Shown: positions 1-64,000 of the stretch, piece after piece
How the letters are laid out: each line of letters opens with the position of its first letter
How positions within the stretch are numbered: the stretch's first letter is position 1
Program-made: the position numbers and the translations under genes
NCBI RefSeq assembly: GCF_002159945.1
Contig: NZ_NFJQ01000010.1
Coordinates: forward strand, 1 to 64,000
Source: Cloacibacillus sp. An23
GTDB taxonomy: Bacteria > Synergistota > Synergistia > Synergistales > Synergistaceae
Length of the DNA: 64,000 nt
Direction of reading: 5' to 3'
The notes under the pieces: model-generated
What the model was told of the DNA's origin: nothing
Databases searched by the model: none
The model's input: the letters and a program-made list of their open reading frames with translations, nothing else

Positions 1-2066
1 AGCGCGCGCATAATGAGCGCTTTGACAATTACCGCGCCGATGTCCTGCAAGAGGCCGAGCATTGCGTCGCTGAGCGACTCCGTGCCGCGGATGGCGCTCT
101 CGAAGGCGCTGCCGATGCCCGTCGGGAAATTCATGAGGCTTTCGCGCGCGTCCTCCCAGACGGCTCCGGCCTGCTGGCCCGCGGATAAATAGCGGCTCTC
201 CACGCTTGCAAGCTGCTCACCTGCGAGTTTGACCGCAAGCGGCAATTCCGCGAACTGCTGTTTGAGTGCCTCTATCTGTGCTTTGTACTGTCCTGCGCTG
301 ATAGCGCCGGATTCATAGCGTTTTTTCAGCGTGTCGAGCGTGTCCGACAGCTGCTGAGTCCCGGCAGACTGCCAGTCGCTGAAAAGCGCCTTCTCGCCGT
401 CCGTCATGTTAAATGCTCCTTTGACTTTGAGCCCAAGCTCTTCGACGCGCTGATTCAGAATGTTGAAGTAGTCCGAGTTAGAAAGAAGCCCCTGCGAGTT
501 CTCCCAGCCGAGGCCGGAAAGATACTCGCGGTCGGCGCGCTCGTATATTTCGGCGAGCTCCTTCGCGGCCTCTTTCTGTTTCTCGATGCGCGCGAGGACA
601 CGGTCGGCGTTTTCGGCGTCGAGGCGGATAGCCTCTTTCGCGGCTTTTTCGGCTTCCCGTGCCGCCGCCTTTATTTCGGCGGCGGAAGTTTTTACCGCGC
701 TGCCGGTGGAGGCAACAGAGCCCGCGAGAAATTTCGTCGGGTCGGTTTCAACTTGGAATCCGGCGCTATATTTTTGAACAATCTGCCGTGCTTGCTCCAT
801 AATGCTTAGCCCCGATTTATTTTCTGGGACTAAGTTCAGCCCGCCGCGGACTGCCGCGCCTTTACTGGAAAACAGGCCGCTGAAATCCATTTTCACATTA
901 TCAGCAACCTTGCCGACGCGCACGGAAGCCTCTTCGCCTTTGCGTGCGAGGAAATCAAAGAATCCGGCGATTCGGTCTTTCAAGTCTTCGAAAAATTTTC
1001 CGAGTTCATCCCACTTAGTCACAATCACATAAGCGGCTGCGGCAGCGACGCCGGCGACAAGAGTGAACGGCCCGCCTGCCGCAAGCATGGCTACGCCGAG
1101 CTTCGCAAGCGCCGGGATTAGCATGACCGTTATAGCTGTTGCAACGGCTGCAATCGCACCCTGTACTTCCGGCGGCACGAGCTTCTTGAACGCCTCGCGA
1201 ACGCCGCTCGTCTTTATCTCCTGTGACAGAGCGGTGAGATATGTCGAGACGTCCGACATCTTCGTTTTTAGGTCGAGTCCTTCGGTTATGGAGTCGCCTA
1301 TGCTGCGCATGATGCTTGATATGGAGTCCTGCATATTGCTGAGCTGGTACGGTATCTCGTCCGCGGACTCCTCCATGATGCCGTCGAAGCGGTCTCTCAT
1401 GCCGGTAAAAATAGCTTCAAGTGCCGTTTGTGCTGATATGGCTCCTTTTGACGCCTGCGCCTGCACTTCCGCGACGGACTGCCCAGTATAGTCAGCGAGC
1501 ATCTGCCAGCCTGCGATGCCTGTCTCAGTCAGTTGGAGCATCTCTTCGGCTGACACTTTGCCTTTTGACGCCATCTGACCGAGCGCGAGAGTTATGCGGT
1601 CTATGCCCTCCTGACCGAGGCCGAGCGCCGCAGCCGCGTTGCCGACGTTGTTGAGTATCGGGATGACGGCCTCAGCCTGGAAGCCGTAAGCCTGCAAACG
1701 TTTCGAGGCGTCGACAAGCCCCGCGAAATCGAACGGCGTTGTGGCTGCGAAGCGCTCCAGATCACGGAGATGCTTTTGCGCAGCATCGGCCGAACCTGTT
1801 AATACGGTCATAGATTTTTGGGCGACCTGAAAATCGGCGGACATTTTCACGGCGGCGACGCCAAGAGCCGTGAGGCCGGCGGCGGCATATTTTACGCTGG
1901 ACAACAGGCTCTGAGACATTCTGACTGCATTTTTCCCGAAGGTCGCGTCTATGCTCTTGTTGATGCGCTTATTCGCTTGTTCTACTCGCTGTGCGAGCTG
2001 ACTAAAGCCGCTCACGGCTGCGGAAATGTTCGCAGTTATTCTATATTGCAGAGTCGTACTTGCCAT
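1..2066 (-). CDS. Phage tail tape measure protein (partial, 3' end outside window)
   Basis: The minus strand is open from an ATG at 2066 to the left edge, giving 688 codons without a stop. The protein begins MASTTLQYRITANISAAV. Its first 200 residues read like tape-measure N-terminal domains, with an LTGSADAAQKHLRDLERFA segment and an AEEMLQLTETGIAGWQML segment. A hydrophobic stretch follows around residues 310-345, then long Lys/Glu/Ala-rich helical segments. In siphoviruses this protein sets tail length and is ejected with the DNA. It overlaps the downstream tail chaperone frame by 26 bases, the usual place for a tape measure gene. Confidence 0.88.
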   Translation of the reverse strand, partial: MASTTLQYRITANISAAVSGFSQLAQRVEQANKRINKSIDATFGKNAVRMSQSLLSSVKYAAAGLTALGVAAVKMSADFQVAQKSMTVLTGSADAAQKHLRDLERFAATTPFDFAGLVDASKRLQAYGFQAEAVIPILNNVGNAAAALGLGQEGIDRITLALGQMASKGKVSAEEMLQLTETGIAGWQMLADYTGQSVAEVQAQASKGAISAQTALEAIFTGMRDRFDGIMEESADEIPYQLSNMQDSISSIMRSIGDSITEGLDLKTKMSDVSTYLTALSQEIKTSGVREAFKKLVPPEVQGAIAAVATAITVMLIPALAKLGVAMLAAGGPFTLVAGVAAAAAYVIVTKWDELGKFFEDLKDRIAGFFDFLARKGEEASVRVGKVADNVKMDFSGLFSSKGAAVRGGLNLVPENKSGLSIMEQARQIVQKYSAGFQVETDPTKFLAGSVASTGSAVKTSAAEIKAAAREAEKAAKEAIRLDAENADRVLARIEKQKEAAKELAEIYERADREYLSGLGWENSQGLLSNSDYFNILNQRVEELGLKVKGAFNMTDGEKALFSDWQSAGTQQLSDTLDTLKKRYESGAISAGQYKAQIEALKQQFAELPLAVKLAGEQLASVESRYLSAGQQAGAVWEDARESLMNFPTGIGSAFESAIRGTESLSDAMLGLLQDIGAVIVKALIMRA

Positions 2067-2379
2067 CGCCGGCCGTCTCCTTTATCTTCTCGAGCCTGTA
2101 CCTGTTCGCCTCTTCCGGCGTCATTACGCGACCGCCTTCCCATTCGCCGCAGAGCTTCTCTATCGACGGCGGCTTTTTACCCTGATAGAGCGCCACGAAT
2201 ACGGCGAGCTCCGCGCGTTCGCGCCTCGCAAGATAGCTTTTGTAGTTGTATGCGTGGATGAGGTCGGACAGCTGACCTCTGGTAACGTGCCAGAGGTCTT
2301 CGTGGCTCAGCCCAAGCGGGCCGAGCGCCATTAGAAATAGGGACTGCCGTTCGTCTAGGCAGTCCCTTCCGCGTTTTTT
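2041..2379 (-). CDS. Tail assembly chaperone, T part, reached by -1 frameshift (gpGT-like)
   Basis: This frame encodes a 96-residue segment from the ATG at 2331 (MALGPLGLSHEDLW), but it is open further upstream to the A-rich slip site at 2373-2379. It has no obvious ribosome binding site at that ATG. The layout matches the lambda G/GT arrangement: short upstream frame, slippery heptamer, second frame, then the tape measure gene. The likely product is a fusion of about 220 residues sharing its N-terminus with the 2355-2705 protein. The GT form would bind the tape measure and recruit tail tube protein, as known for lambda; that role is inferred from position. Confidence 0.85.
   Translation of the reverse strand, partial: KKRGRDCLDERQSLFLMALGPLGLSHEDLWHVTRGQLSDLIHAYNYKSYLARRERAELAVFVALYQGKKPPSIEKLCGEWEGGRVMTPEEANRYRLEKIKETAGDGKYDSAI
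2340..2379 (-). promoter_or_regulatory. Programmed -1 frameshift signal: slippery AAAAAAC plus hairpin
   Basis: On the minus strand the heptamer A AAA AAC (2373-2379) is in X XXY YYZ phase. After a 6-base spacer comes a perfect 9-bp stem, GGGACTGCC (2358-2366 in minus sense) pairing with GGCAGTCCC (2340-2348), with a 9-base loop that holds the zero-frame stop. The -1 frame is open straight through into the 2331 ORF. These are the textbook elements of a -1 frameshift. Confidence 0.9.
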
Positions 2380-2705
2380 GCGTCTTCGCCGTTCTGCGTG
2401 GCGAGCGGAATGATGCGCAGGACGAACGAGTTTGTGAGCTCGCCGACTATATCTGCGTACACTGCCGGATAGTCGCCGTCGGCCTGGTCCAGTATCGCGC
2501 CGGCGCGTTCGAGCGTCATACCGCGATTGTTCGCAAGCAGTACGGCCCAGAATATAGCGCGGATGAGACGCAGGTCCAGCACGCCATTCGAAATCTGCTG
2601 CATGATAGCACTGAGCGGCTGATGCATCGTGTCCTCAAGCATACAGACCGCGTTGAGGCCGAACTCGATTTTATAGTTTTTACCGTTTATAGTGACTTCT
2701 CGCAT
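2355..2705 (-). CDS. Tail assembly chaperone, G part
   Basis: A 116-residue protein starting MREVTINGKNYKIEFGLNAV, consistent with the small tail assembly chaperones found between the tail tube and tape measure genes of siphoviruses. It is mostly helical and non-catalytic. Its last codons contain A AAA AAC in the reading phase needed for a -1 slip, and its own stop codon lies in the loop of a 9-bp hairpin. Most ribosomes should make this short form and a minority the G-T fusion. It follows the tail tube gene with an 11-base gap. Confidence 0.85.
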   Translation of the reverse strand: MREVTINGKNYKIEFGLNAVCMLEDTMHQPLSAIMQQISNGVLDLRLIRAIFWAVLLANNRGMTLERAGAILDQADGDYPAVYADIVGELTNSFVLRIIPLATQNGEDAKNAEGTA

Positions 2706-2716
2706 GACTGTCCCTC

Positions 2717-3142
2717 CTAGACGCTCGCCTGCGCGGTGCTGTCGACGTCGCCGCCGGCGACGAAAGTGACGGCGGCCTCGACGCGCCCGTCGACCGACGC
2801 CGAGTAAGAGAGACCCGTTATATAGGCCGGTATCTTATCCTGCGGCTTCGACGCGCCCGTGCCGTCCGGACGGTAGAAGATGTATATGAGCGTGTCGTCT
2901 TTCTGCGCTCCCTCAATGAGCTGGAGCGTCTCGCTCTCGGGGTCTACGATTATCGTAAACTCGCCGCGTGCATCTCCCTGCCCCGGGACGTACTGCTTGT
3001 TTTTGTCGAAAACTCCGGTCACGTCCACTTCTGTTTTACTTTTGTCGTAGCTCCAGCTCGCCAGGGCTTCGAGGAGGTCGGGCTCGCCGACTCCGTCTTC
3101 CGAGACCATGAGCTGAGCGTTTTTTGCAAGCTGTCTGGCCAT
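2717..3142 (-). CDS. Major tail tube protein
   Basis: A 141-residue protein (MARQLAKNAQLMVSEDGVGE) in the slot of the tail tube gene, between the tail terminator (DUF3168) and the tail chaperones. The sequence alternates short beta-like segments, for example GEFTIIVDPE and YITGLSYSASVDGRVEA, which fits the gpV/Hcp-like beta-barrel that polymerises into the tail tube. No catalytic motif is seen. Its start overlaps the upstream stop by one base. The call rests on synteny and fold-like pattern rather than a signature motif. Confidence 0.75.
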   Translation of the reverse strand: MARQLAKNAQLMVSEDGVGEPDLLEALASWSYDKSKTEVDVTGVFDKNKQYVPGQGDARGEFTIIVDPESETLQLIEGAQKDDTLIYIFYRPDGTGASKPQDKIPAYITGLSYSASVDGRVEAAVTFVAGGDVDSTAQASV

Positions 3143-3522
3143 CAGTCAGTCCTCCTGTCGTAATATCGTATCGTCGCGACGCCGTGCCACCAGTCGGGTT
3201 CGGCGGCGTCGCGCATTATCTCTATGCCGTCGTAGAGCGCCCAAGAGGGCACTGCGGCGATTATCAGGTCGTTGATTTCAAGTATCTGCTTGCGCCCGCC
3301 AGCGGAGGCGCTTGCGCGCGCCCATACGTCGAGGTCGACCGTCACCTCTGAGCCGCTGTTATCTAGGAGTTCGTCATTAACGCTCTGCACCGACGCGACG
3401 GCGATGTACGGAGACGCCGCGTCGTCCGGCGGCTCGTCGTATATGCCGCTGACCTTCGCCATGAGCGCCTCGTTCTCCGCGAGCGCCTTATAGAGCTCGC
3501 CGTATTTCATAAGATCAGACAT
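3142..3522 (-). CDS. DUF3168-type tail terminator protein
   Basis: A 126-residue protein beginning MSDLMKYGELYKALAENEAL. It contains the conserved YIAVASVQS, VTVDLDVWARAS and HGVATIRYYDR pattern of the DUF3168 / gpU-like family. These proteins form a hexamer that caps the growing tail tube and joins it to the head. Length is normal. It sits between the HK97 gp10-like gene, which it overlaps by 8 bases, and the tail tube gene, as in most HK97-like morphogenesis operons. Confidence 0.8.
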   Translation of the reverse strand: MSDLMKYGELYKALAENEALMAKVSGIYDEPPDDAASPYIAVASVQSVNDELLDNSGSEVTVDLDVWARASASAGGRKQILEINDLIIAAVPSWALYDGIEIMRDAAEPDWWHGVATIRYYDRRTD

Positions 3523-3946
3523 CTTTGAGCGCCTCCTTCATGGCATCTGTCAGCTCTTTGCGAATAAGCCGCTGCTTTGCCTTGACTGCCGGCCGCAGAA
3601 AGGGCTGCGCGGGGACTGTCTTGCTCCCCTGTTTATGTCCGTATTCAACTGCGGTCGCGTAGTAAACGCGCGCGCCTGCGCGCTGTTTTTTCGTCCTCCG
3701 CTTCGTGCGGCGCGATGTCTCTGGATAGTCGGCATATACGACGCCGCTTAGGTCGTCTTTCCATGTCCGCGCCTTTATGGAGTTGCGCAGCGCGCCGGTT
3801 TTCACCGGCGCAAGCCGTTTCGCCTCGTCGCGTACGGCGTCCGTCGCAGTGCGGAGATGTGGATAGACGCAGTCTCGGAGCGCACCTTTCGCTAGCTTGC
3901 GCAAGTCTCGGATGGCTTCTTCGGGCATTTTTATGCTGCGCGCCAC
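3515..3946 (-). CDS. HK97 gp10-family head-tail joining protein
   Basis: A 143-residue basic protein. The hallmark of the gp10/HK97 family is visible: an APVKTGALRNSIKA segment near residues 46-59 and, toward the C-terminus, a YYATAVEYGH followed by PAQPFLRPAV. Members of this family lie at the head-tail junction or act as minor tail components. It follows the head closure gene by 6 bases and overlaps the next gene. The RRTKRRTKKQR stretch is unusually basic and could contact DNA in the neck; that is speculative. Confidence 0.82.
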   Translation of the reverse strand: MARSIKMPEEAIRDLRKLAKGALRDCVYPHLRTATDAVRDEAKRLAPVKTGALRNSIKARTWKDDLSGVVYADYPETSRRTKRRTKKQRAGARVYYATAVEYGHKQGSKTVPAQPFLRPAVKAKQRLIRKELTDAMKEALKDV

Positions 3947-3952
3947 TGTATT

Positions 3953-4270
3953 CTACGCCTCCATCCTGCAATCCATCTCGCATACGGCGTGCGCATAGTC
4001 CGGCCGCACGGCGCGGACGGTGAGCGTTTTGCCGCGCCATGTTATCACGTCGCCGTTTTCCGGCTCGATTTTGCCGAGCTGAATCGTGACCTGGTGCGTG
4101 CGCAGCTCGAGGTCACGGCCGGAGATGATTCCGCTGCGCGAGCGCGTCGCCGTGACCTTCGCCCAGCAGTCGCAGAGCTTTTCAAGCGTACGCACCGAGC
4201 CGCCTATGCCGTCGTCGCTTGTCTTCGGCCTTGATATGGTTATCCGCTCCCTCAGCTCGCCCGGGTTCAT
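3953..4270 (-). CDS. Phage head closure / head-tail adaptor protein (SPP1 gp16-like)
   Basis: A 105-residue protein with the family's N-terminus, MNPGELRERITISRP, and a middle WAKVTATRSRSG segment. The GDVITWRGKTLTVRAV part matches the small beta-barrel of head completion proteins. In the virion it sits below the connector ring and seals the filled capsid. It overlaps the upstream connector gene by 4 bases (ATGA), so translation is probably coupled. Confidence 0.8.
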   Translation of the reverse strand: MNPGELRERITISRPKTSDDGIGGSVRTLEKLCDCWAKVTATRSRSGIISGRDLELRTHQVTIQLGKIEPENGDVITWRGKTLTVRAVRPDYAHAVCEMDCRMEA

Positions 4271-4584
4271 GCGTAGTCACCGCAGCCTTCAATGTGCGCG
4301 AGTATCGCGTCCACTGTGTGGCGCACCGGCGACTGCGCCGCGGAGCCGGACGAGACTATTTCACGACTCTCGTACCAGTGCGCGACCATAAGCTTGACGC
4401 ACTGGCGGTACAGTTCGTCGTCGGCGAGCGCGAGAGGCTCGCCGTCTTTGACGAGCCTCTGCGTTTTGCTCACCTTGCCCGCGATATACGCCTCCGCCGC
4501 CGCGAGCTGACTTTTTATCAGCGCGTCGTCCGTGTCGTCCGGGACGCGAAGATAGAGCTTAAGGTCGTCGAGCGTGAGCGGCAT
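4267..4584 (-). CDS. Head-tail connector protein (HK97 gp6-like)
   Basis: A 105-residue protein beginning MPLTLDDLKLYLRVPDDTDD, the usual opening of gp6-like DNA packaging/connector proteins, followed by a helical SQLAAAEAYIAG segment. It forms a ring beneath the portal. It starts 3 bases after the stop of the Ig-like extension of the capsid gene, which argues that the extension is translated as part of the capsid gene rather than from a separate gene. Confidence 0.82.
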   Translation of the reverse strand: MPLTLDDLKLYLRVPDDTDDALIKSQLAAAEAYIAGKVSKTQRLVKDGEPLALADDELYRQCVKLMVAHWYESREIVSSGSAAQSPVRHTVDAILAHIEGCGDYA

Positions 4585-4587
4585 GGC

Positions 4588-4857
4588 TTACGCCCCCACG
4601 GTGATTTTGACGCTGAACGTCCCCGTGTCGGCCGTGACGGCGAAGGTGTGCTCCGCCTCGCCGAGAGTTGAGAGATAGTCGTCGAGGAACGTCAGCTTCC
4701 CTCCGCTGAAGGTGTAGTTCGTGCTCTCGACCGTCGCCGGCGTCTCGTCCTTAATTCCCGTTATGCTGTTCGCCCCTGTAACCGTAAACACCACGTCGGC
4801 CGGGCTGCCCTTGCTGAACGTGGCTGATTCAGGGTCTACGGTTACGCTGATTTTTTT
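4588..4857 (-). CDS. Ig/X2-like domain appended to the major capsid protein by -1 frameshift
   Basis: About 87 codons encode a beta-sandwich-like domain from ISVTVDPESATFSKGSPAD to a SVKITVGA end. The NYTFSGGKLTFLDDYLSTL segment resembles X2/Ig-like modules. There is no ATG, GTG or TTG in this frame close to the domain, so no independent start is visible. The frame instead joins the capsid frame at A AAA AAA (4851-4857): a one-base backward slip changes ...YLKKSA-stop into ...YLKKISVTV. Phage Ig-like domains made this way are known; they decorate the capsid surface and may bind carbohydrate. Confidence 0.82.
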   Translation of the reverse strand, partial: KKISVTVDPESATFSKGSPADVVFTVTGANSITGIKDETPATVESTNYTFSGGKLTFLDDYLSTLGEAEHTFAVTADTGTFSVKITVGA

Positions 4858-6059
4858 AGGTACACGAACGCCTTCGTGGTTATCGGCTTGCCGTCGAGTA
4901 TCGCGTAGCCCATGAACTCCGTCTGGCGCTTCGTCATATACTCGTCGCGGAGCAGCGAGATTTCCTCCTGCACGTTCATGCGGTAGCCGCGCTGGACGTT
5001 CGCAAGCAGCATGGCGTCCGCCGGAACCGCGTCCTCCTCGTAGACGACATGGCCGAAGAGCCTGCCGACGCCGCCGGAGATAACGTCGGCGATGAAGTAC
5101 GGGCGTCCCGTTTCGTCGAGAAGGTTCGCGAGTACGTTCCATATGAACGAGTTCTTGGCGTAAATGACGGCGCCGGAAGAATATCCGCTGCGTATCTTGC
5201 CCATGAACTCCGTGAGCTTCGCGTAGTCGACCTCGTCGGTGCTCGCCGTCCACGTCATGACCTGCGGCGTGCTGCTCTCGGCCTCGAGCGCAGTGACTAT
5301 GCCCTGCGGCTGATTGGTCCCGGTGCCGGAGACGACGGCGGCCGCGAGCGCGTTGCCCATCTTCTCGGCGATGAGGTTCGCGATATAGGTCAGGAACGCG
5401 TCTATGGACATCTTTTCGAGTTTCCACGAGATGAGTATCGACTTCGCGAGCTCATATCCGTCGAGCACTATCGAATCGAGCTCGAAGGAGCCGGACGTGA
5501 CCTCGGTCGATTCGTTGTACCACGTCGCGTTGTCTCCGCCGTCCTTTTCGCGCGGATAGGTGAGCTTGCCTTTGACGTAGGTCTTTGGCACGACGCGGAG
5601 TATCGGGTGCGCCTCGCCCATCTCCTTCCATATCTGCTCTACGAGGGTGTTCGGTATGACGATGGTGTGCGTTGAGGCGGTCTGGAGCGCGCCGTGTACT
5701 TCTAGGCCGTTGTTCATGCGCGCGAACACCGCGCTCTCGTCGGCGTTGAGCGGCTGGTTCATGAGCGTGCGTGCGAAGGCGGTGCGGTAAAGCGCCTCTT
5801 CGTCCCGCGGGCCGCCGGTCTTCTCGGCGGATTTCGCGCCCTCCGGTTCGACGCTCTTGTCTTCGATATTCACCGGAGCGCTGACCTTCATCGCGAGTAG
5901 CGCGTTGAGGCTCGCGGCTTCCTTGTCGTGCTTTTCTTTATCCGCGTCGAGCGACTCTATCGCCTCGCGCTTCTCCTTCGCGAGCGCGAGGTCGCCCGAG
6001 TTGAGGGCCTCGCGCGCTTCGTCCATAAGTTTCTGGCGCTTTTCTATGTAATCTTTCAT
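4842..6059 (-). CDS. HK97-family major capsid protein
   Basis: A 405-residue protein. Residues 1-60 are a charged helical region (MKDYIEKRQKLMDEAREALN) like the scaffold/delta domain that a prohead protease removes. The rest reads as the HK97 fold, with the N-arm PNTLVEQIWKEMGEAHPILR, the KLTYPREKDGG region, and a C-terminal YRMNVQEEISLLRDEYMTKR. It lies directly after a ClpP-like protease gene, as expected for a capsid matured by cleavage. A minority of product probably carries the frameshifted Ig-like extension, giving about 490 residues. Confidence 0.93.
   Translation of the reverse strand: MKDYIEKRQKLMDEAREALNSGDLALAKEKREAIESLDADKEKHDKEAASLNALLAMKVSAPVNIEDKSVEPEGAKSAEKTGGPRDEEALYRTAFARTLMNQPLNADESAVFARMNNGLEVHGALQTASTHTIVIPNTLVEQIWKEMGEAHPILRVVPKTYVKGKLTYPREKDGGDNATWYNESTEVTSGSFELDSIVLDGYELAKSILISWKLEKMSIDAFLTYIANLIAEKMGNALAAAVVSGTGTNQPQGIVTALEAESSTPQVMTWTASTDEVDYAKLTEFMGKIRSGYSSGAVIYAKNSFIWNVLANLLDETGRPYFIADVISGGVGRLFGHVVYEEDAVPADAMLLANVQRGYRMNVQEEISLLRDEYMTKRQTEFMGYAILDGKPITTKAFVYLKKSA
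4851..4857 (-). promoter_or_regulatory. Slippery heptamer AAAAAAA at the end of the capsid gene
   Basis: On the minus strand the capsid frame reads CTA AAA AAA TCA GCG TAA, so the seven A's are in A AAA AAA phase, suited to a -1 slip. I see no strong hairpin just downstream. A purine-rich GAAGG lies 13 bases upstream of the heptamer and could act as an internal Shine-Dalgarno stimulator, as in dnaX; that part is inference. Confidence 0.75.
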
Positions 6060-6062
6060 TTC

Positions 6063-6731
6063 TTATCCTCCTGTGTTTTTCATTTCAAGCAGCCGGAGCC
6101 GCTCGTATTCCATAGACGCGGCGTATATCGCGCCCGCGTTCTTTGTGCAGGCCGCCATCTGTATAGGCGGCTTGATACTCACTCCGCGAAAGAGCGCGGC
6201 AGTCTCCGCCGCGGAAAGGTAGCTTTCCTTGCCCATGAGCTCTATTACTCGCTCAAGGTCGTCCGTCACGTTGAGCCGCTCGGAGTAAACCGACACAACG
6301 GCGTTGTCGACTTTTGCAAGCAGCTCAGCGTAGCGCGCAAGTTCTTCCGTGTTGCCGGAAACCGAAGCCCACGCGCGGTGAATCATGAGCATCGTATTTT
6401 CGGGCATCTCGATGACGTCGCCCGCCATCGCTATGACGCTTGCGATGCTCGCGGCGATGCCGTCGACGTGGACCGTCTTGCGCCCCTTGTAGCGGCTCAG
6501 CATGTTGTAGATTGCCATGCCGGCGAAGACGGAGCCGCCGGGAGAGTTGATGTAGATGTGCAGATGCTCGCTGCTAAGCCCGTCGAGCATCCGGCGGATG
6601 GCCTCGGGGTATTTGTCTGCCGAGCTCCACGCCTCCCACCAGTCGGAGACGATTTCGCCGTAAAAGTAGAGCGCCGCGTCTCCGTTTGCGAGATTCCGCA
6701 CTCGGAGCAGCGTGCTGAGGTTCTCCTTCAT
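6063..6731 (-). CDS. ClpP-like head maturation protease
   Basis: A 222-residue serine protease of the ClpP/crotonase fold. Visible landmarks are the oxyanion segment YINSPGGSVFAGMAIYN, the nucleophile region GIAASIASVIAMAGD (Ser of the ASIAS motif) and the catalytic His in MLMIHRAW. It would cleave the capsid scaffold domain during prohead maturation. It overlaps the portal stop by 4 bases and is 3 bases from the capsid gene. Residues 1-35 are an extra N-terminal strand region common in phage members. Confidence 0.92.
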   Translation of the reverse strand: MKENLSTLLRVRNLANGDAALYFYGEIVSDWWEAWSSADKYPEAIRRMLDGLSSEHLHIYINSPGGSVFAGMAIYNMLSRYKGRKTVHVDGIAASIASVIAMAGDVIEMPENTMLMIHRAWASVSGNTEELARYAELLAKVDNAVVSVYSERLNVTDDLERVIELMGKESYLSAAETAALFRGVSIKPPIQMAACTKNAGAIYAASMEYERLRLLEMKNTGG

Positions 6732-7882
6732 TCTTCCTCACCTCCTCCGCCGACGACGGCCGTGTCGAGCCGCCTTATCGGTCTGTCGCCGCCTTCGATT
6801 GGCGCCATGTTCAGCACTTCGCGCCACTCGTTGGGCGTCATCGCACCGCGGTCTACCATCTGGAGCAGGTTGAGCTTCGTGCTCATCGAGGCGTATTGCA
6901 GGCTGTTCGCGCCAAAGGTGATGCGGTGTCCGGCCTGGCGCTCTCGCGGCGAAAATAGCTTCCGCGTAAACTCGTCGCTCATCTGCTTGGCGACCGGCTC
7001 AATCTGTGCCTCGTAGAAGGCGTTCCACTCGTCCTCGGTGTATGAGTTCTGCACGATGTTCTGATTGACGCCGAAAAAGCTGTATATGCGGCGCTCCGTC
7101 CTGTCGGTCTGGAGGACGTTCGGGACGTAGTCGTTCGGCTTTATCTGCTGCACCTCGGCTTTCGCGTCGGTCGCGGCGACGCCCGTGCCGTTGCCTTCGG
7201 TTGAGAGGTACATCTCCGCGAAGTTCTCGGCCTGCTTTTTAAGGTCTTCCGGCCTTATCGTCTGGTTCCATTTGACGAGCCAGCGGATTATCGCGCCGTT
7301 TTTGATGGCGTCCATGAGCCCCTTGTCGCTGGTACCGACCAGCTCCATCAGCGGCGTGAGCGCCTCCTGCGCGCTCGTCCCAAAGATGTCGTTCTCGTAG
7401 TAGTCGCGCCGCAGGTGTATCACGTCGCGATACGGGTACGTCACCATACGCCCGTTGCGCAGCACGAAGCGCAGATAGAGGTTATAGCCCCTGTCGTAGA
7501 TAGCCTCGGCGCTCATGACCGGCAGCGGATACAGCTCTATCGGATAGCCGTTATGGTCGCGGTTGATATAGGCGAAGGCGTTTCGGTTGAGCGTGAGCTG
7601 CGCGGCGAGTTTTTCCTGGAGCATACAGCCCGCCATGTAGGGATTCGGTTCCGTGAGGATTTTGCGGATGTAAAAATAATCCGCCTCGTCGCCCTCCGCC
7701 TTGACGTGTACCGGCGTGAGCTTGCCGATGGCTGATACGTGCGGCTGTATGCAGCTGCGCAGGATGTCGGACTTGTAGAGCTCTCCGCCCCACTGGTAAT
7801 AACCGTTGCCTCTGTCCTGTATGACTTCGTAGCGTACGCGGCTCGGGGCGCGGTTAAAAATCTTCGCAAGCCACTTAAACAT
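6728..7882 (-). CDS. Phage portal protein (HK97 gp3 family)
   Basis: A portal of about 384 residues. I prefer the ATG at 7882 because a GAGG lies 8 bases upstream; in-frame GTG and ATG codons just upstream could also serve. The sequence has typical portal segments: GYYQWGGELYKSDILRSCI near the N-terminus, AAQLTLNRNAFAYINRD, PYRDVIHLRRDYYENDIFG, and YSFFGVNQNIVQNSYTEDEW in the stem/wing region. It forms the dodecameric DNA channel and docks the terminase. The order is TerS, TerL, portal, protease, capsid. Confidence 0.93.
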   Translation of the reverse strand: MFKWLAKIFNRAPSRVRYEVIQDRGNGYYQWGGELYKSDILRSCIQPHVSAIGKLTPVHVKAEGDEADYFYIRKILTEPNPYMAGCMLQEKLAAQLTLNRNAFAYINRDHNGYPIELYPLPVMSAEAIYDRGYNLYLRFVLRNGRMVTYPYRDVIHLRRDYYENDIFGTSAQEALTPLMELVGTSDKGLMDAIKNGAIIRWLVKWNQTIRPEDLKKQAENFAEMYLSTEGNGTGVAATDAKAEVQQIKPNDYVPNVLQTDRTERRIYSFFGVNQNIVQNSYTEDEWNAFYEAQIEPVAKQMSDEFTRKLFSPRERQAGHRITFGANSLQYASMSTKLNLLQMVDRGAMTPNEWREVLNMAPIEGGDRPIRRLDTAVVGGGGEEE

Positions 7883-7892
7883 GGGCATCACC

Positions 7893-9584
7893 TCAAATCA
7901 GGTTCAAATATTCTTCGCGGTGGCGGCAGAAGGCCACGTAGGCGTCGAGCAGCGACGCCATGCCGTCTATGCGGCGCGTTTCGCTGCGCCCCTTCGAGGG
8001 CTGGATGTTGTCGTTCTTATCGACATCTATCGAGGTATTCGACAGGCACCACTTGAGTATCGGATTGTTGTTGTAATTTATGATTTTCGCCTCAAGGTCC
8101 GCGCCGAGAGCCTTCATCGGAGCGGAGAGCGTGTATTTGCCCTGGATGACCTTCTCCATGCCGTAGCTGCCGAAGTTGGTCTCCATCTCTTTGATAAAGT
8201 ACACGGCGCTCCACGCGTCGTAACCGAATGCGGCAAGGTATATGCCGTGTTCGTCCTGCACCTCGCGGAACCAGTCCGCGACCTGCCGGTAGTCTATCTG
8301 ATTGCCCGGACAGGTGCGCAGAAGCCCCTGCTCGCGCCACAGCGCGTAGGGCACTCGGTCCTCGGCTTCTCGGCGCTCGAGTAGGTCTTCGGGTATCCAG
8401 TACATTTGCATGACGTAGATATGCGCGTCGTCCGGCACCATGAAGAGCATCGTCGCACAGGTGAGGTCGGTCGTGCTGGACAGGTCGGCGCCGCCGATGC
8501 CGTAGCGCGGGGCGAGCGCCGCGATGTCGTACGTCGCAGTGTTGTCGAGCTGCTCAAATGTGAGCCACGCCTCCGACGTCGTTTCGCGCACATTGAAATC
8601 CTTCGTCACGAGGTTTTTGACGAGGCGCGGATTTTTCTTCGCGCGCTCGACCTTTTCCGCGAGCGTACGAAGCTCTTTTATCGTTCCGAGCCCTGGGTTC
8701 GCCTTCGCCCAGCATTTTTCATCCGTCCACTCGGAGCGCACGTCGAGCTCGTAGATTATCGGGAGCACGCGGTCGTCTTTGTAGCCCGCGGGATCTTCAT
8801 AGCCCTTGATGATAAGCTCGGCTTCCTCATACTTACGGTCGAAGATGCTTTCTCGTACCGTTCCGGCCGTCGTGACGATGATTGAGAGCGGCTGCTCGCG
8901 CGCGCTCATGCCGTCCACGATTACGTCGTAGAGGTTCGTGTCCTCAATGGCATGCAGCTCGTCGATGAGCGAGCAGTGGACGTTGAGGCCGTCGAGCGTG
9001 CCGGACTCTGATGAAAGCGGTTTGAATACGCCGTCGTTGACGTCGCAGTCTATCTCGCCGACCAGACACCGGCATCGCCGCGAAAGCACCGGCGACTTCC
9101 GCACCATACGCTTGCTCTCGAGCCAGATTATTTTCGCCTGTTCGCGCTTCGTGGCAGCTGATACTATTTCCGGCCCGTTCTCGCCGTCCGCGAGGAGCAT
9201 ATAGAGCGCAATCGCGCTGCCGAGCGCGGACTTGCCGTTCTTGCGCGCCACCATGAGAATGAGCTCGCGGTATTTCCGCGTTCCGTCGTCGCGGCTCACG
9301 AATCCAAAGAGCGCAGAGATGAGTGCCTTCTGCCACAGCTCGAGCAGAAACGGTTTGCCGCCGAGCTTGCCTTTGCTGTGTTTGCAGTATTTTTCGATGA
9401 ACGTTATCGGATGCTGCGCGCGGCGCTCGTCGAAGGTCCACTCGCCAGAATCGTCGTCAAGCAGGCGAACCAGCTCTTTATAGACGCGGCGCACTTTGTC
9501 GCTCACGAGCACTTCGCCGGCGGCTATCTGCCGGTAATACTCGCGGATGTAGCCGCCGTCAGTCGCGTGAGTTGACGAAGTCAT
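7893..9584 (-). CDS. terL: Terminase large subunit
   Basis: A 563-residue packaging motor from the ATG at 9584 (MTSSTHATDGGYIREYY). A GTG/ATG-extended form would overlap terS by 70 bases and lacks a better ribosome site. The ATPase domain carries the deviant Walker A VARKNGKSA at about 112-120 and Walker B SLIDELHA near 206-212. The RNase H-like nuclease begins at about 365 with GGADLSSTTDLT, and acidic residues follow in FGYDAWSAVYF. It belongs to the HK97-like TerL group and pumps DNA through the portal. Confidence 0.94.
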   Translation of the reverse strand: MTSSTHATDGGYIREYYRQIAAGEVLVSDKVRRVYKELVRLLDDDSGEWTFDERRAQHPITFIEKYCKHSKGKLGGKPFLLELWQKALISALFGFVSRDDGTRKYRELILMVARKNGKSALGSAIALYMLLADGENGPEIVSAATKREQAKIIWLESKRMVRKSPVLSRRCRCLVGEIDCDVNDGVFKPLSSESGTLDGLNVHCSLIDELHAIEDTNLYDVIVDGMSAREQPLSIIVTTAGTVRESIFDRKYEEAELIIKGYEDPAGYKDDRVLPIIYELDVRSEWTDEKCWAKANPGLGTIKELRTLAEKVERAKKNPRLVKNLVTKDFNVRETTSEAWLTFEQLDNTATYDIAALAPRYGIGGADLSSTTDLTCATMLFMVPDDAHIYVMQMYWIPEDLLERREAEDRVPYALWREQGLLRTCPGNQIDYRQVADWFREVQDEHGIYLAAFGYDAWSAVYFIKEMETNFGSYGMEKVIQGKYTLSAPMKALGADLEAKIINYNNNPILKWCLSNTSIDVDKNDNIQPSKGRSETRRIDGMASLLDAYVAFCRHREEYLNLI

Positions 9585-9933
9585 CGAATCCGTCCCCGTC
9601 GTCGGGTTTCGGCGGCTCTTTTTCGACAAATTCCGTAAGCTGCTTCATGATGCTCTGGTAGTTCTTGTTCATCGTATTGTAAAGACGCGCTATCGGACGC
9701 TCGCGCTCGTACGGCTCGACCTTGTCCGACTGCGTGAACATCTCGACGAAGCCGTTTTCGTCGAGGTCGGCCTCCATATCCTCAAGCGTCACGCGCATAT
9801 AGGCCGCGCGCTTGATAAGCGGCTCGAGAGCCGCCTGTTCTTTTTCGGAGCGGGCAACAAAGATGGCATCGAGCCGTTTCTGTTCTCTCTTTATCCGCGT
9901 TTCTTTAGACGGCTTCGCCATTTTTGCTGTCAA
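9559..9933 (-). CDS. terS: Terminase small subunit (P27-like)
   Basis: A 124-residue, highly charged helical protein beginning MTAKMAKPSKETRIKREQKR. The middle DMEADLDENGFVEMFTQSD and RPIARLYNTMNKNYQSIMKQL match P27-type small terminases, which recognise phage DNA and load the large subunit. Its 3' end overlaps terL. The acidic tail DDGDGFDDFV is typical of the segment that contacts the motor. Confidence 0.82.
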   Translation of the reverse strand: MTAKMAKPSKETRIKREQKRLDAIFVARSEKEQAALEPLIKRAAYMRVTLEDMEADLDENGFVEMFTQSDKVEPYERERPIARLYNTMNKNYQSIMKQLTEFVEKEPPKPDDGDGFDDFVNSRD

Positions 9934-10031
9934 CTCCTTTTTAGGCAGGGGGTTACGCGCGCACCCTGCGTATTTTTCAAAGCTCCCACGCCGGTCGCCG
10001 GATTTTGCCCGGTCGGCGCGAAATAGGGGGG

Positions 10032-10328
10032 CTAGGCCTTGATTAACTGCCCCGAGGCGTCGAAGCGCACATCCTCACGCGTCGGCTCCGTGCCGAAGTG
10101 CTCTCTGTTATGACACTCAAGGCAGAGATACTCGAGGTTGTCCCAGTTGAGCGTGATCTCCGGGTCGTCCACATTGCCGTCGGTGATGGGCTGCTTATGA
10201 TGCACGATGTAGCCCGGCCGCCCGCACCTCTCGCAGATACCGAAGACTGACGCGATATATCCGTCGCGGCATCTCTGCCACGCCGCCGAATCGTAGAATG
10301 GCCGTCTCGCCATAACCTCACCGCCCAT
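10032..10328 (-). CDS. HNH endonuclease next to terminase
   Basis: A protein of about 98 residues with the HNH core: CERCGRPGYIVHHKQPITDG followed by NWDNLEYLCLECHNREHFG, that is CxxC, HH, N and a second CxxCH. Such enzymes beside terminase genes are required for efficient packaging in HK97-type phages. The start is uncertain: the ATG at 10328 lacks a ribosome site and an ATG at 10313 has a GAGG only 2 bases away. The gene begins just after a terminator-like hairpin. Confidence 0.9.
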   Translation of the reverse strand: MGGEVMARRPFYDSAAWQRCRDGYIASVFGICERCGRPGYIVHHKQPITDGNVDDPEITLNWDNLEYLCLECHNREHFGTEPTREDVRFDASGQLIKA

Positions 10329-10371
10329 AAAAAACGCGCCCGCAAGGTTTCCCTCACGGACGCGCGATTTG
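10329..10371 (-). terminator. Terminator after the YoeB-like toxin gene
   Basis: In minus sense an imperfect GC-rich stem (CGCGCGTCCGTGAGG with CCTTGCGGGCGCG, GAAA loop) is followed by six T's. It would end leftward transcription of the toxin-antitoxin pair before the HNH gene. Confidence 0.7.
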
Positions 10372-10389
10372 ATAATTTGTGTTTAATTA

Positions 10390-10662
10390 TTATTCGTAGT
10401 GCTCCCACATACTTATGACTTTTACGGTATGTTCCGCTTCGTACACGGCATACACAAGCCTATGCTGTCGGTTTATCCTTCTGGAAAGCATTCCTTTAAG
10501 GTCACCGACCAGCTTTTCATATGGCGGATAGGGCTTGTAAGGGTTTTCTTTCAATATCCCTATAAGCTCCTTCACCTTATCTCCGAAGCCAGCGCTAATT
10601 GCAGTCCTCTTATCCTTGAGCCCCTGCTTCGTGTAAACGACTTTCCATGGTTCATTCATCAT
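10390..10662 (-). CDS. yoeB: YoeB-like mRNA interferase toxin
   Basis: A protein of about 90 residues of the Txe/YoeB RelE-fold family: KVVYTKQGLKDKRTAI, KPYPPYEKLVGDLKGMLSRR and INRQHRLVYAVYE. It ends in MWEHYE, retaining the family's C-terminal His-Tyr. It would cleave mRNA in the ribosomal A site. I place the start at 10662, inside the end of the antitoxin gene, because the family begins at about EPWKVVYT; the frame is open to 10686. Overlap with the antitoxin stop implies coupled translation. Confidence 0.9.
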   Translation of the reverse strand: MMNEPWKVVYTKQGLKDKRTAISAGFGDKVKELIGILKENPYKPYPPYEKLVGDLKGMLSRRINRQHRLVYAVYEAEHTVKVISMWEHYE

Positions 10663-10894
10663 CGGGGTCTTCCACGCATTCATCAAGCGGCGTGTTCAGT
10701 CCGTCGATAAGTTTCTCCCTCATCCCAGGAATGGAAAGGAGATACAATGTCTCGTTTATCGCCTTGTAGTCGTTCTCGGACAACATGACGACATTTCCCT
10801 TTTTTGACGTTATGAATGTCGGTTCTTCTGTTGTAATAACCTCGTCAATGACATTGTACAAATTCTGACGGGCAGCCGTCGCATTAATAATCAT
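10652..10894 (-). CDS. yefM: YefM/Phd-family antitoxin
   Basis: An 80-residue protein beginning MIINATAARQNLYNVIDEV, the usual YefM/Phd DNA-binding N-terminus, then PTFITSKKGNVVMLSENDYKA, and an acidic tail (ECVEDPDDE) that would wrap the toxin. It should neutralise the YoeB-like toxin and autorepress the pair. A strong Shine-Dalgarno (AGAAGGAGG) lies 9 bases before the ATG. It sits as an independently promoted unit between the late regulator gene and the packaging genes. Confidence 0.9.
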   Translation of the reverse strand: MIINATAARQNLYNVIDEVITTEEPTFITSKKGNVVMLSENDYKAINETLYLLSIPGMREKLIDGLNTPLDECVEDPDDE

Positions 10895-10917
10895 ATTGCC
10901 TCGCCTCCTTCTGCATT

Positions 10918-10946
10918 ATTATCGTACGTTTTTACGTACGTGTCAA
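10918..10946 (-). promoter_or_regulatory. Toxin-antitoxin promoter with operator in its spacer
   Basis: In minus sense there is a consensus -35 TTGACA (10941-10946), a 17-base spacer and a -10 GATAAT (10918-10923). The spacer and one -10 base hold a perfect 7-bp inverted repeat, CGTACGT-4-ACGTACG (10923-10940). This is well placed for autorepression by YefM. Confidence 0.85.
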
Positions 10947-10953
10947 TAAAATA

Positions 10954-10980
10954 ACCGGACCGCGAATAGCGGCCCGGCTA
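10954..10980 (-). terminator. Terminator-like hairpin upstream of the toxin-antitoxin promoter
   Basis: A GC-rich inverted repeat (CCGGGCCGC TATTC GCGGTCCGG in minus sense) followed by TTATTTTATT. It could end leftward transcription coming from the 11121-11705 gene. One arm position is a G-T mismatch. Confidence 0.55.
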
Positions 10981-11051
10981 CACAGAAAGGAGATAGTTTT
11001 GTGGGAGGAACCGTTTGCCCTTACGCCTGTCACTCAAAAAACCACGCTATC

Positions 11052-11128
11052 ATCATATCGCATAAATTCCGTAAGTACAGGGCATTGTTAGGGCATTATG
11101 GCGCGCTTTTCAGGGCAAGTTCAGGGCG
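11052..11128 (-). promoter_or_regulatory. Helically phased GCCCTGA repeats with a -10 box: candidate activator-dependent promoter
   Basis: Four copies of AGGGC (GCCCT in minus sense) begin at 11079, 11090, 11112 and 11123, all in 11-base register with one slot (11101) empty. A -10-like TATGAT lies at 11052-11057 with no recognisable -35, the repeats taking that place. This fits a binding array for an activator on one DNA face. The neighbouring 11121-11705 gene is the natural candidate regulator. Function is inferred. Confidence 0.5.
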
Positions 11129-11705
11129 AATTAATTTTCTCCGTTCCGCGCCAGCGGTTGCGCTCGTTATGCTCATCCTTGTCCGAGTCGTGCAGCAGGC
11201 TGAAGCTCGTGCCGTCGCCATAGACGACGCCGCTCGCTATATCCTCGGCAATCGCCGCCTCACGCCGGCGTAGAGTTTTTACGTCACAGTAATACTCGCC
11301 CGCGACGGCCTCAAGCGACTTTGCGCCAGGCAATCCGGCATTGCCGACCTTGCGCAGTAGCTCGTAGTTGTCAGGGTACGCCTTGCGGTACTGTTCCATG
11401 ACCGCGTACACGCGCGCCCCGCCGCCGTACTGCGCAAACGCCTCGAAAGCACGCTTTGCGCTTTCCGCACTCTCGATGCGCCGCTGCGCTTCAAAAACCG
11501 ACGGTTCGCTCTGCACATGCACGTCTTCGCTGCGCGAGGAGAATACAAACGACAGCCACTCCGCAAGCTCTTCATCGTCCGGCCAGCGCGCTGTGCCGGT
11601 CAAAACATTGAATCCGAGCGGATGCGTGTCCAGAAACAGGAGGATAAGCTCCTTTATGAGCCTGACGCGGCTCGAAATCCATATCTTTGTGCGCTTACGT
11701 CCCAT
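11121..11705 (-). CDS. Putative phage late transcription regulator (unrecognised family)
   Basis: A 194-residue protein beginning MGRKRTKIWISSRVRLIKEL. I do not recognise the family with certainty. Residues around 130-160 (SLEAVAGEYYCDVKTLRRRE) look like a helix-turn-helix of the sigma-region-4 or ArpU kind. It sits just before the packaging genes, where ArpU/RinA-like late regulators lie in many siphoviruses, and next to phased repeats it might bind. Other explanations, such as a structural or replication accessory protein, remain open. Confidence 0.5.
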   Translation of the reverse strand: MGRKRTKIWISSRVRLIKELILLFLDTHPLGFNVLTGTARWPDDEELAEWLSFVFSSRSEDVHVQSEPSVFEAQRRIESAESAKRAFEAFAQYGGGARVYAVMEQYRKAYPDNYELLRKVGNAGLPGAKSLEAVAGEYYCDVKTLRRREAAIAEDIASGVVYGDGTSFSLLHDSDKDEHNERNRWRGTEKINSP

Positions 11706-11732
11706 AAGTTGCTTGTCCTCCCTTTGATAGTA

Positions 11733-11933
11733 TTACCTTACTCTGCTGTTCCAGACCTCGACGGCGTCGCGTTTGCGGATGCCGTTGTCATCTTTTGTGT
11801 AATCCCATAAGTCTGAGACAGTCGCCTCGCACTCTGAGCAGATGACCTCTTTGCAGTCGCCGTAGAGCTTCGTGTGATGCACGACAACAACCGGTTTTCC
11901 ACCGCAGAATGGACATCTTAGGAGCGTCGCCAT
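11733..11933 (-). CDS. Small zinc-ribbon protein (Lar restriction-alleviation-like)
   Basis: A 66-residue protein with LRCPFCGGKPVVVVHH, ICSECEATVSDLWDY and a final DAVEVWNSRV. The CPFCGG...C-x2-C...A(V/I)xxWN pattern is that of Lar-family proteins, some of which weaken type I restriction (Rac prophage Lar). Anti-restriction activity here is an inference from family resemblance. Confidence 0.75.
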   Translation of the reverse strand: MATLLRCPFCGGKPVVVVHHTKLYGDCKEVICSECEATVSDLWDYTKDDNGIRKRDAVEVWNSRVR

Positions 11934-11939
11934 GCGTCG

Positions 11940-12245
11940 TTATCCTTGTTCATTCGCGTGTGCGTGCTTTTTGACATACTCCCGGAGCGCTATTCTGGCA
12001 AAATCTTTAGTTTTATCGTCGTCGTAACGCTCGGCAAAGTGCCCCTTGTCCATTAAGCCGTAAAACGCCCTTTTCATCGCCTCTGCGCAATCTTTGCAAA
12101 CGTCGCCTAATGCGTCTTCGTAACAGACGTCGCCGTTACAGTGCGCAACAATGTAAAATTCTCCTGTGTTCTTAGGCGTGAGTTCTTTGTCACAGTAATC
12201 GCAGTAACGGACTTCACAGATGATGGTCTTTTGTTTTACGCTCAT
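11940..12245 (-). CDS. Hypothetical phage protein with paired-cysteine zinc-binding pattern
   Basis: A 101-residue protein not assigned to a family. It has CDYCDKELTPKN at residues 14-25, then CNGDVCYEDALGDVCKDCAEA near 46-66, consistent with a treble-clef or zinc-ribbon fold, then a charged helical tail. It overlaps the resolvase stop by 4 bases, so it belongs to the same transcription unit. Confidence 0.65.
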   Translation of the reverse strand: MSVKQKTIICEVRYCDYCDKELTPKNTGEFYIVAHCNGDVCYEDALGDVCKDCAEAMKRAFYGLMDKGHFAERYDDDKTKDFARIALREYVKKHAHANEQG

Positions 12246-12778
12246 TTTGCAGCCTCCTGCTCAGCAGCCTCTCTTGTCTTGGCTCCGTAATAAGCGATGC
12301 AGAGGGCGTCCGCTATGCCGTCGCTTGGTTTTCGAGCGCCTTTCGGCACGAGCGGCGTGTTCGGGAACGCCGCCGCCGCGAAGCGTATCGACCTGTCTTT
12401 CGTGGTAAGCCCGGCCATCGGCGCGGTGAGCTTCTGCCATTTTTGCGGAGCGACGTATTCGCAGCGTACCCCCCACGCACCGAGAAAACCTTCCCATATT
12501 CCGACGCTGCGGCCGAACGAGAACATCGAAGACACGCCCTGACGCGGCATCGCGTGAACGTGTTCGATGTAGGCTCTGCATCTGTATTCCGAAAAGTAAA
12601 GCGACAGTTTCTCGCCAAGCGCTCGCAACTCCATCGCATCGCGCGGCGCCGGCGCGGCCAACAGCACTATCAAACGCTTGTCAGTCGCGGTCTCGAGTAC
12701 GGCTATCCCGCCTTTCGCGCCAAGGTCGACGCCTATTGTTACTTTTCCCGACATTTTCTTCTCTTTCTCCTTCCGCAT
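12242..12778 (-). CDS. RuvC-like Holliday junction resolvase
   Basis: A protein of about 170-178 residues with an RNase H-like fold: TIGVDLGAKGGIAVL at the N-terminus (first catalytic Asp), AYIEHVHAMPRQGVSSMFSF (Glu) and GIADALCIAYYG near the end (Asp pair region). It would cut branched replication or recombination intermediates before packaging. The ATG eight codons downstream of the first (MSGKVTIGVD) is an alternative start. It overlaps the neighbouring small zinc-ribbon gene. Confidence 0.88.
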   Translation of the reverse strand: MRKEKEKKMSGKVTIGVDLGAKGGIAVLETATDKRLIVLLAAPAPRDAMELRALGEKLSLYFSEYRCRAYIEHVHAMPRQGVSSMFSFGRSVGIWEGFLGAWGVRCEYVAPQKWQKLTAPMAGLTTKDRSIRFAAAAFPNTPLVPKGARKPSDGIADALCIAYYGAKTREAAEQEAAK

Positions 12779-12933
12779 TTTTCATTCCAAGCCCTGACCG
12801 CCTTCTCCCGCGTCCCCCGTGTCGTCGAGCTTCCGCATTTTGTACAGTAGATGGTAGTTCCTCGAATTGTCATAATTACAGACACACTTTCATTTCCGCA
12901 GCGACATGGTTTTATGATTTCTTGCATGAGCAT
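12739..12933 (-). CDS. Small zinc-ribbon protein, second Lar-like
   Basis: A 64-residue protein with PCRCGNESVSVIM, YCTKCGSSTTRGT and KAVRAWNEKCGRR. It has the same Cys-pair plus AxxAWN layout as the 11733 gene but little other identity, so it is probably a distant paralogue. It overlaps the start of the resolvase gene by 40 bases and ends in a very basic tail. Confidence 0.65.
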   Translation of the reverse strand: MLMQEIIKPCRCGNESVSVIMTIRGTTIYCTKCGSSTTRGTREKAVRAWNEKCGRRKRRKCREK

Positions 12934-12946
12934 TCTCCATTTTTAT

Positions 12947-13074
12947 GCGTGAACCCTTAGCGTGAATGCGTGAATATCCTAAAGGATATATTCACGCATT
13001 TCACGCAAGGAAAAGGGCGCAAGCGTGAAATTTTCACGTTTTTTAGTTTTTCACGCTGTTTCACGTTTCACACC
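12947..13074. repeat. Iteron-like cluster of GCGTGAA / TTCACGC
   Basis: The 7-mer GCGTGAA occurs at 12947, 12960, 12968 and 13023. Its complement TTCACGC occurs at 12991, 13000 and 13050. Variants TTCACGT lie at 13033 and 13060, and TTCACAC at 13068. The centre is a long palindrome, two GCGTGAA boxes, TATCC-TAAA-GGATA, then two TTCACGC boxes (12960-13006). It lies directly downstream of the primase-helicase gene, suggesting an origin or a replication-protein binding site. Confidence 0.8.
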
Positions 13075-15071
13075 TCCGTATGATTCTTTTGCAGGATTTT
13101 TCTGATGTATACTTTTTCAAGCTCATACTCGTCCGAGAGTTGATAAACATCATCATCACAAGTTATTTCTCCAAGTCCAGACAATTCTTTACGCATAAGG
13201 TAGAAGTTTTGCCGTTTCGTATCAGGCTTCATATTCCCGCTGCGCTCATAAAAAATTTTTCTCCAATCACTCTCACGCACGCCCGCAAATTCGCCGCGTT
13301 CGTCGAGCACGCCATACTTTTCAGCGGCCTCGCGGTAAGTTTGAAGGCCGAAGTGCTGCGACTTCGTAAGCTTCGCCGTCTCCTTCTCAGCCCCATCCTC
13401 ATCCTGCTCAAGCACGAGCGTGGACACGGGTTCTCCGTCGTCGTCGTACCAGCCGGGCAGATGGACGGGAATTTTCTCGAGGTAGACCGGTTCGGCTATT
13501 TCTCCGTCCTTGTTCTTGACCTGTTCGAGCTTTATCCTGTCGCCGCTCGTCGTGACGAGTATCTGGTTGTCGAGCGCGCCGCGCCACGCGGTAGAACCTC
13601 TGGCCCGCCCCTTCGCGTCCTGGTTCGCGCCTGTGTGATGCACGAGTATCACAGCGCAGTCAAAGGTTCTCGAAAGGGTCGAGCAGGCGTCGAGCATCGT
13701 CTTTGCGTCTACGGCCTTGTTCTCGTCGCCTACGAGGAACCTGTGCAGCGTATCTACGACTATGACGGATATTTTCTCCGCCTCGAGGCTCCGTATCTCG
13801 GATATGGTACGCGCGAGCCCTTCAGGCGTGTTCAGCTCGCAGTCCGAGGACGATACCCAGGCGTTGAGGCGTTCGACCTTGTGATACAGCTTCCAGCCCG
13901 CTATGCGCGCCTTGAGGCCGTAATGGCCCTCGCCCGCAAGATAGACGACGCCTCCATGCCGCACTTTGAGCCCCGCCCAGTCGTTTACGTCCGAGGCTAT
14001 GCGCAGCACCCAGTCGAGCACGACGAAGGTTTTTCCGCAGCCAGAATCACCGAAGACCATAGCGAGGCCGTTGCACTGGATCCACTTCTTCACGAGCCAC
14101 GCGATGGGCGCGGGCTTCGCGCAGAAGTCGTCGGCAGAGACGAGCCACGAACTGCCGCCTTTAAGCAGCGCCTTCAAGTCGCCGCCGGCGTTGACATAGT
14201 CGTTCGCGTCTCCCGTTTCGGGCGGGATCACAGCCCGTCCGCCGCACAGGTGCGCGGCTTCCTCCGCTGCTTTTTGTCCGGTTCCGCTTTCGTCGTTGTC
14301 GCCGACTATGACGATCTCCTGCGCCGGGCCGAGCTTTCCGCGCAGCCACTTCGCTACGACGGGCATATTCCCCGCGTTGAGGGCGACTATCGTCGTGCGT
14401 CCCGTAGCCTCGTAGACGCTCGCAGCGGTCGCGTAGCCCTCCGCGACGTAGACCGTCCCCTGCGGAGGCAAAGAGCCGAGCGGAAAATACCCACCCTTTA
14501 TCTCGCCTCCGCCGTGGAACTGCTTCCCGCCGTCGCCGTCTATATACTGCGCCGAGACTACTTCTCCGCCCTTGACGACCGGCAGCATGAGCCGCCCGTC
14601 TCCCGTCTCGTATATCCCGTACGAGCCGACGCGCTTCTTCACGAGATACGGATGTTCCGGCGATGCTTGTTCGAGCGTCTTGAGTATCTTTTTGACAGCC
14701 TCCGCTATCTGCTCGTAATATTTGCGGCGCTCGGCCTCTTTTATCTCGATCGCTTCGGCTATGCGGGCCTCGTAGGCCGCGAGCTCTTCGGCGGACAATT
14801 CTCTCCCGACGTCGGCGCGCCATCGCTGCTCGAAACCGCCGCGCCATGAGCCGAACATGCCGGCCGGGATGTTGTCGCCGAAGCCGACGTACCAGCCGGC
14901 TTTCTCCGTCCCCTTATCTCCTTCGACCGGGAAGCGATGTATTTTCCCGTCGAGGACGATACGGAGGCTCTTCTCCGGATTCAGCCCGGAGGAGGTTATA
15001 GCCGCCGCGAGCTGTTCTTCCGGCGCGTCGGGCTTTATCTCCCTATCCCAGCCTGATGCTAAGACAGCCAT
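13068..15071 (-). CDS. Phage TOPRIM primase / RepA-type helicase
   Basis: A 667-residue replication protein. A TOPRIM domain is visible: the Glu of VYVAEGYATA at about 211, and DND at 258-260. The AAA/RecA-like domain has Walker A FGDSGCGKT at about 340-348 and Walker B VIVVDTLHRF ending at about 443, then a VILVHHTG sensor segment. The first 150 residues resemble the N-terminal part of phage primases (GWYVGFGDNIPAGMFGSWRG) but show no zinc-finger cysteines. The C-terminal 100 residues look like a winged-helix region. It probably primes and unwinds at the phage origin, and the iteron-like cluster follows its stop. Confidence 0.88.
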   Translation of the reverse strand: MAVLASGWDREIKPDAPEEQLAAAITSSGLNPEKSLRIVLDGKIHRFPVEGDKGTEKAGWYVGFGDNIPAGMFGSWRGGFEQRWRADVGRELSAEELAAYEARIAEAIEIKEAERRKYYEQIAEAVKKILKTLEQASPEHPYLVKKRVGSYGIYETGDGRLMLPVVKGGEVVSAQYIDGDGGKQFHGGGEIKGGYFPLGSLPPQGTVYVAEGYATAASVYEATGRTTIVALNAGNMPVVAKWLRGKLGPAQEIVIVGDNDESGTGQKAAEEAAHLCGGRAVIPPETGDANDYVNAGGDLKALLKGGSSWLVSADDFCAKPAPIAWLVKKWIQCNGLAMVFGDSGCGKTFVVLDWVLRIASDVNDWAGLKVRHGGVVYLAGEGHYGLKARIAGWKLYHKVERLNAWVSSSDCELNTPEGLARTISEIRSLEAEKISVIVVDTLHRFLVGDENKAVDAKTMLDACSTLSRTFDCAVILVHHTGANQDAKGRARGSTAWRGALDNQILVTTSGDRIKLEQVKNKDGEIAEPVYLEKIPVHLPGWYDDDGEPVSTLVLEQDEDGAEKETAKLTKSQHFGLQTYREAAEKYGVLDERGEFAGVRESDWRKIFYERSGNMKPDTKRQNFYLMRKELSGLGEITCDDDVYQLSDEYELEKVYIRKILQKNHTEV

Positions 15072-15486
15072 CTTTGACAGCTTCCCGCCACGCCAGTACG
15101 GCGTTCATGGCCTCTGCGGCCCCGCAGCACACGACGGCCCCGTAGCCTATCCCGTCGAGATATTCGAGCCAGTCCTTCTGGGCGTCGGAGACGGCGCCGC
15201 CCTTCTGCCGCTTCATCTCTATCCACAGCCCCCACTCGGGGATGAAGAGATCCGGCACGCCGCGGCATACGCCCTCGGCCTTGAGCCGCGCGGCGGTGCG
15301 TATGTCGCGCCATCCGCCGTTCGGTACGGCGATTATACGCACGCCGGGGAACGCCTTGCGGAAGGACGAGACGAAGGCGCACTGCTCCTCATGCTCCGAC
15401 GGCAGCGGTTTACCAGTGCCGGGCGAGCACTCGGTAATATCTTCCGTCTTTTTTGATAGTGACCGTTTCCGGCGCGTCTGCATCAT
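15043..15486 (-). CDS. VRR-NUC domain nuclease
   Basis: A protein of about 147 residues with the VRR-NUC core: PNGGWRDIRTAARLKAEGV, GVPDLFIPEWGLWIEMKRQ (PD...ExK active site) and DAQKDWLEYLDGIGYGAVVC. Such nucleases travel with phage SNF2/DEAD helicases and are thought to process branched DNA. An SD GGAGGTG stands 4 to 7 bases before two adjacent ATGs, so the long overlap with the helicase gene (77 bases) is probably real. Confidence 0.9.
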   Translation of the reverse strand: MMQTRRKRSLSKKTEDITECSPGTGKPLPSEHEEQCAFVSSFRKAFPGVRIIAVPNGGWRDIRTAARLKAEGVCRGVPDLFIPEWGLWIEMKRQKGGAVSDAQKDWLEYLDGIGYGAVVCCGAAEAMNAVLAWREAVKDGCLSIRLG

Positions 15487-17005
15487 TCAGCACCTCCGCT
15501 AGCTGTTCCAGGTAGTTTTCGTCTATTCCGTTCGCGAGCGATATGTCCGCGCCGCATCCGTCTATGATGTCGCGCAGCGTTATCTCCGCCTTGTATCTCG
15601 CGTATCCGTCGTGGAGTATCGTTATATACTCCGTCACCTTGTCTCCCGTCAGCTCCGCGTTGTAGTAGTTCACGCAGAGCATGTTTATCTGCTTGGCGCG
15701 GCTCTGCTTGACGTACCAGAGCCATTCGCGCACGCGCATCTCCTCCGGGCCGCCCATGATGTCCTCTCCATGCAGCGCGAGAGGCTCCTTCTCCGCCGGC
15801 GGGAAAACGTAGCCGCAGGCGGGACAGACCTTGACCGAAGTGTGCACCAGTTCTGCGCACTGTTCGCAGACCTTCACGGGCGCGTCTCCCGTGCCAGGCC
15901 CTTTATGCTTTGGCGGGACGACGTCGGTTATCGGACCGTGCCGCTTGACGTTTCCGGCGAAGTCAAGCACCAGGCAGTGGTCCGTGTGGCTCTTGAGCCT
16001 CATGCCGCGCCCGGCCATCTGGACGTAAAGACCAGGGCTCAGCGTCGGGCGCAGCATCGCGATGAGGTCGATGTCCGGGTAGTCAAAGCCGGTCGTCAGC
16101 ACGTTGGCGTTAGTCAGCGCCGTGACGCGCCCCGCCTTATAGTCGCGGATTATCCTCTCGCGCTCGGCCTTCGGCGTATCGCCTGTGACGGTCTCGGCGG
16201 ATATGCCCCGCGCGCGCAGCGCGTCGCGTATGGCGATGGAGTGCGCCACTCCGGCGCAGAAGAAGAGCCACGCCCTGCGGCCTCCGGCGCGCGCTATTAC
16301 TTCGTCGACTATGCACTCGTTGTCGTCGGTGTTGTTGACCGCCCGCTGAAGCTCGTGCTCTATATACTCGCCGCCGCGTCGGCCTACGCCGTCGACCGAG
16401 AGCTGCGCCGCGGGCAGCTTGGAGCGCAGCGGCGCGAGGTAGCCGCGCGACACAAGCTCCGCGACGGACACGGGTTCGACGAGTCCGTCGAATATCGCGC
16501 CGTGCTCGCTGATAAGCCCGTGGCCGAGACGGTACGGCGTCGCCGTGAGGCCGACTATCCGCATGTCCGGGTTCACGCCCTTGAGTTCGCCCAAGAGCTT
16601 TCTGTAGCCGCCTTCGGCTTTGTGGCTTATCGTGTGGGCTTCGTCGACGATTACGAGATCGACGTAGCCGAGCATCTCGGCCTTGCCGCGCACGCTCTGT
16701 ATCCCCGCGACTGTCACGGGCATTCCGACGTCGCGGCTGCCTATGCCGGCGGAGTATATGCCGAGCGGCGCTTCGGGCCACGCGAGCAGTATCTTTTCCG
16801 CGTCCTGTTCGAGCAATTCTTTGACGTGCGAGAGGACGAGTATCCGCGACCGCGGCCAGCGCGTCAGGATGTCGCGGCAGAGACCGGCTATGACGTGGCT
16901 TTTACCGCTGCCCGTGGGCATCACGACGCATGGGTTGCCTGCGTTGTATCTCATCCATGCGTAGAGCAGGTCGATCGCCCGCTGCTGATAATCTCTCAGA
17001 GCCAT
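15410..17005 (-). CDS. Superfamily 2 DNA helicase (RadD-like)
   Basis: A 531-residue helicase from the ATG at 17005, chosen because GGAGGTG lies 8 bases upstream. Motifs in order: Q-like LRDYQQRAID, Walker A VVMPTGSGKSHV, DEAH in LVIVDEAHTISHK, GLTATPYRLG, TTGFDYPDIDL and QMAGRGMRLK. Near residue 390 a zinc-ribbon CEQCAELVHTSVKVCPACG is present, as in RadD/YejH. It would unwind DNA during phage replication or recombination. The start overlaps the exonuclease stop by one base. Confidence 0.9.
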   Translation of the reverse strand: MALRDYQQRAIDLLYAWMRYNAGNPCVVMPTGSGKSHVIAGLCRDILTRWPRSRILVLSHVKELLEQDAEKILLAWPEAPLGIYSAGIGSRDVGMPVTVAGIQSVRGKAEMLGYVDLVIVDEAHTISHKAEGGYRKLLGELKGVNPDMRIVGLTATPYRLGHGLISEHGAIFDGLVEPVSVAELVSRGYLAPLRSKLPAAQLSVDGVGRRGGEYIEHELQRAVNNTDDNECIVDEVIARAGGRRAWLFFCAGVAHSIAIRDALRARGISAETVTGDTPKAERERIIRDYKAGRVTALTNANVLTTGFDYPDIDLIAMLRPTLSPGLYVQMAGRGMRLKSHTDHCLVLDFAGNVKRHGPITDVVPPKHKGPGTGDAPVKVCEQCAELVHTSVKVCPACGYVFPPAEKEPLALHGEDIMGGPEEMRVREWLWYVKQSRAKQINMLCVNYYNAELTGDKVTEYITILHDGYARYKAEITLRDIIDGCGADISLANGIDENYLEQLAEVLNDADAPETVTIKKDGRYYRVLARHW

Positions 17006-18024
17006 CAGAAGGGCACCTCCTCGTCTTTCTCGCCCTGTTTGTCGATTATTAAAAGTTCGTGCGTCGTGAGGGCGCAATCGGTGAGATACGGGCTTCCGTT
17101 GAGATATTCTCTGCCCTTTATCTCATATCGCGCGCAGAATCCGTTTTCCGTGCCGCCCCTGAATTTCCACGGCACGAGGTCGGGATGCGCGGTGTGGCAG
17201 TCGCAGCCAGCGCGCTGTTCGTCGACCGTAAGCTCGTATGGCGTGCCGTGCGAGCATATCCATGTCCCCTCTTTAGTCGGCGTGACGTGGGCGCAGGTGC
17301 GGCAGTTGACCTCTTCCGAAAGATGCGTCGTAAAGCAAAAGTCGTGCGCCGCGCAGAGCTTGCACTGCCACCACGACGGGTCGGCGGAGAGCGGCTCTGG
17401 TATCCTTTCCGCCAGCGCGAGGCCGTGTCCTCGGCGTATCAGGGATTCCGCCTTCGGCTTGTCGAGATATACGCGCTCGGCGTACATTTCGTCGTTGTCT
17501 TTGCATACGGCTATGTAGAGCGCGCGGTCTATCTTCGTGCCGAGCATGTAGCCCTGCATCTGCCACCAGTGGCGGCGCTTGGCCTCATAGACGCCTTTGC
17601 TCTGGAGCTCGCGGAAGGACTTGAGCGAGTGCGTCTTGAATTCCGCGACGTGGCGCGTCTTTTCGGCTCCGGGCACACCGCTTTCGATTATTCCGTCGAC
17701 GGAGCCGGATACGTGGCAGCCGAAGTCTACGCGGCACTGTCCGTCCTCGTCGGCGTCGGTCGAGCGGATCACGACGCCGGCGGCGCGGAGGTCGCGGACT
17801 ATGGTCTCTTCTTCGCGGTGTCCGCGGCGGAAGAGGCGCAGCATACGGCCTGAAAAATTTTCTGTAACCGCCCAGCGGAAGTTGAGCCATATCCAGCGGT
17901 CGCACGGGTGTCCCAAGAGCGAGAGCCCCAGATGCGCTCTCGGGGGCTCTCTGTGCTCTTCGTGCCACTTGTCTATGCGGCTCTGTATGTCAACCTGATT
18001 GAGCGGCTCCGGTAAAGCCGCCAT
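17005..18024 (-). CDS. PD-(D/E)XK exonuclease with Cys-rich C-terminal region
   Basis: A 339-residue protein. The nuclease core shows HVSGSVDGIIESG (Asp) and ARHVAEFKTHS-like ExK (EFKTHS), then WWQMQGYMLGTKIDRALYI with the QxxxY helix of lambda-exonuclease/Cas4-type enzymes. The C-terminal third has CKLCAAHDFC, CRTCAHVTPTKEG, and several more Cys/His, suggesting zinc or iron-sulfur binding. Next to Sak4-like and DUF669 genes it would supply single strands for phage recombination. Confidence 0.85.
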   Translation of the reverse strand: MAALPEPLNQVDIQSRIDKWHEEHREPPRAHLGLSLLGHPCDRWIWLNFRWAVTENFSGRMLRLFRRGHREEETIVRDLRAAGVVIRSTDADEDGQCRVDFGCHVSGSVDGIIESGVPGAEKTRHVAEFKTHSLKSFRELQSKGVYEAKRRHWWQMQGYMLGTKIDRALYIAVCKDNDEMYAERVYLDKPKAESLIRRGHGLALAERIPEPLSADPSWWQCKLCAAHDFCFTTHLSEEVNCRTCAHVTPTKEGTWICSHGTPYELTVDEQRAGCDCHTAHPDLVPWKFRGGTENGFCARYEIKGREYLNGSPYLTDCALTTHELLIIDKQGEKDEEVPF

Positions 18025-18030
18025 TGCCGC

Positions 18031-18555
18031 CTACCACTTGAAGTCTGGCGCACTAGAACGAGGCTGCGGCGGCTGCGCGAACGCCTGGCTGAAGCCTCCG
18101 CCTGCGGGAGGCATTACGGCGTCGCCTGCGGGCGGCATGGACGGCACGGCTCCGTCTACAGCCTTGTAGTTCCTCACGTCGTTGCTCGCTGGATATTTGT
18201 CGGTCGCCTCGCGTACCGTTACGCTCGCCCTGACGGTCGCGCCGAGCAGCTGATCCGTGTCCTGGAGCGGTTCCTGCACGCGGCCCGCGATGGTGAGGGC
18301 TTTGAGCTGCTGCCGGCCTATGCGCTCGGCCTCCGCGGAGCTGTTGCGGATGTTGAAGTTCGCAAAGAGCTTGCGCCCTTGGTAGGCGGGGCCGATTATG
18401 TCGAACTGGACTTTTATGCAGAGCCCGCCTGTGCTCGTCTGTTTGAGCTCCGTCTTCGTCACCTGCATGACGTATTCTCCCGCCGGCACGGGGGTGAAGT
18501 CTTCCGGTTTTACGCTTGCAAATTCCTGCGCGAAGTCGTTTCCGAGTATTGCCAT
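18031..18555 (-). CDS. DUF669 family phage protein
   Basis: A 174-residue protein (MAILGNDFAQEFASVKPEDF) with the DUF669 pattern: PAGEYVMQVTKTELKQTSTGGLCIKVQFDI split by a short gap, then GRKLFANFNIRN. The C-terminal 45 residues are Pro/Gly/Ala-rich and end PDFKW, a hydrophobic tip like that used by single-strand binding proteins to recruit partners. DUF669 genes regularly neighbour phage recombination genes. A ssDNA-binding role is suggested but not shown. Confidence 0.8.
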   Translation of the reverse strand: MAILGNDFAQEFASVKPEDFTPVPAGEYVMQVTKTELKQTSTGGLCIKVQFDIIGPAYQGRKLFANFNIRNSSAEAERIGRQQLKALTIAGRVQEPLQDTDQLLGATVRASVTVREATDKYPASNDVRNYKAVDGAVPSMPPAGDAVMPPAGGGFSQAFAQPPQPRSSAPDFKW

Positions 18556-18557
18556 GG

Positions 18558-18956
18558 TTATTTGTCCTCCTTTTTGAGTTCAACGGTTATGCTTACTTTG
18601 CCCGGGGTTTTCGTGATGGCGGCTGCGAAAACATTCTGTGTCATGGGATTGAGTGAGTTCCAGCCTTTTTTGTCCAGTTCGGCCTTCCAGCGGAATGACT
18701 TGTCCGCCTCTTCTTTCAGCCCGTAGCGGACCGTAATGTCTTGTAACTGTGCCGCGTCTATCTTGACGTTAATCGCGCGCTTGACGCAGACTTTGTATTC
18801 GTTTACGGTGCGGGTCTGCGAACCTTCCCACTGTTCGGGCACTTCGAGGGCTTTCGCGAGTTCGGCCTCGAGAGCCACGCGCTTCGCTTTCGCCGCGTCT
18901 TCGGCGGCTTTGGCTTCGTAGAGGTCTTCTATGAGTTCGTATGTAGCTTCGGTCAT
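18558..18956 (-). CDS. Hypothetical phage recombination-cluster protein
   Basis: A 132-residue protein from the ATG at 18956 (MTEATYELIEDLYEAKAAED); the frame is open to 19064 but that part overlaps the ATPase gene. Residues 1-45 are a likely coiled coil, followed by a small domain ending GKVSITVELKKEDK. It overlaps the ATPase stop by 4 bases. No function recognised. Confidence 0.65.
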   Translation of the reverse strand: MTEATYELIEDLYEAKAAEDAAKAKRVALEAELAKALEVPEQWEGSQTRTVNEYKVCVKRAINVKIDAAQLQDITVRYGLKEEADKSFRWKAELDKKGWNSLNPMTQNVFAAAITKTPGKVSITVELKKEDK

Positions 18957-19633
18957 TGCGCCTGTCCTCCTATTTTTTCGATGATTTTGCCGAGGTCGGC
19001 AGGTTCCCACATGTCGAGCCGCCCGCTCCTGTCCTTCGCCGTCCAGATGCCGTCCGTCGCGCACTGGAGCGTGCGCATCGTCTCGCCGTTTTCGTTCTGA
19101 CCGACGCGCAGCGCGAGGACTTCGTCAAAGAAGTACGGAAGCATCTGGCCGAGTTTCTGCCCCGGCATGGAGGGCGAGTGAAGGAGCTGGCCGAGTTCGT
19201 TCTGCTGTTTCTCTACTTTCGCGGAAAAGTAGACGTGCCGCCCGGGGAGGTCGCGGAAGTCGCGGATAAGGGCGGTCATTATGTCCTGCATCGCGCCGTA
19301 CGCCTGGCGCGGGTCTTTCGACTGAGCTTTTTCCGTTCCGAGCACGACTTCGGCGATTTCGGAGATGGAGTCGAGCGCTACGCTGCGGAAGCCCTTCGCC
19401 TCTTCGGACGAGGCGAGCCACCCGTAGGCCTCGCGTAAATCCGCCATAGTCTTGATTTCGATGTAGGGCAAATCCTCGCCGCTGATGGAGAGCAGCCCGC
19501 CTTCCGCCGAGAGGATGACGGGCGCCGGAAGCGTCTTTATGAGCGTGGTCTTGCCGGAGCCCGCCATACCGTAGACCAGGACCTTAAGGCCGTTCATTTT
19601 GACTGTGTTGGTGCTTTTCAGGTTGATTGCCAT
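18953..19633 (-). CDS. RecA-like phage ATPase, Sak4-type
   Basis: A 226-residue single-domain ATPase. Walker A is VYGMAGSGKTTLIKTLPAP (near 20-38); Walker B lies in FRSVALDSISEIAEVVL; and a HVYFSAKVEK strand matches the phage nucleotide-binding family (AAA_24). Sak4 proteins are short RecA-like factors that act in single-strand annealing with an SSB. The nearby exonuclease and DUF669 genes support a recombination module. A GGAAGG ribosome site precedes the ATG. Confidence 0.85.
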   Translation of the reverse strand: MAINLKSTNTVKMNGLKVLVYGMAGSGKTTLIKTLPAPVILSAEGGLLSISGEDLPYIEIKTMADLREAYGWLASSEEAKGFRSVALDSISEIAEVVLGTEKAQSKDPRQAYGAMQDIMTALIRDFRDLPGRHVYFSAKVEKQQNELGQLLHSPSMPGQKLGQMLPYFFDEVLALRVGQNENGETMRTLQCATDGIWTAKDRSGRLDMWEPADLGKIIEKIGGQAQ

Positions 19634-21009
19634 TATCCTTCCTCTTTGATTTCTTTTCCTTCTCTGAACTCCGCAAGCACTTCCGAATGCACTACTTTTT
19701 GATGTTTGAAGTCCAGGTCGCGTATATCCTGCTTCGTGCCGACCGCGACGCTGACGCCCTTGACTCCGGTTATCGTGTAGGCGTATACGCAGTAGGTCGG
19801 GGCTTCGTGCTCGCTTTTCACCTTCGCTTCCGCCATGGCGGCTTCGACTTCGTAGAGGGACATGACGAAGGTCATGAGCTCGATGGCCGATTCCTTTTCG
19901 CTTATCTCGTCTTTATGCGGAGCGAGCGCTTCTTCTTTGATTTCCTTGATGGCCCGTTTTTCCGCCAGTATCTTCGCCTGTAGGTGCGAGAACTTGTCTC
20001 TGGCTTCGCTGCGGTCTTTGTCCTGCTTGACCGGCTCGTCCGTCGGGAGGATCTCTTCGCCGGCGAGCCTTTGCTGTCCGTCCGGCTCGACGAAGACGGC
20101 GAGAGTCGTTTCTCCGGATTCCGTGTCTTCCGGCTCAGGTTCCGTTATCACAACCGGCGATTCCGTTATTGAAACGGGTAAATTCGTTGCCGGAACGGGG
20201 CCATGGCATGGGATGATTTCGCAATCTCCGCAACCAAAATATTTGCGTGCTCCGTCTATGTCCTCGACTTCGGCGACGTGCGAGCCAGGTACCTGCGGGC
20301 AGACGTAACGCTCCAATATCTGCGGCGCGGGTTCGGCGGAGGCCTGGCCGGCCTCTTTGTATTCTGCGTCGATGCGAAGTATCTCCGGCGTGAGGTCGTG
20401 CAGCCAGGTCTCCATAAGAGCGCTGGTTTCGAAAGAACGCAGCAGCTGCTCTCGTGTCACGCAGCTTCCTTCCGGCGGTCCTTCGCCTTTGTCTATCCCA
20501 TCTATGAGCGCGCGTATGTTCGCATTCTCTTCTCTGAGCCAGAACGCTCCTTCTTCGACCGCCGTGAAGGCGGCCTCCTGGAACGAGTCGTAAACATATA
20601 CGTCGAAGGCCGTCCTAAGCACGTTGTTGGCCCATACCGGCGGCCACGCGAGACTGTACTCGGTCATATACGGCGACTCTTTGCGCCAGCTTTTACCGTA
20701 TTTGAGATAGAGAACCGGGCTGAACAGTCCCGCAGGACAGCGTCTGACGTGCAGGTATGACGTACGGGCGTACGGTTTTTTTATCGAGCACGGGAAAAGC
20801 GGCATAGCCCCGTCGTCGCTGGTCGGTGAGAGATATGTTTTATCTATCTCCCAGTAGTCGAAGCTGTTTTCATCAAAGCCGAGCAGCGCGGCGATTTTTC
20901 GCGCCGTGGCGTCGCGGCCGTAGCCGCGCTTTCCGGCGTTTTCCTCGTGCAGCTTTATAAGCTCAGCGCGCCTGTCGTAGAATTCCGCGGCCGTGATGCC
21001 CATCGTCAT
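19633..21009 (-). CDS. Hypothetical phage protein, 458 aa
   Basis: I do not recognise a family. The N-terminal 130 residues (ITAAEFYDRRAELIKLHEEN, then YARTSYLHVRRCPAG) look globular. A middle segment has CPQVPGSHVAEVEDIDG and YFGCGDCEIIPCHG, possibly a metal site. A low-complexity acidic linker with repeated ITESP and ITEPEPED elements follows, then a coiled coil (SHLQAKILAEKRAIKEIKEE) and a C-terminal alpha/beta domain. It is in the early operon ahead of the Sak4-type ATPase and shares a terminal base with it. Confidence 0.6.
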   Translation of the reverse strand: MTMGITAAEFYDRRAELIKLHEENAGKRGYGRDATARKIAALLGFDENSFDYWEIDKTYLSPTSDDGAMPLFPCSIKKPYARTSYLHVRRCPAGLFSPVLYLKYGKSWRKESPYMTEYSLAWPPVWANNVLRTAFDVYVYDSFQEAAFTAVEEGAFWLREENANIRALIDGIDKGEGPPEGSCVTREQLLRSFETSALMETWLHDLTPEILRIDAEYKEAGQASAEPAPQILERYVCPQVPGSHVAEVEDIDGARKYFGCGDCEIIPCHGPVPATNLPVSITESPVVITEPEPEDTESGETTLAVFVEPDGQQRLAGEEILPTDEPVKQDKDRSEARDKFSHLQAKILAEKRAIKEIKEEALAPHKDEISEKESAIELMTFVMSLYEVEAAMAEAKVKSEHEAPTYCVYAYTITGVKGVSVAVGTKQDIRDLDFKHQKVVHSEVLAEFREGKEIKEEG

Positions 21010-21302
21010 ACGCCTGCCTCGTACGAGGCGGTGATAACGGTCTTCGCGCCGTCGTTGCCGCTGAACTCGTTCATGATAGTGAGCTCTCTGGCCTCGATGT
21101 CCTCAAGGATGTACTTCAAGGCCATAGCGGCGTGTTCTTTCGATATTTGCCCTTCTTCTAAACTCTCCTGCATTAGTTTTCTTTCATGCAGCGCGCTGTC
21201 TATGCGTTTTTGCCTGCGGTCGCGCTCCGCGGCCCAAACTCCCATGTAGACGCCGATTACAAAACAGACGGCTACAAACAGCATATAGACCGGCGTGCTC
21301 AC
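21006..21302 (-). CDS. Small membrane-anchored phage protein
   Basis: A 98-residue protein with one N-terminal membrane segment (VYMLFVAVCFVIGVYMGVW, residues 5-23) followed by a charged helix (ERDRRQKRIDSALHERKLM). It overlaps both neighbours by 4 bases. Function is unknown; the layout would put the helical part in the cytoplasm or periplasm according to topology. Confidence 0.6.
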   Translation of the reverse strand: MSTPVYMLFVAVCFVIGVYMGVWAAERDRRQKRIDSALHERKLMQESLEEGQISKEHAAMALKYILEDIEARELTIMNEFSGNDGAKTVITASYEAGV

Positions 21303-21586
21303 TGCCGGCGCTCCTTTCGGCGCGGATGTTCATCGATGTACTTGTCGAGCTCCCTGATGTCGTAGCGCGTGAGCTTCTCGTTGCCTTCGAGCTTCAAATA
21401 CTCCGGGCCGATGCCCTTATCGCGCCAGTCGCGCAGAGTGCGGCCGGAGACACCGAGATACTTCCCCGCCTCATTTTCGCCAAGCAGCCGCGGCGGCCTC
21501 TGCATGGATTCGTCAATCTTCTGGATGGCGTCCATCAGCGACGCCCGTAGTTCTTCACGCTGTTGTTCAAGTGCTTGTTCGGTCAT
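21299..21586 (-). CDS. MerR-type / excisionase-like HTH protein
   Basis: A 95-residue protein with an HTH_17-like segment: LLGENEAGKYLGVSGRTLRD, then WRDKGIGPEYLKLEGNEKL and YDIRELDKYIDEHP. This is the winged HTH seen in phage excisionases and small regulators. Residues 1-35 form a Gln/Glu-rich helix. As the first strong gene after the cro-like regulator it may be a DNA-bending Xis or an early regulator. Confidence 0.75.
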   Translation of the reverse strand: MTEQALEQQREELRASLMDAIQKIDESMQRPPRLLGENEAGKYLGVSGRTLRDWRDKGIGPEYLKLEGNEKLTRYDIRELDKYIDEHPRRKERRQ

Positions 21587-21657
21587 TTTCTAAATAGTCT
21601 CCTTTGTATGGTGTGCTATATTCTTTTAAAGATGTGAAGCGACTCCCTATGACGAAC

Positions 21658-21861
21658 TTAAAGACTAATTAGTATCCTTATGAGCTCTGGTAGGTCTTTA
21701 CTGTCTATCAGGGCTCTATCTTCTCCGGTCTTAGCATCTAGCCTGCGGAAAATCGCAGTCTTTAGTTTCTCGGCAAGCTGTTTTTTATCTTCGTCTGTAA
21801 ACGCTTTCAAATTTATCATCTCCCTTCGTTTAATTTCGTGTTGCCTGTATTCCGTTGTCAT
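21658..21861 (-). CDS. Small hypothetical phage early protein
   Basis: A short frame of up to 67 residues, lysine/glutamate-rich (FTDEDKKQLAEKLKTAIFRR). The upstream ATG at 21861 has no ribosome site. A GGGAG precedes an ATG with no spacing, or a TTG four codons later with 9 bases of spacing (start about 21807), so the true protein may be near 49 residues. No family recognised. Confidence 0.4.
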   Translation of the reverse strand: MTTEYRQHEIKRREMINLKAFTDEDKKQLAEKLKTAIFRRLDAKTGEDRALIDSKDLPELIRILISL

Positions 21862-21878
21862 GGTGCAGTGTGAAATTT

Positions 21879-22067
21879 TTATTCGTCAGAAACCAAATCT
21901 TTCACAGAACAGCCAAGAGCGTTGGCGATTTTTTCAAGTGCTCTAATAGTTGGACTTTTAGTCCCTCTTTCATAGGCCACTATGGAATTTATTGAAAGAC
22001 CAGCTTCCAATGATAATGTTTTTTGGGTCCAGTCTTTTTCTAATCTTTTTGATTTAATTCTGTTCAT
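21879..22067 (-). CDS. Cro-like XRE-family regulator
   Basis: A 62-residue single HTH protein: KSKRLEKDWTQKTLSLEAG followed by SINSIVAYERGTKSPTIRAL, typical of XRE/Cro repressors. It is the first gene of the leftward lytic operon, divergent from the cI-like gene, with a shared 148-bp control region. It would repress the opposite promoter and favour lytic growth. Confidence 0.82.
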   Translation of the reverse strand: MNRIKSKRLEKDWTQKTLSLEAGLSINSIVAYERGTKSPTIRALEKIANALGCSVKDLVSDE

Positions 22068-22109
22068 TTTAGTCCATCTATCCTCCTTTAGTTGGATTTT
22101 ACATAAAAC

Positions 22110-22182
22110 AAAATAACACTATAGCATATTTATGTCAAGACAAAATCCCACTATAGGATTATTGTATTTTCATACTATAGTG
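22110..22182. promoter_or_regulatory. Divergent immunity region: lytic promoter and three CTATAG operators
   Basis: The motif CACTATAG occurs at 22117 and 22149, and inverted (CTATAGTG) at 22175, each around a palindromic CTATAG core; centres are 32 and 24 bases apart. In minus sense a promoter is visible: TTGACA (22133-22138), 17 bases, TATTTT (22110-22115). The first operator lies inside its spacer. This is the expected design for repression by the cI-like and cro-like proteins. Confidence 0.8.
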
Positions 22183-22215
22183 TGTATTCTATAAATATGA
22201 ATAGGATGTGATGCT

Positions 22216-22881
22216 ATGAATATTGGGGAACGCATACGGATATACAGAGAAGCGCAAAAAATGAGCCAAGAAGAATTGGGCAAGATCGTTGGGCTTTCTA
22301 AAAATTCGATATATCTTTATGAAAAAGGAGAACGCATCCCACAATCTGACAATTTACTAAAAATTGCCACAGCACTTCAAATAACACCAGATATGTTATT
22401 TGGGACACCAGCGGCTAATGTATCGCATGTAAAAATGCTCGAAATCCCTCTGTTAGACATCGCCACGGCCGCAAGCTGCGGAGTCGGAAACGGCCTTTCT
22501 GGCGTAGAACTTCAAGCTGGTGAAACGGTTTTCATTGAGTATTCAGACTTGCAGCGCTATGACGATCTTCGCAAGCCGTTTGCGATTCACACCGAGGGAG
22601 ACAGTATGGAAGGCGCAGGACTTGAGGAAGGCAGCGTCGCCGTCATCAACCCCGCAGAAGACGTTATCAGTGGTGACATGGCGCTCGTCGTATGGAATGA
22701 TAATTGGTTCGTCAAATGGGTAATCTGGAATCCAGACGGCTCAGTAGAACTTCGTTCGGCTAATCCTAACTACGGCGCCATTAAAGTCGATAAGGAATAT
22801 GCCGCAGATAGTAATTGGTTCCGCATTGTCGGCAAGGTTGTCTCAATCATTAAGAGGACGAAGCCCAGAAGGGCGTTTTAA
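22216..22881 (+). CDS. cI-like repressor (XRE HTH plus S24 peptidase)
   Basis: A 221-residue LexA-type repressor. Residues 1-65 hold the HTH (MSQEELGKIVGLSKNSIYLY, EKGERIPQSDNLLK). A linker contains ATAASCGVGNG, where a Cys-Gly autocleavage site is likely. The S24 domain has the nucleophile Ser in HTEGDSMEGAG and the general-base Lys in WFVKWVIWN. It should maintain lysogeny and be inactivated after DNA damage through RecA. It is the only prophage regulator on the plus strand. Confidence 0.92.
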   Translation: MNIGERIRIYREAQKMSQEELGKIVGLSKNSIYLYEKGERIPQSDNLLKIATALQITPDMLFGTPAANVSHVKMLEIPLLDIATAASCGVGNGLSGVELQAGETVFIEYSDLQRYDDLRKPFAIHTEGDSMEGAGLEEGSVAVINPAEDVISGDMALVVWNDNWFVKWVIWNPDGSVELRSANPNYGAIKVDKEYAADSNWFRIVGKVVSIIKRTKPRRAF

Positions 22882-22904
22882 ATCTTTTAAGGAGCACACA
22901 TGAT

Positions 22905-23591
22905 ATGAAAAAATTCCTCGCAACGCTCGCGCTCATCTTTACTCTTACGTCAACGGCCTCCGCCGCGTCGCTCTACACCACGACGATAATGGACGTGTCA
23001 GCCGCCCAGGTACAGGATGCTCTCATTGAGATTTTCACCGGCAAGAACTTCACCATCGACGAAGTGACGCCTTACATGGTTTCCTTTCAGAAATCTTTCG
23101 GTGACGGCTTCTTCGAGCCGACGAAGCTCAACACCGTAAAATGCAACCTCATAGAGCGCGACGGCAACGTGCGGCTAATGGTGTCTCAGATGGAAATAAT
23201 CGCTGGGCGCACCATGCGCAAACGCTCGATAGATCACCTCATTCCGCTGCTGTCCGAGGTTAAGCACGTGCTGGACGGTACGCCGGTCGAAGAAGTGCGC
23301 AACGAAGCCGTCAACCAGCTTCCAGGCTCCGGCAATGAGCGCGAGAAGGAACTCGGCCTCGTCCTTGGAGAGAATGGCGGAGTCATCGACGTAAAACCAG
23401 GCAGCGCGGCGCACTGAAAAATCGCCATCGGCGACGCAATCCTCGAAATCAATGGCATGAGCCTAAACGGCATGGACCGCGAAGCCGTAAAAACCTACAT
23501 CGCCAACAAATGGGGCTCCGGCGTGTCGCTCATCATGCTTGTCCAGCACAACGGCGAGAAGAACTTCGTGACGCTGAAAAAAGGCGAATAA
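22905..23591 (+). pseudogene. Exported PDZ-domain protein gene with in-frame TGA (lysogenic conversion candidate)
   Basis: It starts 23 bases after the cI-like gene behind AAGGAG and has a signal peptide (MKKFLATLALIFTLTSTASA). The frame runs to a TGA at 23415-23417 (170 residues) but continues open to a TAA at 23589-23591. The join is inside a PDZ domain: GGVIDVKPGSAAH, stop, KIAIGDAILEINGMSLNG. One base change of a sense codon explains it, so I call a nonsense-mutated gene of 228 codons; readthrough is the alternative. Location suggests expression with the repressor. Confidence 0.8.
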
Positions 23592-23625
23592 TTATTAAAG
23601 GTTAAATGTAGGTTAAAGCAAAAAA

Positions 23626-23658
23626 TAAAAAGGGCCTTTCCATAACCGGAAAACCCTT
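23626..23658 (-). terminator. Rho-independent terminator after tRNA-Pro
   Basis: In minus sense AAGGGTTTTCC, a 6-base loop, GGAAAGGCCCTT, then TTTATTTTTT. It lies 9 bases beyond the tRNA 3' end and would end that transcript. Confidence 0.75.
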
Positions 23659-23666
23659 GAAATAGC

Positions 23667-23744
23667 TGGTCGGGATGGTCGGATTCGAACCGACGACCCC
23701 CTGCTCCCAAAGCAGGTGCGCTAACCAGACTGCGCTACATCCCG
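23667..23744 (-). tRNA. tRNA-Pro (anticodon TGG)
   Basis: A cloverleaf can be drawn in minus sense. The acceptor CGGGATG pairs with CATCCCG, then discriminator A and an encoded CCA. The anticodon arm is CCTGC-TTTGGGA-GCAGG with TGG at positions 34-36. The T arm is GTCGG-TTCGAAT-CCGAC. Length is 78 bases including CCA. The 3' end faces the prophage, the usual orientation when a tRNA is an attachment site. Confidence 0.96.
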
Positions 23745-23755
23745 ACGCCTACGAG

Positions 23756-23761
23756 ATTATA
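23756..23761 (-). promoter_or_regulatory. Extended -10 box of the tRNA-Pro promoter
   Basis: TGGTATAAT in minus sense lies 12 bases before the tRNA 5' end. The -35 (TTTTAA at 17-base spacing) is weak. Confidence 0.6.
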
Positions 23762-23820
23762 CCATGACTTGGCGGATATTAAAAAGCAGAAGTAAGCGGG
23801 ATTTCGTCGTAACGACCGCT

Positions 23821-24741
23821 TCAATCCGGCGCTCCGCTCCTTACGTCGTCGAGCTGGGCTATGAGAGTCGCAGCGAACAGCACGGCGCATCCGGTCAGCT
23901 CACGCGCGGAGAGCGTCTCTCCGAGCACAAAGTAGCCGAAGATCGCCGCGAATACTGATTCCGTGCTCATTATGATGCAGGTCGTCAGCGGCTGGACGTA
24001 ACGCTGCGCGGACATCTGGAAGGTGTAGGCGACGCATGTGCAGACGAGGCCTGCGTATACGACCGGCTTCCACGACGCGGCGACGGCGGCGAAGTCGGGA
24101 CGCTCGAATATCAGCGAGCCTGCGACGGAGAGCAAAGCGACTGTAGCGAACTGTACGGCCGACAGCTTTACGGGGTCGCTTTTTCTTGAAAATGCGGAAC
24201 AGGCCATGATGTGCGCCGCCCAGAAGAAAGCGCCAAGAAAGATGACGAGGTCGCCGCGCCCTATGAAAAATCCGTCTTTTATTGAGAGCAGGTAGAGGCC
24301 GCCCATGCTCATGAAGATCGACGCGACAGCCGTGCGCGAAGGTATTTTCCCAGCGAATAGGCCGTACAGCGGCACTATAACGATGAATGTCGCCGTTATG
24401 AAGGCTGTTTTTCCTGCGGTTGTGCCCTGCATGCCGGCGAGCTGGAGCACCGAGCCGGAGAAGAGCGCCGCTCCGCATATCGCGCCGTGCTTGATGATTC
24501 TACCCAGTTCGGCACGTTTTTCGCCGGCGGAGAGCGTTTCGCCTCCGTCTCCCGTTTCGCCTCGCTTCCATGTTACGAAAAGCAGCAGCGCAAGGGCGGC
24601 GGAGCTTACGACGTATCGGCTCGCGCAAAAGGTCAGCGGCCCTATTTCCTGCATCCCGAGTATCTGGGCTATATAGGATGTTCCCCAAATAACGGCGCAT
24701 GAGACCAGCATGGCGGTCGAGACTGCGCGTCTTTTCAGCAT
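23821..24741 (-). CDS. EamA/DMT-family transporter
   Basis: A protein of about 306 residues from the ATG at 24741 (MLKRRAVSTAMLVSCAVIW), preceded by a GGGGGG; the frame is open to 24810 over the neighbouring gene. It has two tandem EamA halves and about ten membrane segments. WGTSYIAQILGMQEIGPLTF is the typical first-helix signature and QPLTTCIIMSTESVFAAIFG the second-half one. A metabolite exporter is likely; substrate unknown. Confidence 0.9.
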   Translation of the reverse strand: MLKRRAVSTAMLVSCAVIWGTSYIAQILGMQEIGPLTFCASRYVVSSAALALLLFVTWKRGETGDGGETLSAGEKRAELGRIIKHGAICGAALFSGSVLQLAGMQGTTAGKTAFITATFIVIVPLYGLFAGKIPSRTAVASIFMSMGGLYLLSIKDGFFIGRGDLVIFLGAFFWAAHIMACSAFSRKSDPVKLSAVQFATVALLSVAGSLIFERPDFAAVAASWKPVVYAGLVCTCVAYTFQMSAQRYVQPLTTCIIMSTESVFAAIFGYFVLGETLSARELTGCAVLFAATLIAQLDDVRSGAPD

Positions 24742-24796
24742 TGCGGATTCCCCCCGAATTCCCCGCCCGGCGCCGGAGAGCGCCGGGCCGCGCGGC

Positions 24797-26992
24797 TCAG
24801 TTGTTTTCAACGAGCTTTATTTCTTTAGCGGAAAGATTATATAGTTTGTATACGGCTCTGTCGAGGAGGCGCTCCGTCTCAGAGGCTTCCGGAGAAATTT
24901 TTTTGTACTTTCCAGGCGGATCCTGCGCGTAGAGCTCCGAGAGTTTTTTCCCCGCCGCCGTTATCTCTTCCATCAACGCGCGCTGCGCCGCGTTTTCCAT
25001 GTTGACTCGGCGTATCGGAAGCGACGAGAGCACCGACGTTCGCAGTTCAAAATATCCGTTGAGAAGCTCGGGTGAGCGGGCGCGAAATATGTAGTCCATG
25101 ACCTTGGAGTTCAGCAGCGCGAGCAGGAACCAGTCGCAGCCCTCTATCACGCAGCACTTGTCGTTGACGTAGGCCGGGCTTTCGGAAGCAGCCGCCGAAA
25201 GACGTTTCGTTATCACCGGAAGGATCAGTTTTCCGCGTTCGAAAACGCCGTAGTATTTGCACGACCGAAGCTCCCACCAGTAATCTCCCATATCGCGCCG
25301 TTTCGCGGCTCTGCGCTCGAACGGAGCCAGGCGAGAGGCGACCTCCGGATGGTGCGCGGCGAACCAGCGGTCCGGCGCTTCCAGCTCGCGGCGGCGGTCC
25401 GTGTAGCCTTTGGGCATGAAGATGAGGCGTTTTTTCGCCGGCGGAAGATAGTAGCGCTTCACCTCGCGCCCAGTGTAGAACGGAACGAGCATCGAGGCCG
25501 ACTCCGGTTCGGCGGAGGCTATTTCCTCCGCCTCTGCCGCGTCGATTACAAACGCTTCGTTGAGCCCGGTCAGCACGCCGCGATAGACGCCGCCGGCGCA
25601 CGCGGCGAGCGGCACGCTTTTTTCGCATATTTTTTCTTCGAGGCTTTTTTTATCGGCTTCCGTGAAGTTCCATGGCGTTTCGCCGAGCTCTTCCGCGCCT
25701 CGCACGTAGGGCTGTACCGACGCCCGCGCGCGCGGCAGCCCGTTCCACGCGCCGTCGGCGGCTATAACGAGGACCGGCTCGTCGTGCACAGCCTCTTTAT
25801 AGAACGATAGGACGCAGAGCGGCATGGCGGATCCGGTCATCTGAGGCGCGCTGCCGAGGTCGGCGACCATACGCGGCGGGCGCAGCGCGAAGAAGCGCCG
25901 CAACCCTTCTCCGTAGCGCGACCGCATCCATTTGTTTGATATGAGCATGACTGCGCTCCCGTCAGGCGAGAGCATGGACGCCGCCTTCTCGACGTAGTAG
26001 CAGTAGAGGTCAGCGCCGAACTGTGACGAAGCGTAGCCGCCGAGCAGAGGTTTTATCGAAGTGAAATGTTCCCCGCGGACATGCGGCGGCTTCGAGACGA
26101 CGAGGCTGAATTCTTCGCCGTCCATCACGCCGTCTACGAGGACGCTGCCCCATACGAAATGTCCCTCGGCGGGCGCGGCGTCATATTTGAGCATAAGGGC
26201 CGCGCGCAGCGCGTCGAGCGCCGTTGCAGAGCAGTCCGTCGCGTAAAGGCCGTTCCTTATAAATTCCGCGGCGAATCTTGCCGCGCCGCGCCCCGACGTC
26301 CCGAGATACTTGCCCAGCTTGACTCGCGCCTCCGCCAGCTTCTCTACGACGGCGAGCACGATTTTCCCGTCAGACGCCGCGAGGTCGCAGAAGCGGATCG
26401 AAGCCAGAGCTTCGTCTATTTTCGCCGCGTGCAGACGCACCAGGCTGTCGTCGAAAAGTATCCTGTCGTCGGAGACATAGCCGTCGAGCGCCGCTTCGCT
26501 GAGGCCGCAGCTTTTATGTATGTACATTTTCAGCCCTTCGGCGCATATGAAGTCCATCAGCTCCGGAGGGACCGTTACGCTTTTTACAGGCGACGAAACG
26601 GCGAGCGCGATAAGCCCGCGCCAGTTTTCCGACGGCGGCACGCACGCCAGCACGCCGCCGCACTCCTCCGACGCGGCGCAGGCTTCTACGAATCTTATTA
26701 TGTTTTCTTCTTTCACTGCGGTGATTTCGACTCCAGGGCAGAGTTTTACAAGAGCCACGTCGATCCTGCCGCAGCCCATCAGAGGCGAGTGGCTGCCGAT
26801 TATTTTATAAGAAGAGATCAACGACTTGAATCCGCGCGGAATGCGGCGGCCCGACCGTATTCGTCCGTCGCCGGCAGAGACGTTGGAAAAGACGGAACGC
26901 GCCAGCAAGAAAAACTTTTCCGAGTCGAAGCCCTCTTCGCACGGCGCGCTGTACAACAGGGACGGATTTCCCTTCGGCATATGAGACACCAC
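24797..26992 (-). CDS. Eco57I/TaqI-like DNA methyltransferase homologue with degenerate catalytic motifs
   Basis: A 731-residue protein (an ATG at 26980 is an alternative start). The C-terminal half matches type II/IIG specificity regions: LVPFYTGREVKRYYLPPAKK, LIFMPKGYTDRRRELEAP, KLILPVITKRL, CVIEGCDWFLLALLNSKVM and LPIRRVN. The methyltransferase part is altered. Expected motif I (DPACGSG) reads RFCDLAASDGKIV, and expected NPPY reads VVSKPPHVRG, though ADLYCYYVEKA and VMLISNKWMRS are kept. Probably a catalytically dead methyltransferase or DNA-binding protein; no nuclease motif found. Confidence 0.7.
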   Translation of the reverse strand: MVSHMPKGNPSLLYSAPCEEGFDSEKFFLLARSVFSNVSAGDGRIRSGRRIPRGFKSLISSYKIIGSHSPLMGCGRIDVALVKLCPGVEITAVKEENIIRFVEACAASEECGGVLACVPPSENWRGLIALAVSSPVKSVTVPPELMDFICAEGLKMYIHKSCGLSEAALDGYVSDDRILFDDSLVRLHAAKIDEALASIRFCDLAASDGKIVLAVVEKLAEARVKLGKYLGTSGRGAARFAAEFIRNGLYATDCSATALDALRAALMLKYDAAPAEGHFVWGSVLVDGVMDGEEFSLVVSKPPHVRGEHFTSIKPLLGGYASSQFGADLYCYYVEKAASMLSPDGSAVMLISNKWMRSRYGEGLRRFFALRPPRMVADLGSAPQMTGSAMPLCVLSFYKEAVHDEPVLVIAADGAWNGLPRARASVQPYVRGAEELGETPWNFTEADKKSLEEKICEKSVPLAACAGGVYRGVLTGLNEAFVIDAAEAEEIASAEPESASMLVPFYTGREVKRYYLPPAKKRLIFMPKGYTDRRRELEAPDRWFAAHHPEVASRLAPFERRAAKRRDMGDYWWELRSCKYYGVFERGKLILPVITKRLSAAASESPAYVNDKCCVIEGCDWFLLALLNSKVMDYIFRARSPELLNGYFELRTSVLSSLPIRRVNMENAAQRALMEEITAAGKKLSELYAQDPPGKYKKISPEASETERLLDRAVYKLYNLSAKEIKLVENN

Positions 26993-27410
26993 CCGCTCGC
27001 AGTATTCGTATCTCTAAGTATAAAGCATCGCGCCTCAAAAATACATCCCGCCTTCGCCGTAAGAGCCGATGCGGAACGGCGTTCATACGCCGCGTGCCAT
27101 TTCATACGATTTTATCAGAAGTCTGCGGCGCGGCCTCCGGCCCCTGCGCAGTCGCACATCCATGTGCGAGAAAGCGCCGGCCGCGGCGACAGATGCAAAC
27201 GTACTGGAGGACCTCCCCCAGCCGGTCGCAGTCGTCGCTGCCGGGCCGGGGACTGAGTTTCGTACGAGACGACGCGGCCGCCGCATCCGCCGGAACTCGT
27301 GAAATAAATCCGAGTAAGCAATGAAAAGCGCGAAACTCTGAACGGCTGGCGCAGTACGCGGAAAGCATATGAAAATGCCGGAGTTTTTAAGCTCCGGCTT
27401 TTGCGGTTCG
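26993..27410. other. Intergenic stretch without a supported gene
   Basis: About 418 bases between asd and the methyltransferase-like gene. Short frames run on both strands (for example 27069-27302 plus) but none has a convincing start or a recognisable product. The only clear element is the asd terminator at its left side. Confidence 0.6.
27377..27398 (-). terminator. Terminator of the thr-lysC-asd operon
   Basis: GCCGGAG (27377-27383) and CTCCGGC (27392-27398) form a 7-bp stem with an AT-rich loop. In minus sense it is followed by ATTTTC, 13 bases past the asd stop. Confidence 0.75.
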
Positions 27411-28415
27411 TTACAGAAGCAGCTCGGCGACCTGGACGGCGTTGAGCGCAGCTCCTTTGCGCAGATTGTCTCCGACGACCCACATCGCAAGCGCGTTGTC
27501 GAGCCCGGTGTCGCGGCGTATGCGTCCGACGCAGACGTCGTCCGTTCCGGCCACGTCGAGCGGCAGCGGGTACTCAGCGGACTGCGGGTCGTCGCGTACG
27601 ACGACGCCTGGAGCTTTTGAGAGTATATCGCGAGCCTCGTCCGGCGTTATCGGACGTTCAAACTGCGCCGTCACGCTCTCGCCGTGGCAGCGGAATATCG
27701 GAACGCGCACCGTGATGCCGCTTACGCGAAGCTCCGGAAGGTGCATTATCTTGCGCGACTCGTTGACCATCTTCCACTCTTCCTCGGAGATCCCCTCTCC
27801 GTCGAACGGGCCGATGTGCGGCAGGAGGTTGAAGGCTATCCCGTGCGGATAGACCTTTTCCTCGTAACCCTTGCCTTCGAGCGCCGCGAGAGCGCCGTCG
27901 CGGAGGGATTCTATCGCCGCTTTACCCGTTCCAGCGACGGACTGATAGGTGCTGATGTTGATATATTTGAGCCCGGCCGCCTTGTGCAGCGGGTACAGCA
28001 CGACTACCGCCTGTATCGTCGAGCAGTTCGGGTTGGCGATTATGCCCTTCTTCTTCGCGAGCGCGACGTCTCCGGCGTTGATTTCTGGAACTATAAGCGG
28101 AACGTCTGGGTCCATGCGCCACGCAGAGCTGTTATCTACGACGGTCGCACCGCTCGCAGCGGCGACGGGAGCCCAGCGCTTCGACGTCTTGCCTCCCGCC
28201 GAGAAGAGCGCTATGTCGACATCCTTGAAGGAGTCCTCGCGGACGGCGCGCACTGTAACGTCTTCTCCGCAGAATTTGATCTTCTTCCCCTCTGAGCGTT
28301 CAGACGCGAGCGGAACGAGTTCCGATACCGGGAAATTCCTCTGTTCGAGCGTGAGAAGCATCTCCCGTCCGACGAGGCCGGTGGCTCCAAGCACGGCTAC
28401 CCTCATGCCGCTCAT
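27411..28415 (-). CDS. asd: Aspartate-semialdehyde dehydrogenase
   Basis: A 334-residue enzyme from the ATG at 28415, which overlaps the lysC stop (TGATG); the frame is open further up but the family starts at MRVAVLGATGLVGREML. The active-site Cys is in GIIANPNCSTIQAVV, and the catalytic His lies in TVRVPIFRCHGESVTAQF. It reduces aspartyl phosphate to the semialdehyde, feeding lysine, threonine and methionine. It is the last gene of the thrC-thrB-lysC-asd operon. Confidence 0.96.
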   Translation of the reverse strand: MSGMRVAVLGATGLVGREMLLTLEQRNFPVSELVPLASERSEGKKIKFCGEDVTVRAVREDSFKDVDIALFSAGGKTSKRWAPVAAASGATVVDNSSAWRMDPDVPLIVPEINAGDVALAKKKGIIANPNCSTIQAVVVLYPLHKAAGLKYINISTYQSVAGTGKAAIESLRDGALAALEGKGYEEKVYPHGIAFNLLPHIGPFDGEGISEEEWKMVNESRKIMHLPELRVSGITVRVPIFRCHGESVTAQFERPITPDEARDILSKAPGVVVRDDPQSAEYPLPLDVAGTDDVCVGRIRRDTGLDNALAMWVVGDNLRKGAALNAVQVAELLL

Positions 28416-29647
28416 CAGAACGCCACCTCGTCTATAAAGTGATCGTGCAGCTCGCGAACGGCGTCCTCCGCGCGCGAAGAGCCGACGACGCATGTGATGG
28501 CGAGAGCGGTCGAGGCTATCATTTCTATATTTATGCCTGCCTCCGCAAGTATATTGAACATCTTAGACGGTATCTCGGGGTGGTTCGCTATGCCGGCGCC
28601 GACGATCGAGACGCGCGCTATCTCCGTGTCGAAGGAGACGCCCTGCGCATCGACCTCGCGGCACATTTCGCGGCAGACCTGGCTCGCGACTTCGAGGTTT
28701 GTTTTTTTGACAAGGAAGCCTATATCGTTGACGCCTCCGCGCATATTGTTCTGAATTATCATTTCCGCGCCGACGCCCTTCTCTGCGAGGTTCGCGAAAA
28801 GGCGCGCTGCGACGCCCGGAATGTCAGGCACTCCAAGCAGCACTACCTTCGCCGCCTTCATATCGTGGACGACGGCCTTTATTATAAGTCCCTCCGTTAC
28901 CGGGTTGCTCATTACCCATGTGCCCTCCTCTTCAACAAAACTTGAACCGACATAAAGCGGCACGTCGTAGCGCGCCGCCATCTCGACGCTCCTGGCCTGA
29001 AGGACGTTCGCGCCCTGCACCGCCATCTCCATACATTCTTCGAATCCGAGCTGTTTAAGCTTGCGCGGATTTTTTACGACGCGCGGGTCGCCGGTCATTA
29101 TGCCCGTCACGTCTTTCAGAAGGCGGCACGACTGCGCGCCCAGAGCGGCGGCGAGCGCGACGGCGGAAAGGTCGGAGCCTCCGCGTCCGAGAGTTATCAC
29201 GTCCCCGTTGTCCGTTATAGCCTGAAATCCCGTTATGACCGCGACGGTGCCTTCGTTGAGCACCTTTTCGACGGCCTCCGGCTCTATCCTGTAAATACGT
29301 CCCTCCATCGGGAAGCCTTTGGCGCGGATGCCCGCCTGCTGCGCCGTGAACGACTGCGCCGGAAGCCCGAACTGCTTGAGCGCGAGCGCGAGCAGCGCGA
29401 CGCTCTGCTGTTCGCCGGTGGCGAGGAGCTGATCCATTTCGCGTCCGTCCGTCTCGGAAGCGACGTCGTTGGCGAGCGCGAGAAGGTCGTCCGTCGTGTT
29501 GCCCATCGCGGAGACTACGACCGCGACGCGGTAGCCCTCTTCGCGCGTCTTTTTGACTATCTGCGCGACGTGCTTCATGCGCGCCGAGTCCGCCACCGAG
29601 GAACCCCCGAATTTAAGGACGGTAAGCGGCAGTTTGTCCCATTCCAT
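28415..29647 (-). CDS. lysC: Aspartate kinase
   Basis: A 410-residue enzyme. The kinase domain begins LTVLKFGGSSVADSARMK and contains VITGFQAITDNGDVITLGRG and GGSDLSAVALAAALGAQ. Two ACT domains follow (VLLGVPDIPGVAARLFANLA and VSIVGAGIANHPEIPSKMFN), which usually bind lysine and/or threonine for feedback control. It phosphorylates aspartate. It lies tightly between thrB and asd. Confidence 0.96.
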   Translation of the reverse strand: MEWDKLPLTVLKFGGSSVADSARMKHVAQIVKKTREEGYRVAVVVSAMGNTTDDLLALANDVASETDGREMDQLLATGEQQSVALLALALKQFGLPAQSFTAQQAGIRAKGFPMEGRIYRIEPEAVEKVLNEGTVAVITGFQAITDNGDVITLGRGGSDLSAVALAAALGAQSCRLLKDVTGIMTGDPRVVKNPRKLKQLGFEECMEMAVQGANVLQARSVEMAARYDVPLYVGSSFVEEEGTWVMSNPVTEGLIIKAVVHDMKAAKVVLLGVPDIPGVAARLFANLAEKGVGAEMIIQNNMRGGVNDIGFLVKKTNLEVASQVCREMCREVDAQGVSFDTEIARVSIVGAGIANHPEIPSKMFNILAEAGINIEMIASTALAITCVVGSSRAEDAVRELHDHFIDEVAF

Positions 29648-30610
29648 CTATCTGCACCTCCGATATTCCTCAAGCAGGCGGGGAAACTCCATATCTACGT
29701 CTACGCGCGCGCCCTGAGCGCTGCCGTCGAGTACGAAGAACTGCGAGCGCACTCCGTGTTCGGTGAACGTACGGCACATCGCCTCCGCGACGCGCTGCGT
29801 CGAGCCTTTGACCAGAGCGATGACGCTCGGCCCGGAGCCGCTGATCGCGACGCTCAAGCATTCGGGCAGGGCCTCGACGCGTGAGAATATCACGTCGCCG
29901 CCGGAAAAGAGCTTGCTGCGGTATTGCTGGTGCAGCCTGTCGTCCATTCCCCACTTGAGATAGTCCCATTTCCCAGTGGCCCACGCGGCCGTCAGCAGCG
30001 CGGCGCGCCCGACGTTGAATACGGCGTCGGCGAACGGCACTTCCTTCGGCAGCGCATTGCGCGCGTCAGAGGTCTTGACCCGTTCGTCGGGGACGGCGAC
30101 GACGCAAAGCACCTCTGGCGGAAGCGGCGGAAGGTTGACGTACCGCAGCTCCTTTCCATCCCAGCAGCTTACGACCATGCCTCCGAGGAAGCAGGGCGCT
30201 ACGTTGTCTGGGTGTCCCTCTATCACCGTCATCGCACGCAGCAGTTCGTCGTCGTCCGCGTCGTATCCAGTAAGATACTTCGCTATCAGCACGCCAGCGA
30301 CGACAGCGCCCGCGGAGCTGCCGAGGCCGCGGCAGAGCGGGATGATGTTGTGGCACCACAGAGCAAAGCCGGGCCCAGTGACGTTCCATCTTTTACAAGT
30401 CTCTTCGTAGGCTTTGACTACGAGGTTCGCCTTCGGCGACGAGAGCTCGCGGCTCCCCTCTCCGAGCGCCTCGACCCGATACTCGCCCTCAGGCAGAAGC
30501 TCCGTGACTTTGAAGATGTTATAAAGCGAGACCGCCATCCCGATCGTATCGAAGCCGGAGCCGAGGTTGGCGCTCGTCGCGGGAACGCGGAGCGTTATCA
30601 GCGCGTTCAC
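29648..30610 (-). CDS. thrB: Homoserine kinase
   Basis: A 320-residue GHMP kinase: ITLRVPATSANLGSGFDTIG at the N-terminus, the ATP loop IPLCRGLGSSAGAVVAG near 90-106, and the C-terminal motif CLSVAISGSGPSVIAL. It converts homoserine to O-phosphohomoserine for the threonine synthase encoded just upstream. Its start overlaps the thrC stop by 4 bases. Confidence 0.95.
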   Translation of the reverse strand: MNALITLRVPATSANLGSGFDTIGMAVSLYNIFKVTELLPEGEYRVEALGEGSRELSSPKANLVVKAYEETCKRWNVTGPGFALWCHNIIPLCRGLGSSAGAVVAGVLIAKYLTGYDADDDELLRAMTVIEGHPDNVAPCFLGGMVVSCWDGKELRYVNLPPLPPEVLCVVAVPDERVKTSDARNALPKEVPFADAVFNVGRAALLTAAWATGKWDYLKWGMDDRLHQQYRSKLFSGGDVIFSRVEALPECLSVAISGSGPSVIALVKGSTQRVAEAMCRTFTEHGVRSQFFVLDGSAQGARVDVDMEFPRLLEEYRRCR

Positions 30611-31647
30611 CCCTTCATCACCTCCATAAGCTCGTCGAAGCTGTCTCCGATCTCAACAGGGCGGCCCACCTGCGACATTGCGGTGTCGGGGTCTTTCAGA
30701 CCGTTGCCCGTAAGTATCATGACCGCTGTGATTCCGCGCGGCAGGCGGCCTTCCTTCTTTAACTTTATAAGTCCGGCGAGCGGCGCGCACGAAGCCGGCT
30801 CTGCGAAGACGCCGCCCTTCGACGAAAGTATGTACTGCGCCGCGAGTATTTCTTCGTCCGTGACGGAGTTGAACTCTCCGGAGGACTGCGCGACGGCCTC
30901 CTTCGCGAGGTGCGCGCTTACAGGATTGCCTATACGTATCGCCGTCGCCACCGTCTCCGGATTCGGACACGGCTCGCCTGTCACGAGCGGAGCCGCCCCC
31001 GCAGCCTGGAAGCCCATCATACGCGGCAGCTTGTCTATCTTTCCGAGATCCCTGTACTGCTTATAGCCGGCCCAATAGGCGCTGATGTTCCCCGCGTTGC
31101 CGACCGGGATAGCGTGCAAGTCCGGCGCGCGTCCGAGCGCTTCGCAGATCTCCCACGCGCCGCTTCTCTGCCCCCAAAGGCGATAAGGGTTTACGGAGTT
31201 TACTATGGCGAAGCCCTCGCGTTCCGCCGCCTCGCGCGCCATCTCGAGAGCGCGGTCGAAATTGCCGCGCACCGCTATGACCTTAGCGCCGTACATGAGA
31301 GCCTGCGCCAGCTTGCCGAGGGCAACCTTCCCCGCCGGAAGCAGCACGAAGCATGGAACCTGCGCCGCCGCCGCGTAAGCCGCGGCTGAAGCCGAGGTGT
31401 TGCCGGTAGAGGCGCAGACGAGCGCTTTCGCGCCGTCCTCAAGCGCTTTTGCTACAGCCATAACCATCCCCCTGTCCTTGAACGAACCGGACGGGTTGCA
31501 CCCTTCGAGCTTGGCCCACAGCTCTATCTCGAGCATCCTGCTGATGCCGTCGAGATGTACTAGCGGCGTAGAACCTTCGCCGAGCGTTATGCGCGGCGTC
31601 TTATCTGTGACGGGAAGAAGCTCCGCGTACCTGTCGATTACTCCCAT
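30607..31647 (-). CDS. thrC: Threonine synthase
   Basis: A 346-residue PLP enzyme of fold type II. The PLP lysine is in NPSGSFKDRGMVMAVAKAL, followed by LVCASTGNTSASAAAYAA and the glycine-rich PVGNAGNISAYWAGY phosphate loop. Length suits the short bacterial class. A good SD (GGAGG) stands before the ATG. It is the first gene of the operon and lies directly behind the T-box terminator, so threonine-tRNA charging should control the whole operon. Confidence 0.96.
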   Translation of the reverse strand: MGVIDRYAELLPVTDKTPRITLGEGSTPLVHLDGISRMLEIELWAKLEGCNPSGSFKDRGMVMAVAKALEDGAKALVCASTGNTSASAAAYAAAAQVPCFVLLPAGKVALGKLAQALMYGAKVIAVRGNFDRALEMAREAAEREGFAIVNSVNPYRLWGQRSGAWEICEALGRAPDLHAIPVGNAGNISAYWAGYKQYRDLGKIDKLPRMMGFQAAGAAPLVTGEPCPNPETVATAIRIGNPVSAHLAKEAVAQSSGEFNSVTDEEILAAQYILSSKGGVFAEPASCAPLAGLIKLKKEGRLPRGITAVMILTGNGLKDPDTAMSQVGRPVEIGDSFDELMEVMKG

Positions 31648-31686
31648 TGTAAAACTCCTCCAATCTGAAGACTGATGCCAGCCGTT

Positions 31687-31725
31687 AAAAAAGCGCCGCC
31701 TCTGCTTTTATTACAGAGGCGGCGC
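31687..31725 (-). terminator. Leader terminator of the threonine T-box
   Basis: A perfect 12-bp stem, GCGCCGCCTCTG with CAGAGGCGGCGC, 9-base loop, then six T's in minus sense (31687-31692). It lies 39 bases before thrC. It should form when tRNA-Thr is charged. Confidence 0.92.
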
Positions 31726-31950
31726 TGAATATGCTTTCCGCTGTTCCACTCTTATTCGGCCGTATGAAAACGGCCCTCGTTCGCGCTGTATCGGGCGCGC
31801 CCGGACGACTTATCTCTTTTTGAGCTTCGCCGCCGGCTCGGAGGTGGTCTTCCGGTTCGGTTCAACGAAGGCTTTTCAGCGTTTCAGCCCTCTCTCTGTG
31901 ATGAGCCCGAACTTTACTATCCTCGTCATTGCCGCAGGATTATTAAGTTC
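31687..31950 (-). promoter_or_regulatory. Threonine T-box leader
   Basis: Read in minus sense. Stem I has GAGG/CCTC and GTTCGG/CCGAAC helices around an internal loop with AGTA on the 5' side and GAAG-ACC-A on the 3' side; ACC (31846-31848) is a Thr codon followed by the expected A. The distal AGAGAGAGGGCTG element lies near 31885-31897. A GGCCGT/ACGGCC stem precedes the T-box-like GAGTGGAACAGCGG (31738-31751), whose TGGA would pair a UCCA tRNA end. A terminator hairpin follows. Confidence 0.88.
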
Positions 31951-31959
31951 AATGTTGAG

Positions 31960-31988
31960 TTTATACTACTCAGCGATACAATTGTCAA
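31960..31988 (-). promoter_or_regulatory. Promoter of the thrC operon
   Basis: TTGACA (31983-31988), 17-base spacer, TATAAA (31960-31965) in minus sense. It is consensus-like and places the start of transcription just ahead of the T-box leader. Confidence 0.88.
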
Positions 31989-32002
31989 GCGATAATTGAT
32001 AT

Positions 32003-32031
32003 TTGAAATTTCGCGCCCTTTCTGTTAGAAT
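32003..32031 (+). promoter_or_regulatory. Promoter of greA
   Basis: TTGAAA (32003-32008), 17 bases, TAGAAT (32026-32031) on the plus strand, divergent from the thrC promoter with 14 bases between the two -35 boxes. Confidence 0.8.
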
Positions 32032-32073
32032 GCTCAAGAATTAAGATATAGTGTTTTTAGGTGGGATATTTCA

Positions 32074-32562
32074 ATGGCAAAAGCATCAGCGGATAAAGTT
32101 GTTATGACGCGCGAGGGCTACGAAAAGCTCAAATCCGAGCTTGTAAGCCTGCGCGGCGACGGAAGAGCCGAGATAGCGGCGAAGCTTGAGGAAGCGAGAG
32201 CCTTCGGCGACTTGAGCGAGAACGCCGAGTACCATGCCGCGAAGGAGGAGCAGGAAAAGCTGGAGAACCGTATACTGCAGCTTGAGTACCAGCTCAGCAA
32301 AGCTCAGATAGTAGAGGCTCACGACGTCGATACGAGCATCGTCAGCCTCGGCACGACGGTGACTCTCGAAGATCTCGACCTCAAGAAGACCTTCGTCTAT
32401 ACCCTCGTCGGCACCGAAGAGGCCGACATAAAGGAAAACCGCATCTCCGCGGCCAGTCCGGTCGGTAAGGCCGTCATGGGCAAGCGCGCAGAGGAAGAGG
32501 TCATGGTCAGGACGCCGCGGGGCATCCGCCATCTCAGAGTTGCAAAGATTCAGCTCAAATAG
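32074..32562 (+). CDS. greA: Transcription elongation factor GreA
   Basis: A 162-residue protein. The N-terminal coiled coil includes VVMTREGYEKLKSELVSLRG and the tip acidic pair region FGDLSENAEYHAAKEEQ, which enters the RNA polymerase secondary channel to stimulate cleavage of backtracked RNA. The C-terminal FKBP-like domain ends ISAASPVGKAVMGKRAEEEV. It is a single-gene unit with its own promoter and terminator. Confidence 0.96.
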   Translation: MAKASADKVVMTREGYEKLKSELVSLRGDGRAEIAAKLEEARAFGDLSENAEYHAAKEEQEKLENRILQLEYQLSKAQIVEAHDVDTSIVSLGTTVTLEDLDLKKTFVYTLVGTEEADIKENRISAASPVGKAVMGKRAEEEVMVRTPRGIRHLRVAKIQLK

Positions 32563-32583
32563 CCGGCGTCGGAAAACGGACAT

Positions 32584-32619
32584 AAAAATAGGGGGACGCG
32601 AAAGCGTCCCCCTATTTTT
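32584..32619. terminator. Bidirectional terminator between greA and ddl
   Basis: AAAAATAGGGGGACGC, GAAA loop, GCGTCCCCCTATTTTT: a perfect 16-bp symmetric hairpin with T-runs in both directions, 22 bases after greA and 19 before the ddl stop. Confidence 0.93.
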
Positions 32620-32637
32620 ATGTCCACGTGCTTGTGA

Positions 32638-33579
32638 TCATCCGCGCTGTATGGAAAAAGACCTCCTGATAATTGACGACAGGAAATCTCCGAACGAAAT
32701 CCCGCATGCTTTCGCGGCCTTCGGCACAAGGCTAGTAGAGGTCATGCCGGGTGCGGTGTTCGCCTCGAGCGCGAAGCCGCCGCCGTCAGGAGTCACGCGA
32801 AAATCGACGCGGCTGTAGACGCGGCAGCCGAGCGCCTTGTGCGCCGCCAGAGCTCCGGCCCTAAGCTTGTCGTTCACCTCGTCCGTGAAATCCGCCGGAC
32901 AGACGTACTCCGTACAGCCGTGCGTATATTTGTTTTTGTAATCGTAGAAGCCGGTTTTGGGCTTTATGTGAACCGGCGGAAGCGCGACGGTCTCCCCGTC
33001 CTCCTTCTCCCAGACCGCGACGGTGGCCTCTTCTCCCGCGATGTAGCGTTCGACGAGCGCCCTAGGCTTGTGCGCCCACGCCGCCTCGAGCGCCGCGGCG
33101 TATTCCGAGATATCGGTGACGAACGACAGCCCAACCGTGCTGCCGTCGTCGTTAGGCTTGACTACGATTTTCCCGTACTTTTTAAGCAGCCCGGACGCGA
33201 GCTCCACGCACTCCGCGCCGCGCACAGCGGTAAAGCCCTCGGGAGAGGCGACGCCGGCAGCGGCGAAAAGCAGCTTCGCTGCGGTCTTGTCCATCGCGAG
33301 CATCGAAGCCTCCGGCCCCGAGCCGGTGTACGGAATATTGAAGGCTTCCATCACGGCCTGAATCCGCCCGTTCTCCCCCCAGCCGCCGTGCAGCGCTACG
33401 AAAGCGCCGTCCGCCCCAAGGCCCTCCCAGTCGCGGACGAACCTATCTATCGAGCGCACGTCGTATGTTTCGGCATCGTATCCGTTGCAGTTGAGAGCGT
33501 CCGCCACAGCCGCGCCGGAGTTGAGCGAAACCTCGCGTTCTGAACTTACTCCTCCGCACAGTACAATAATCTTCATCAT
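32638..33579 (-). CDS. ddl: D-alanine--D-alanine ligase
   Basis: A 313-residue ATP-grasp ligase. It shows IIVLCGGVSSEREVSLNSG at the N-terminus, ALHGGWGENGRIQAVMEAF, YTGSGPEASMLAMDKTAAK, KIVVKPNDDGSTVGLSFV, VDFRVTPDGGGFALEANTAP, and GMTSTSLVPKAA. It makes the D-Ala-D-Ala dipeptide for peptidoglycan. It is the last gene of the envelope cluster read from pyrG. Confidence 0.96.
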   Translation of the reverse strand: MMKIIVLCGGVSSEREVSLNSGAAVADALNCNGYDAETYDVRSIDRFVRDWEGLGADGAFVALHGGWGENGRIQAVMEAFNIPYTGSGPEASMLAMDKTAAKLLFAAAGVASPEGFTAVRGAECVELASGLLKKYGKIVVKPNDDGSTVGLSFVTDISEYAAALEAAWAHKPRALVERYIAGEEATVAVWEKEDGETVALPPVHIKPKTGFYDYKNKYTHGCTEYVCPADFTDEVNDKLRAGALAAHKALGCRVYSRVDFRVTPDGGGFALEANTAPGMTSTSLVPKAAKACGISFGDFLSSIIRRSFSIQRG

Positions 33580-33596
33580 CCAGCCTCCGCAAAAGG

Positions 33597-35393
33597 TTAG
33601 TCGTCTTTTGATCCTATCTCGAGCTTACGGTCGGGGTAAGCGTTTATAAAAAGTGTCAACCCTATAGTGTAGTCGTCCTCCGAACGCTTGTCCCTGTACC
33701 ACAGTTCCCACGTCATACAGTGCATATTGTATGTCAGCGAATAGAACATTGAAGATATGTCGTCGATTTCTATGTCGTAGTTGCCGGCCACGAGGAAAGT
33801 CCATTTCTCCCACGGCGCGCCGAGCGGCAGAGGGAACGAAATGACCTGGCTTATCGTCTCGCTGTTCGTATAGCGGTCCCACGCCATCGGGCTCTTGCCC
33901 TCTTCAACCCAGCGGCGGTAATAGGAGGTTGCGAAGTTGAAAACGCCGAGCTTGTAGCTGAAGCCTCCCCATGCGTCCGTAGCCTTCTGATTTTTGTCCT
34001 CGTTGTAGTAATCGAAGTATCTGTACCTCGCACCGTAGAACGGCTTGAAGATTCCTATCGACCACTGCGGCCTGCCGCGGTACTGAGCGACGTACGCGAT
34101 ACGCTCAGTCCATTCCTGCGCCGTGATGTTGTCTCCGTAGCGGCCCCACGCCGTGTAAAGGCGCAGCTCGCCGCCCGTCAGAGGCTCGTTGAACCACGGA
34201 GACGAAATAGAGAATTCCGGATCACGCCAGACGTCGCGGTCCTCCGTGACGTCCGTAGCGACCTCGGTCGAAACCAGCTCGCGCTGCGCCCAGTACAGCC
34301 GCGCGCGCCAGCCCTCGGTCTCGTAGTCGATACCCCAAGCGGGACGCCAGATGGTATCCTCCGTGTCGTCGTTATAGAGCCTGTATATGTTGGCGAAGAC
34401 GCTGAGCTGATCGGTGATCTGGTAGGTATAGTCGATCTTCGTCTCGAACTCTCCCTGCGTCCAGTAGACCGCCTCGATATCAAGCTCGCCGTACTGCCCC
34501 ATGTCTATCGGGCCGTGTATCCCGAAGCCCGCGCCGAGGTCCGAATCATAGTTGATTATGGGCTGGAGCCCTTTTTTCTTCCTGCTGCTTATTATGTAGT
34601 CGAATGGATACGGAATTACCAGCGCGTCGCCTATGTAGAAGCGCGGACGCTTGAGCACCGTCTTCTTGCCTGGGAATATGACCGCCCTCTTCGAGACGAA
34701 TTTATAGTGCGGCTTCGTAAAGTCGCACGTCGTCGACGTAACGCCGGTCCATTCAGCGACGTTCTGCGATTGACCGTCCTTTTTCTTCCTCCTAGGCGCG
34801 TGAATGATGCCGAGCTTCGCTGCGTCGGAATCAGGCATCATCCGGACCCGCCCGCCCTCCATATGCATAGGGCCCGATTCGCCGGAGACCTGCGTGAATA
34901 TCCCTCGGCGGGTTTCTACGTTGTACTTGAGATGCTTTCCTATATATTTTTCGCTGCCGGTCTCGCTGTCGGAATATACGACGACGTTCTCCCTGTAATC
35001 GGAATAGGCGTCGACGATATGCGACTTGGTGTCGTATTCGACGTATGGAGCAAAGAGGCGGACGCCCTTGTTGCGTATACGGACGTTGCCTTCGGCTATC
35101 GCGATGCCGGTATGTTCGTCATAGCTGATTTCGTCGGCATCGAGGAATACCTCGTTCGGCGGCTGCGCCGGCGTCCCGCCGTCAGGCGCGGCGACGGCCG
35201 CGTCGTCCGAAGCCGCCTCAGCCAAATCCTCAGATACCGGTGCCGTTTCGCCTCCGAGTGGGATAAAGACGCTGTTTTCCGGCTCGGCGGAAAAGGCCGC
35301 GCCGGAAACAGAAATGAGAATGGCGAAGGCAAGGCACGCCGCGGCGATGAAAGGCCGCCCCGCGCGCCTCCCGCCGGATGCTAGTTTGTCCAA
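33597..35393 (-). CDS. lptD: LptD-like LPS assembly outer-membrane protein
   Basis: A 598-residue protein with an N-terminal signal (FIAAACLAFAILISVSGAAF), a Pro/Ala-rich linker and an OstA/LptA-like jellyroll from about 85 (NEVFLDADEISYDEHTGIAI) to 185. A beta-barrel region follows with many alternating aromatic strands such as WRARLYWAQRELVSTEVATD. It is shorter than proteobacterial LptD (about 750-800 residues). It would insert lipopolysaccharide into the outer leaflet. The lptC-like gene overlaps its start, supporting the assignment. Confidence 0.85.
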   Translation of the reverse strand: MDKLASGGRRAGRPFIAAACLAFAILISVSGAAFSAEPENSVFIPLGGETAPVSEDLAEAASDDAAVAAPDGGTPAQPPNEVFLDADEISYDEHTGIAIAEGNVRIRNKGVRLFAPYVEYDTKSHIVDAYSDYRENVVVYSDSETGSEKYIGKHLKYNVETRRGIFTQVSGESGPMHMEGGRVRMMPDSDAAKLGIIHAPRRKKKDGQSQNVAEWTGVTSTTCDFTKPHYKFVSKRAVIFPGKKTVLKRPRFYIGDALVIPYPFDYIISSRKKKGLQPIINYDSDLGAGFGIHGPIDMGQYGELDIEAVYWTQGEFETKIDYTYQITDQLSVFANIYRLYNDDTEDTIWRPAWGIDYETEGWRARLYWAQRELVSTEVATDVTEDRDVWRDPEFSISSPWFNEPLTGGELRLYTAWGRYGDNITAQEWTERIAYVAQYRGRPQWSIGIFKPFYGARYRYFDYYNEDKNQKATDAWGGFSYKLGVFNFATSYYRRWVEEGKSPMAWDRYTNSETISQVISFPLPLGAPWEKWTFLVAGNYDIEIDDISSMFYSLTYNMHCMTWELWYRDKRSEDDYTIGLTLFINAYPDRKLEIGSKDD

Positions 35394-35923
35394 GTTACAG
35401 TGCCCCCGTTCCTTATGCGGCAGTCGCCGCTTACGGTGTCGTACTGACCGGCGTCGCCGCTTATCACCATATTTTCCGAGCTCAGGACGACGCCCTTCGA
35501 GAAGTCCCAGCGTTCCGTCTGCGCGTCGTATTCAACAAAGCCCGATTTCATCTTGTAGGTCTTTCCGTTTTCGGTCATAGTACCGTCTCCGTTTGTAAGA
35601 GTTATATCGCTGTTCTCCCGCGTGAAGGTACTCGCGTCGGCGTATATGTGGGTGTCGCGGCCGTTCGGGTCCTTGATCGTAATGTCCACGGAGCTTCCGT
35701 ATATGACGCCTTCTTTGTGCTCCGCGCGCGGGGAAATTATGATCCACGTCTTTCCGTTCACGACGCGCTCGATCTCTATATCCTCCACGATGATGTCAGG
35801 CAGAGGTATATTTTTCACCGCGCCCAGATGCAGATCCCTCCACAAGTAAAAAGCCCCGACGGCGATCACGAGGATCACCGCCAGGACGATGGCTTCACGC
35901 TTGGTTAATTTTTTTATGTTCAC
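35381..35923 (-). CDS. lptC: LptC-like LPS export periplasmic protein
   Basis: A 180-residue protein with one N-terminal anchor (EAIVLAVILVIAVGAFYLW, residues 9-27) and a periplasmic OstA-like fold: KTWIIISPRAEHKEGVIYG, DASTFTRENSDITLTNG and VVLSSENMVISGDAGQYD. LptC carries lipopolysaccharide from the LptBFG ABC transporter to LptA. It overlaps lptD by 13 bases. An LptA identity cannot be fully excluded, but the uncleaved anchor argues for LptC. Confidence 0.8.
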   Translation of the reverse strand: MNIKKLTKREAIVLAVILVIAVGAFYLWRDLHLGAVKNIPLPDIIVEDIEIERVVNGKTWIIISPRAEHKEGVIYGSSVDITIKDPNGRDTHIYADASTFTRENSDITLTNGDGTMTENGKTYKMKSGFVEYDAQTERWDFSKGVVLSSENMVISGDAGQYDTVSGDCRIRNGGTVTWTN

Positions 35924-35936
35924 AGGGGAGCCGGCC

Positions 35937-37076
35937 TCAGTATAAATTCGGGTCGGAGCGCGTGCCCTGCGGAGCCGGTCCGCCGGGCTGCGTGAGCGGC
36001 GAAATCTGAGGCGGCACCTGATAGGCGGAAATCTGGACGGCCTCCGACGTCTGCGCGTAGAAGAGCGTTCCTTCCTTAAGCTGCTTGTCGTTGCCCCTTA
36101 TCAGGAATCCGCCCGCCAGGCCAACCGGCCCGAGCAACACGGCTCCCGCGAGGCTCGCCCCCGCCGCCCCTATCATGGCGCTGTCGGCTTCCATCGCCTT
36201 TTTGGCCGCATCGCCGATATTGACCGGAACGACCATCGGTCCCAGCACTTCAACGCCGTCGATCTCCATCTCTATTTCGGAAGAGCGTCCGAAGCTGCGC
36301 GGAGGCTTCACTTTTGTGATATGCGCGAAGACGCGGCTCCCTTTCGGGGCGACTAGCATATCTCCTATCATTATCTGTTCGTTCAGCGCGAGAATGATGA
36401 TGTCGTCGACCTTGACGTTCCTTACTGTGAGCGTGTTGAGCAGGATGCCCTTCACTATCGTCTCTTTCGGCAGCTCAAACTGCGTCGCGAGTATCCCTTC
36501 CGGCAAGAGCTTCGTCAGAAGGCGCTCAAGACGCGAGACAAGCGGTCCGGCCTGGTTCATCCCCTCGAGTATCCCCTCCATCGCGTCTATGCGCCTCGTA
36601 AGAGGCCACGTCGGATGTATCTCCTGGCTGACGCCCCATTCGGCGACGGAGAGCTTAAAAAGCACCGAAGGCTGCGTATCGGTTCCTCGTTCAAGGAAGT
36701 CTATAAGCGCCGTCTGACGCTCGGTCAGGCTACCAGGCAGCTCGCGTCCGAAGATCGTCCTTTCGACGTCGTTCAGCCTGTTGAGCAGGCCGCCCTCGCG
36801 CTTGCTGCCGTATATGATGGTCTCTATCCTCTCAAGCATTTCAAACGCGGGGGGGGCTTTGTCCGGCTTGATTATGGTATTGGCCGTCCCGGTTGAAACG
36901 ATCGCGGGGCCTGGAGCCGGAGCCTGCCCGGAGGCTTCGCCTCCGGCCGCAGTCTGCGCCGCTGGGGCGTTCGCCGGCTCTGGAGCCGCTCCGTCGTCCG
37001 CCCATGAGCAGACCGGGAAGGTCATCGTGAACGCCGCGATCAGCGCGGCTATTTTCTGCGTGCTTTTGTTCATCAT
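35937..37076 (-). CDS. Exported hypothetical envelope protein, 379 aa
   Basis: It has a signal peptide (IAALIAAFTMTFPVCSWAD) and an Ala/Pro/Gly-rich linker to about residue 75. A helical region follows with repeats of the type YGSKREGGLLNRLNDVERTI and FGRELPGSLTERQTALIDFL. A C-terminal domain has EQIMIGDMLVAPKGSRVFAH, a Gly/Ala-rich hydrophobic stretch (AGASLAGAVLLGPVGLAGG) and a final Pro-rich tail. Family not recognised. Its position between pyrG and the lpt genes suggests a role in outer-membrane biogenesis. Confidence 0.7.
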   Translation of the reverse strand: MMNKSTQKIAALIAAFTMTFPVCSWADDGAAPEPANAPAAQTAAGGEASGQAPAPGPAIVSTGTANTIIKPDKAPPAFEMLERIETIIYGSKREGGLLNRLNDVERTIFGRELPGSLTERQTALIDFLERGTDTQPSVLFKLSVAEWGVSQEIHPTWPLTRRIDAMEGILEGMNQAGPLVSRLERLLTKLLPEGILATQFELPKETIVKGILLNTLTVRNVKVDDIIILALNEQIMIGDMLVAPKGSRVFAHITKVKPPRSFGRSSEIEMEIDGVEVLGPMVVPVNIGDAAKKAMEADSAMIGAAGASLAGAVLLGPVGLAGGFLIRGNDKQLKEGTLFYAQTSEAVQISAYQVPPQISPLTQPGGPAPQGTRSDPNLY

Positions 37077-38692
37077 GCTTTTTTGGCCTCCTTTTTCTTT
37101 TTAAGGTCGAGAGCCGACGCTATAAAATCCTTAAACAGCGGATGAGGGCGCACCGGACGCGACAGAAATTCCGGATGGAACTGCACGCCCACCATCCACG
37201 GGTGGTTGTCGTTTTCCATTATCTCAACCTGCCCGCCCATCGGGCAGACGCCGGCTACGGTCATTCCCGCCGCTTCAAATTCCTTTATGTATTCGTTATT
37301 GAACTCGAAGCGGTGACGGTGCCGTTCCTCTATACGGTTAGTCCCGTATATTTTTTCGGCCTTGGTTCCGCTCTTTATATCGCACGGATATGTGCCGAGA
37401 CGCGAGGTACCTCCGATGCCGGCGACGTTCTTCTGCTCTTCCATAAGATGTATAACGGGATGAGTCGTCCGCTCGTCCATCTCAAGGCTGTTTGCGTCGG
37501 CGAAGCCGAGCACGTCGCGGGCGAACTCTATGACTGCGACCTGCATTCCGAGACAGAGTCCGAGGTACGGCACTCCGTTCTCGCGCGCGTATTTCGCTGC
37601 GGCGATCTTGCCTTCGACGCCGCGCTGCCCGAATCCGCCGGGCACGAGTATCGCGTCGGCCCTGCCGAGTATCTCGGACACGTCGCCGGTCTCCAGGTCC
37701 TCCGCTTCTACAGGGAAGATGTTGACCTTGACTCCGTTCGCGATGCCGGCGTGCGACACGGCCTCGTTGACGCTCAGGTATGCGTCTTTGATCTCGGTAT
37801 ATTTGCCGACGAGTGCGACTGTAAGCTCCCCCTTCCGCGTATCGTACTTGTGCAGGAATTCTTTCCAATCCTTCATGTCGGGCGCTCCCTTGGTAGGCAG
37901 CCCGAGCTTTTTGAGCACGAGATGGTCGAACTTCTGCGAGTGCAGCACCATCGGTATCCTGTATATGGAATCGGAGTCCACGGCTTCAAATACGGAATCG
38001 GCGGGGACGCTGCAGAAAAGACCTATCTTCTCGCGAAGCTCCGGTCCGACAGTGAATTGCGAGCGGCAGACTATTACGTCAGGCTGTATTCCGATCCTGC
38101 GCAGTTCGTTGACGCTGTGCTGCGTAGGCTTCGTCTTGAGCTCGCCTGATGCGGCAATGTAAGGGACGAGCGTCACGTGACAGTACAGTATGTTTGAACG
38201 GCCGACGCGGCTCGCAAACTGGCGTATGGCCTCGAGGAACGGAAGCCCCTCGATGTCGCCGACCGTGCCGCCGATTTCGGCGATCACTATGTCGTTGTTC
38301 TCGCCGACGTGCTCTATCCTGTCCTGTATCTCGTTGGTGATGTGCGGTATGACCTGAACGGTCGCGCCGTCATATCCTCCGGCGCGCTCCCTCTGTATGA
38401 CGGCGGAATATACCTTGCCGGTCGTGCAGCTGTTTTCTCCCTTTATCGTCTCGTCTATGAAGCGCTCGTAGTGCCCCAGGTCGAGGTCGGTCTCAGCGCC
38501 GTCCCACGTTACGAATACTTCTCCATGCTGAAAAGGGCTCATTGCTCCGGCGTCAACGTTGATGTATGGATCCATCTTAATGATGCTGACCTTGTATCCG
38601 CGGCGTTTCAGAAGAACGCCGAGCGACGCTGCCGTAATTCCCTTGCCGAGAGATGAAACTACTCCTCCGGTGACGAAAATATACTTAGTCAT
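37073..38692 (-). CDS. pyrG: CTP synthase
   Basis: A 539-residue enzyme of normal length. The synthetase domain starts KYIFVTGGVVSSLGKGITAA and contains MDPYINVDAGAMSPFQHGEV. The class I glutamine amidotransferase domain has the nucleophile Cys in YLGLCLGMQVAVIEF and the His/Glu pair in VGVQFHPEFLSRP. It converts UTP to CTP using glutamine and ATP. It overlaps the 379-residue gene by 4 bases. Confidence 0.97.
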   Translation of the reverse strand: MTKYIFVTGGVVSSLGKGITAASLGVLLKRRGYKVSIIKMDPYINVDAGAMSPFQHGEVFVTWDGAETDLDLGHYERFIDETIKGENSCTTGKVYSAVIQRERAGGYDGATVQVIPHITNEIQDRIEHVGENNDIVIAEIGGTVGDIEGLPFLEAIRQFASRVGRSNILYCHVTLVPYIAASGELKTKPTQHSVNELRRIGIQPDVIVCRSQFTVGPELREKIGLFCSVPADSVFEAVDSDSIYRIPMVLHSQKFDHLVLKKLGLPTKGAPDMKDWKEFLHKYDTRKGELTVALVGKYTEIKDAYLSVNEAVSHAGIANGVKVNIFPVEAEDLETGDVSEILGRADAILVPGGFGQRGVEGKIAAAKYARENGVPYLGLCLGMQVAVIEFARDVLGFADANSLEMDERTTHPVIHLMEEQKNVAGIGGTSRLGTYPCDIKSGTKAEKIYGTNRIEERHRHRFEFNNEYIKEFEAAGMTVAGVCPMGGQVEIMENDNHPWMVGVQFHPEFLSRPVRPHPLFKDFIASALDLKKKKEAKKA

Positions 38693-38727
38693 TGATTACA
38701 AACGCCCCTTCTGGCATATCTTATTTT

Positions 38728-40134
38728 TTATCTGACGTGCTTCAGCGGGTTCTGAGGCTTCCCGCCGACACGAACCTCAAAATGCACGTGATTGCCCGTA
38801 GACCTTCCCGTACTTCCGACGAGAGCTATCGTCTGGCCGCGCGAGATTTTCGCGCCGCGTTTTACAAGCAGCTTGTGGCAGTGCCCGTAGAGCGTCGTCA
38901 TCCCGTTGGAATGTGAGAGGACTATAGTGCGTCCATAGCCGCCCATCCATCCGGAATGGACGACGACGCCGTTCGCAGGCGCCTTTATCTGCGTGCCGCG
39001 CGGAGCCGCTATGTCGAGGCCGGAATGGAACACGCGCCGTTTGCCGAACGGGCTCTTCCTCCATCCAAAGTTGCTCGTTATCCTTCCGATTATCGGCAGG
39101 CGCAGGCTGCGCGAACCTCCCGTGATCTTGGCGGACGCTCTTCTGATGCCGCCGCGTCCCTTCGTCGCGATGCGGACCTCTGTGTCGGCTATGAGCTTGC
39201 CGCCTGGAAGGAAAATTTCTTCCCCGATTATGAGCTTGTCGCTCTTCATAGAATTGGCTGTGAGTATGGCGTCCTTCGCCGAGCCGTATTTATCGGCGAG
39301 CTTGCCGAGCGTGTCGTTTTTCGCTATTTTTATAAATACGCCGTCCTGATTCGGGATGCGGAGTTTCGTACCGAGCTTCAGACGGTGGATGTTGCCGCCC
39401 AGTATGCTCTGGTTGCTGCCTACGAGCGTATCGACTTCCAGGTCGAATTTCCCGGCGATCCCCCACAGAGTGTCGCCTTCCGAAACGACGTATTCCTTGA
39501 CTTCAAGTATGCCGCCTTTCTTGGCGAAGGCCAGCTCTTCCTTCTGAAGCTTTCTGACGAACAGCAGAGTCGCCACGACGTCGTCGTGGCTGTCAGGTAC
39601 GTACAAGACTTCGGCCGGGTTGGGCTTTTCACCTTTGCGGAGGCCGTTCGCCTGGCGGAGATCCTCTTCGGATACGCCGAATTCTTCAGATATGGATTTC
39701 AGCGTGTCGCCCGGCTCAAGCACTATCTCTGTCCAATGTATGTCCTCGTCCAGCTCCGTCTTGTCCGCGCTCGATATCCTGCCGTCGTTCTTTGACAGTA
39801 TGCCGTAAAGCTTCAGTTCTTCCTCTGTGAGAGTCGGTATGCTCGGAAGGGGCCCGATGGCTAAAGGCACAAGCTCCGAGTCCTCCTGAGACGGCGCGGC
39901 GTCGCCGCTTCCTGCGGCATTGAGGAAATCGGAGACGTCTACGGTGAAGAACCCCTTGTTGTCCTCCGGGTTCGACGCGGAGACCTCTCCTCCCAGACCT
40001 ATCCAGTACATACCCGAACGCTCCGCGGCGACGGCGGCGCATACCACGGCCCCGCCGACAGCCAAGACGAGGAAAGCGATGAGGTATATCTTTTTCCTGA
40101 ATACGGCCTTATGCAAATTGGACTTGTCCTTCAT
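38728..40134 (-). CDS. LysM-domain M23 metallopeptidase (murein hydrolase/activator)
   Basis: A 468-residue protein with an N-terminal membrane anchor (IYLIAFLVLAVGGAVVCAA). Three LysM-like repeats are visible: TLKSISEEFGVSEEDLRQAN, YVVSEGDTLWGIAGKFDLEV and AKNDTLGKLADKYGSAKDAI. The C-terminal M23 domain runs from about 345 and has HSGLDIAAPRGTQIKAPANG, TTLYGHCHKLLV and GSTGRSTGNHVHFEVR, so all zinc ligands (H, D, HxH) are kept. It probably cleaves peptidoglycan cross-bridges in the periplasm. Confidence 0.92.
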   Translation of the reverse strand: MKDKSNLHKAVFRKKIYLIAFLVLAVGGAVVCAAVAAERSGMYWIGLGGEVSASNPEDNKGFFTVDVSDFLNAAGSGDAAPSQEDSELVPLAIGPLPSIPTLTEEELKLYGILSKNDGRISSADKTELDEDIHWTEIVLEPGDTLKSISEEFGVSEEDLRQANGLRKGEKPNPAEVLYVPDSHDDVVATLLFVRKLQKEELAFAKKGGILEVKEYVVSEGDTLWGIAGKFDLEVDTLVGSNQSILGGNIHRLKLGTKLRIPNQDGVFIKIAKNDTLGKLADKYGSAKDAILTANSMKSDKLIIGEEIFLPGGKLIADTEVRIATKGRGGIRRASAKITGGSRSLRLPIIGRITSNFGWRKSPFGKRRVFHSGLDIAAPRGTQIKAPANGVVVHSGWMGGYGRTIVLSHSNGMTTLYGHCHKLLVKRGAKISRGQTIALVGSTGRSTGNHVHFEVRVGGKPQNPLKHVR

Positions 40135-40182
40135 CAGTCCACCTCTTATGAGCTTAAGCTGTGCCTTTGAGCGGCAGTTATT

Positions 40183-41991
40183 TTAACCGACCTTTATTGT
40201 AGCAAGAAAATCGCGGTTCGTGGGGGTGTTTCTCAATTTATCGAGAATAAGATTGAGAACCTCCGCCTCGTCCATATTGGCGATCTTGCGGCGCAGCGAC
40301 CAGATGCGCTGGAGGTCGGCCTCCGGCACCATGAGCTCTTCCTTTCGCGTTCCCGACTTCGTTATGTCGAGAGCCGGGAATATTCTTTGTTCGGCTATCT
40401 TCCTGGAGAGGTGGACCTCCATGTTGCCGGTGCCTTTGAACTCTTCGTATATGACGTCGTCCATGCGGCTTCCGGTCTCGACGAGAGATGTGCCTATTAT
40501 CGTGAGGCTTCCGCCGTTCTCGATGTTGCGCGCGGCTCCGAAGAATTTCTTCGGGAAGTAGAGCGCGGCCGGGTCCATACCGCCGGAGAGCGTGCGTCCC
40601 GACGGCGGGACGACGAGGTTCGATGCGCGCGCGAGGCGCGTGATGGAGTCGAGCAGAAGAACGACGTCCTTAGACACCTCGACGAGGCGCTTCGCCTTTT
40701 CAAGCGCCAGTCCGGCGACGCGGAGGTGTTCCTCTGCGGGACGGTCGAAGGTCGAGGCTATTATCTCTCCGTCTACGGAGCGCGCCATGTCTGTGACTTC
40801 CTCGGGGCGCTCGTCTATGAGCAGCACCATAAGTATGACCTCGGGATGGTTGGTCGTTATTGAATGCGCGAGGCTCTTGAGAAGGGTCGTCTTTCCCGCC
40901 TTCGGCGGCGAGACGATGAGCGCGCGCTGCCCCTTGCCTATCGGCGCGAAGATGTCTACGATGCGCGTCGCTATCTGGCGGCGGTCCGTTTCAAGCTGAA
41001 GCTTTTCGTCTGGGAATATCGGCGTAAGGGCTTCGAAATGAGGGCGGCGGCGAGCTTCTTCCGGGTCGGTGAAGTTTACATTTTCTACGCGCAGCAGCGC
41101 CTCGTAGTGTTCCTGATCCTTCGGCGGACGGATTATCCCCCAAACGACGTCGCCGTTGCGCAGGCCGAAGCGTCTTATCTGAGAGGCGGAAACATAAATG
41201 TCGTTGCTGCTGGGAAGAAGTCCCGACGGACGGAGGAAGCCGTAGCCCTCCGGCATACATTCGAGGGTCCCGCCGTTGTAACGGTATCCGAGGGCTTCCG
41301 CCTGCGTCTTCAGAATATCGTTGATGAGGTCGTCTTTTCTTCTTGTAGTTATGGATGAAACGCCGGTGTCCTTGGCTATTTTGCGAAGCTCCGCCAGCGT
41401 CTCTCCTGCGAGCTGGTTGAATCCAAGCTTGGGATGCTGATGGCGTATCTGGCCGCGCTCGTTGCGCGCCGCTTCGGGCTGAGGCTCGTCCGCCGCCGTG
41501 GATGAAAGCGCCGTTTCTGCGGTTTCCGCGCGGGCTTCGCTTTCGACGGTCTTAGTCTCTGCCGCTGGCGCTTCTTCGGCGGTTTCACTCTCGCAGGCCG
41601 CCTCCTGCTGCTGCGGCTGCTCCGACATGGCCGGCTCTTCGCTTTCTGCGGCGTCGAAGATCGTCTCCTGCCTTGACTCCTGATCTTTCGTGCGGCGTCC
41701 GCGCTTTATCGGTTTATGCTCCTCTTCCGGCGCGCCGGCTTCAGCCGGCGGCGCGGATGGCGATTCTTCTTTTTTCCTTCTGCCGCGGCGCGGCTTCTCC
41801 GCCTCGCCGGCTTCGGACGTTTTTCTTACGGACGTCCTTCTTTTCTTGACCTGCGCCTCTTCTCCGCCATCTTCTGCAGCGGACGGCCGCTCCTGGCTCT
41901 GTTCGGTCTGTTCTCCGGCGTCTGCGGCGGCTCTGCTTCTTCGCTTTACGCTGGTCGTTTCGTCGTCTTGTTCAGTTTTTCTTCTTGGCAA
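40183..41991 (-). CDS. rho: Transcription termination factor Rho
   Basis: A 602-residue Rho. Residues 1-185 are a low-complexity Glu/Ala/Lys/Arg extension with several basic RRGRRKKE or KRGRRTKD patches. The Rho N-terminal domain follows (LAGETLAELRKIAKDTGVSS), then the RNA-binding fold MPEGYGFLRPSGLLPSSNDI. The ATPase ring has Walker A LIVSPPKAGKTTLLKS, VLLIDERPEEVTDMAR and a Q-loop region PPSGRTLSGGMDP. Such extensions occur in Rho of many high-GC bacteria and may phase-separate or bind RNA. Confidence 0.96.
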   Translation of the reverse strand: MPRRKTEQDDETTSVKRRSRAAADAGEQTEQSQERPSAAEDGGEEAQVKKRRTSVRKTSEAGEAEKPRRGRRKKEESPSAPPAEAGAPEEEHKPIKRGRRTKDQESRQETIFDAAESEEPAMSEQPQQQEAACESETAEEAPAAETKTVESEARAETAETALSSTAADEPQPEAARNERGQIRHQHPKLGFNQLAGETLAELRKIAKDTGVSSITTRRKDDLINDILKTQAEALGYRYNGGTLECMPEGYGFLRPSGLLPSSNDIYVSASQIRRFGLRNGDVVWGIIRPPKDQEHYEALLRVENVNFTDPEEARRRPHFEALTPIFPDEKLQLETDRRQIATRIVDIFAPIGKGQRALIVSPPKAGKTTLLKSLAHSITTNHPEVILMVLLIDERPEEVTDMARSVDGEIIASTFDRPAEEHLRVAGLALEKAKRLVEVSKDVVLLLDSITRLARASNLVVPPSGRTLSGGMDPAALYFPKKFFGAARNIENGGSLTIIGTSLVETGSRMDDVIYEEFKGTGNMEVHLSRKIAEQRIFPALDITKSGTRKEELMVPEADLQRIWSLRRKIANMDEAEVLNLILDKLRNTPTNRDFLATIKVG

Positions 41992-42031
41992 GTTAATAGC
42001 CTCCGTTTAATATTTCTTATTTCTTTTTACT

Positions 42032-42496
42032 TTATTGTTTTCTGACAATCTCAAAATCAAGGCTGCTGAGCAGTTTCGTTGAAGATGAAATGGTTACCTT
42101 GTAATTACCCGCCGGAAGCGGCGTGCCTTCCTCCTGAAGCAGGTAAAACGCGCGCACTCCGTCCTTCGCCATAAGCTTCAGGGACTCGGAGAGCACCTTT
42201 TCGTTTTCGTAGTACCATGAAATTTCCAGGTGGTTGCCCTCGGGAGCGGAGGAATATTGAAACCACAGACATACTTGGCGCACTCCGTATTGTATCGAGC
42301 TCCTCACCTTGTGAGGCAGCCTGTCTTTATCCAATTCGACGCATACGACGGCTTTGTCTATGGTGAAGGTGCTGCCGAGGAGACCTGTTCTCAGACTAAC
42401 AACGCTTAATATTACCAGGACAACGACCGCCGCTCCGAGCAACAAAAGGGGCCGCCGTCCAGAACCTTTTACATAATCTCGTTCCATCTGTGCCAC
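42032..42496 (-). CDS. Membrane-anchored hypothetical protein, 154 aa
   Basis: One membrane segment near residues 16-37 (RPLLLLGAAVVVLVILSVVS) is followed by an extracytoplasmic beta-rich domain (VVCVELDKDRLPHKVRSSI, VCLWFQYSSAPEGNHLEISW, LPAGNYKVTISSSTKLL). The end resembles an Ig-like lobe of the kind that starts with a VCVE strand. No family recognised. It precedes rho on the same strand with 40 bases between. Confidence 0.65.
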   Translation of the reverse strand: MAQMERDYVKGSGRRPLLLLGAAVVVLVILSVVSLRTGLLGSTFTIDKAVVCVELDKDRLPHKVRSSIQYGVRQVCLWFQYSSAPEGNHLEISWYYENEKVLSESLKLMAKDGVRAFYLLQEEGTPLPAGNYKVTISSSTKLLSSLDFEIVRKQ

Positions 42497-42586
42497 CAGT
42501 CTCTGGAATGTTATTCTAACATGAGTTTATTAGAAAATATATAGACTAAGGTGCAATATCCGTCAAAATCTTTCAATTTAATTTTT

Positions 42587-43450
42587 TCAGCCACGCGCGG
42601 CGCGCTTCCACAGTGCCTTGATGTCGGAAACCATTTCCTCGAGGGCGGGCGCGCCGAAGCCGTCCACAGAAAGCTCGCTTATGCCGCTGATGCCGTCTAC
42701 GGCTCCGGCCTCCGCTGCGGCACGCAGGATTTTCGTTTCGTCGCCGGGTTCCATACCGCGCCAGCGTCCCCAGATAAACGACAGGGCGGCGGCGAGCGAA
42801 TATGCCCCCCAGTTGCTTACGTCAGCCGTGAGCGCGAACTCGGCGCGCACGACTGAGAGGCACGATACGTAGTCCGGGAGAAGCGCCGACAGACCGGCGA
42901 AATAATTTCCCATTCCGGCCTCGTTCCCTCCGTCGCCTATTCCGATAGTACGGATTCCGAACATGTCCGCCTCGAGCGCCAGCGCGTCGAGCGGCGCGGC
43001 CCATGCGGATATATCTTTTTTCTTGAAATTGTAGTAACGTCCGTCCGAAGCACGCCCGGGGCGTTCGACGAATATGACTCCCTCCAGCCCGGCGTCTTTC
43101 AAAGTCTGGGGGGCCTCCCGCACCGTTCTTTCAGGGCATCCGGCGGCCTCAGCGCATTTTCTCATCACGTCGATGCACAGAGAGTCCGTCCATATCTCGC
43201 ACCGGCGCCCCTCCGCAAGAAAAGCCCTCGCCAGCGCGACGGCGCCGCCTGGTCCGTCCGTTTCCGGCGCGCCGGCGGCGGGGATGTAAAATCCAGAAAC
43301 GACGGCGACGCTGCTAAGCGGCGCAAAAGCCGAGGCTGCGCGCGCCAGCTCGCGCGGGCTGCTCAGCCTCGAAGCGCCGCGGCCTGCGGCGTCGCGCGCG
43401 GTGAGCGCCGTAAGCTCCTGCGCGAAGCTTTCTAACAATGCTTCGTCCAC
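42587..43450 (-). CDS. DUF4392 protein (D-glutamate cyclase-like domain)
   Basis: A 287-residue protein with VAVVSGFYIPAAGAPETDGP, GAVALARAFLAEGRRCEIWT, GVIFVERPGRASDGRYYNFK and GIRTIGIGDGGNEAGMGNYF. These are the blocks of the DUF4392 / D-glutamate cyclase C-terminal family, which converts D-glutamate to 5-oxo-D-proline in characterised members. The conserved GDGGNEAGMG loop is intact. It stands alone on the minus strand between pfkA and the anchored protein. Confidence 0.8.
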   Translation of the reverse strand: MDEALLESFAQELTALTARDAAGRGASRLSSPRELARAASAFAPLSSVAVVSGFYIPAAGAPETDGPGGAVALARAFLAEGRRCEIWTDSLCIDVMRKCAEAAGCPERTVREAPQTLKDAGLEGVIFVERPGRASDGRYYNFKKKDISAWAAPLDALALEADMFGIRTIGIGDGGNEAGMGNYFAGLSALLPDYVSCLSVVRAEFALTADVSNWGAYSLAAALSFIWGRWRGMEPGDETKILRAAAEAGAVDGISGISELSVDGFGAPALEEMVSDIKALWKRAARG

Positions 43451-43510
43451 GCCGGCGTCCTCCTTTCGCCACTCTTGGCGGAACGGCGCGGGATTTACCG
43501 CGCGCCGCCG

Positions 43511-44473
43511 TTATATGCTGAGAGTCTCCATTATGCGGAGCATATCCTTATCCAGCGGCCTGCGCTCTTCCCATGCTTTTTGGAGCGGGGAGGCGACTAT
43601 TTCTCCGCCTATGCGTCCTACCATCATGCCCATCTTGCCGTCCAGCAGGCACTCTACCGCAGCATATCCCAGCTTCGCGGCGAGCACCGCGTCGAAGCAC
43701 GACGGTGAACCTCCGCGCTGGATATGTCCGAGAACGACTATCCTAGGGTCATAGTCGCATTTGCCCTTGAGTTTGTCGGCGAGCTCGTGCGCCGGCATTA
43801 CGCCCTCGGCAAGCACGATTATCGAATGCGTTTTACCGTGTTCCTTCGCGTAATGAACCTTTTTTATTATCGCCTCTATATCGGCCGGTATCTCCGGCAC
43901 AAGTACGAATTCCGCGCCGCACGCGACGGCCGTTTCAAGCGCCAGGAAGCCGGCGTTGCGGCCCATCACCTCGACGATGAACATACGGTCGTGGCTCGAC
44001 GCAGTATCGCGCAGTTTGCTTATACATTCAAGCGCCGTGTTACAGGCCGTATCGAAGCCTATTGTGCAGTCGGTCCCTGCCATGTCGTTGTCTATCGTAC
44101 CGGGAACGCCTATGACCTGTATTCCGCGTTTGTGCAGTTCGAGCGCGCCGTGGAACGATCCGTCTCCGCCTATTACGACCAGAGCGTCTATGTCGTTCTC
44201 GCGAAGTTTTGCAGCCCCGGCGTTGACGCCCTCGGGACGCATAAATTCCGCGCATCTGGCGGTGCGCAGTATCGTGCCGCCGTGCATCAGTATGCCGCCG
44301 ACCGAGCTGCGAGTCAGAGGAACGAAGTCTCCGTCGAGAAGCCCCTCGAAGCCGCGCCTTATGCCTATAACGTCCAGCCCGTGATACAAGGCCGTGCGCG
44401 TAACCGCGCGTATCGAAGCGTTCATCCCCGGCGCGTCGCCGCCGCTTGTTAACACACCAATCCTTCGAAGCAT
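43511..44473 (-). CDS. pfkA: ATP-dependent 6-phosphofructokinase
   Basis: A 320-residue enzyme from the ATG at 44473, 8 bases after GGAGG; an upstream extension to 44587 lacks family similarity. Motifs: IGVLTSGGDAPGMNASIRAV, VVIGGDGSFHGALEL, GVPGTIDNDMAGTDCTIGFD with the catalytic Asp, FIVEVMGRNAGFLALETAVA and LGHIQRGGSPSCFDAVLAA. The GGDGS motif suggests ATP rather than PPi as phosphoryl donor. Confidence 0.96.
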   Translation of the reverse strand: MLRRIGVLTSGGDAPGMNASIRAVTRTALYHGLDVIGIRRGFEGLLDGDFVPLTRSSVGGILMHGGTILRTARCAEFMRPEGVNAGAAKLRENDIDALVVIGGDGSFHGALELHKRGIQVIGVPGTIDNDMAGTDCTIGFDTACNTALECISKLRDTASSHDRMFIVEVMGRNAGFLALETAVACGAEFVLVPEIPADIEAIIKKVHYAKEHGKTHSIIVLAEGVMPAHELADKLKGKCDYDPRIVVLGHIQRGGSPSCFDAVLAAKLGYAAVECLLDGKMGMMVGRIGGEIVASPLQKAWEERRPLDKDMLRIMETLSI

Positions 44474-44517
44474 GTTTTTATCCTCCTTGCCCGCTCTTTT
44501 CCGTTTACACGAAGATA

Positions 44518-45231
44518 TTATAACAGATACTGCGGCTCTTCCGGGCCGTCTGAGGCTTCGGCAGAGCCGCGCGTCCTGCGCGACCATAGCATTACGGCGG
44601 CGGGAACGGCGCCGGCCTTTCTGAGTGCCGCGATGGCGGCGCGCGCCGTGCCGCCGGTTGTGTATACATCATCGACGAGTATAACGCGTTTCCCGCGCAG
44701 CCGTTCAGAAACTCTGAACGAAGCTCCGGAGACGCCCGCGCGTTCGGCGGCGTTCCGTCCACTCTGCGGCGCGCGGCGTTCGGCCCACGACATGGCGCGG
44801 GCCTCAACGTCGAGCCCGCGGCGCGAAGCTATGCCGCGCGCCAGCAGCTCGGTCTGATTGTACGCGCGCCGGCTGCCTTTGTGCAGCGGGAGCGGAACGA
44901 TGCAGTCCGCTTCTATTCCTTCTGCAAGCTTCGACATGCGCGCGCCCATCGCGAGCCCGAGAGCCCGCATGTTCCTATATTTGAGAGCGAGAATGAAATC
45001 CCTCGCCGCTCCCTCGTGGAAGGCCGCGGCGTAGCACGGGACGCCGCCGTAACAGCACGGCCTGCCGTAAGGCCCGCCGCACTCCGCGCAGAACGGAGGC
45101 GGCGGCTGCGACGCGGCGTCGTTCAGACATTCTTCGCAGAAAGGCACCGCAAGACGCCCGCAGGCCGGACAGCTGCTTGGAAAGATAATGTGCAGAAGTT
45201 CACCGAAGACGTATGGAAGGCGCAAAATCAA
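44518..45231 (-). CDS. comF: ComF-family phosphoribosyltransferase-like protein
   Basis: A 237-residue protein with an N-terminal zinc finger (FPSSCPACGRLAVPFCEECL and FCAECGGPYG) and a C-terminal PRTase fold carrying CIVPLPLHKGSRRAYNQTEL and the PRPP loop VILVDDVYTTGGTARAA. ComF acts in DNA uptake in competent bacteria and is widespread elsewhere. The only start in reach is a TTG at 45231, right beside the metK terminator, without a clear ribosome site, so the first residues are uncertain. Confidence 0.9.
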   Translation of the reverse strand: MILRLPYVFGELLHIIFPSSCPACGRLAVPFCEECLNDAASQPPPPFCAECGGPYGRPCCYGGVPCYAAAFHEGAARDFILALKYRNMRALGLAMGARMSKLAEGIEADCIVPLPLHKGSRRAYNQTELLARGIASRRGLDVEARAMSWAERRAPQSGRNAAERAGVSGASFRVSERLRGKRVILVDDVYTTGGTARAAIAALRKAGAVPAAVMLWSRRTRGSAEASDGPEEPQYLL

Positions 45232-45238
45232 GCAAAAT

Positions 45239-45258
45239 GGGCGGCCCTAGGGCCGCCC
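45239..45258 (-). terminator. Terminator of metK
   Basis: A perfect 20-base palindrome, GGGCGGCCCTAGGGCCGCCC, followed in minus sense by ATTTTGC. It lies 14 bases past the metK stop and abuts the comF start. Confidence 0.8.
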
Positions 45259-45272
45259 GGTAAATTTACGGC

Positions 45273-46475
45273 TTACGCGAAACGCTTCGCCGCGTTTTTG
45301 AGAGTCTCGGCCTTGTCCGTGCGCTCCCACGCCGGCATCGGGTCGAGGTCGATGCGCCCCATGTGCCCGTAGGCGGCGAGACGCTTGTACTGCGGCTTGC
45401 GCAGGTCGAGGTCGCGGATTATCGCCGCGGGGCGGAAGTCGAAGTTTTCGCGGAGCAGCTCCGTGATTTCCTCGTCCTTTATCTTGCCCGTGCCGAATGT
45501 CTCGACCATTATCGAGACCGGCCTCGCCACGCCTATAGCGTACGCCACCTGTATCTGGCAGGCGTCGGCGAGCCCAGCCGCCACGACGTTCTTCGCGGCG
45601 TAGCGCACCATGTACGCGCCGGAGCGGTCCACCTTGGTCGGGTCCTTGCCGGAGAACGCGCCGCCGCCGTGCGGGACTGCGCCGCCGTATGTATCGACTA
45701 TTATCTTGCGCCCGGTGAGGCCGCTGTCGGCCTGCGGGCCGCCGAGGACGAAACGTCCCGTCGGGTTCACGAATATACGGAGCTTCGACGTAATCAGATT
45801 TGCTGGGATGACGGGCTTGATAACGTGCTCTATGATGTCCGCCTCGATCTGCTTCTGGTCGATCGCGGGGTGATGCTGCGTACTGATGACCACGGTGTCA
45901 ACGCGGACGGGCTTTCCATTCTCGTATTCGACAGTTACCTGGCTCTTTCCGTCGGGGCGCAGATACGGCAGAGTCTTGTTCCTGCGGACCTCAGAAAGAC
46001 GGCGCGCGAGCTTGTGCGCGAGCGATATCGGGAGCGGCATAAGCTCTTCCGTGTCGTTGCACGCGAATCCGACCATAAGCCCCTGGTCCCCAGCGCCTAT
46101 GGCGTCGATCTCGTCATCGGAAAGCTCCTTAGCTTCCTTGGCCTTGTCCACGCCGAGCGCGATGTCGCAGGACTGCTCGTCTATCGTCGTTAGGACGGCG
46201 CAAGTGTCTCCGTCGAAACCGTACTTGGCGCGCGTGTAGCCTATTTCCTTGACGGTCTTGCGCGCGATTTTAGGAATGTCGACGTAGCAGTTCGTGCTTA
46301 TCTCCCCGGCCACCATGACGAGCCCTGTCGTCACAAGCGTCTCACACGCGACGCGGCCCATCGGGTCAGCCTCGAGGATGGCGTCGAGGACGGCGTCGGA
46401 TATTTGGTCTGCGAGTTTGTCAGGGTGTCCCTCCGTCACCGATTCAGACGAAATGAGATACCTTTCTTTGCTCAT
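45273..46475 (-). CDS. metK: S-adenosylmethionine synthetase
   Basis: A 400-residue enzyme of normal length. It begins [20 protein letters not shown] and contains the family motifs [20 protein letters not shown] and [20 protein letters not shown], ending with the [13 protein letters not shown] tail. It makes S-adenosylmethionine from methionine and ATP. A GGAGGTG ribosome site precedes the ATG. No SAM riboswitch is evident in the 114 bases upstream. Confidence 0.97.
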
Positions 46476-46561
46476 AATTCAAACACCTCCGTAAGGATTT
46501 ATGATACTTCGGTTATTGTAACATCTGCGCGAAAATTTTTATATACGGCTTTGCGCAAAAG

Positions 46562-46584
46562 GCCGGCGAAACATCTGCGCCGGC
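46562..46584 (-). terminator. Terminator of the aminotransferase gene
   Basis: GCCGGCG (46578-46584 in minus sense) pairs with CGCCGGC (46562-46568) around a 9-base loop, followed by CTTTTGC. It lies just past the aminotransferase stop. Confidence 0.8.
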
Positions 46585-46589
46585 GCGCC

Positions 46590-47720
46590 TCACATGGCGC
46601 GGAGCGCACGAAGGAACCCGCTCACGGCGCGAAGGCCGTTTTTCAGCGTCTCTTTGCCGCAGGCGTAGCCTATCCTGAAACAGCGCGGCTCGCCGAAACA
46701 GTCGCCCGGCGTGACGAACGCGCCGGTCTCCTTATACATAGCTTCGCAGAACTCGTAAGACGGCATGTCCGCGCCGTACCGTATCAGCGCCGTCGTCCCG
46801 CCGCGCGGCTTCACGTAATCGACGAGCGGTTCGCCGGAGACCCATTCGTCCAGGATTTCAAGATTTTCGCTCACTATGCTGCGGTTCCTCTCGAGCAGCT
46901 TTTCACCGTGCTTAAGCGCGAGCGCCGCGACCGACTCGTCGAGCATCCCGCAGCTTATGAGGTTGTAGTCCCTGTGCGAGTGGCAGCTTTTTATCACGCT
47001 CTCGTCGCGGCTCGCAATCCAGCCGAGGCGAAGCCCGGCGAGCGAAAAAACCTTCGACATGCCGCTGACGGAAATCCCTTTCTCGTAGATGTCCGCCATC
47101 GACTCGCTCCATTCTTCACCGGGCGTCAGATGACGGTACGCCTCGTCGCAGAGCACCCACGCCCCGGCGCTTCGCGCGATGTCCGCAATTTCCTCAAGCA
47201 TCCGCGCGTCCATCAGCGCACCGGTGGGGTTGTTGGGGTTATTGACGCATATCATTTTGACGCCGCGTCCTGCCAGCCGCCTCAGCTCGCCCAAATCGGG
47301 CAGATATCCGTCCTCCCGCCGCAGACGCAGGATCGAGACCTCCGCGCCGAGAGATTCCGGAATTGAATATAGCTGCTGATACGTCGGCATGACGCTGACC
47401 ACGCTGTCGCCAGGAGACAGCAGCGAGAGGAACACGTGATGATTCGCCCCGGACGCCCCGTGCGTCGGGACGACCTGTTCCGGCCTTATCGTTCGGTATA
47501 GCGCGCAGACCCCTTCCTTAAAAGCCGGCTGCCCCGCGATGTCTCCGTACGTCAGCCGTTTCGCCGAAAGAGCGTTCAGAAATTTTTCCTTGTTTTCTCC
47601 GGTCAGTTCGAAAAGCTGGTCGAGAGAGACGGAATCGACGCACGTTTCAGCTATATTGTATTTCGCCCCCGTTTCCCATGCGTTCATCCATTCCTCCACT
47701 TCAAACGGCTTGATATACAT
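46590..47720 (-). CDS. PLP-dependent aminotransferase, class I/II
   Basis: A 376-residue fold type I enzyme. It starts MYIKPFEVEEWMNAWETGAK. The family blocks present are PTHGASGANHHVFLSLLSPG, CVNNPNNPTGALMDARML, WVLCDEAYRHL, the PLP lysine in ISVSGMSKVFSLAGLRLGWI, and the substrate-carboxylate Arg in RCFRIGYACG. The N-terminal NIAETCVDSVSLDQLFEL resembles capreomycidine-synthase-like members. Substrate not assignable. It lies behind a structured leader, which suggests metabolite-responsive control. Confidence 0.88.
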   Translation of the reverse strand: MYIKPFEVEEWMNAWETGAKYNIAETCVDSVSLDQLFELTGENKEKFLNALSAKRLTYGDIAGQPAFKEGVCALYRTIRPEQVVPTHGASGANHHVFLSLLSPGDSVVSVMPTYQQLYSIPESLGAEVSILRLRREDGYLPDLGELRRLAGRGVKMICVNNPNNPTGALMDARMLEEIADIARSAGAWVLCDEAYRHLTPGEEWSESMADIYEKGISVSGMSKVFSLAGLRLGWIASRDESVIKSCHSHRDYNLISCGMLDESVAALALKHGEKLLERNRSIVSENLEILDEWVSGEPLVDYVKPRGGTTALIRYGADMPSYEFCEAMYKETGAFVTPGDCFGEPRCFRIGYACGKETLKNGLRAVSGFLRALRAM

Positions 47721-47732
47721 GCAGAACCCTCC

Positions 47733-47850
47733 TTATAAAAAATAAAGCGCCCGCGGCTCCCTTGTAACGCGCAGAGCGCGCCGTACCTACGGGAGACCGT
47801 GGACGCTTTTCACCCTCCGCCCGGTGGCGGAGGAAGCATTTACCCTATTT
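47733..47850 (-). promoter_or_regulatory. Structured 5' leader with terminator before the aminotransferase
   Basis: In minus sense a GCTT/AAGC helix closes a CCTCCGCC-ACCG-GGCGGAGG hairpin. A long stem follows, made of GCGTCC, CGG, CTCCC against GGGAG, CCG, GGGCGC (47746-47807) with an inner GCGCGC arm, then TTTATTTTTT. The upper and lower helices share the AAGCG segment, so alternative folds are possible. I cannot match it to a named riboswitch. Confidence 0.55.
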
Positions 47851-47858
47851 ATGTTACG

Positions 47859-47887
47859 AAGATAACACGAACCGCTCTTTCGGTCAA
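47859..47887 (-). promoter_or_regulatory. Promoter of the aminotransferase gene
   Basis: TTGACC (47882-47887), 17 bases, TATCTT (47859-47864) in minus sense. It gives an untranslated leader of about 130 bases. Confidence 0.65.
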
Positions 47888-48027
47888 CGCCGGCTTCGAG
47901 CGAAGCCGGCCCGCCCACGGCGCTTTGCAAAAACGGGCTGCAAATAGTATGATGAAAGCGCTATGCGCGGATAAAGCGGCAGACACGAAAACATAAACTT
48001 AAGCGAGCGGCAGCGGGAGTGAACCAA

Positions 48028-50544
48028 ATGGAAACAGAAAAAATAAACGCCCCGTCGCATATTGAGATACGCGGCGGGCGCGTACACAACTTAAAAAATA
48101 TCGACGTGGACATACCTCTTCAGAAAATCGTAGCGATAGCCGGAGTATCTGGCTCCGGGAAATCGTCGCTGGCTCTCGGCATTCTTTACGCTGAGGGTTC
48201 TCGGCGCTACCTCGAGGCGCTCTCGACATACACGCGGCGGCGCATGACGCAGGCCGAGAAAGCGCAGGTAGACGACGTGCTCTACGTCCCCGCCGCGCTC
48301 GCGCTGCGCCAGAGGCCCGGCGTCCCAGGCATACGCAGCACGTTCGGCACGGGGACGGAGCTGCTGAACAGCCTGCGCCTCATGTATTCGAGGCTCGCGA
48401 GCCACAGATGCCCCAACGGCCATTATCTTCCGCCGTCCCTCAACGTGGCGGCGGGACTCGAGCTCGTCTGCCCGGTGTGCGGCGCGCACTTTTTCGCGCC
48501 GAGCGCGGAGGAGCTCGCATTCAACAGCCAGGGGGCGTGCAAGCGGTGCGACGGCACCGGCGTCGTCCGCACCGTAGACGAATCGACGCTCGTGCCGGAC
48601 GAAAACCTGACCATCAACGAGGGCGCCGTCGCACCGTGGCAGACGCTGATGTGGTCGCTGATGAAGGACATCGCCCGCGAGATGGGCGTCAGGACGAACG
48701 TGCCCTTCAAAGACCTCACGCCGAAGGAGCGCGACATCGTATTCCACGGCCCCGCCGTCAAAAAAAGGATAATCTACCAGAACAAGACGAGCGGTGCGGC
48801 GGGAGACATGGATTTCACATACTTCAACGCGACGTACACGGTGGAAAACGCTCTGGCTCACGTAAAGGACGAAAAAGGCATGAAACGCGTCGAAAAATTC
48901 CTGTGCCAGGACGTCTGCCCGGACTGCGGCGGCACGAGGCTCTCCGAGGCCGCGCGCGCGCCGAAGCTGCGCGGAATATCGCTCGCCGACGCATGCAAAA
49001 TGACGCTCGCAGAGCTGTCCGAGTGGGTCGCGGGCGTCCCCGCTTCGCTTCCGACGGAGATGCGCCCGATGGCCGAAAGCATCTGCGACTCGTTCCACGG
49101 CGCGGCGAAACGGCTGACCGACCTCGGCCTTTCATACCTGACCATCGACCGCGCCGCCTCGACCCTCTCGACGGGAGAGCGCCAGCGCATGCAGCTCGCG
49201 CGCGCCGTGCGCAACAGGACGACGGGCGTGCTTTACGTTCTCGACGAACCGTCGATAGGTCTTCACCCGTCGAACATGGAGGGGCTGACCGGAGTCATGC
49301 GCGACCTTCTCTCCGACGGCAACACGGTGATCCTCGTAGACCACGACGTGAACGTGCTGAAAGAGGCGGACTGGCTCGTCGAGCTCGGCCCCGAGGCCGG
49401 AGCGGGCGGCGGAAGGATCATCGCGCAGGGAAGCATTGAAGAAGTCGAGAAGAACCCTGCGTCGAAGATAGCCGGATTCCTGACCGGCGAGCGCGTCATC
49501 GACGTGGGGAACCACGTCCCGGCCGGCAAGATGTTCGACCTCGGAACGATAAGCCTCTCGACCTCCGACATACACACTGTGAAGCCGCTCGACGCGGATT
49601 TCCCGAAAGGGCGCATGACGGCGGTCACAGGCGTCTCCGGCTCCGGAAAGACCACGCTGATACTCGAAAGCCTCATCCCGGCGCTCGAAGCGAAGATAAA
49701 GGGGGCTAAACTGCCGCCGCACGTTAAATCCGTAACGGCGGAGGGAATCCGCCAGGTCAAACTGATAGACGCGACCCCGATAGGCGTCAACGTCCGCTCC
49801 ACCGTAGCGACATACGCCGACGTGCATGACGAGCTGCGCAAAATCTACGCACGCACGCCCGACGCGAAGGCGAAGGGCTACAAAGCGGGCGACTTTTCCT
49901 ACAACACCGGGAAGCTGCGCTGCCCCGTCTGCGACGGCACGGGAGAAATAAGCCTCGACATACAGTTCCTGCCGGATGTGGACATTCCGTGTCCCGAGTG
50001 CGGCGGCTCGCGTTACTCCAAGGAAGCCGGCCTCGTCCGCCGTTTCCCGAAAAAATCAGAAAAAGGCTATTCGCTTCCGGAGCTCATGGACATGAGCATA
50101 GACGAAGCGCTCGAAGTCTGCGCCGACCTTCCGAACGTGAAGCGCAGGCTCGAAGTGCTGCACGGCCTCGGCCTCGGATACCTCACGCTAGGCGAAGAAA
50201 CCCCGAGCCTCTCAGGCGGCGAGGCGCAGAGGCTGAAGCTCGCGAGCGAAATGGGAAAAGGACAGTCCGACTCCGTGTTCGTATTCGACGAGCCGACGAT
50301 CGGCCTGCACCCCCTCGACGTTGAGACGCTGCTGAAAGTTTTCAAAAATCTGATAGACAGCGGCGCGACCGTCATAGTCATAGAACACGACCTCGACGTG
50401 ATACGCAACTCCGACTACGTGATAGACATGGGCCCCGGCGGCGGCGCGGAAGGCGGCACGATAGTAGCACGCGGCACGCCTGAAGAAATATGCCGCTGCG
50501 CGGAGAGCAAGACCGGTTACTATCTGAAAAAATACATCGGATAA
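48028..50544 (+). CDS. UvrA2-like excinuclease ABC subunit A paralogue
   Basis: An 838-residue protein from the ATG at 48028, with GGGAG 8 bases upstream; a GTG at 48019 is also in frame. It has two ABC modules: Walker A IAGVSGSGKSSLALGI and TGVSGSGKTTLILESL, and signature segments LSTGERQRMQLARAV and LSGGEAQRLKLASEM. Zinc sites are CPVCG, CKRCDGTG, CPVCDGTG and CPECGG. At this length it probably lacks the UvrB-binding domain of true UvrA (about 940 residues). UvrA2 proteins are linked to tolerance of DNA-binding drugs. Confidence 0.9.
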   Translation: METEKINAPSHIEIRGGRVHNLKNIDVDIPLQKIVAIAGVSGSGKSSLALGILYAEGSRRYLEALSTYTRRRMTQAEKAQVDDVLYVPAALALRQRPGVPGIRSTFGTGTELLNSLRLMYSRLASHRCPNGHYLPPSLNVAAGLELVCPVCGAHFFAPSAEELAFNSQGACKRCDGTGVVRTVDESTLVPDENLTINEGAVAPWQTLMWSLMKDIAREMGVRTNVPFKDLTPKERDIVFHGPAVKKRIIYQNKTSGAAGDMDFTYFNATYTVENALAHVKDEKGMKRVEKFLCQDVCPDCGGTRLSEAARAPKLRGISLADACKMTLAELSEWVAGVPASLPTEMRPMAESICDSFHGAAKRLTDLGLSYLTIDRAASTLSTGERQRMQLARAVRNRTTGVLYVLDEPSIGLHPSNMEGLTGVMRDLLSDGNTVILVDHDVNVLKEADWLVELGPEAGAGGGRIIAQGSIEEVEKNPASKIAGFLTGERVIDVGNHVPAGKMFDLGTISLSTSDIHTVKPLDADFPKGRMTAVTGVSGSGKTTLILESLIPALEAKIKGAKLPPHVKSVTAEGIRQVKLIDATPIGVNVRSTVATYADVHDELRKIYARTPDAKAKGYKAGDFSYNTGKLRCPVCDGTGEISLDIQFLPDVDIPCPECGGSRYSKEAGLVRRFPKKSEKGYSLPELMDMSIDEALEVCADLPNVKRRLEVLHGLGLGYLTLGEETPSLSGGEAQRLKLASEMGKGQSDSVFVFDEPTIGLHPLDVETLLKVFKNLIDSGATVIVIEHDLDVIRNSDYVIDMGPGGGAEGGTIVARGTPEEICRCAESKTGYYLKKYIG

Positions 50545-50550
50545 TCAAAA

Positions 50551-50588
50551 ATCCGGCGCGATGCGGAAAATTTTCCGACGCGCCGGAT
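50551..50588. terminator. Bidirectional hairpin terminator after the UvrA2-like gene
   Basis: ATCCGGCGCG (50551-50560) pairs with CGCGCCGGAT (50579-50588), and the enclosed CGGAAAATTTTCCG is itself palindromic. A/T runs flank both sides. Confidence 0.8.
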
Positions 50589-50645
50589 TTCGTATATTTT
50601 GCGGAGCTTTTATAGTTGTTTAACTAATAAAAAAGCTGCTTTCAT

Positions 50646-50742
50646 CGTCATTCCGCACTTGACGCGGAATCTCGTGTCTTTAAATTCATGAGGCCTCGGT
50701 GAACACAAGTCACTGGATGCCGCGTCGGAGCGCGGCATGACG
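50646..50742. repeat. Intergenic inverted-repeat element with GTCATTCCGC ends
   Basis: The ends GTCATTCCGC (50647) and GCGGCATGAC (50732) are imperfect inverted repeats. Each is adjacent to its own small hairpin (CCGC-ACTTGAC-GCGG and CCGCG-TCGGAG-CGCGG). The element resembles the dispersed GTCATTCC-type repeats seen in many bacterial genomes. Only one copy is in the window. Confidence 0.6.
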
Positions 50743-50765
50743 GAAAAACGTTTTCCTTGTAAAGT

Positions 50766-53700
50766 TTACTCACTATACGCACTTGTCCGCACGCCCGCGG
50801 CGTTGTCGCGTACGCTCTTGATTGCGGCAAGCAGCGCGGTCCGCCTGCCGGCGTCGAAAAGTTTGACGAAGCTCACGGGCTTGTCGAACGGCGGCTTTTG
50901 AAGCTCTGCGCCCTCGATATATCCGTTCTGCTCTATATAGCTGATGATTTTGCGTATAAAAGTTATCTGGTTCTGATTCAGCGACTGGTCGTCGATGAAC
51001 GCGGAAAACGCCTTCATCGCCGCCTCGTGATCGAGCTTCGCTATGCGCCGCACGAGAAGGCCGAAGGGCGTCTCTCCGTATTCGCGCCTGTAATCCTCGG
51101 CGCTGCCGAGTTCGACGGTCAGGATGCGTTCCAGCGTACCGTAGTCCTCCGCCGTCAGCGGCAGGTTGTGCGTCAGCTTATGGATAGCAGGAATGTCCGC
51201 GTGCTCGTTGATATAGCGGTTCACCTTAGCGCGGTAGTTCTCGAAATCATACGGCTCGCCGAGCGGCTCTCCCTCGCGCCGTTCAAGCACCGGGTCGGCG
51301 AGCTTCGTCACCACGAGCCTGCGCTCGTCGCCGCCGTCGTCGAGGAACTTGATAAGCTCGCGCAGTTCGCGCCGCGCCTTTTCAAAGATCAAAATATCCC
51401 CCGCCGCCCAAAATTCCTCCGTTCCTATTTCGCGGATAAAATCAAGCTTCTCGGCTATCTGAGGTATGCTCGCCCTGCGTTCCAGCGCCGAGGCTACGGA
51501 GCAGAGCTGCGCCTTCGCGCGGCGGAAAGCCGGGGAATTTTCGATGCGCGCGAGCATCAGGCCGTACATGAAATTATCGAAGCGGCCCGCCATTTCGTCG
51601 CGCCCGTCGCCGCAGACGAGCGGCGCGACGTACAGCGTCAGCTCGTGCCTGTCCTCGTCGCCGATATGGACGAACGCCTCCTCGCGCTTATATTTTTCGA
51701 CGTAGCGCCTGCGCAGCCGCACGCTCGCAAGATTCGTATTCAGAGCCGCCACCTGCTCGCGGCAGCCTTCCGCAAGCTCGCGCCGCCAGTTACGGAAATC
51801 TTCGTCCGAATACGCGCCGTCCTCGAGAGCGGCGCAAAGGCGTATCCGTTTGCAGAAAACGCTCTCCGCGAGCGACTTCGTCTCGCGCCCTTCGTATCCT
51901 TCCTTGTGCGCGCGGAAATATTCGAAATTCCCGCAGTAGTCGAAAATTATAAAACGGCGCTTGTCAGTGTACTCGCCGTCAATATTGTCTACGCAGCCGA
52001 GCCCTTTGCAGAGCCGCGTGCCGCGCCCTATCATCTGCCAGAATTTCGTTTTCGAGCGAACTTTCTTGAAAAATACGAGATTCACGGCTTCCGGCACGTC
52101 TATGCCCGTGTCCATCATATCGACGGAAACGGCGATGTGAGGCTCCCTGTCCGCGATTTTAAAATCGTCTATGACCTTCTGCGCGTATGCGTCGGCGCAG
52201 ACCGCGCGCTGCGCGAATCCGCCCTTCAGCCGTGGATAAAGCTTGTTGAAGCGCTGTATGATAAACTCCGCGTGTCTGGTGTTCTGCGCGAAAATAATGG
52301 TCTTGCCTATGCGGTCGCCTCCCGCCGTGCGTATGCCGTTCTCCATCAGATCCTGCAAAACGGCGTCGCACGTCTCCTCGTTGAAGACGAACCTGTTGAG
52401 CTGCGCGGAGGGTATAAAATCAGGCATTGAGCCGTCGTCCTCCGCGAAATCCTCTTCGTAGCGCTCTTTATCCTCTTCGGAAAGGTCGTCGTAGGTTATC
52501 CCCTCTTCGAGGAACTTCGTCCTGACCTCGTAATTGTAGTACGGCACGAGCACCTTGTCCGTATTCACCGCCGTCTCGTAGTCGTATGCGTAAGTCGGCA
52601 CGCCGTGCTCCATTTCGAAAAAGTCGTAGGTGTTGCGGTCAACGTCGGTCTTCGGCGTCGCGGTAAGGCCGACGAGCGCCGCGTCGAAATATTCGAAAAT
52701 AGCGCGGTATTTCTTGAAAATGCTCCTATGGCTCTCGTCAATGATGATAAGGTCGAAATGCGCGGGAGTGAAAAGCCGCCGCCCGTCCTCCGTCTTCGCC
52801 GAGTCTATCGCGTTCAGCATCGTCGGATAGGTCGAAAAGACTATGCGCGCCTCTTTGTCGTCCCTGTTTGAGCAGAGATTGCAGAGCGACATATCCGGCA
52901 GGTAATTCTTGAAATCGTCCTTCGCCTGCTTCACGAGCGCCACACGGTCGGCGAGGAACAGGACGTTCGTCACGTAACCGCCGCGGCTCAGCACGTCCGT
53001 GAGGCTCGACGCCGTGCGCGTCTTTCCCGTCCCCGTCGCCATCACCAGCAGATGCCTGCGCGCGCCGCGCTCTATCTGCGCGCAGACGGCGCGTATCGCC
53101 TCCTTCTGGTAATAGCGGTCGGTGATTTTGTCGTCTATCTTTATTTCAGAAAGCGGGCGGCGCTCCGCCCTGCGGTCGATCAGCTTCTGCAGATCGCCGG
53201 GCGAGAATATCCCGCTCACACGACGCTGCGGCGCGCTCATGTCGTCCCAGAAATACGTGTCGAAGCCGTTCGTCGTAAAAATCACCGGCCTCCGCCCGAA
53301 TTTCCGTTCGAGCGCATCGGCGTAGAGCTTCGCCTGCGTGCGTCCCGCGTTCGCATCGCGGCTCGCGCGCTTCGCCTCCACGACGGCGAGCGGCAGCCCG
53401 TCGCGCCCGAAAAGCACGTAGTCGGCGAATCCGGCCTGCCCAGGAACGCCGGCCATATCCGCGACTTCGTATTCCTCCGCGACGTTAGCGCCCGGGCCGG
53501 AAAACGTCCATCCGGCCTCCTTCATATCCACGTCTATGTAAATCTTGCGCGTGCGGAACTCGGAAATATCCTCCGGCTCGAACCTGCGCGTTTCGCGGTG
53601 CGCTTCCTTCTCTGCGGTATAGCGCGCGGACATCGCGCGAATCTGTCCGAGAAGCTCTTCGATACGCGCATCCTTCTCGGCGAGCAGCCGCTCGCCCTCC

Positions 53701-54155
53701 GCGGCCCTCTTTTCCGCCTCCGCGCCGCGAGATGCGGGAATCCGACTTGCGTCGAAACTCCGTTCCTCGTAGTCCGCGCCGTAGCAGTAATCTATCCATT
53801 CCACGAACTCGAAGAGCGCGCGCAGCGAAGCGAGCGCTTCCTCATGAGTCACGCCGCGCCCCGTGTGTACCGCGAGATTGCCGAGCTTCACGATAAAAGG
53901 CAGCCTCCCCCACACTTTTTCATCGACTGCGCCGCGGAAAGTGTACTCGTGGATCAGCGACTGCAAATTATCGCGGTAGGGCATTTTCATCGTCTTGTCC
54001 GCCGCGTATACCCACTTCACCGCAAGCTCGAGCGCCTTGCGGCACCCCACGGCGCAAAGCGCGGGAGAGGCCGCGAGAATATTTTCCGCCTCGGCGCAGG
54101 CCGCGGCGAAAAGCGAATATTCGGGCTTTTGCTCTAAAAATGTGAAGTTGGGCAT
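50766..54155 (-). CDS. hsdR: Type I restriction enzyme R subunit
   Basis: An intact 1129-residue HsdR. The N-terminal 130 residues look like a DUF4145 domain (AVGCRKALELAVKWVYAAD) followed by a coiled coil. The PD-(D/E)XK nuclease has GFADYVLF (Asp about 245) and VVEAKR (Glu-x-Lys 260-262). The translocase has Walker A MATGTGKT at about 372-379, DESH at 473-476, GLTATPKTD and QMIGRGTRL. An EcoEI-type C-terminal domain completes it. It needs HsdM/HsdS, which look broken here. It follows the RelA/SpoT-domain gene by 15 bases. Confidence 0.95.
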   Translation of the reverse strand: MPNFTFLEQKPEYSLFAAACAEAENILAASPALCAVGCRKALELAVKWVYAADKTMKMPYRDNLQSLIHEYTFRGAVDEKVWGRLPFIVKLGNLAVHTGRGVTHEEALASLRALFEFVEWIDYCYGADYEERSFDASRIPASRGAEAEKRAAEGERLLAEKDARIEELLGQIRAMSARYTAEKEAHRETRRFEPEDISEFRTRKIYIDVDMKEAGWTFSGPGANVAEEYEVADMAGVPGQAGFADYVLFGRDGLPLAVVEAKRASRDANAGRTQAKLYADALERKFGRRPVIFTTNGFDTYFWDDMSAPQRRVSGIFSPGDLQKLIDRRAERRPLSEIKIDDKITDRYYQKEAIRAVCAQIERGARRHLLVMATGTGKTRTASSLTDVLSRGGYVTNVLFLADRVALVKQAKDDFKNYLPDMSLCNLCSNRDDKEARIVFSTYPTMLNAIDSAKTEDGRRLFTPAHFDLIIIDESHRSIFKKYRAIFEYFDAALVGLTATPKTDVDRNTYDFFEMEHGVPTYAYDYETAVNTDKVLVPYYNYEVRTKFLEEGITYDDLSEEDKERYEEDFAEDDGSMPDFIPSAQLNRFVFNEETCDAVLQDLMENGIRTAGGDRIGKTIIFAQNTRHAEFIIQRFNKLYPRLKGGFAQRAVCADAYAQKVIDDFKIADREPHIAVSVDMMDTGIDVPEAVNLVFFKKVRSKTKFWQMIGRGTRLCKGLGCVDNIDGEYTDKRRFIIFDYCGNFEYFRAHKEGYEGRETKSLAESVFCKRIRLCAALEDGAYSDEDFRNWRRELAEGCREQVAALNTNLASVRLRRRYVEKYKREEAFVHIGDEDRHELTLYVAPLVCGDGRDEMAGRFDNFMYGLMLARIENSPAFRRAKAQLCSVASALERRASIPQIAEKLDFIREIGTEEFWAAGDILIFEKARRELRELIKFLDDGGDERRLVVTKLADPVLERREGEPLGEPYDFENYRAKVNRYINEHADIPAIHKLTHNLPLTAEDYGTLERILTVELGSAEDYRREYGETPFGLLVRRIAKLDHEAAMKAFSAFIDDQSLNQNQITFIRKIISYIEQNGYIEGAELQKPPFDKPVSFVKLFDAGRRTALLAAIKSVRDNAAGVRTSAYSE

Positions 54156-54170
54156 ATGTATTACCCTTTC

Positions 54171-55205
54171 TTATTTATTGTATTTTCTTATCAACCTGTT
54201 TAATGCATTTGTAAACTCTTTAATATCTGCAAAATAATTGGGGTAAGCATGAGTCAAAGCATCAAAGGACTGCGCTGAGACCAAAACAATATCCAGTTTT
54301 TTTGCTCCATTTTGCAATTCTAATTTATTATATTCTTCTGTTGCTTTCTCAATTCCGCTAAAGCGATTAACTTTTAACAATGCATCGTTCACATCTAGTG
54401 CAAGCAAATAATATCCGGGGTTTTGACTTTTTGTAGTACGAGGTATATATGATGTTGCAAGTCCAATTGTATAAAGCTTATTAATAACTTCAAGTTCTTT
54501 CATTATTGCCATCAATTCAGCTACTACAACTTTTGCGTCTGTTGAAATACCTTCCACAACCTTTGTACCTTCTTGTATAGAAAATATCGCAGAGACAACT
54601 TTAAAAAACCTTAACCAGCGTTCTGACCCTTGGTTGAATTTTAACCCGTTTTGTGTAAATATGCCAACGGTCTCTACAGCAGTAGCCCACAAATGTTGTA
54701 GTTTGGTTCTTAATTGTATTTCAACTAGTAATCCATTATAGTCGTTTCTTTTATCGCTTCTGTACTTATATATGAGATGAATTCCTCTATAACCAGTCTC
54801 ATTTTTAGGCAACGCAATATAATCTTTCTCGTTATGTAACTCATGACGAATACGTGAATTTTGTAGTTTTTCTTTTACAGCATATACTGCGTTTACATTA
54901 GGAAGTATTGCACGGCATCCCCCCAAATCTTGCATACGATATAATTGCATTTCAGGAAAGCGTTGTATTTTACCAATAATAGTTTCTAACCTTTTAAGAC
55001 GTTGAACAACTATGGCACCTTTTATACCATCAATTTGATGTTTCAAGTTAATTGCGAATGTGTTCATTGGAAATGCATGCGCAGCTCGCCAATTATCTAT
55101 TATTTGTAAACATTCTTGAAGCTCTTGCCCTTGGGCATGTCCAGAAGCGATTTTATTACCGGCGGTATTTATTTGTTTCTTAGTATATTCAACAGTTTTC
55201 CACAT
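54171..55205 (-). CDS. RelA/SpoT-domain protein inside a type I R-M operon
   Basis: A 344-residue protein. The nucleotidyltransferase core is complete by eye: QRLKRLETIIGK (about 68-79), YRMQDLGGCRAI (89-100), DYIALPK and TGYRGIH (128-143), VEIQLRT (161-167) and HLWATAVE. The catalytic Glu of the EIQxRT motif is present. There is no HD hydrolase or TGS domain. The C-terminal 160 residues are unassigned. The start codon overlaps the hsdS stop (TAATG) and hsdR follows 15 bases on. The gene is strikingly AT-rich against its neighbours, so recently acquired. It could be a small alarmone synthetase, a toxic (p)ppApp-type enzyme or a tRNA pyrophosphokinase. Confidence 0.85.
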   Translation of the reverse strand: MWKTVEYTKKQINTAGNKIASGHAQGQELQECLQIIDNWRAAHAFPMNTFAINLKHQIDGIKGAIVVQRLKRLETIIGKIQRFPEMQLYRMQDLGGCRAILPNVNAVYAVKEKLQNSRIRHELHNEKDYIALPKNETGYRGIHLIYKYRSDKRNDYNGLLVEIQLRTKLQHLWATAVETVGIFTQNGLKFNQGSERWLRFFKVVSAIFSIQEGTKVVEGISTDAKVVVAELMAIMKELEVINKLYTIGLATSYIPRTTKSQNPGYYLLALDVNDALLKVNRFSGIEKATEEYNKLELQNGAKKLDIVLVSAQSFDALTHAYPNYFADIKEFTNALNRLIRKYNK

Positions 55206-56140
55206 TATTCTACAACCTCTATGTCAGCACAAAAATATTTTTGCATTAACAACTTCCTTAACATGCTAAGTGTATCAAAGCCTTTTTGGACATTCAACAT
55301 AATGCCATTAATATACTTAACAAAACGAGAATATTGTTTTTGCAATTCCATTGGTGGTAATGGAATTGTAATTTCTCGTGCTTTTTGTATTCCAAATGCA
55401 GGTTGCGATGTAGATTTCATTCCCAATTCAATGATATGTTCTTCTAAGATCTCTTTTCCTACCATTCTAGCTTTATTAAAATTTATACGATACATATTAT
55501 AGTCACATTCAGTAAGCCCGATATATGGAATACCATTTTGTGAAAATGGAGGTGTTCTGTGACTCGGATGCGGGTCTACTATTTCGGCAATCTCACTAAG
55601 CTGGTGTTTTTGCCATTTTTTTCATCAAGTGAAACATCTCCAAACATCTCGACAAATTTGGATTTTACGAGTTCGTCGAGCTTGTCGAGCTGGCGGCGGC
55701 GTTTGGCTGTCAGTTCGCTGACTTTATGCAATTTTGCGCTGTTCATTGAGCGGCGGAAGCGGAATCTCCATTTTGCGCATATCAGCCTGCGTCAACTTTT
55801 TGCGCGTTGCACCGTTGACTAATCCAGACACGTCATAAAACATCAAAGAATAACATAGATAATCAACATCAACGCAATCTTTTGGTTTGAGAACATGCGC
55901 ATGGTTATTTACCCAACATTTTCCAGAGACACGATAGGCTATCGGCTTGTCTTTTGAGCCCAAATTACCGCCGTCTTCTGCCAATAGTACTAATTCGTCG
56001 TCGAATATATAATCATCAACGTAATCTTGAACGCCGTTTGCGCCATAATACGGATAAGGGCCGGGCTTACGGTCTGACGCCGTTATTGGCACGCGCTGGC
56101 TGTCTAAAATTTCGCAAATGTCCCCCAGCCTCCCCCTCAC
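55205..56140 (-). pseudogene. hsdS: Type I specificity subunit, interrupted by two frame changes
   Basis: Three pieces. The first (56140-55724) has TRD1, MRGRLGDICEILDSQRVP, to PLPPLNEQRKIA then TAA. The next frame (about 55725-55579) carries KVSELTAKRRRQLDKLDELV and FVEMFGD. The third (about 55640-55205) carries WQKHQLSEIAEIVDPHP, YIGLTECDYNMYRINFN and IPLPPMELQKQYSRFVKYIN. Join one lacks about 11 bases where relatives read IAAILDKVS. Join two sits at an A7 tract (55616-55622); one more A would restore the frame. TRD2 is AT-rich. Confidence 0.88.
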
Positions 56141-57663
56141 AGCATTTCCTCCAATTCCGCGAGCCCCGACGTTATTTCCATTTCGAGCTCGTGAAGTTCC
56201 GCCATTATCTGCTCGGTCGGCGGGTAGTCGACGGGTTTGTATTCGACTTTTTTGTATTTGTTGACGGAGAGGTCGTAATCGTTTTCGGCGATCTCTTCCT
56301 TCGGCACGAGGAAGCTCTGTTCGGTGCGCTCGCGCGCCGCCTCTTGGTCGAGATTTCGGAAGCGCTCTACTATGTCAGGGATGTCGTTTTCGTCCGCGGG
56401 CGCGCGTTTGTCGTCGAGCGTGAAGCCGTCGGCCTTCATGTCGTAGAACCAGACCTTATCCGTGCCGCCCGCTCCGGTCTTGGTGAAGACGAGGACGGCG
56501 GTCGACACGCCGGAGTACGGTTTGAATACGCCCGACGGCATAGATATGACGGCGCGCAGCTGATGGTTCTCGACGAGCTCGCGGCGCAGTGTCCTGTGCG
56601 CCTTCGACGAGCCGAAGAGCACGCCGTCGGGCACGATGCAGGCACACCGCCCGCCTTTGCGCAGCATCCGCAGGAAGAGCGCGACGAAGAGCAGCTCGGT
56701 CTTTTTCGTGTTCGCCGCGGCCTTGAGGCTGTCGCTTATGCTCTCGGCGTCCACCGTTCCCGTGAAGGGCGGATTTGCGAGGCAGAGGGTGAATTTGTCG
56801 CTTATGCCGTTCTGTTTGGAAACGCTGTCTTTGTAGTCTATTTCGGGCCGCGTTACGGAGTGGAGCATGAGGTTCATCGCGGAGATGCGCAGCATCGTCC
56901 TGTCGGTGTCGAAGCCGGTGAAGGCCGGCCCTTCGAAGCGCTCCCACTGCTCCGCCGTCATTTCGCTTTCGTAATGGGCGCGTATGTATTCCGAAGCGGA
57001 GACGAGGAAGCCCGCCGTGCCGCAGGCGGGGTCGCAAATAACGTCGTCGGGCGTGGGGCGCGTGAGCTCCACCATCATGTCGCGTATGTGCTTCGGCGTG
57101 CGGAACTGCCCGTTGTGGCCAGCGGTGGAGAGTTTGCCGAGCATGTATTCGTAGAGGTCGCCCTGCATGTCGAGCCCCGTCAGGTCGTGTTCGTACAGGT
57201 CGTCGAGCCCCGTTATTATTTTCTGGAGAACCTGCGGCGTGGGAATGAGAAACATTGCGTCGCTCATGTAGCGCGCGAAAGCTCCGTTGTCCTCCGCGCC
57301 CGTGTCGCCGCGGATTTCTATAAGTTCGCCGCGTTCGTCGAAGTCCGGCAGACGTCCGCCCCGCATCGCTTTTATAGCGGGAAAGACGCGGCGCGAGACG
57401 ACGTCGTATATTTCGCGCGGGTCTCTGTTTTTGAAGCGGCTCCAGCGCATCGACTGCCCCGCCTCAGACTGCGGAAATATGCGCGGCATCGCCCCGCCGC
57501 CCGCGTTTTCCATTTCTTCCGCTTCGAGCTCCTTTTCGTCGAGCGAGCGTATGAACATCAGATACGTGAGCTGTTCTATGACGGTCAGAGGATTGGTTAT
57601 CCCGCCCGCCCAGATGTCCGTCTATATTTTATCGACTTTGTTTTTTATGACGCCTGTGATCAA
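56137..57663 (-). pseudogene. hsdM: Type I methyltransferase subunit with amber codon near its start
   Basis: The full frame starts at a TTG (57663) overlapping the upstream stop and reads LITGVIKNKVDKI, TAG (57622-57624), TDIWAGGITNPLTVIEQL, then the intact rest. Relatives have Trp at the stop position, so TGG to TAG is the likely change. Downstream motifs are intact: VICDPACGTAGFLVS (SAM site) and LCLANPPFTG (catalytic NPPF). Re-initiation at the ATG at 57558 would give 473 residues lacking the N-terminal helices that grip partner and DNA. Confidence 0.85.
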
Positions 57664-58001
57664 TTGCGAGGCTCCTTCCCGTCCGCCGCGTTTTCGTTCG
57701 CTTTATCCGCGCCGCCGTCCCTGTCAAAATCCGTTATAGCGAGAGTTTTTCCCAAAGCGAGGAGAACGTTGATAACTGTTTCAAACTTGGGTTCTTTCTC
57801 CCACCCGGCAAGTTTTTTTATTTTTGATTTCTTTACGCCTGTCTTTTTTGCAATATCTTTTATCTTTACGCCTTTGTCGCGCGCTTTGACGAGCTCCTGC
57901 ATGACGGCGACTCTGATATTGCTGGCCGCTATTTCTTCCGGCGTAAAGATTTTACGTTCAAACTCCTCGTCCCATACTAAAAAGCCGTTTTTATATGTCA
58001 T
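57660..58001 (-). CDS. HTH regulator heading the type I R-M operon
   Basis: A 113-residue protein from the ATG at 58001, which overlaps the rlmD stop (ATGA). The HTH is VKIKDIAKKTGVKKSKIKKL followed by AGWEKEPKFETVINVLLALG, like XRE/HigA antitoxin-type regulators. No toxin partner is adjacent. Its own stop overlaps the hsdM TTG. It may be a controller protein delaying restriction, by analogy with C proteins; that is inference. Confidence 0.72.
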   Translation of the reverse strand: MTYKNGFLVWDEEFERKIFTPEEIAASNIRVAVMQELVKARDKGVKIKDIAKKTGVKKSKIKKLAGWEKEPKFETVINVLLALGKTLAITDFDRDGGADKANENAADGKEPRN

Positions 58002-59395
58002 TGGTCTGTCTCCACCTGTTCCGATGCGCCGGTTACTCCTTTGCGCATCAGAGCGACCGTTTCCACGTGCCCAGTCTGGGGGAACATGTCGAACGGCGCG
58101 GCTTCCGCGAGTTTGTAGCCTCCGGCGGCGAGGCGCTTGGCGTCGCGGGCCAGGGTGGCGGGGTTGCATGATACGTAGACGACGCGCTCGGGGGATATTT
58201 TTAGTATTGCGTCTGTTACTTTTTCGTCACAGCCGGTGCGCGGAGGGTCGAGCACAACCGTGTCGAAGTTCCGCGCGCTTAGTTCTTCGGCAAGGTCCTC
58301 GGCCTGCGCGGTATAAGGTTCAATATTGTCAAGCCCGTTTTGCGCGGCGTTCTGTTTTATGTATTTCGCAGCCGGCTGCCAGCTTTCAACGGCTGTCACA
58401 TGGCGCGCGTGCGCGGCGAGAAAGGCGGTCAGGCTTCCGACGCCGGAGTAGAGTTCGAGAATTTTCCGCGCGCCGCCTTCCACGGCAAGCGCGGCAGCGC
58501 GGCGGTACAGAGCAAGCGTTTGTTCCGAATTTACCTGAAAGAAGGACGATGCCTCGAAAGTAAACGAATATTCGCCAAGTTTTTCCGTTATAGTGGGTTT
58601 CCCGTAAATCGTAATAGTTTTTTCGCCCCAGATGAAGTTGCCGTGGTTCGGGTTCACGTTGTAGACGAGGCCGGTCAGCCCTTTGATTCCGGCTGCGGCT
58701 TCCGTCAGGAGCGAAGTCTCTTTTTTCGAGAGCGGCCTTGAGCCGATGACTGCGCATAGTTTTTCACCTGTGAAGCGGGCCTGGCGCATTACGACGTGGC
58801 GCACGAGTCCAGATGCGGGGCCGCCCTTTTCGCGCACTCCGCGGAAGCCGCGTTCGCGCAGCGCATAGGCGATTTTTTTCACGCCATCGTCTATCCCGGA
58901 AAGCAGCACGGGACAGCCGCGGTATGGCACTATTTCGTGGCTGCGCGTTTTGTAGAAGCCGGAGACGAAGTTTTCACCGCGCGCGGACTGCACGGGCAGC
59001 GAGGCTTTATTTCTGTAGTTCCACTCGGACGGCGACGGCACGCACTGCGCGACGGGAGGTTTGTCGAATCCTCCGATGCGCCGCAGCGCCTCTTCGACCG
59101 TTCTGTGTTTCATCGCAAGCTGTTCTTCGTACGAAATGTGCTGAAGCTGGCAGCCACCGCAGCGCCCGAATAGCGGGCAGCGCGGATTTACCCGCGCAGG
59201 CGAATCGCCGCCGCGACTCAGCACTTTCGCCACGCCGTAGTTTTTCTTTTTCGTTACGAGGCGCACTTCCGCGCTTTCTCCGGGCAGCGCGCCCGGCACG
59301 AAGAGGACGAAGCCCTCGTCTCCGGCGCGGACGACGCCTTCGCCTTCGTTGTTGAGTCCCGTTATAGTTACGTTTAATATATCTCCCTGTCTCAT
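57998..59395 (-). CDS. rlmD: 23S rRNA (uracil-5-)-methyltransferase, RlmD/RumA family
   Basis: A 465-residue enzyme. An N-terminal TRAM domain (LNVTITGLNNEGEGVVRAGD) leads to a four-Cys iron-sulfur site (NPRCPLFGRCGGCQLQHISY plus one). The SAM domain has ILELYSGVGSLTAFLA and VVLDPPRTGCDEKV, and the catalytic Cys is in VVYVSCNPATLARDAKRLA. It methylates U in 23S rRNA; whether position 1939, 747 or both cannot be read from sequence. It is the first gene of the chain leading into the R-M genes. Confidence 0.92.
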   Translation of the reverse strand: MRQGDILNVTITGLNNEGEGVVRAGDEGFVLFVPGALPGESAEVRLVTKKKNYGVAKVLSRGGDSPARVNPRCPLFGRCGGCQLQHISYEEQLAMKHRTVEEALRRIGGFDKPPVAQCVPSPSEWNYRNKASLPVQSARGENFVSGFYKTRSHEIVPYRGCPVLLSGIDDGVKKIAYALRERGFRGVREKGGPASGLVRHVVMRQARFTGEKLCAVIGSRPLSKKETSLLTEAAAGIKGLTGLVYNVNPNHGNFIWGEKTITIYGKPTITEKLGEYSFTFEASSFFQVNSEQTLALYRRAAALAVEGGARKILELYSGVGSLTAFLAAHARHVTAVESWQPAAKYIKQNAAQNGLDNIEPYTAQAEDLAEELSARNFDTVVLDPPRTGCDEKVTDAILKISPERVVYVSCNPATLARDAKRLAAGGYKLAEAAPFDMFPQTGHVETVALMRKGVTGASEQVETDQ

Positions 59396-59473
59396 GTGTG
59401 ATACTATAACATTACGTGCCGCGCCGCGCTATAAGTTTCGCGGCGGACGCGGTGTGAAGAAGGGGCGGTTGAG

Positions 59474-59923
59474 ATGGCTGGAAAGCGTTTCGCATGGATA
59501 TTTTATATAATTTTCGCTCTCGTCCTCTACGCTGCGGACGTCGCGAGCAAGCGCTTTGTCATCGCCTTCGGCGGCGGCGTGTCGCTCAACTCCGGAATTT
59601 CTTTCTGGCTGCTCGGCGGCGACGGGAAAACTGCGGCGCTTGTGATGAGCGCAGCCATCTGCGCCGTTTTATCGGCGGCCTTTGTATGGGCGCTGCACGA
59701 CTCACGCCGTTCACTTATGCGGGCGCCGCTGGCACTGCTCGCCGCCGGAGCCGCGGGGAATCTGACCGACCGCGTCGTCTATGGCCACGTCGTGGAATGG
59801 CTTCCGGTAACCGCACCGTTTTTCGGAAAACTGTGGATAAACGCCGCCGACGTATGGCTGATAGTCGGCGCTGGGCTGGCTGTGCTCGCTCTGCTGACTG
59901 CTGGCGTTGCAAATAAAGGGTGA
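59474..59923 (+). CDS. lspA: Lipoprotein signal peptidase
   Basis: A 149-residue membrane protein with four predicted helices. The LspA aspartates are in GAAGNLTDRVVYGHVVEWL and WINAADVWLIVGAGL. VASKRFVIAFGGGVSLNSGI matches the family's N-terminal block. It cleaves signal peptides of lipid-modified prolipoproteins. GAGAT-type purines precede the ATG. It is followed 17 bases later by a macro-domain gene on the same strand. Confidence 0.9.
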   Translation: MAGKRFAWIFYIIFALVLYAADVASKRFVIAFGGGVSLNSGISFWLLGGDGKTAALVMSAAICAVLSAAFVWALHDSRRSLMRAPLALLAAGAAGNLTDRVVYGHVVEWLPVTAPFFGKLWINAADVWLIVGAGLAVLALLTAGVANKG

Positions 59924-59940
59924 ATACGGAGGTATGATCT

Positions 59941-60456
59941 ATGCCGCTTGAAATTGTGCGCAATGATATAACAAAAATGAAGGTGGACGCGATAGTAAAC
60001 GCGGCGAACAGTTCTCTGCTCGGAGGCGGCGGCGTGGACGGATGCATACACCGCGCGGCTGGGCCGGAGCTGGCCGAAGAGTGCCGCGGGCTTGGCGGAT
60101 GCGGCACGGGCGACGCGAAGATCACAGGCGCGTACAATCTGCCGTGCAGGTACGTGATACACACAGTCGGGCCGGTATGGCGCGGAGGCGGCTTCGGCGA
60201 GCGAGAAAAGCTCGTCTCGTGCTATCGCAGGTCGCTCGAGCTCGCAAAAAAGCACGGCTGCAAGAGCGTGGCTTTCCCGCTTATCTCCGCGGGAGTTTAC
60301 CGATACCCGAAGGACGAGGCTATTCGGGTCGCAGTCGAAACTATAAACAGCTTTCTTCGTGAAAACGACATGACTGTCTATCTCGTATTGTTCGACGAAC
60401 AAGCCCTTCGTATATACGAAAAACTTTTCGGCAAAAGCGGAGAATTCGCCGAGTAA
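59941..60456 (+). CDS. Macro-domain protein (O-acetyl-ADP-ribose deacetylase-like)
   Basis: A 171-residue single macro domain: [70 protein letters not shown] and [20 protein letters not shown]. The AxNAAN and GGGGVDG loops that hold ADP-ribose are intact, as in YmdB/MacroD-type hydrolases. It would deacetylate O-acetyl-ADP-ribose or remove ADP-ribose from proteins. GGAGG precedes the ATG. Confidence 0.93.
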
Positions 60457-60522
60457 GAGCGAAAGGCCGACGGCGCCGGAGGCAGCCGGGCGCGGTAGAA
60501 AGCCGCAGATAGTGGAAGACGA

Positions 60523-60554
60523 AAATGCCGGCCGGAAAATCCCGGCCGGCATTT
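60523..60554. terminator. Bidirectional terminator between the macro-domain gene and korC
   Basis: AAATGCCGGCCGG pairs with CCGGCCGGCATTT around a 6-base loop, with T-runs both ways. It lies 66 bases after the macro-domain stop and 27 before the korC stop. Confidence 0.92.
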
Positions 60555-60581
60555 ATAAAGTTCGTGCTAAACTGCGAGCCG

Positions 60582-61151
60582 TTACTTTCTCGCGGCGACA
60601 GCCTCGGACATCATCTTGTAGCCCTCTTCGAAGGCTTTCTCGTTAAGCTCTTCGGTTCCCTTCGGGACTCTGGCGAGGATGGCGTCCTTCACGGCCTGCG
60701 GCTTCACGAGGCCCTTGTCCTCGAGAACTTTCGCGGCGGTGCCGAGCGCGACCATGTTGACGACTATCTCGCGGCCGAGTTTCTCGCGCGCGGTGCGCAC
60801 GATCGGCAGGAGGTAGATGTCGGCGTCGAGCTTCGGCGGATCGGTGACGAAGAAGTCGTCGAGAATGACGGTGGCGCCTTTAGCCGTGTCGTGGCTGTAG
60901 GTGTCGCACGCCTTCTGCGTGAGTATTATCTGAAGGTCGGGGTGGGCCGCCTTCGGGTAGTCTATTTCGCCGCGGTCGTAGACGACCTCGGACTTCGAAG
61001 CGCCGCCGCGGGCTTCGGGGCCGTAGGCCTGGCTCTGTACGGAGTTGAGTCCCTCAGTACGGAGCGCGGCGGCCTCACCAAGGATCACCGCGGCGAGGAT
61101 GACACCCTGTCCGCCGGATCCAGCAACACGAATTTCAAAACGATCGCCCAT
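60582..61151 (-). CDS. korC: 2-oxoacid:ferredoxin oxidoreductase, gamma subunit
   Basis: A 189-residue protein: FEIRVAGSGGQGVILAAVIL at the N-terminus (the gamma-family signature), SVQSQAYGPEARGGASKSEV and ILDDFFVTDPP. It completes the alpha/beta/gamma/ferredoxin set. The enzyme oxidatively decarboxylates a 2-oxoacid to acyl-CoA and reduces ferredoxin. The substrate, probably 2-oxoglutarate or a branched 2-oxoacid, cannot be set from sequence alone. Confidence 0.94.
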   Translation of the reverse strand: MGDRFEIRVAGSGGQGVILAAVILGEAAALRTEGLNSVQSQAYGPEARGGASKSEVVYDRGEIDYPKAAHPDLQIILTQKACDTYSHDTAKGATVILDDFFVTDPPKLDADIYLLPIVRTAREKLGREIVVNMVALGTAAKVLEDKGLVKPQAVKDAILARVPKGTEELNEKAFEEGYKMMSEAVAARK

Positions 61152-61163
61152 GATCCGAACCTC

Positions 61164-61994
61164 CTATGCCTTTCCCTGCGCGCGGGCAATGACGTCGTTG
61201 TAGCGGTCAGTGTACTCGCGGGCGGTCTCTATGTTGACGAACTCGCCGACGACTATCTTGTCCTTGAGCTCATCGGGCGACATCTTGTCGGCCTGGGCCT
61301 TGAGGACGGTGTGCTCCTTGAGGTACTTGATGTTGTCGGTCGGGCGGCTGCGCTTGTTCTTGCGTCCGAACTGCGTATGGCAGTAGGTGACGATTTCGAC
61401 GACGGCGAAGCCCTTCTTCTGATGCTCGATGGCTTTCTTGAGTATCTGCTCGCACTGCATCGGGTTGGCTACAGTGGCGCGCGCGACGAAGGTCGCTCCG
61501 GCGCCCTCGGCGAGCTTGCAGACGTCGAACACCGGATCGATCGCTCCGTAAGGCGCGGTCGCGGCGAAGGCGCCTTCCGGCGTCGTCGGGGAAGCCTGGC
61601 CTCCGGTCATGCCGTAGATGTTGTTGTTCATGACTACGGCCGTAATGCCTATGTTGCGGCGGCATGCGTGGATGAAGTGGTTGCCTCCGATGGCGGTGCC
61701 GTCTCCGTCGCCCATGACGTTGACTATCGTGAGCTCGGGGTTGGCCATCTTGACGCCCGTCGCGAAGGCGAGCGAACGTCCGTGCGCCGTGTGAAGCGTG
61801 CAGGCGTCTATATATCCCGGCATACGGCTGGAGCAGCCGATACCGGACGAAATGCATATCTGCTCCTTGGGTATCTGGAGGTCGGCAAGGGCGCGGAGTA
61901 TGGCGTGCATAATGATTCCATGTCCGCAGCCGGGGCACCAGATATGGGGCATGAACTTGGAACGCAGAAGTTTTTTAACGTCTTCGCGTGGCAT
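61164..61994 (-). CDS. korB: 2-oxoacid:ferredoxin oxidoreductase, beta subunit (TPP-binding)
   Basis: A 276-residue subunit. It has MPHIWCPGCGHGIIMHAILR near the N-terminus, GIGCSSRMPGYIDACTLHTA and the TPP-Mg motif VNVMGDGDGTAIGGNHFIHA continuing into MNNNIYGMTGGQASPTTP. It binds thiamine pyrophosphate and contacts the iron-sulfur chain. It lies between korA and korC with gaps of 2 and 12 bases. Confidence 0.95.
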   Translation of the reverse strand: MPREDVKKLLRSKFMPHIWCPGCGHGIIMHAILRALADLQIPKEQICISSGIGCSSRMPGYIDACTLHTAHGRSLAFATGVKMANPELTIVNVMGDGDGTAIGGNHFIHACRRNIGITAVVMNNNIYGMTGGQASPTTPEGAFAATAPYGAIDPVFDVCKLAEGAGATFVARATVANPMQCEQILKKAIEHQKKGFAVVEIVTYCHTQFGRKNKRSRPTDNIKYLKEHTVLKAQADKMSPDELKDKIVVGEFVNIETAREYTDRYNDVIARAQGKA

Positions 61995-61996
61995 CG

Positions 61997-63127
61997 TTAC
62001 GCCACCTCCTTGATGAAGGACATAATTTCCGCAGGCTTGTAGAGTTCGCCGTTGATGAGGCTCTTGCCGTGTACTTCGCAGTTGCCTTTGACGGCGCGCT
62101 CGACTTCGTGGACGAGCTGTCCGGCGTTGAGCTCGGGGACGATGATGTGCTTGACGTTCTTAGAGAACGCGGCGATTTCTTTGTCCGGGAACGGCCAGAT
62201 GGTGATGGGACGGAAGTGTCCGACCTTGACGCCCTCTTCGCGAAGCTCGCGGATGGCGCGGAGCGACGAGCGGGAGACGGAGCCGTAGGAGACGACGACT
62301 ATCTCGGCGTCCTCCATGAAGTCCTCTCTGTAGGCGACTATTTCGTCGCGGAAACGCTCGACCTTGCGGATGATGCGGTTGGCCTTGAGGTCTATGTCGG
62401 GCGCGTCGTTGGTCGGGAAGCCCCACTCGTTGGTGGTAAGTCCAGTGACATGCCAGCGGTAGCCGTCGCCGAAAGCCGGCATCGGAGGAACGTCGTCCTC
62501 GTCCGGGCGGTACGGTATGAAGTCGTCGGGAGCGACGGTCGGCTTCTTACGGTCGACGACCTTGAAGCTTCCGGGCTCCGGAATGGTTATCTTCTCGCGC
62601 ATGTGGCCTATGACCTCGTCGGCCATTATGAGCACGGGCTGGCGGAAACGCTCGGCCATGTTGAAGGCTTCTATCGTAAGCGTGTAGCACTCGGGGATGG
62701 AGCACGGCGCGTAGGCTATCGTGGCGTGGTCGCCGTGGGTGCCCCATCTCGCCTGCATGACGTCGGCCTGGGAGACCTTCGTCGGAAGTCCCGTCGAGGG
62801 GCCGCCGCGCTGAACGTCGGCGACGACGAGCGGAATTTCCGCGATGTAGCCGTAGCCGAGAAGCTCCTGCTTCAGCGAGATTCCGGGGCCGGAGCTCGCC
62901 GTCATCGCTTTCTTGCCGGCGATAGACGCGCCGAGGGCAGAGGCGATGCCTCCGATTTCGTCTTCCATCTGGACGAATTTTCCGCCGAGCTTCGGAAGCT
63001 CTTCGGACATGACTTCCATTATCTCAGTCGACGGGGTGATAGGATAGCCTCCGAAAAATCTGCATCCGGCGGCTATAGCGCCCATGGCTATGGCTTTGTT
63101 GCCCTGCCAGAATTCGTTCTGAGCCAT
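61997..63127 (-). CDS. korA: 2-oxoacid:ferredoxin oxidoreductase, alpha subunit
   Basis: A 376-residue subunit: GNKAIAMGAIAAGCRFFGGY, PITPSTEIMEVMSEELPKLG, MEDEIGGIASALGASIAGKK, MTASSGPGISLKQELLGYGY and VADVQRGGPSTGLPTKVSQA. The C-terminal part (VVSYGSVSRSSLRAIRELRE) is the transketolase-C-like domain. It shares a base with the ferredoxin gene at its start. Confidence 0.95.
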   Translation of the reverse strand: MAQNEFWQGNKAIAMGAIAAGCRFFGGYPITPSTEIMEVMSEELPKLGGKFVQMEDEIGGIASALGASIAGKKAMTASSGPGISLKQELLGYGYIAEIPLVVADVQRGGPSTGLPTKVSQADVMQARWGTHGDHATIAYAPCSIPECYTLTIEAFNMAERFRQPVLIMADEVIGHMREKITIPEPGSFKVVDRKKPTVAPDDFIPYRPDEDDVPPMPAFGDGYRWHVTGLTTNEWGFPTNDAPDIDLKANRIIRKVERFRDEIVAYREDFMEDAEIVVVSYGSVSRSSLRAIRELREEGVKVGHFRPITIWPFPDKEIAAFSKNVKHIIVPELNAGQLVHEVERAVKGNCEVHGKSLINGELYKPAEIMSFIKEVA

Positions 63128-63354
63128 TACTGCTCACGCTCCTTCACTGTGATTGCCAGGTCCGGGCAGATGTTTTCGCACTGGCGGCAGCCGATGCAGT
63201 CGTCCTGACGCACGCCTTCGCACTTAACGTGATCGTTAAGCTCGAGAACCTTCTTGGGGCATATAGAGACGCAGAGGCCGCATCCTTTGCACCACTTCTC
63301 CATTACTTCGATGCTGAACTTCTTCGCCAAAAGACCCACCTTCCTTCCACACAT
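63127..63354 (-). CDS. korD: Ferredoxin-type delta subunit, two 4Fe-4S clusters
   Basis: A protein of about 67-75 residues with two CxxCxxCxxxCP motifs: WCKGCGLCVSICPKKV and CIGCRQCENICPDLAI. It passes electrons from the KOR core to soluble ferredoxin. The ATG at 63354 gives MCGRKVGLLAKKFSIEV; a TTG at 63330 preceded by AAGGTGG may be the real start, since the family usually begins close to the first cluster. First gene of the korDABC operon. Confidence 0.92.
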   Translation of the reverse strand: MCGRKVGLLAKKFSIEVMEKWCKGCGLCVSICPKKVLELNDHVKCEGVRQDDCIGCRQCENICPDLAITVKEREQ

Positions 63355-63393
63355 CTAATCGATTTGTCTGTCAACCAGAGTAACGTGATTTGA

Positions 63394-63439
63394 TTGGCAT
63401 AACTAGGCTAATTATGCCAAATCTTTACGGCTTATTCAA
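63394..63439 (-). promoter_or_regulatory. kor promoter with palindromic operator over its -10
   Basis: In minus sense TTGAAT (63434-63439), 17 bases, CATAAT (63411-63416). The -10 is embedded in a perfect 9-bp inverted repeat, TTGGCATAA (63394-63402) and TTATGCCAA (63412-63420), 9-base spacing. A repressor bound there would block the promoter. Confidence 0.75.
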
Positions 63440-63491
63440 GGATAAGCGTGAATTCTCTATTTTCTGACAGCTTGCAATTATTGAAAAAATT

Positions 63492-64000
63492 TTAGAAACT
63501 TGAGGGACCTATGTCTGGCGCACGGAGATACGTCCCGCGTATCTGCTCCGGCGCGACCGCGGCGTCCCGCCTCTCGCCGCCCATCACGGCGCAGACGCCG
63601 CCGGACGCACTCTCTCTCGGAATCACGGTACAGCCGCACGCTTCGAGCTCAGGATACTGCCCGGCATCGGGAGACACGACGGCGGCGTGCGGAAAATCGC
63701 GCAGCTTCGCCGACAGCTCCGTCACGCGCATGAACGACGGAGGCACGACCGCCTTAAGCGCATCACCCGAGGCAGCGTACAGGGCCGCGTAGCAGTGAGA
63801 CGCGCGCGCCCTGAACACGGGGACGAGCAAGCCGTACTCATTCCTCATATCCCAGACAAAAAGCTCGAGCGACGACAGCGGCACGACCTTCACACCTAAG
63901 GCGAAGGCGAGCGCGGCGCCGTATGCTATGCCGGCCCTTATGCCCGTGTAGTAGCCGGGCCCCGTCCCGACGGCGATAAGGGATATGTCGCCGAGCGAAA
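63492..64000 (-). CDS. tsaB: TsaB-like tRNA threonylcarbamoyladenosine protein (partial, 5' end outside window)
   Basis: The minus-strand frame is open from the right edge to a stop at 63492, about 169 codons. The edge portion reads GDISLIAVGTGPGYYTGIRA then GIAYGAALAFALGVKVVPLS, which is the GPGSFTGLR-type block of TsaB. The middle FRARASHCYAALYAASGD matches the second conserved block. TsaB scaffolds the TsaD ATPase in making t6A at position 37 of ANN-decoding tRNAs. The C-terminal half is divergent. Confidence 0.88.
   Translation of the reverse strand, partial: SLGDISLIAVGTGPGYYTGIRAGIAYGAALAFALGVKVVPLSSLELFVWDMRNEYGLLVPVFRARASHCYAALYAASGDALKAVVPPSFMRVTELSAKLRDFPHAAVVSPDAGQYPELEACGCTVIPRESASGGVCAVMGGERRDAAVAPEQIRGTYLRAPDIGPSSF

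Follow-up and report, generated by a model that had tools for sequence, protein, structure and literature searches.

A putative -1 ribosomal frameshift signal predicted to append an X2-class Ig-like domain to a phage major capsid protein in Cloacibacillus sp. An23

The major capsid gene on contig NZ_NFJQ01000010.1 of Cloacibacillus sp. An23 very probably contains a programmed -1 ribosomal frameshift signal, which would yield, as a minority form, a capsid protein extended to about 490 aa by an X2 domain at its C-terminus. The majority of ribosomes would continue in the zero frame and terminate at TAA, giving a capsid protein of 405 aa. A minority, with two tRNA-Lys on A_AAA_AAA, would meet a stem-loop 5–8 nt downstream; both tRNAs would then re-pair one base back and 87 more codons would be translated, encoding an Ig-like domain of the X2 class. 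The hairpin would be written in the first third of the domain's coding sequence, such that domain and stimulator form one unit, and a similar unit appears to lie behind a major tail protein, again in the -1 frame, in a different phage whose host belongs to the same family. The slip site, frame, predicted fold, conservation, covariation and selection were all observed in the sequences compared; from these, we infer the occurrence of frameshifting and its efficiency. The window, i.e., the whole stretch of 64,000 nucleotides analysed here, included the following features:

4842–6059, minus strand: major capsid protein, zero-frame product of 405 aa, HK97 fold (PF05065, phrog_10, AlphaFold2 model)
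4851–4857, minus strand: putative slip site A_AAA_AAA in phase X_XXY_YYZ, identical in 19 loci
4842–4844, minus strand: zero-frame capsid stop codon TAA
4588–4851, minus strand: predicted -1 frame extension, X2/Ig-like domain of 87 aa plus stop (CBM_X2, pLDDT 92, Foldseek)
4267–4584, minus strand: head-tail connector, the next gene after the extension (PF05135, E = 4e-12)
6063–6731, minus strand: ClpP-type head maturation protease, the upstream gene (PF00574, phrog_94)
6728–7891, minus strand: portal protein (PF04860)

Profile, modelled fold and head-gene order all identified the zero-frame product as an HK97-fold major capsid protein. The ORF matched Phage_capsid PF05065 (E = 1e-38) and phrog_10, the major head protein, while its AlphaFold2 model matched the capsids of RcGTA, T5 and HK97. 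On the minus strand, a large-terminase-like ORF (recognized by eye) was followed by the portal, the ClpP-type protease, the capsid and the connector. A viral contig of 23.6 kb in IMG/VR contained a capsid and domain identical to those of the window.

The capsid ORF ended GTG TAC CTA AAA AAA TCA GCG TAA, with the first base of the slip site 16 nt ahead of the end of the stop codon. Read in the -1 frame, the join became AAA AAA ATC AGC GTA, or KK-ISVTVDPESATF...KITVGA, and continued for 87 codons, the first being ATC, until a stop at 4588; the connector gene started at 4584, leaving a gap of 3 bases. The preliminary description had placed the domain frame here, joined to the capsid frame at a phase-correct heptamer and ending 3 bases ahead of the next gene, and both its coordinates and its reading of the frame proved right. 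It was equally correct that the frame has no start codon nearby: on the identical viral contig (L021), the -1 frame had no ATG, GTG or TTG between 60 nt before the slip and 45 nt after it. Among the long ORFs of the window, a phase-correct A_AAA_AAA occurred 3 times in 14,616 codons, and the chance of finding one within the last six or so capsid codons was approximately p = 0.001. The CTA that precedes the lysines is the rarest leucine codon in these ORFs (2.2%), while AAA accounts for 43% of their lysine codons. Counting against a frameshift, A_AAA_AAA slips less than A_AAA_AAG in E. coli (PMC5009743). The decisive evidence for the putative join was its conservation, in 19 homologous loci and in the substitution pattern of the -1 frame.

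When 53 genomes of one GTDB family were searched, three were found to encode capsid homologues with 53–63% identity and an identical join. The X2 domain alone had no match among GenBank phages, and so the comparison was drawn from IMG/VR and whole genomes. Scanning IMG/VR with the capsid alignment returned 42 loci and the GTDB contigs provided one more; a first scan of genome contigs had found nothing, and the second found a single MAG contig. In 19 loci, A_AAA_AAA was located 13–16 nt ahead of where the capsid stop codon ends, and the -1 frame extended for 84–259 codons beyond this stop, encoding between one and three X2 domains. In 25 other homologues that these searches had returned, there was neither a phase-correct heptamer at this place nor an X2 encoded in the -1 frame; the counts are raw, and both sets include near copies. 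In the capsid tree, the X2-bearing sequences belonged to one well-supported set, which also included two without X2. Between close pairs, changes in the -1 frame were mostly at third positions (dN/dS approximately 0.1–0.3), a pattern not expected of an artefact or a decayed gene; the -1 frame therefore appears to be a conserved, overlapping reading frame under purifying selection. The heptamer by itself was not diagnostic, since the GenBank phage JD033 had A_AAA_AAA 28 nt before the capsid stop and no X2 frame. In an Enterococcus gallinarum phage (L016, from position 2541), the -1 frame was open briefly past the capsid stop and HeH/SAP-like, with no phase-correct heptamer.

The extension was assigned to CBM_X2 by family and fold. 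It matched PF03442 at 39.1 bits (E = 8e-10; curated cut-off 28.9), the domains of its relatives scored 29–73 bits, and it was the only match to this family in the 2.9-Mb host genome. Structure prediction, as the preliminary description had proposed, returned an Ig-like beta-sandwich (pLDDT 92). By fold, the best solved relatives (Foldseek) were the middle modules of tri-modular GH5_4 endoglucanases (TMq 0.67–0.78); by sequence, they were an IgA protease domain and the X2 module of CipC (1ehx). We interpret the frameshift product as a minor isoform of the capsid protein displaying X2 domains, which would face outward if T7-type minor capsid proteins are a guide. Both forms would presumably enter virions, making a mosaic capsid, and the extension may have a role in weak surface attachment or capsid decoration.

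Binding of glycans or mucus by the putative phage X2 is a guess. X2 is named as a carbohydrate-binding domain, and binding is disputed even for scaffoldin X2 (PMC9022034). The extension might instead be a spacer, an aid to solubility or a decoration that stabilizes the shell, binding no glycan, and we regard this as a serious possibility, falling somewhat short of an even chance. It agrees with the behaviour of isolated scaffoldin X2 modules, which are hydrophilic and did not bind directly to cellulose or cell wall (PMC9022034), and with the phage domains lacking the NGNT motif studied in scaffoldin X2. However, deletion of the X2 motif in the scaffoldin study reduced adhesion of cells to cellulose by 70% (PMC9022034), binding to epithelium increased when Ig-like domains were displayed on a minor capsid protein made by frameshifting (PMC13370021), and a displayed adhesin accommodates one to three repeats at least as well.

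The RNA immediately downstream of the slip site is predicted to fold as follows:

4778–4845, minus strand: stem-loop, likely frameshift stimulator (folding, covariation, synonymous recoding)
4834–4845 with 4778–4789, minus strand: outer stem GTAACCGTAGAC:GTTTACGGTTAC
4818–4824 with 4790–4796, minus strand: inner stem, with its extension 4813–4816 with 4797–4800

Folding placed the beginning of the stem in the window 5 nt past the heptamer, enclosing a one-sided loop and the inner stem; across loci, the stem-loop started 5–8 nt after the slip, within the X2 coding sequence. Covariation was evaluated in an almost gap-free alignment of eight loci with equal spacing, where 95.5% of 176 cells were paired and 9 of 22 pairs had changed on both sides. 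The covariation score was 0.440, compared with 0.196 in shuffled alignments (0/500) and 0.05–0.10 when partners were slid, and it held when the copy behind a tail protein (L069, see below) was added. This covarying stem-loop is consistent with a downstream structural stimulator at a spacing of 5–9 nt. Five further loci had outer stems of 10 bp with different sequences and wider loops. Four loci (L034, L036, L038 and L048) had an extension that opened with a linker rich in Gly, Ser and Asp, and a strong, differently built RNA structure after the slip; the structure of this group, which was longer, did not fit the shared stem plan. In tandem extensions, comprising two X2 domains in L022 and L023 and three in L027, L028 and L032, only the first domain, adjoining the slip, had the hairpin. 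A Shine-Dalgarno sequence upstream was considered as a stimulator and dropped, as the purines there encode a conserved TKAF.

As the stem is part of the coding sequence, each domain was recoded synonymously as a control. In 11 slip-adjacent domains, the outer stem was stronger than in the recodings (scores 20–27.5; p = 0.002–0.07 each, calculated per domain, the loci being related so that any combined p value is nominal). By this test alone, the result for the window's own stem was modest (p = 0.009–0.018). Fourteen X2 domains read in frame, i.e., second and third repeats of the same extensions, X2 on tail tube proteins and X2 on bacterial surface proteins, scored 12–15.5 when the best of seven registers was taken; two of the surface proteins reached p = 0.006–0.012 by this best-of-seven choice, with low scores. 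Model R2, a covariance model from which the slip site was left out, scored nine slip-adjacent copies at 76–89 bits, these being the same nine loci from which it was built, and in-frame copies at no more than 16 bits. The stem-loop therefore appears to be stronger than the protein sequence requires, and was missing from X2 domains read in frame.

A covariance model that included the slip site (R1) identified a second carrier, L069, in another genome of the same family (G009). Here, at 2373–3073 (minus strand), a major tail protein (phrog_1407, Phage_tail_2) was followed past its stop by an X2 domain read in the -1 frame and bearing the same hairpin. The join read TCT TTT ACA, a non-canonical heptamer, and the slip is less certain because only its T_TTT part can re-pair; the spacing from slip to stem was approximately 6 nt. 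In four other phages (L082, L084, L091 and L094), X2 was fused in frame to the tail tube protein and the hairpin was absent. Another R1 match, in G091 (27.9 bits), was rejected as an ordinary long ORF with no slip site. The X2 domain tree was weak in relating the tail module of L069 to the capsid modules. A review of recoding describes Ig-like domains as moving among virion proteins, in or out of frame (PMC5009743); L069 and the in-frame tail copies match this pattern, to which a stimulator inside the module would be an addition. By this evidence, X2 could be a portable recoding module, the coding sequence of which holds its own covarying stimulator hairpin. Such a module could settle behind one virion gene or another (the capsid, or in L069 the tail tube) and be produced as a C-terminal extension on a minority of the protein; the copies read in frame are without the hairpin. 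We consider the chances of X2 being such a module to be evenly balanced.

Transcriptional slippage could generate the same fused protein, if RNA polymerase occasionally inserted an extra A while transcribing the A7 run. Every capsid locus has this run and one additional A would yield an identical product, but the run was exactly seven in 19 of 19 loci, never longer, and always in X_XXY_YYZ phase, for which shared descent is part of the cause. A conserved stem-loop 5–8 nt downstream is moreover the geometry of ribosomal frameshifting, and the tail copy in L069 combined the same hairpin with no A run; slippage by the polymerase is thus improbable. It is still less probable, and indeed very unlikely, that X2 constitutes a gene in its own right, translated from a start codon of its own or by re-initiation past the capsid stop. 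Downstream of the slip, several loci had a GTG (+12 or +18) or an ATG (+27); however, such codons were absent from the window, L005, L006, L020 and the L034 group, those present had no Shine-Dalgarno sequence ahead of them and would remove the first strand of the domain, and an independent gene would need neither heptamer nor hairpin. A search for capsid homologues in which X2 forms a separate gene, started by its own codon, found none; in-frame fusions of X2 were seen instead on tail tube proteins. Least credible of all is an assembly error or decayed gene with a non-functional frame break, for while homopolymer runs are prone to sequencing error, the same break recurred across many isolates and independent assemblies, and was accompanied by purifying selection and by compensatory changes in the stem. 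The principal claim of the preliminary description, that a -1 slip appends an X2/Ig-like domain to an HK97-type capsid, is therefore supported by conservation, the covarying stem-loop, purifying selection and a confidently predicted fold.

As had been recognized at the outset, Ig-like domains added to virion proteins by frameshifting are already known: phage T3 and Lactobacillus phage A2 produce major capsid isoforms with an Ig-like extension through -1 frameshifting (PMC5009743). The window resembles these in having a major capsid gene, a putative -1 slip just ahead of the zero-frame stop and an Ig-like C-terminal extension. Its capsid is a distant homologue (approximately 35% identity) of those of the A2-like phages iA2 and P2.4; in both, C_CCA_AAA is found at the matching place, 13 nt ahead of the capsid stop. 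Given these precedents, the window system is a variation on a known type; the homologous capsid, the slip before the stop and the Ig-like extension would all agree with an A2-type isoform, the Ig-like class of A2 being taken from PMC5009743. Unlike the A2 type, the window has A_AAA_AAA rather than C_CCA_AAA, an extension of the X2 class and a covarying hairpin inside the domain's coding sequence, and loci of its type encode one to three domains, whereas the -1 extension of iA2, as read, was only about 23 residues. A minority of capsid subunits with a -1 frameshifted C-terminal extension is also seen in the gene 10B minor capsid protein of T7 and K1F (PMC3185693, PMC13370021); in T7 the extension is not Ig-like (PMC5009743) and its signal is unrelated to that of the window. 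Coat proteins are frameshifted in Listeria phages A118 and A500 (-1) and PSA (+1) (PMC5009743), where there is likewise a longer coat form and a frameshifted tail protein, but where the direction or signal differs, the comparison being by description only. The minor longer form of the SPP1 major tail protein, frameshifted and with an Ig-like domain (PMC3185693), parallels the tail X2 of L069, which differs in its X2 class, its shared hairpin and its less certain T_TTT-type slip. The X2 modules of CipC (1ehx) and the GH5_4 endoglucanases (4yzt, 4yzp) share the PF03442 family and Ig-like fold, while phage X2 is putatively joined to a virion protein by frameshifting and has no NGNT motif.

The use of -1 frameshifting to extend capsids with Ig-like domains thus has precedents; what is new is the X2 class and a likely stimulator embedded in the domain, and no report of X2 on phage capsids was found in the open-licence literature searched. 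Earlier cases came from a few cultured phages, while the putative ones described here are mostly from uncultured phages and prophages, and concern another class of domain. The RNA signal was resolved by covariation within sequence that also encodes the domain, and this provides a signature with which minor capsid and tail isoforms missing from annotation can be searched for. A stimulator travelling with its domain also becomes testable and, if true, would explain how an out-of-frame module is expressed soon after capture.

Beyond the connector, the minus-strand order in the window continued with head completion, HK97 gp10-like, tail terminator and tail tube candidate genes, and then two ORFs resembling tail assembly chaperones; the window begins at the contig end, and the tail module is therefore cut. 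The latter ORFs are likely to be a G/GT-type chaperone pair (2041–2705, minus strand, slip at 2373–2379). The first ended GCA AAA AAC GCG, with a phase-correct A_AAA_AAC leading to a -1 ORF at 2041–2331, and this would be a second -1 slip of the same phage. Upstream of the packaging genes, adjoining small ORFs at 10390–10894 (minus strand) resembled, by eye, a YoeB-type toxin and a YefM-type antitoxin.

What the first reader, a model, noticed from the sequence alone, without database searches (positions are those of the whole stretch)
54171..55205. RelA/SpoT-domain gene inserted between hsdS and hsdR of a type I restriction locus
Seen: the RelA/SpoT core motifs are complete, the ATG overlaps the hsdS stop (TAATG), hsdR starts 15 bases downstream, and the gene is AT-rich in a GC-rich locus. 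Known: toxic small alarmone synthetases (toxSAS, CapRel) act as abortive-infection effectors. Inference: this protein may be a second-line effector that responds when restriction is evaded or lost, or a passenger moved with the AT-rich TRD2. Its 160-residue C-terminal part has no family I recognise and could be a sensor or self-inhibiting domain.
Basis: partly seen in the sequence, partly recalled or inferred. Interest (0 to 1): 0.85.

Follow-up and report, generated by a model that had tools for sequence, protein, structure and literature searches.

The report
Phage-sensing toxin inside restriction-enzyme operon
A bacterial gene sitting inside a DNA-restriction operon encodes a relative of CapRel, a self-restrained enzyme that stops protein synthesis when a virus infects, and the place where it sits turns out to be a swappable slot that holds many different, often defence-like, genes in related operons.

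Summary
The protein is a full-length CapRel-family member (fused toxin-antitoxin toxSAS): 32% identity over 97% to CapRel of phage SJ46, crystal-structure match over residues 4-341 (Z 27.7), catalytic and YXXY residues identical. The "unrecognised" C-terminus is CapRel's antitoxin/sensor.

R-M linkage recurs: 12 of the 80 closest genome homologues lie in type I hsd operons; with the window they fall in one clade of 25 (13 of 25, 0 of 66 outside). One genome has CapRel and HsdR as a single 1483-aa ORF.

The place is a cargo slot: of 52 related operons with hsdM, hsdS and hsdR placed, 43 carry another ORF between hsdS and hsdR, among them AbiH, Abi_alpha, SIR2 and FRG. Close HsdR relatives carry different cargo.

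Defence genes embedded in type I R-M are already published (PrrC, DarTG2, TgvAB), and PADLOC lists this family as PDC-S33. In the window hsdM and hsdS look broken; CapRel and hsdR are open. Most likely an autonomous, self-inhibited second line of defence; an R-M-triggered one is not excluded.

The parts
54171..55205 (-). CapRel-family fused toxin-antitoxin (344 aa; PADLOC PDC-S33)
54606..55205 (-). toxSYNTH domain, about residues 1-200; R69, R98 (adenine clamp) and Y139 (G-loop) correspond to CapRel SJ46 R79, R116, Y155
   Evidence: residue map; published roles read in passages of PMC9712102; boundary set by eye
54171..54605 (-). C-terminal antitoxin/sensor region, about residues 201-344 (anchors and pseudo-zinc-finger)
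   Evidence: full-length sequence and fold match to 7ztb/9erv; mean pairwise identity among 11 R-M-embedded copies (window included; L018 and L026 not in the set) 30% in anchor 1 and 38% in pseudo-ZFD against 53% in the toxin part
54234..54245 (-). YXXY neutralisation motif YPNY, Y321-Y324 (= Y352/Y355 of CapRel SJ46)
   Evidence: role from PMC9712102 passages
50766..54155 (-). hsdR, 1129 aa, open; type IB-like (DUF4145, HSDR_N, ResIII, EcoEI_R_C)
55724..56140 (-). hsdS 5' part (TRD1), ends in a frame break
   Evidence: Methylase_S E 3e-24
55205..55621 (-). hsdS 3' part (TRD2) in another frame, AT-rich (GC 0.333); a conserved central stretch lies between in a third frame (55579-55791)
56137..57621 (-). 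hsdM, open from an in-frame stop at 57622-57624; first internal ATG gives 473 aa
   Evidence: N6_Mtase E 8e-61; the G185 relative (80% identical) reads through this point
57660..58169 (-). small HTH/antidote-like ORF upstream of hsdM, possible operon regulator (not followed up)
   Evidence: PF21716 E 1e-4, below its curated cut-off

Best explanation
The gene is a CapRel-type fused toxin-antitoxin that sits as cargo in the hsdS-hsdR slot of a type IB-like restriction-modification operon and is probably read with it (shown: identity, full-length fold, catalytic and YXXY residues, start/stop overlap; co-transcription inferred). In the uninfected cell its C-terminal pseudo-zinc-finger docks on the synthetase and the YPNY motif fills the ATP site, so the protein keeps itself silent (inferred from CapRel SJ46, where this was tested). 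If a phage escapes or overwhelms restriction, a phage protein binds the variable sensor part, the protein opens, moves pyrophosphate from ATP to the 3' CCA end of tRNAs, and translation stops before phage are released (inferred from the family). The R-M enzyme is the first line and the cargo an independent second line; the slot lets the operon exchange its second line while hsdM and hsdR stay (shown: slot occupancy and cargo turnover; inferred: the benefit).
For: Full-length match to CapRel SJ46: tblastn 32% over 97%, E 2e-41; phmmer E 7e-42 over residues 5-339; AF2 model pLDDT 88, VIA-align Z 27.7, 291 residues, rmsd 3.4 A. R79, R116, Y155, V338, L339, A351, Y352, Y355 of SJ46 are identical here. 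The sensor part varies more than the toxin part among 11 R-M-embedded copies. Slot: 12 of 80 nearest genome homologues lie in hsd operons. The label is clustered (5 changes, shuffled mean 12.4, 0 of 500 as low), yet starred branches force at least 4 changes, and the backbones belong to different HsdR types (EcoEI_R_C in the window and L030; HSDR_N/T1R_D3 with T1RH-like_C in L032, L059, L064, L067, L068). Cargo turnover: 43 of 52 complete operons carry other ORFs there; of 20 tested one by one 15 have a Pfam family and 0 are Methylase_S. L244 and L245 share 87% hsdM and hsdR DNA but carry unrelated cargo; L315 has an HsdR 90% identical to L067's but no CapRel in the slot. CapRel and backbone disagree: window-L030 HsdR 69%, CapRel 43%; window-L013 HsdR 43%, CapRel 61%. 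Autonomy: for 68 of 80 nearest homologues no hsdM, hsdS or Pfam-confirmed HsdR was detected nearby; the window's hsdM and hsdS look broken while CapRel is open.
Against: No activity, trigger or phage phenotype can be tested here. Two of the SJ46 interface residues whose change made it toxic differ (A77 is V67, A341 is S310), and part of the SJ46 alpha9 sensor helix is gapped. The CapRel::HsdR single ORF hints at physical coupling with the R-M enzyme, which full autonomy does not need. Expression in this organism is unknown. The hsdM/hsdS lesions rest on one assembly.
Confidence: 0.7

Rival explanations
1. PrrC-like guard: the R-M complex, through HsdR, holds or triggers the CapRel protein, so that an anti-restriction factor or loss of restriction releases the toxin.
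For: One genome encodes CapRel and HsdR as a single 1483-aa ORF, with the CapRel sensor end joined to the HsdR N-terminal DUF4145 region. PrrC, embedded in the EcoprrI operon, works this way (passages of PMC3874165, PMC2610378, PMC12707154). The genes overlap or nearly abut in several R-M loci.
Against: The fusion was seen in 1 of 396 genomes searched in that family, no second fusion was found among the 64 operon regions, and it rests on one metagenome-assembled genome whose hsdM lies on another contig. The self-neutralising YXXY motif is intact. In the window hsdM and hsdS look broken while CapRel is open, hard to square with silencing by an intact MTase. Cargo with quite different domains uses the same slot.
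Confidence: 0.15
2. Passenger: the gene moved in with an exchanged hsdS 3' half or by chance and has no link in function with R-M, or no function at all in this host.
For: GC of the hsdS 3' half (0.333) matches CapRel (0.342), both far from hsdM/hsdR. In blastn of the window with three of the four operons tried, only about 100-150 bp in the middle of hsdS and the hsdR gene from about its start align besides hsdM, as homologous exchange of a TRD2-plus-cargo segment would leave. The window's hsdM and hsdS look degraded.
Against: CapRel genes are AT-rich elsewhere too. CapRel recurs at this slot with different HsdR types and in Bacillota, Kiritimatiellota and Planctomycetota hosts, and the 12 R-M-embedded frames are open (in L032 the match runs over the stop at the end). 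Occupancy is 43 of 52, and part of the identified cargo is defence-related. The window frame is open with the catalytic residues.
Confidence: 0.11
3. Ordinary small alarmone synthetase (RelP/RelQ-like) making (p)ppGpp for stress control.
For: The synthetase domain also matches RelP and RelQ structures (Z about 15; phmmer E 1e-10).
Against: NCBIfam's YjbM equivalog scores 53 bits against a cut-off of 320. The full-length relatives with solved structures are CapRel, and the C-terminal antitoxin region with its YXXY motif is conserved.
Confidence: 0.04

Closest known systems
CapRel SJ46 (Salmonella phage SJ46; PDB 7ztb, 9erv)
   Same: Full-length homology, same fold, same adenine-clamp arginines, G-loop tyrosine and YXXY motif, one fused ORF
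   Different: 32% identity; part of sensor helix alpha9 gapped; A77/A341 replaced; lies inside a type I R-M operon, not a phage genome; trigger unknown
PADLOC PDC-S33 (phage defence candidate)
   Same: Model covers residues 2-341 at 402 bits; also hits SJ46 CapRel (E 3e-88) and the 12 R-M-embedded copies (1e-107 to 8e-119). At E 1e-30 it rings in 0 of 14 control genomes; at 1e-5 in 11 of 14, as other RelA/SpoT proteins then match
   Different: A candidate label only. Guilt-by-embedding origin of PDC families read in passages of PMC10855318 and PMC12988326; the source preprint (Payne 2024) is not held, so in which systems PDC-S33 was found embedded is not known here
PrrC in the EcoprrI type I R-M operon
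   Same: Translation-blocking effector gene embedded in an hsd operon (passages)
   Different: PrrC is an anticodon nuclease silenced by the R-M enzyme; this looks like a self-inhibited toxSAS
DarTG2 in the RptR island of enteropathogenic E. coli
   Same: Toxin-antitoxin embedded between hsdS and hsdR; authors call the site a potential recombination hotspot (passages of PMC12255303)
   Different: Two-gene DNA ADP-ribosylation system; other bacteria
rlo genes of Campylobacter jejuni; TgvAB of Vibrio cholerae VPI-2
   Same: Extra genes inside type I R-M operons (passages of PMC5183652 and PMC11411939)
   Different: No toxSAS is named for them in the passages seen; TgvAB is a type IV restriction pair

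Membership tests
CapRel (fused toxSAS) | RelA/SpoT synthetase domain with R79, R116 and G-loop Y155 | tested here: met
   R69, R98, Y139; PF04607 E 2.4e-16
CapRel (fused toxSAS) | C-terminal pseudo-zinc-finger antitoxin fused in the same ORF | tested here: met
   Model aligned over residues 4-341 to 7ztb_B, Z 27.7; phmmer 5-339
CapRel (fused toxSAS) | YXXY neutralisation motif | tested here: met
   YPNY, Y321/Y324
CapRel (fused toxSAS) | All mutated autoinhibition-interface residues kept | tested here: inconclusive
   R116, V338, L339, A351 identical; A77 is V67 and A341 is S310
CapRel (fused toxSAS) | Pyrophosphorylates tRNA 3' CCA and stops translation | not testable with these tools
   needs purified protein
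CapRel (fused toxSAS) | Switched on by a phage protein binding the antitoxin domain | not testable with these tools
   needs phage and binding assays
Defence gene embedded in a type I R-M operon | Lies between hsd genes, same strand, translationally close | tested here: met
   TAATG overlap with hsdS, 15 bases to hsdR; 12 of 80 homologue loci also in hsd operons
Defence gene embedded in a type I R-M operon | Surrounding R-M system functional | tested here: inconclusive
   hsdR open; hsdM stop and hsdS frame breaks in one assembly
PrrC-type R-M guard | Effector held silent by, and released from, the R-M complex | not testable with these tools
   indirect hint for: one CapRel::HsdR ORF; against: broken hsdM/hsdS with open CapRel
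RelQ small alarmone synthetase (YjbM) | NCBIfam equivalog score over cut-off | tested here: not met
   YjbM model 53.2 bits, cut-off 320
Type IB-like R-M (EcoEI/EcoAI group) | HsdR with EcoEI_R_C domain | tested here: met
   87.4 bits, cut-off 24
Type IB-like R-M (EcoEI/EcoAI group) | NCBIfam EcoAI/FtnUII HsdR equivalog over cut-off | tested here: not met
   263.6 bits, cut-off 550: same group, not that equivalog

The most novel reading that the evidence does not exclude
A CapRel branch has become a true part of type I R-M enzymes: the CapRel sensor end reads the state of HsdR (idle, translocating, or blocked by an anti-restriction protein), so the operon encodes a restriction enzyme with a built-in translation-killing fail-safe. 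The single CapRel::HsdR polypeptide is its covalent form. More widely, the hsdS-hsdR slot would be a dedicated effector bay into which type I systems plug exchangeable fail-safe effectors (AbiH, Abi_alpha, SIR2, FRG, kinase-like, TIR-like, CapRel).
Probability: 0.14. Interest if true: 0.8.

Novelty: new member of a known kind. Interest (0 to 1): 0.5.

Why it matters
CapRel SJ46 is an immune protein whose phage triggers are known, so finding a clade of its relatives inside restriction operons, once joined to HsdR in one ORF, makes the question [quoted passage not shown] directly testable. The slot survey adds scale: with the window's HsdR type, and in fewer loci with a second HsdR type, the position just before hsdR holds fast-changing cargo, so reading that position across genomes is a cheap way to list candidate defence effectors. 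It also separates gene identity (CapRel, known) from place (a reusable slot).

Tried and rejected
TRD2 hitchhiking as the sole cause: weakened by the GC control (R-M and non-R-M loci do not differ, p 0.21). Strict dependence on R-M: weakened by 68 of 80 homologues with no hsdM, hsdS or Pfam-confirmed HsdR detected nearby, by 9 plasmid loci and 1 phage locus with no hsdS or hsdR listed (L011 and L012 do list other DNA methylases), and by 1 of 80 viral contigs in an hsd operon (L107, same length as the L059 contig). Not counted as linked: L025, whose upstream neighbour hit the HsdR profile but is by Pfam a ResIII/DEAD helicase without HsdR domains, and viral contigs L126 and L139, with HsdR-like ORFs some 3-5 kb from CapRel and no HsdM or HsdS found. 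Second fusion candidate G1100 (open frame 1539): cargo and hsdR proved to be separate genes. Single-sequence structure prediction failed (pLDDT 38) and was replaced by the alignment-based model. Whether the model is in the closed state could not be measured, as no coordinates were at hand. Empty slot in the window's own genus: G124 has an HsdR 79% identical, but its contig ends 65 bp upstream. In the second structural look only residues 22-215 were broadly tested by other rows. In one search the HsdR stretches taken for L059 and L030 were out of frame; one search repeats the comparison with right ones.

Names given by eye and from no call: kinase-like (L315) and TIR/SEFIR-like (L316). Prior-art searches for toxSAS, CapRel or embedded genes with R-M. 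No title, abstract start or passage that I saw there places a CapRel or toxSAS gene inside an hsd operon; I read no paper whole, and bioRxiv preprints, supplements and most subscription papers were out of reach, so absence from print is not claimed.

Full report
WHAT IS THERE. The gene at 54171-55205 is on the minus strand and encodes 344 aa. Reading along that strand, the order is hsdM (to 56137), hsdS in pieces (56140-55205), this gene, then hsdR (54155-50766). The ATG overlaps the hsdS stop as TAATG and 15 bases separate it from hsdR. GC is 0.342 between hsdM and hsdR near 0.59. The gene occurs once in its own genome, and in the window's phylum only that genome matched: 1 of 185 genomes searched with PADLOC PDC-S33 at E 1e-30. 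It is therefore probably a recent arrival.

WHAT IT IS. Pfam sees only the RelA_SpoT core at residues 68-175, which explains why the C-terminus looked unknown. Full-length matches are PADLOC PDC-S33 (E 4.7e-121), PHROG 4773 and, in the PDB, 7ztb and 9erv (E 7e-42, residues 5-339). The best phage record is Salmonella phage SJ46 (32% over 97%), source of the CapRel of Zhang et al. 2022 (PMC9712102; passages seen). The SJ46 protein is 373 aa in L012, so published numbering applies: R79, R116, Y155, V338, L339, A351, Y352, Y355 correspond to R69, R98, Y139, V307, L308, A320, Y321, Y324, all identical; A77 and A341 are replaced. An AlphaFold2 model from 35 sequences has pLDDT 88 and pTM 0.79. Against solved structures 7ztb is first (Foldseek E 1e-22; VIA-align Z 27.7, 291 aligned, rmsd 3.4), well above RelP/RelQ (Z about 15). 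The 'unrecognised' C-terminus is thus the pseudo-zinc-finger antitoxin and its anchors.

IS THE R-M LINKAGE REAL. HsdM/HsdR/HsdS searches and Pfam checks place 12 of 80 in type I hsd operons. hsdS lies upstream and hsdR downstream of CapRel in L013, L014, L032, L042, L059, L064, L067 and L068 (in L013 a PIN gene and an AAA_14/DUF4143 gene share the interval; in L064 a 223-aa ORF does). The order is hsdM-hsdS-CapRel with an HsdR-like gene further upstream in L026 and L038. In L018 hsdS precedes CapRel and the contig ends soon after. In L030 CapRel and HsdR are one ORF. 75 of 80 loci have at least 1.5 kb upstream. On a tree of 91 rows (window, 80 genome loci, 9 plasmid loci, 1 phage) all 13 R-M rows fall in one clade of 25 (SH-aLRT 97), with 0 of 66 outside; the label needs 5 changes against a shuffled mean of 12.4 (0 of 500 as low) and starred branches force at least 4. 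HsdR in these loci is of different kinds: EcoEI_R_C (window, L030; L013 and L014 are homologous to it) and HSDR_N/T1R_D3 types, most with T1RH-like_C (L032, L042, L059, L064, L067, L068). So CapRel entered, or was kept in, the same slot on different backbones. Of the other 12 clade members, Pfam on ten neighbours from 7 loci gave Mrr_cat (L029), a C5 methylase (L035), AAA_15 (L020), a UvrD-like helicase (L016) and a phage integrase (L022), but also metabolic genes (L023) and no clear family (L024, one ORF each of L020 and L029).

THE FUSION. L030 holds one ORF of 1483 aa: CapRel (RelA_SpoT at 67-172, YPNY kept), a short linker, then HsdR (DUF4145 to EcoEI_R_C). No ribosome-binding-like stretch lies close before the internal HsdR ATG, while the window has one (by eye). 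hsdM of that genome is on another contig and 80% identical to the window's. A search of 396 genomes of that family with the junction found no second case. It remains one metagenome-assembled genome.

THE SLOT IS GENERAL. Searching with the window's HsdR (no CapRel involved) gave 11 of 183 genomes in the phylum and 43 of 394 in the order of the L030 genome; the junction search, through its HsdR half, added more. I took 64 operon regions (the L286 stretch was not counted). In 52 of 64, hsdM and hsdS could be placed upstream of hsdR. 43 of these 52 have at least one same-strand ORF of 100 aa or more, neither hsdS nor integrase, between hsdS and hsdR; 9 have none; for contrast the hsdM-hsdS gap reaches 300 bp in 12 of 52. 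hsdS was recognised by chained phmmer, so a divergent second hsdS could pass as cargo, and the operons are not all independent: L244/L302 and L311/L313 look like near copies by gene lengths. Of 36 upstream ORFs listed, 20 were tested singly (left out: 6 hsdS-like by eye, the L216 CapRel, and 9 others); 15 of 20 have a Pfam family: AbiH (3), Abi_alpha, SIR2_2, FRG, DUF4062, DUF4238, DUF2971, DUF559, DUF6161, DUF2806, NTase_sub_bind, HAD and Trypsin_2; none is Methylase_S. The 49 ORFs of the first set (3 of them integrases) match 31 Pfam families between them, none in more than 4 members among the 25 families shown, and 142 PADLOC models, among those shown AbiH, PDC-S31, PDC-S34, PDC-S47 and HEC-02.

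CARGO TURNOVER. Between operons, DNA aligns in hsdM, often in about 100-150 bp mid-hsdS, and in hsdR from about its start; TRDs and cargo mostly do not align (exceptions: L246 and L248 share a DUF2971-like cargo gene, L244 and L246 a longer hsdS stretch). L244 and L245 share 87% in hsdM and hsdR but carry DUF4238 plus three genes versus Abi_alpha. L315 has an HsdR 90% identical to L067's, alignable from the hsdR start, yet no CapRel in the slot. The window's HsdR is 69-72% identical to eight order members whose slots hold other genes, hsdS/integrase arrays or the fusion, and 79% to G124, whose slot is off the contig; its CapRel is nearest to L013 (61%), whose HsdR is only 43% identical. Three of the 64 regions (L248, L306 and, weakly, L283) carry a second copy of the hsdR 5' end next to cargo, a plausible footprint of insertion by recombination there (inference).

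HOW IT LIKELY WORKS. The family mechanism (self-inhibition by the YXXY motif, opening by a phage protein, tRNA pyrophosphorylation) is taken from PMC9712102 and PMC11578894 (passages). The window protein departs from it only in two interface residues and a partly gapped sensor helix among the positions I mapped. The window's hsdM frame has a stop at 57622-57624 and hsdS is in three frames, while CapRel and hsdR are open. If confirmed, a toxin silenced by the methylase complex would be unleashed here, so self-silencing fits better. Phage-protein triggering is therefore preferred over an R-M guard, at about 0.7 against 0.15.

PRIOR ART. Embedding in type I R-M operons is in print: PrrC in EcoprrI, DarTG2 between hsdS and hsdR, with the site called a potential hotspot, rlo genes, TgvAB, and a general trend (PMC12629846 passage); all seen as passages. 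PDC families come from guilt-by-embedding (passages). In ten searches I saw no listing or passage placing CapRel or a toxSAS there, but the key preprint is not held. Hence: new member of a known kind, with a possibly new variant (the fusion).

Noticed in passing
window 56137-57624 and 55205-56140 (-): hsdM carries an in-frame stop near its start and hsdS is split over three frames; intact relatives exist. Either decay of the R-M system or assembly error.
   Followed up: partly
window 57660-58169 (-): Small HTH/antidote-like ORF directly upstream of hsdM (PF21716 E 1e-4, below cut-off); could be an operon repressor like RptR.
   Followed up: no
L030 1754-6205: Single ORF joining CapRel and HsdR (1483 aa).
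   Followed up: yes
L248, L306 and, weakly, L283: Second, truncated copy of the hsdR 5' end beside cargo genes, a possible footprint of cargo insertion.
   Followed up: partly
L247, L251, L264 (and L275): Integrase genes (Pfam hits in 3 of 49 cargo ORFs) and extra, in L275 inverted, hsdS copies between hsdS and hsdR: likely invertible specificity arrays.
   Followed up: no
L067 3152-4888: One ORF carries both N6_Mtase and Methylase_S domains, a fused M-S protein beside the CapRel operon.
   Followed up: no
L013, L026, L038: PIN_12 (L013, L026) and AAA_14/DUF4143 (all three) genes recur in or beside the R-M operons that hold CapRel.
   Followed up: no
L016, L024, L062: CapRel copies outside R-M operons with a stop inside the matched frame, while the 12 R-M-embedded copies are open but for a stop at the end of the L032 match.
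   Followed up: no
L315, L316 upstream of hsdR: Kinase-like and TIR/SEFIR-like ORFs (by eye) in the slot of operons whose HsdR is 90% and 74% identical to L067's.
   Followed up: partly
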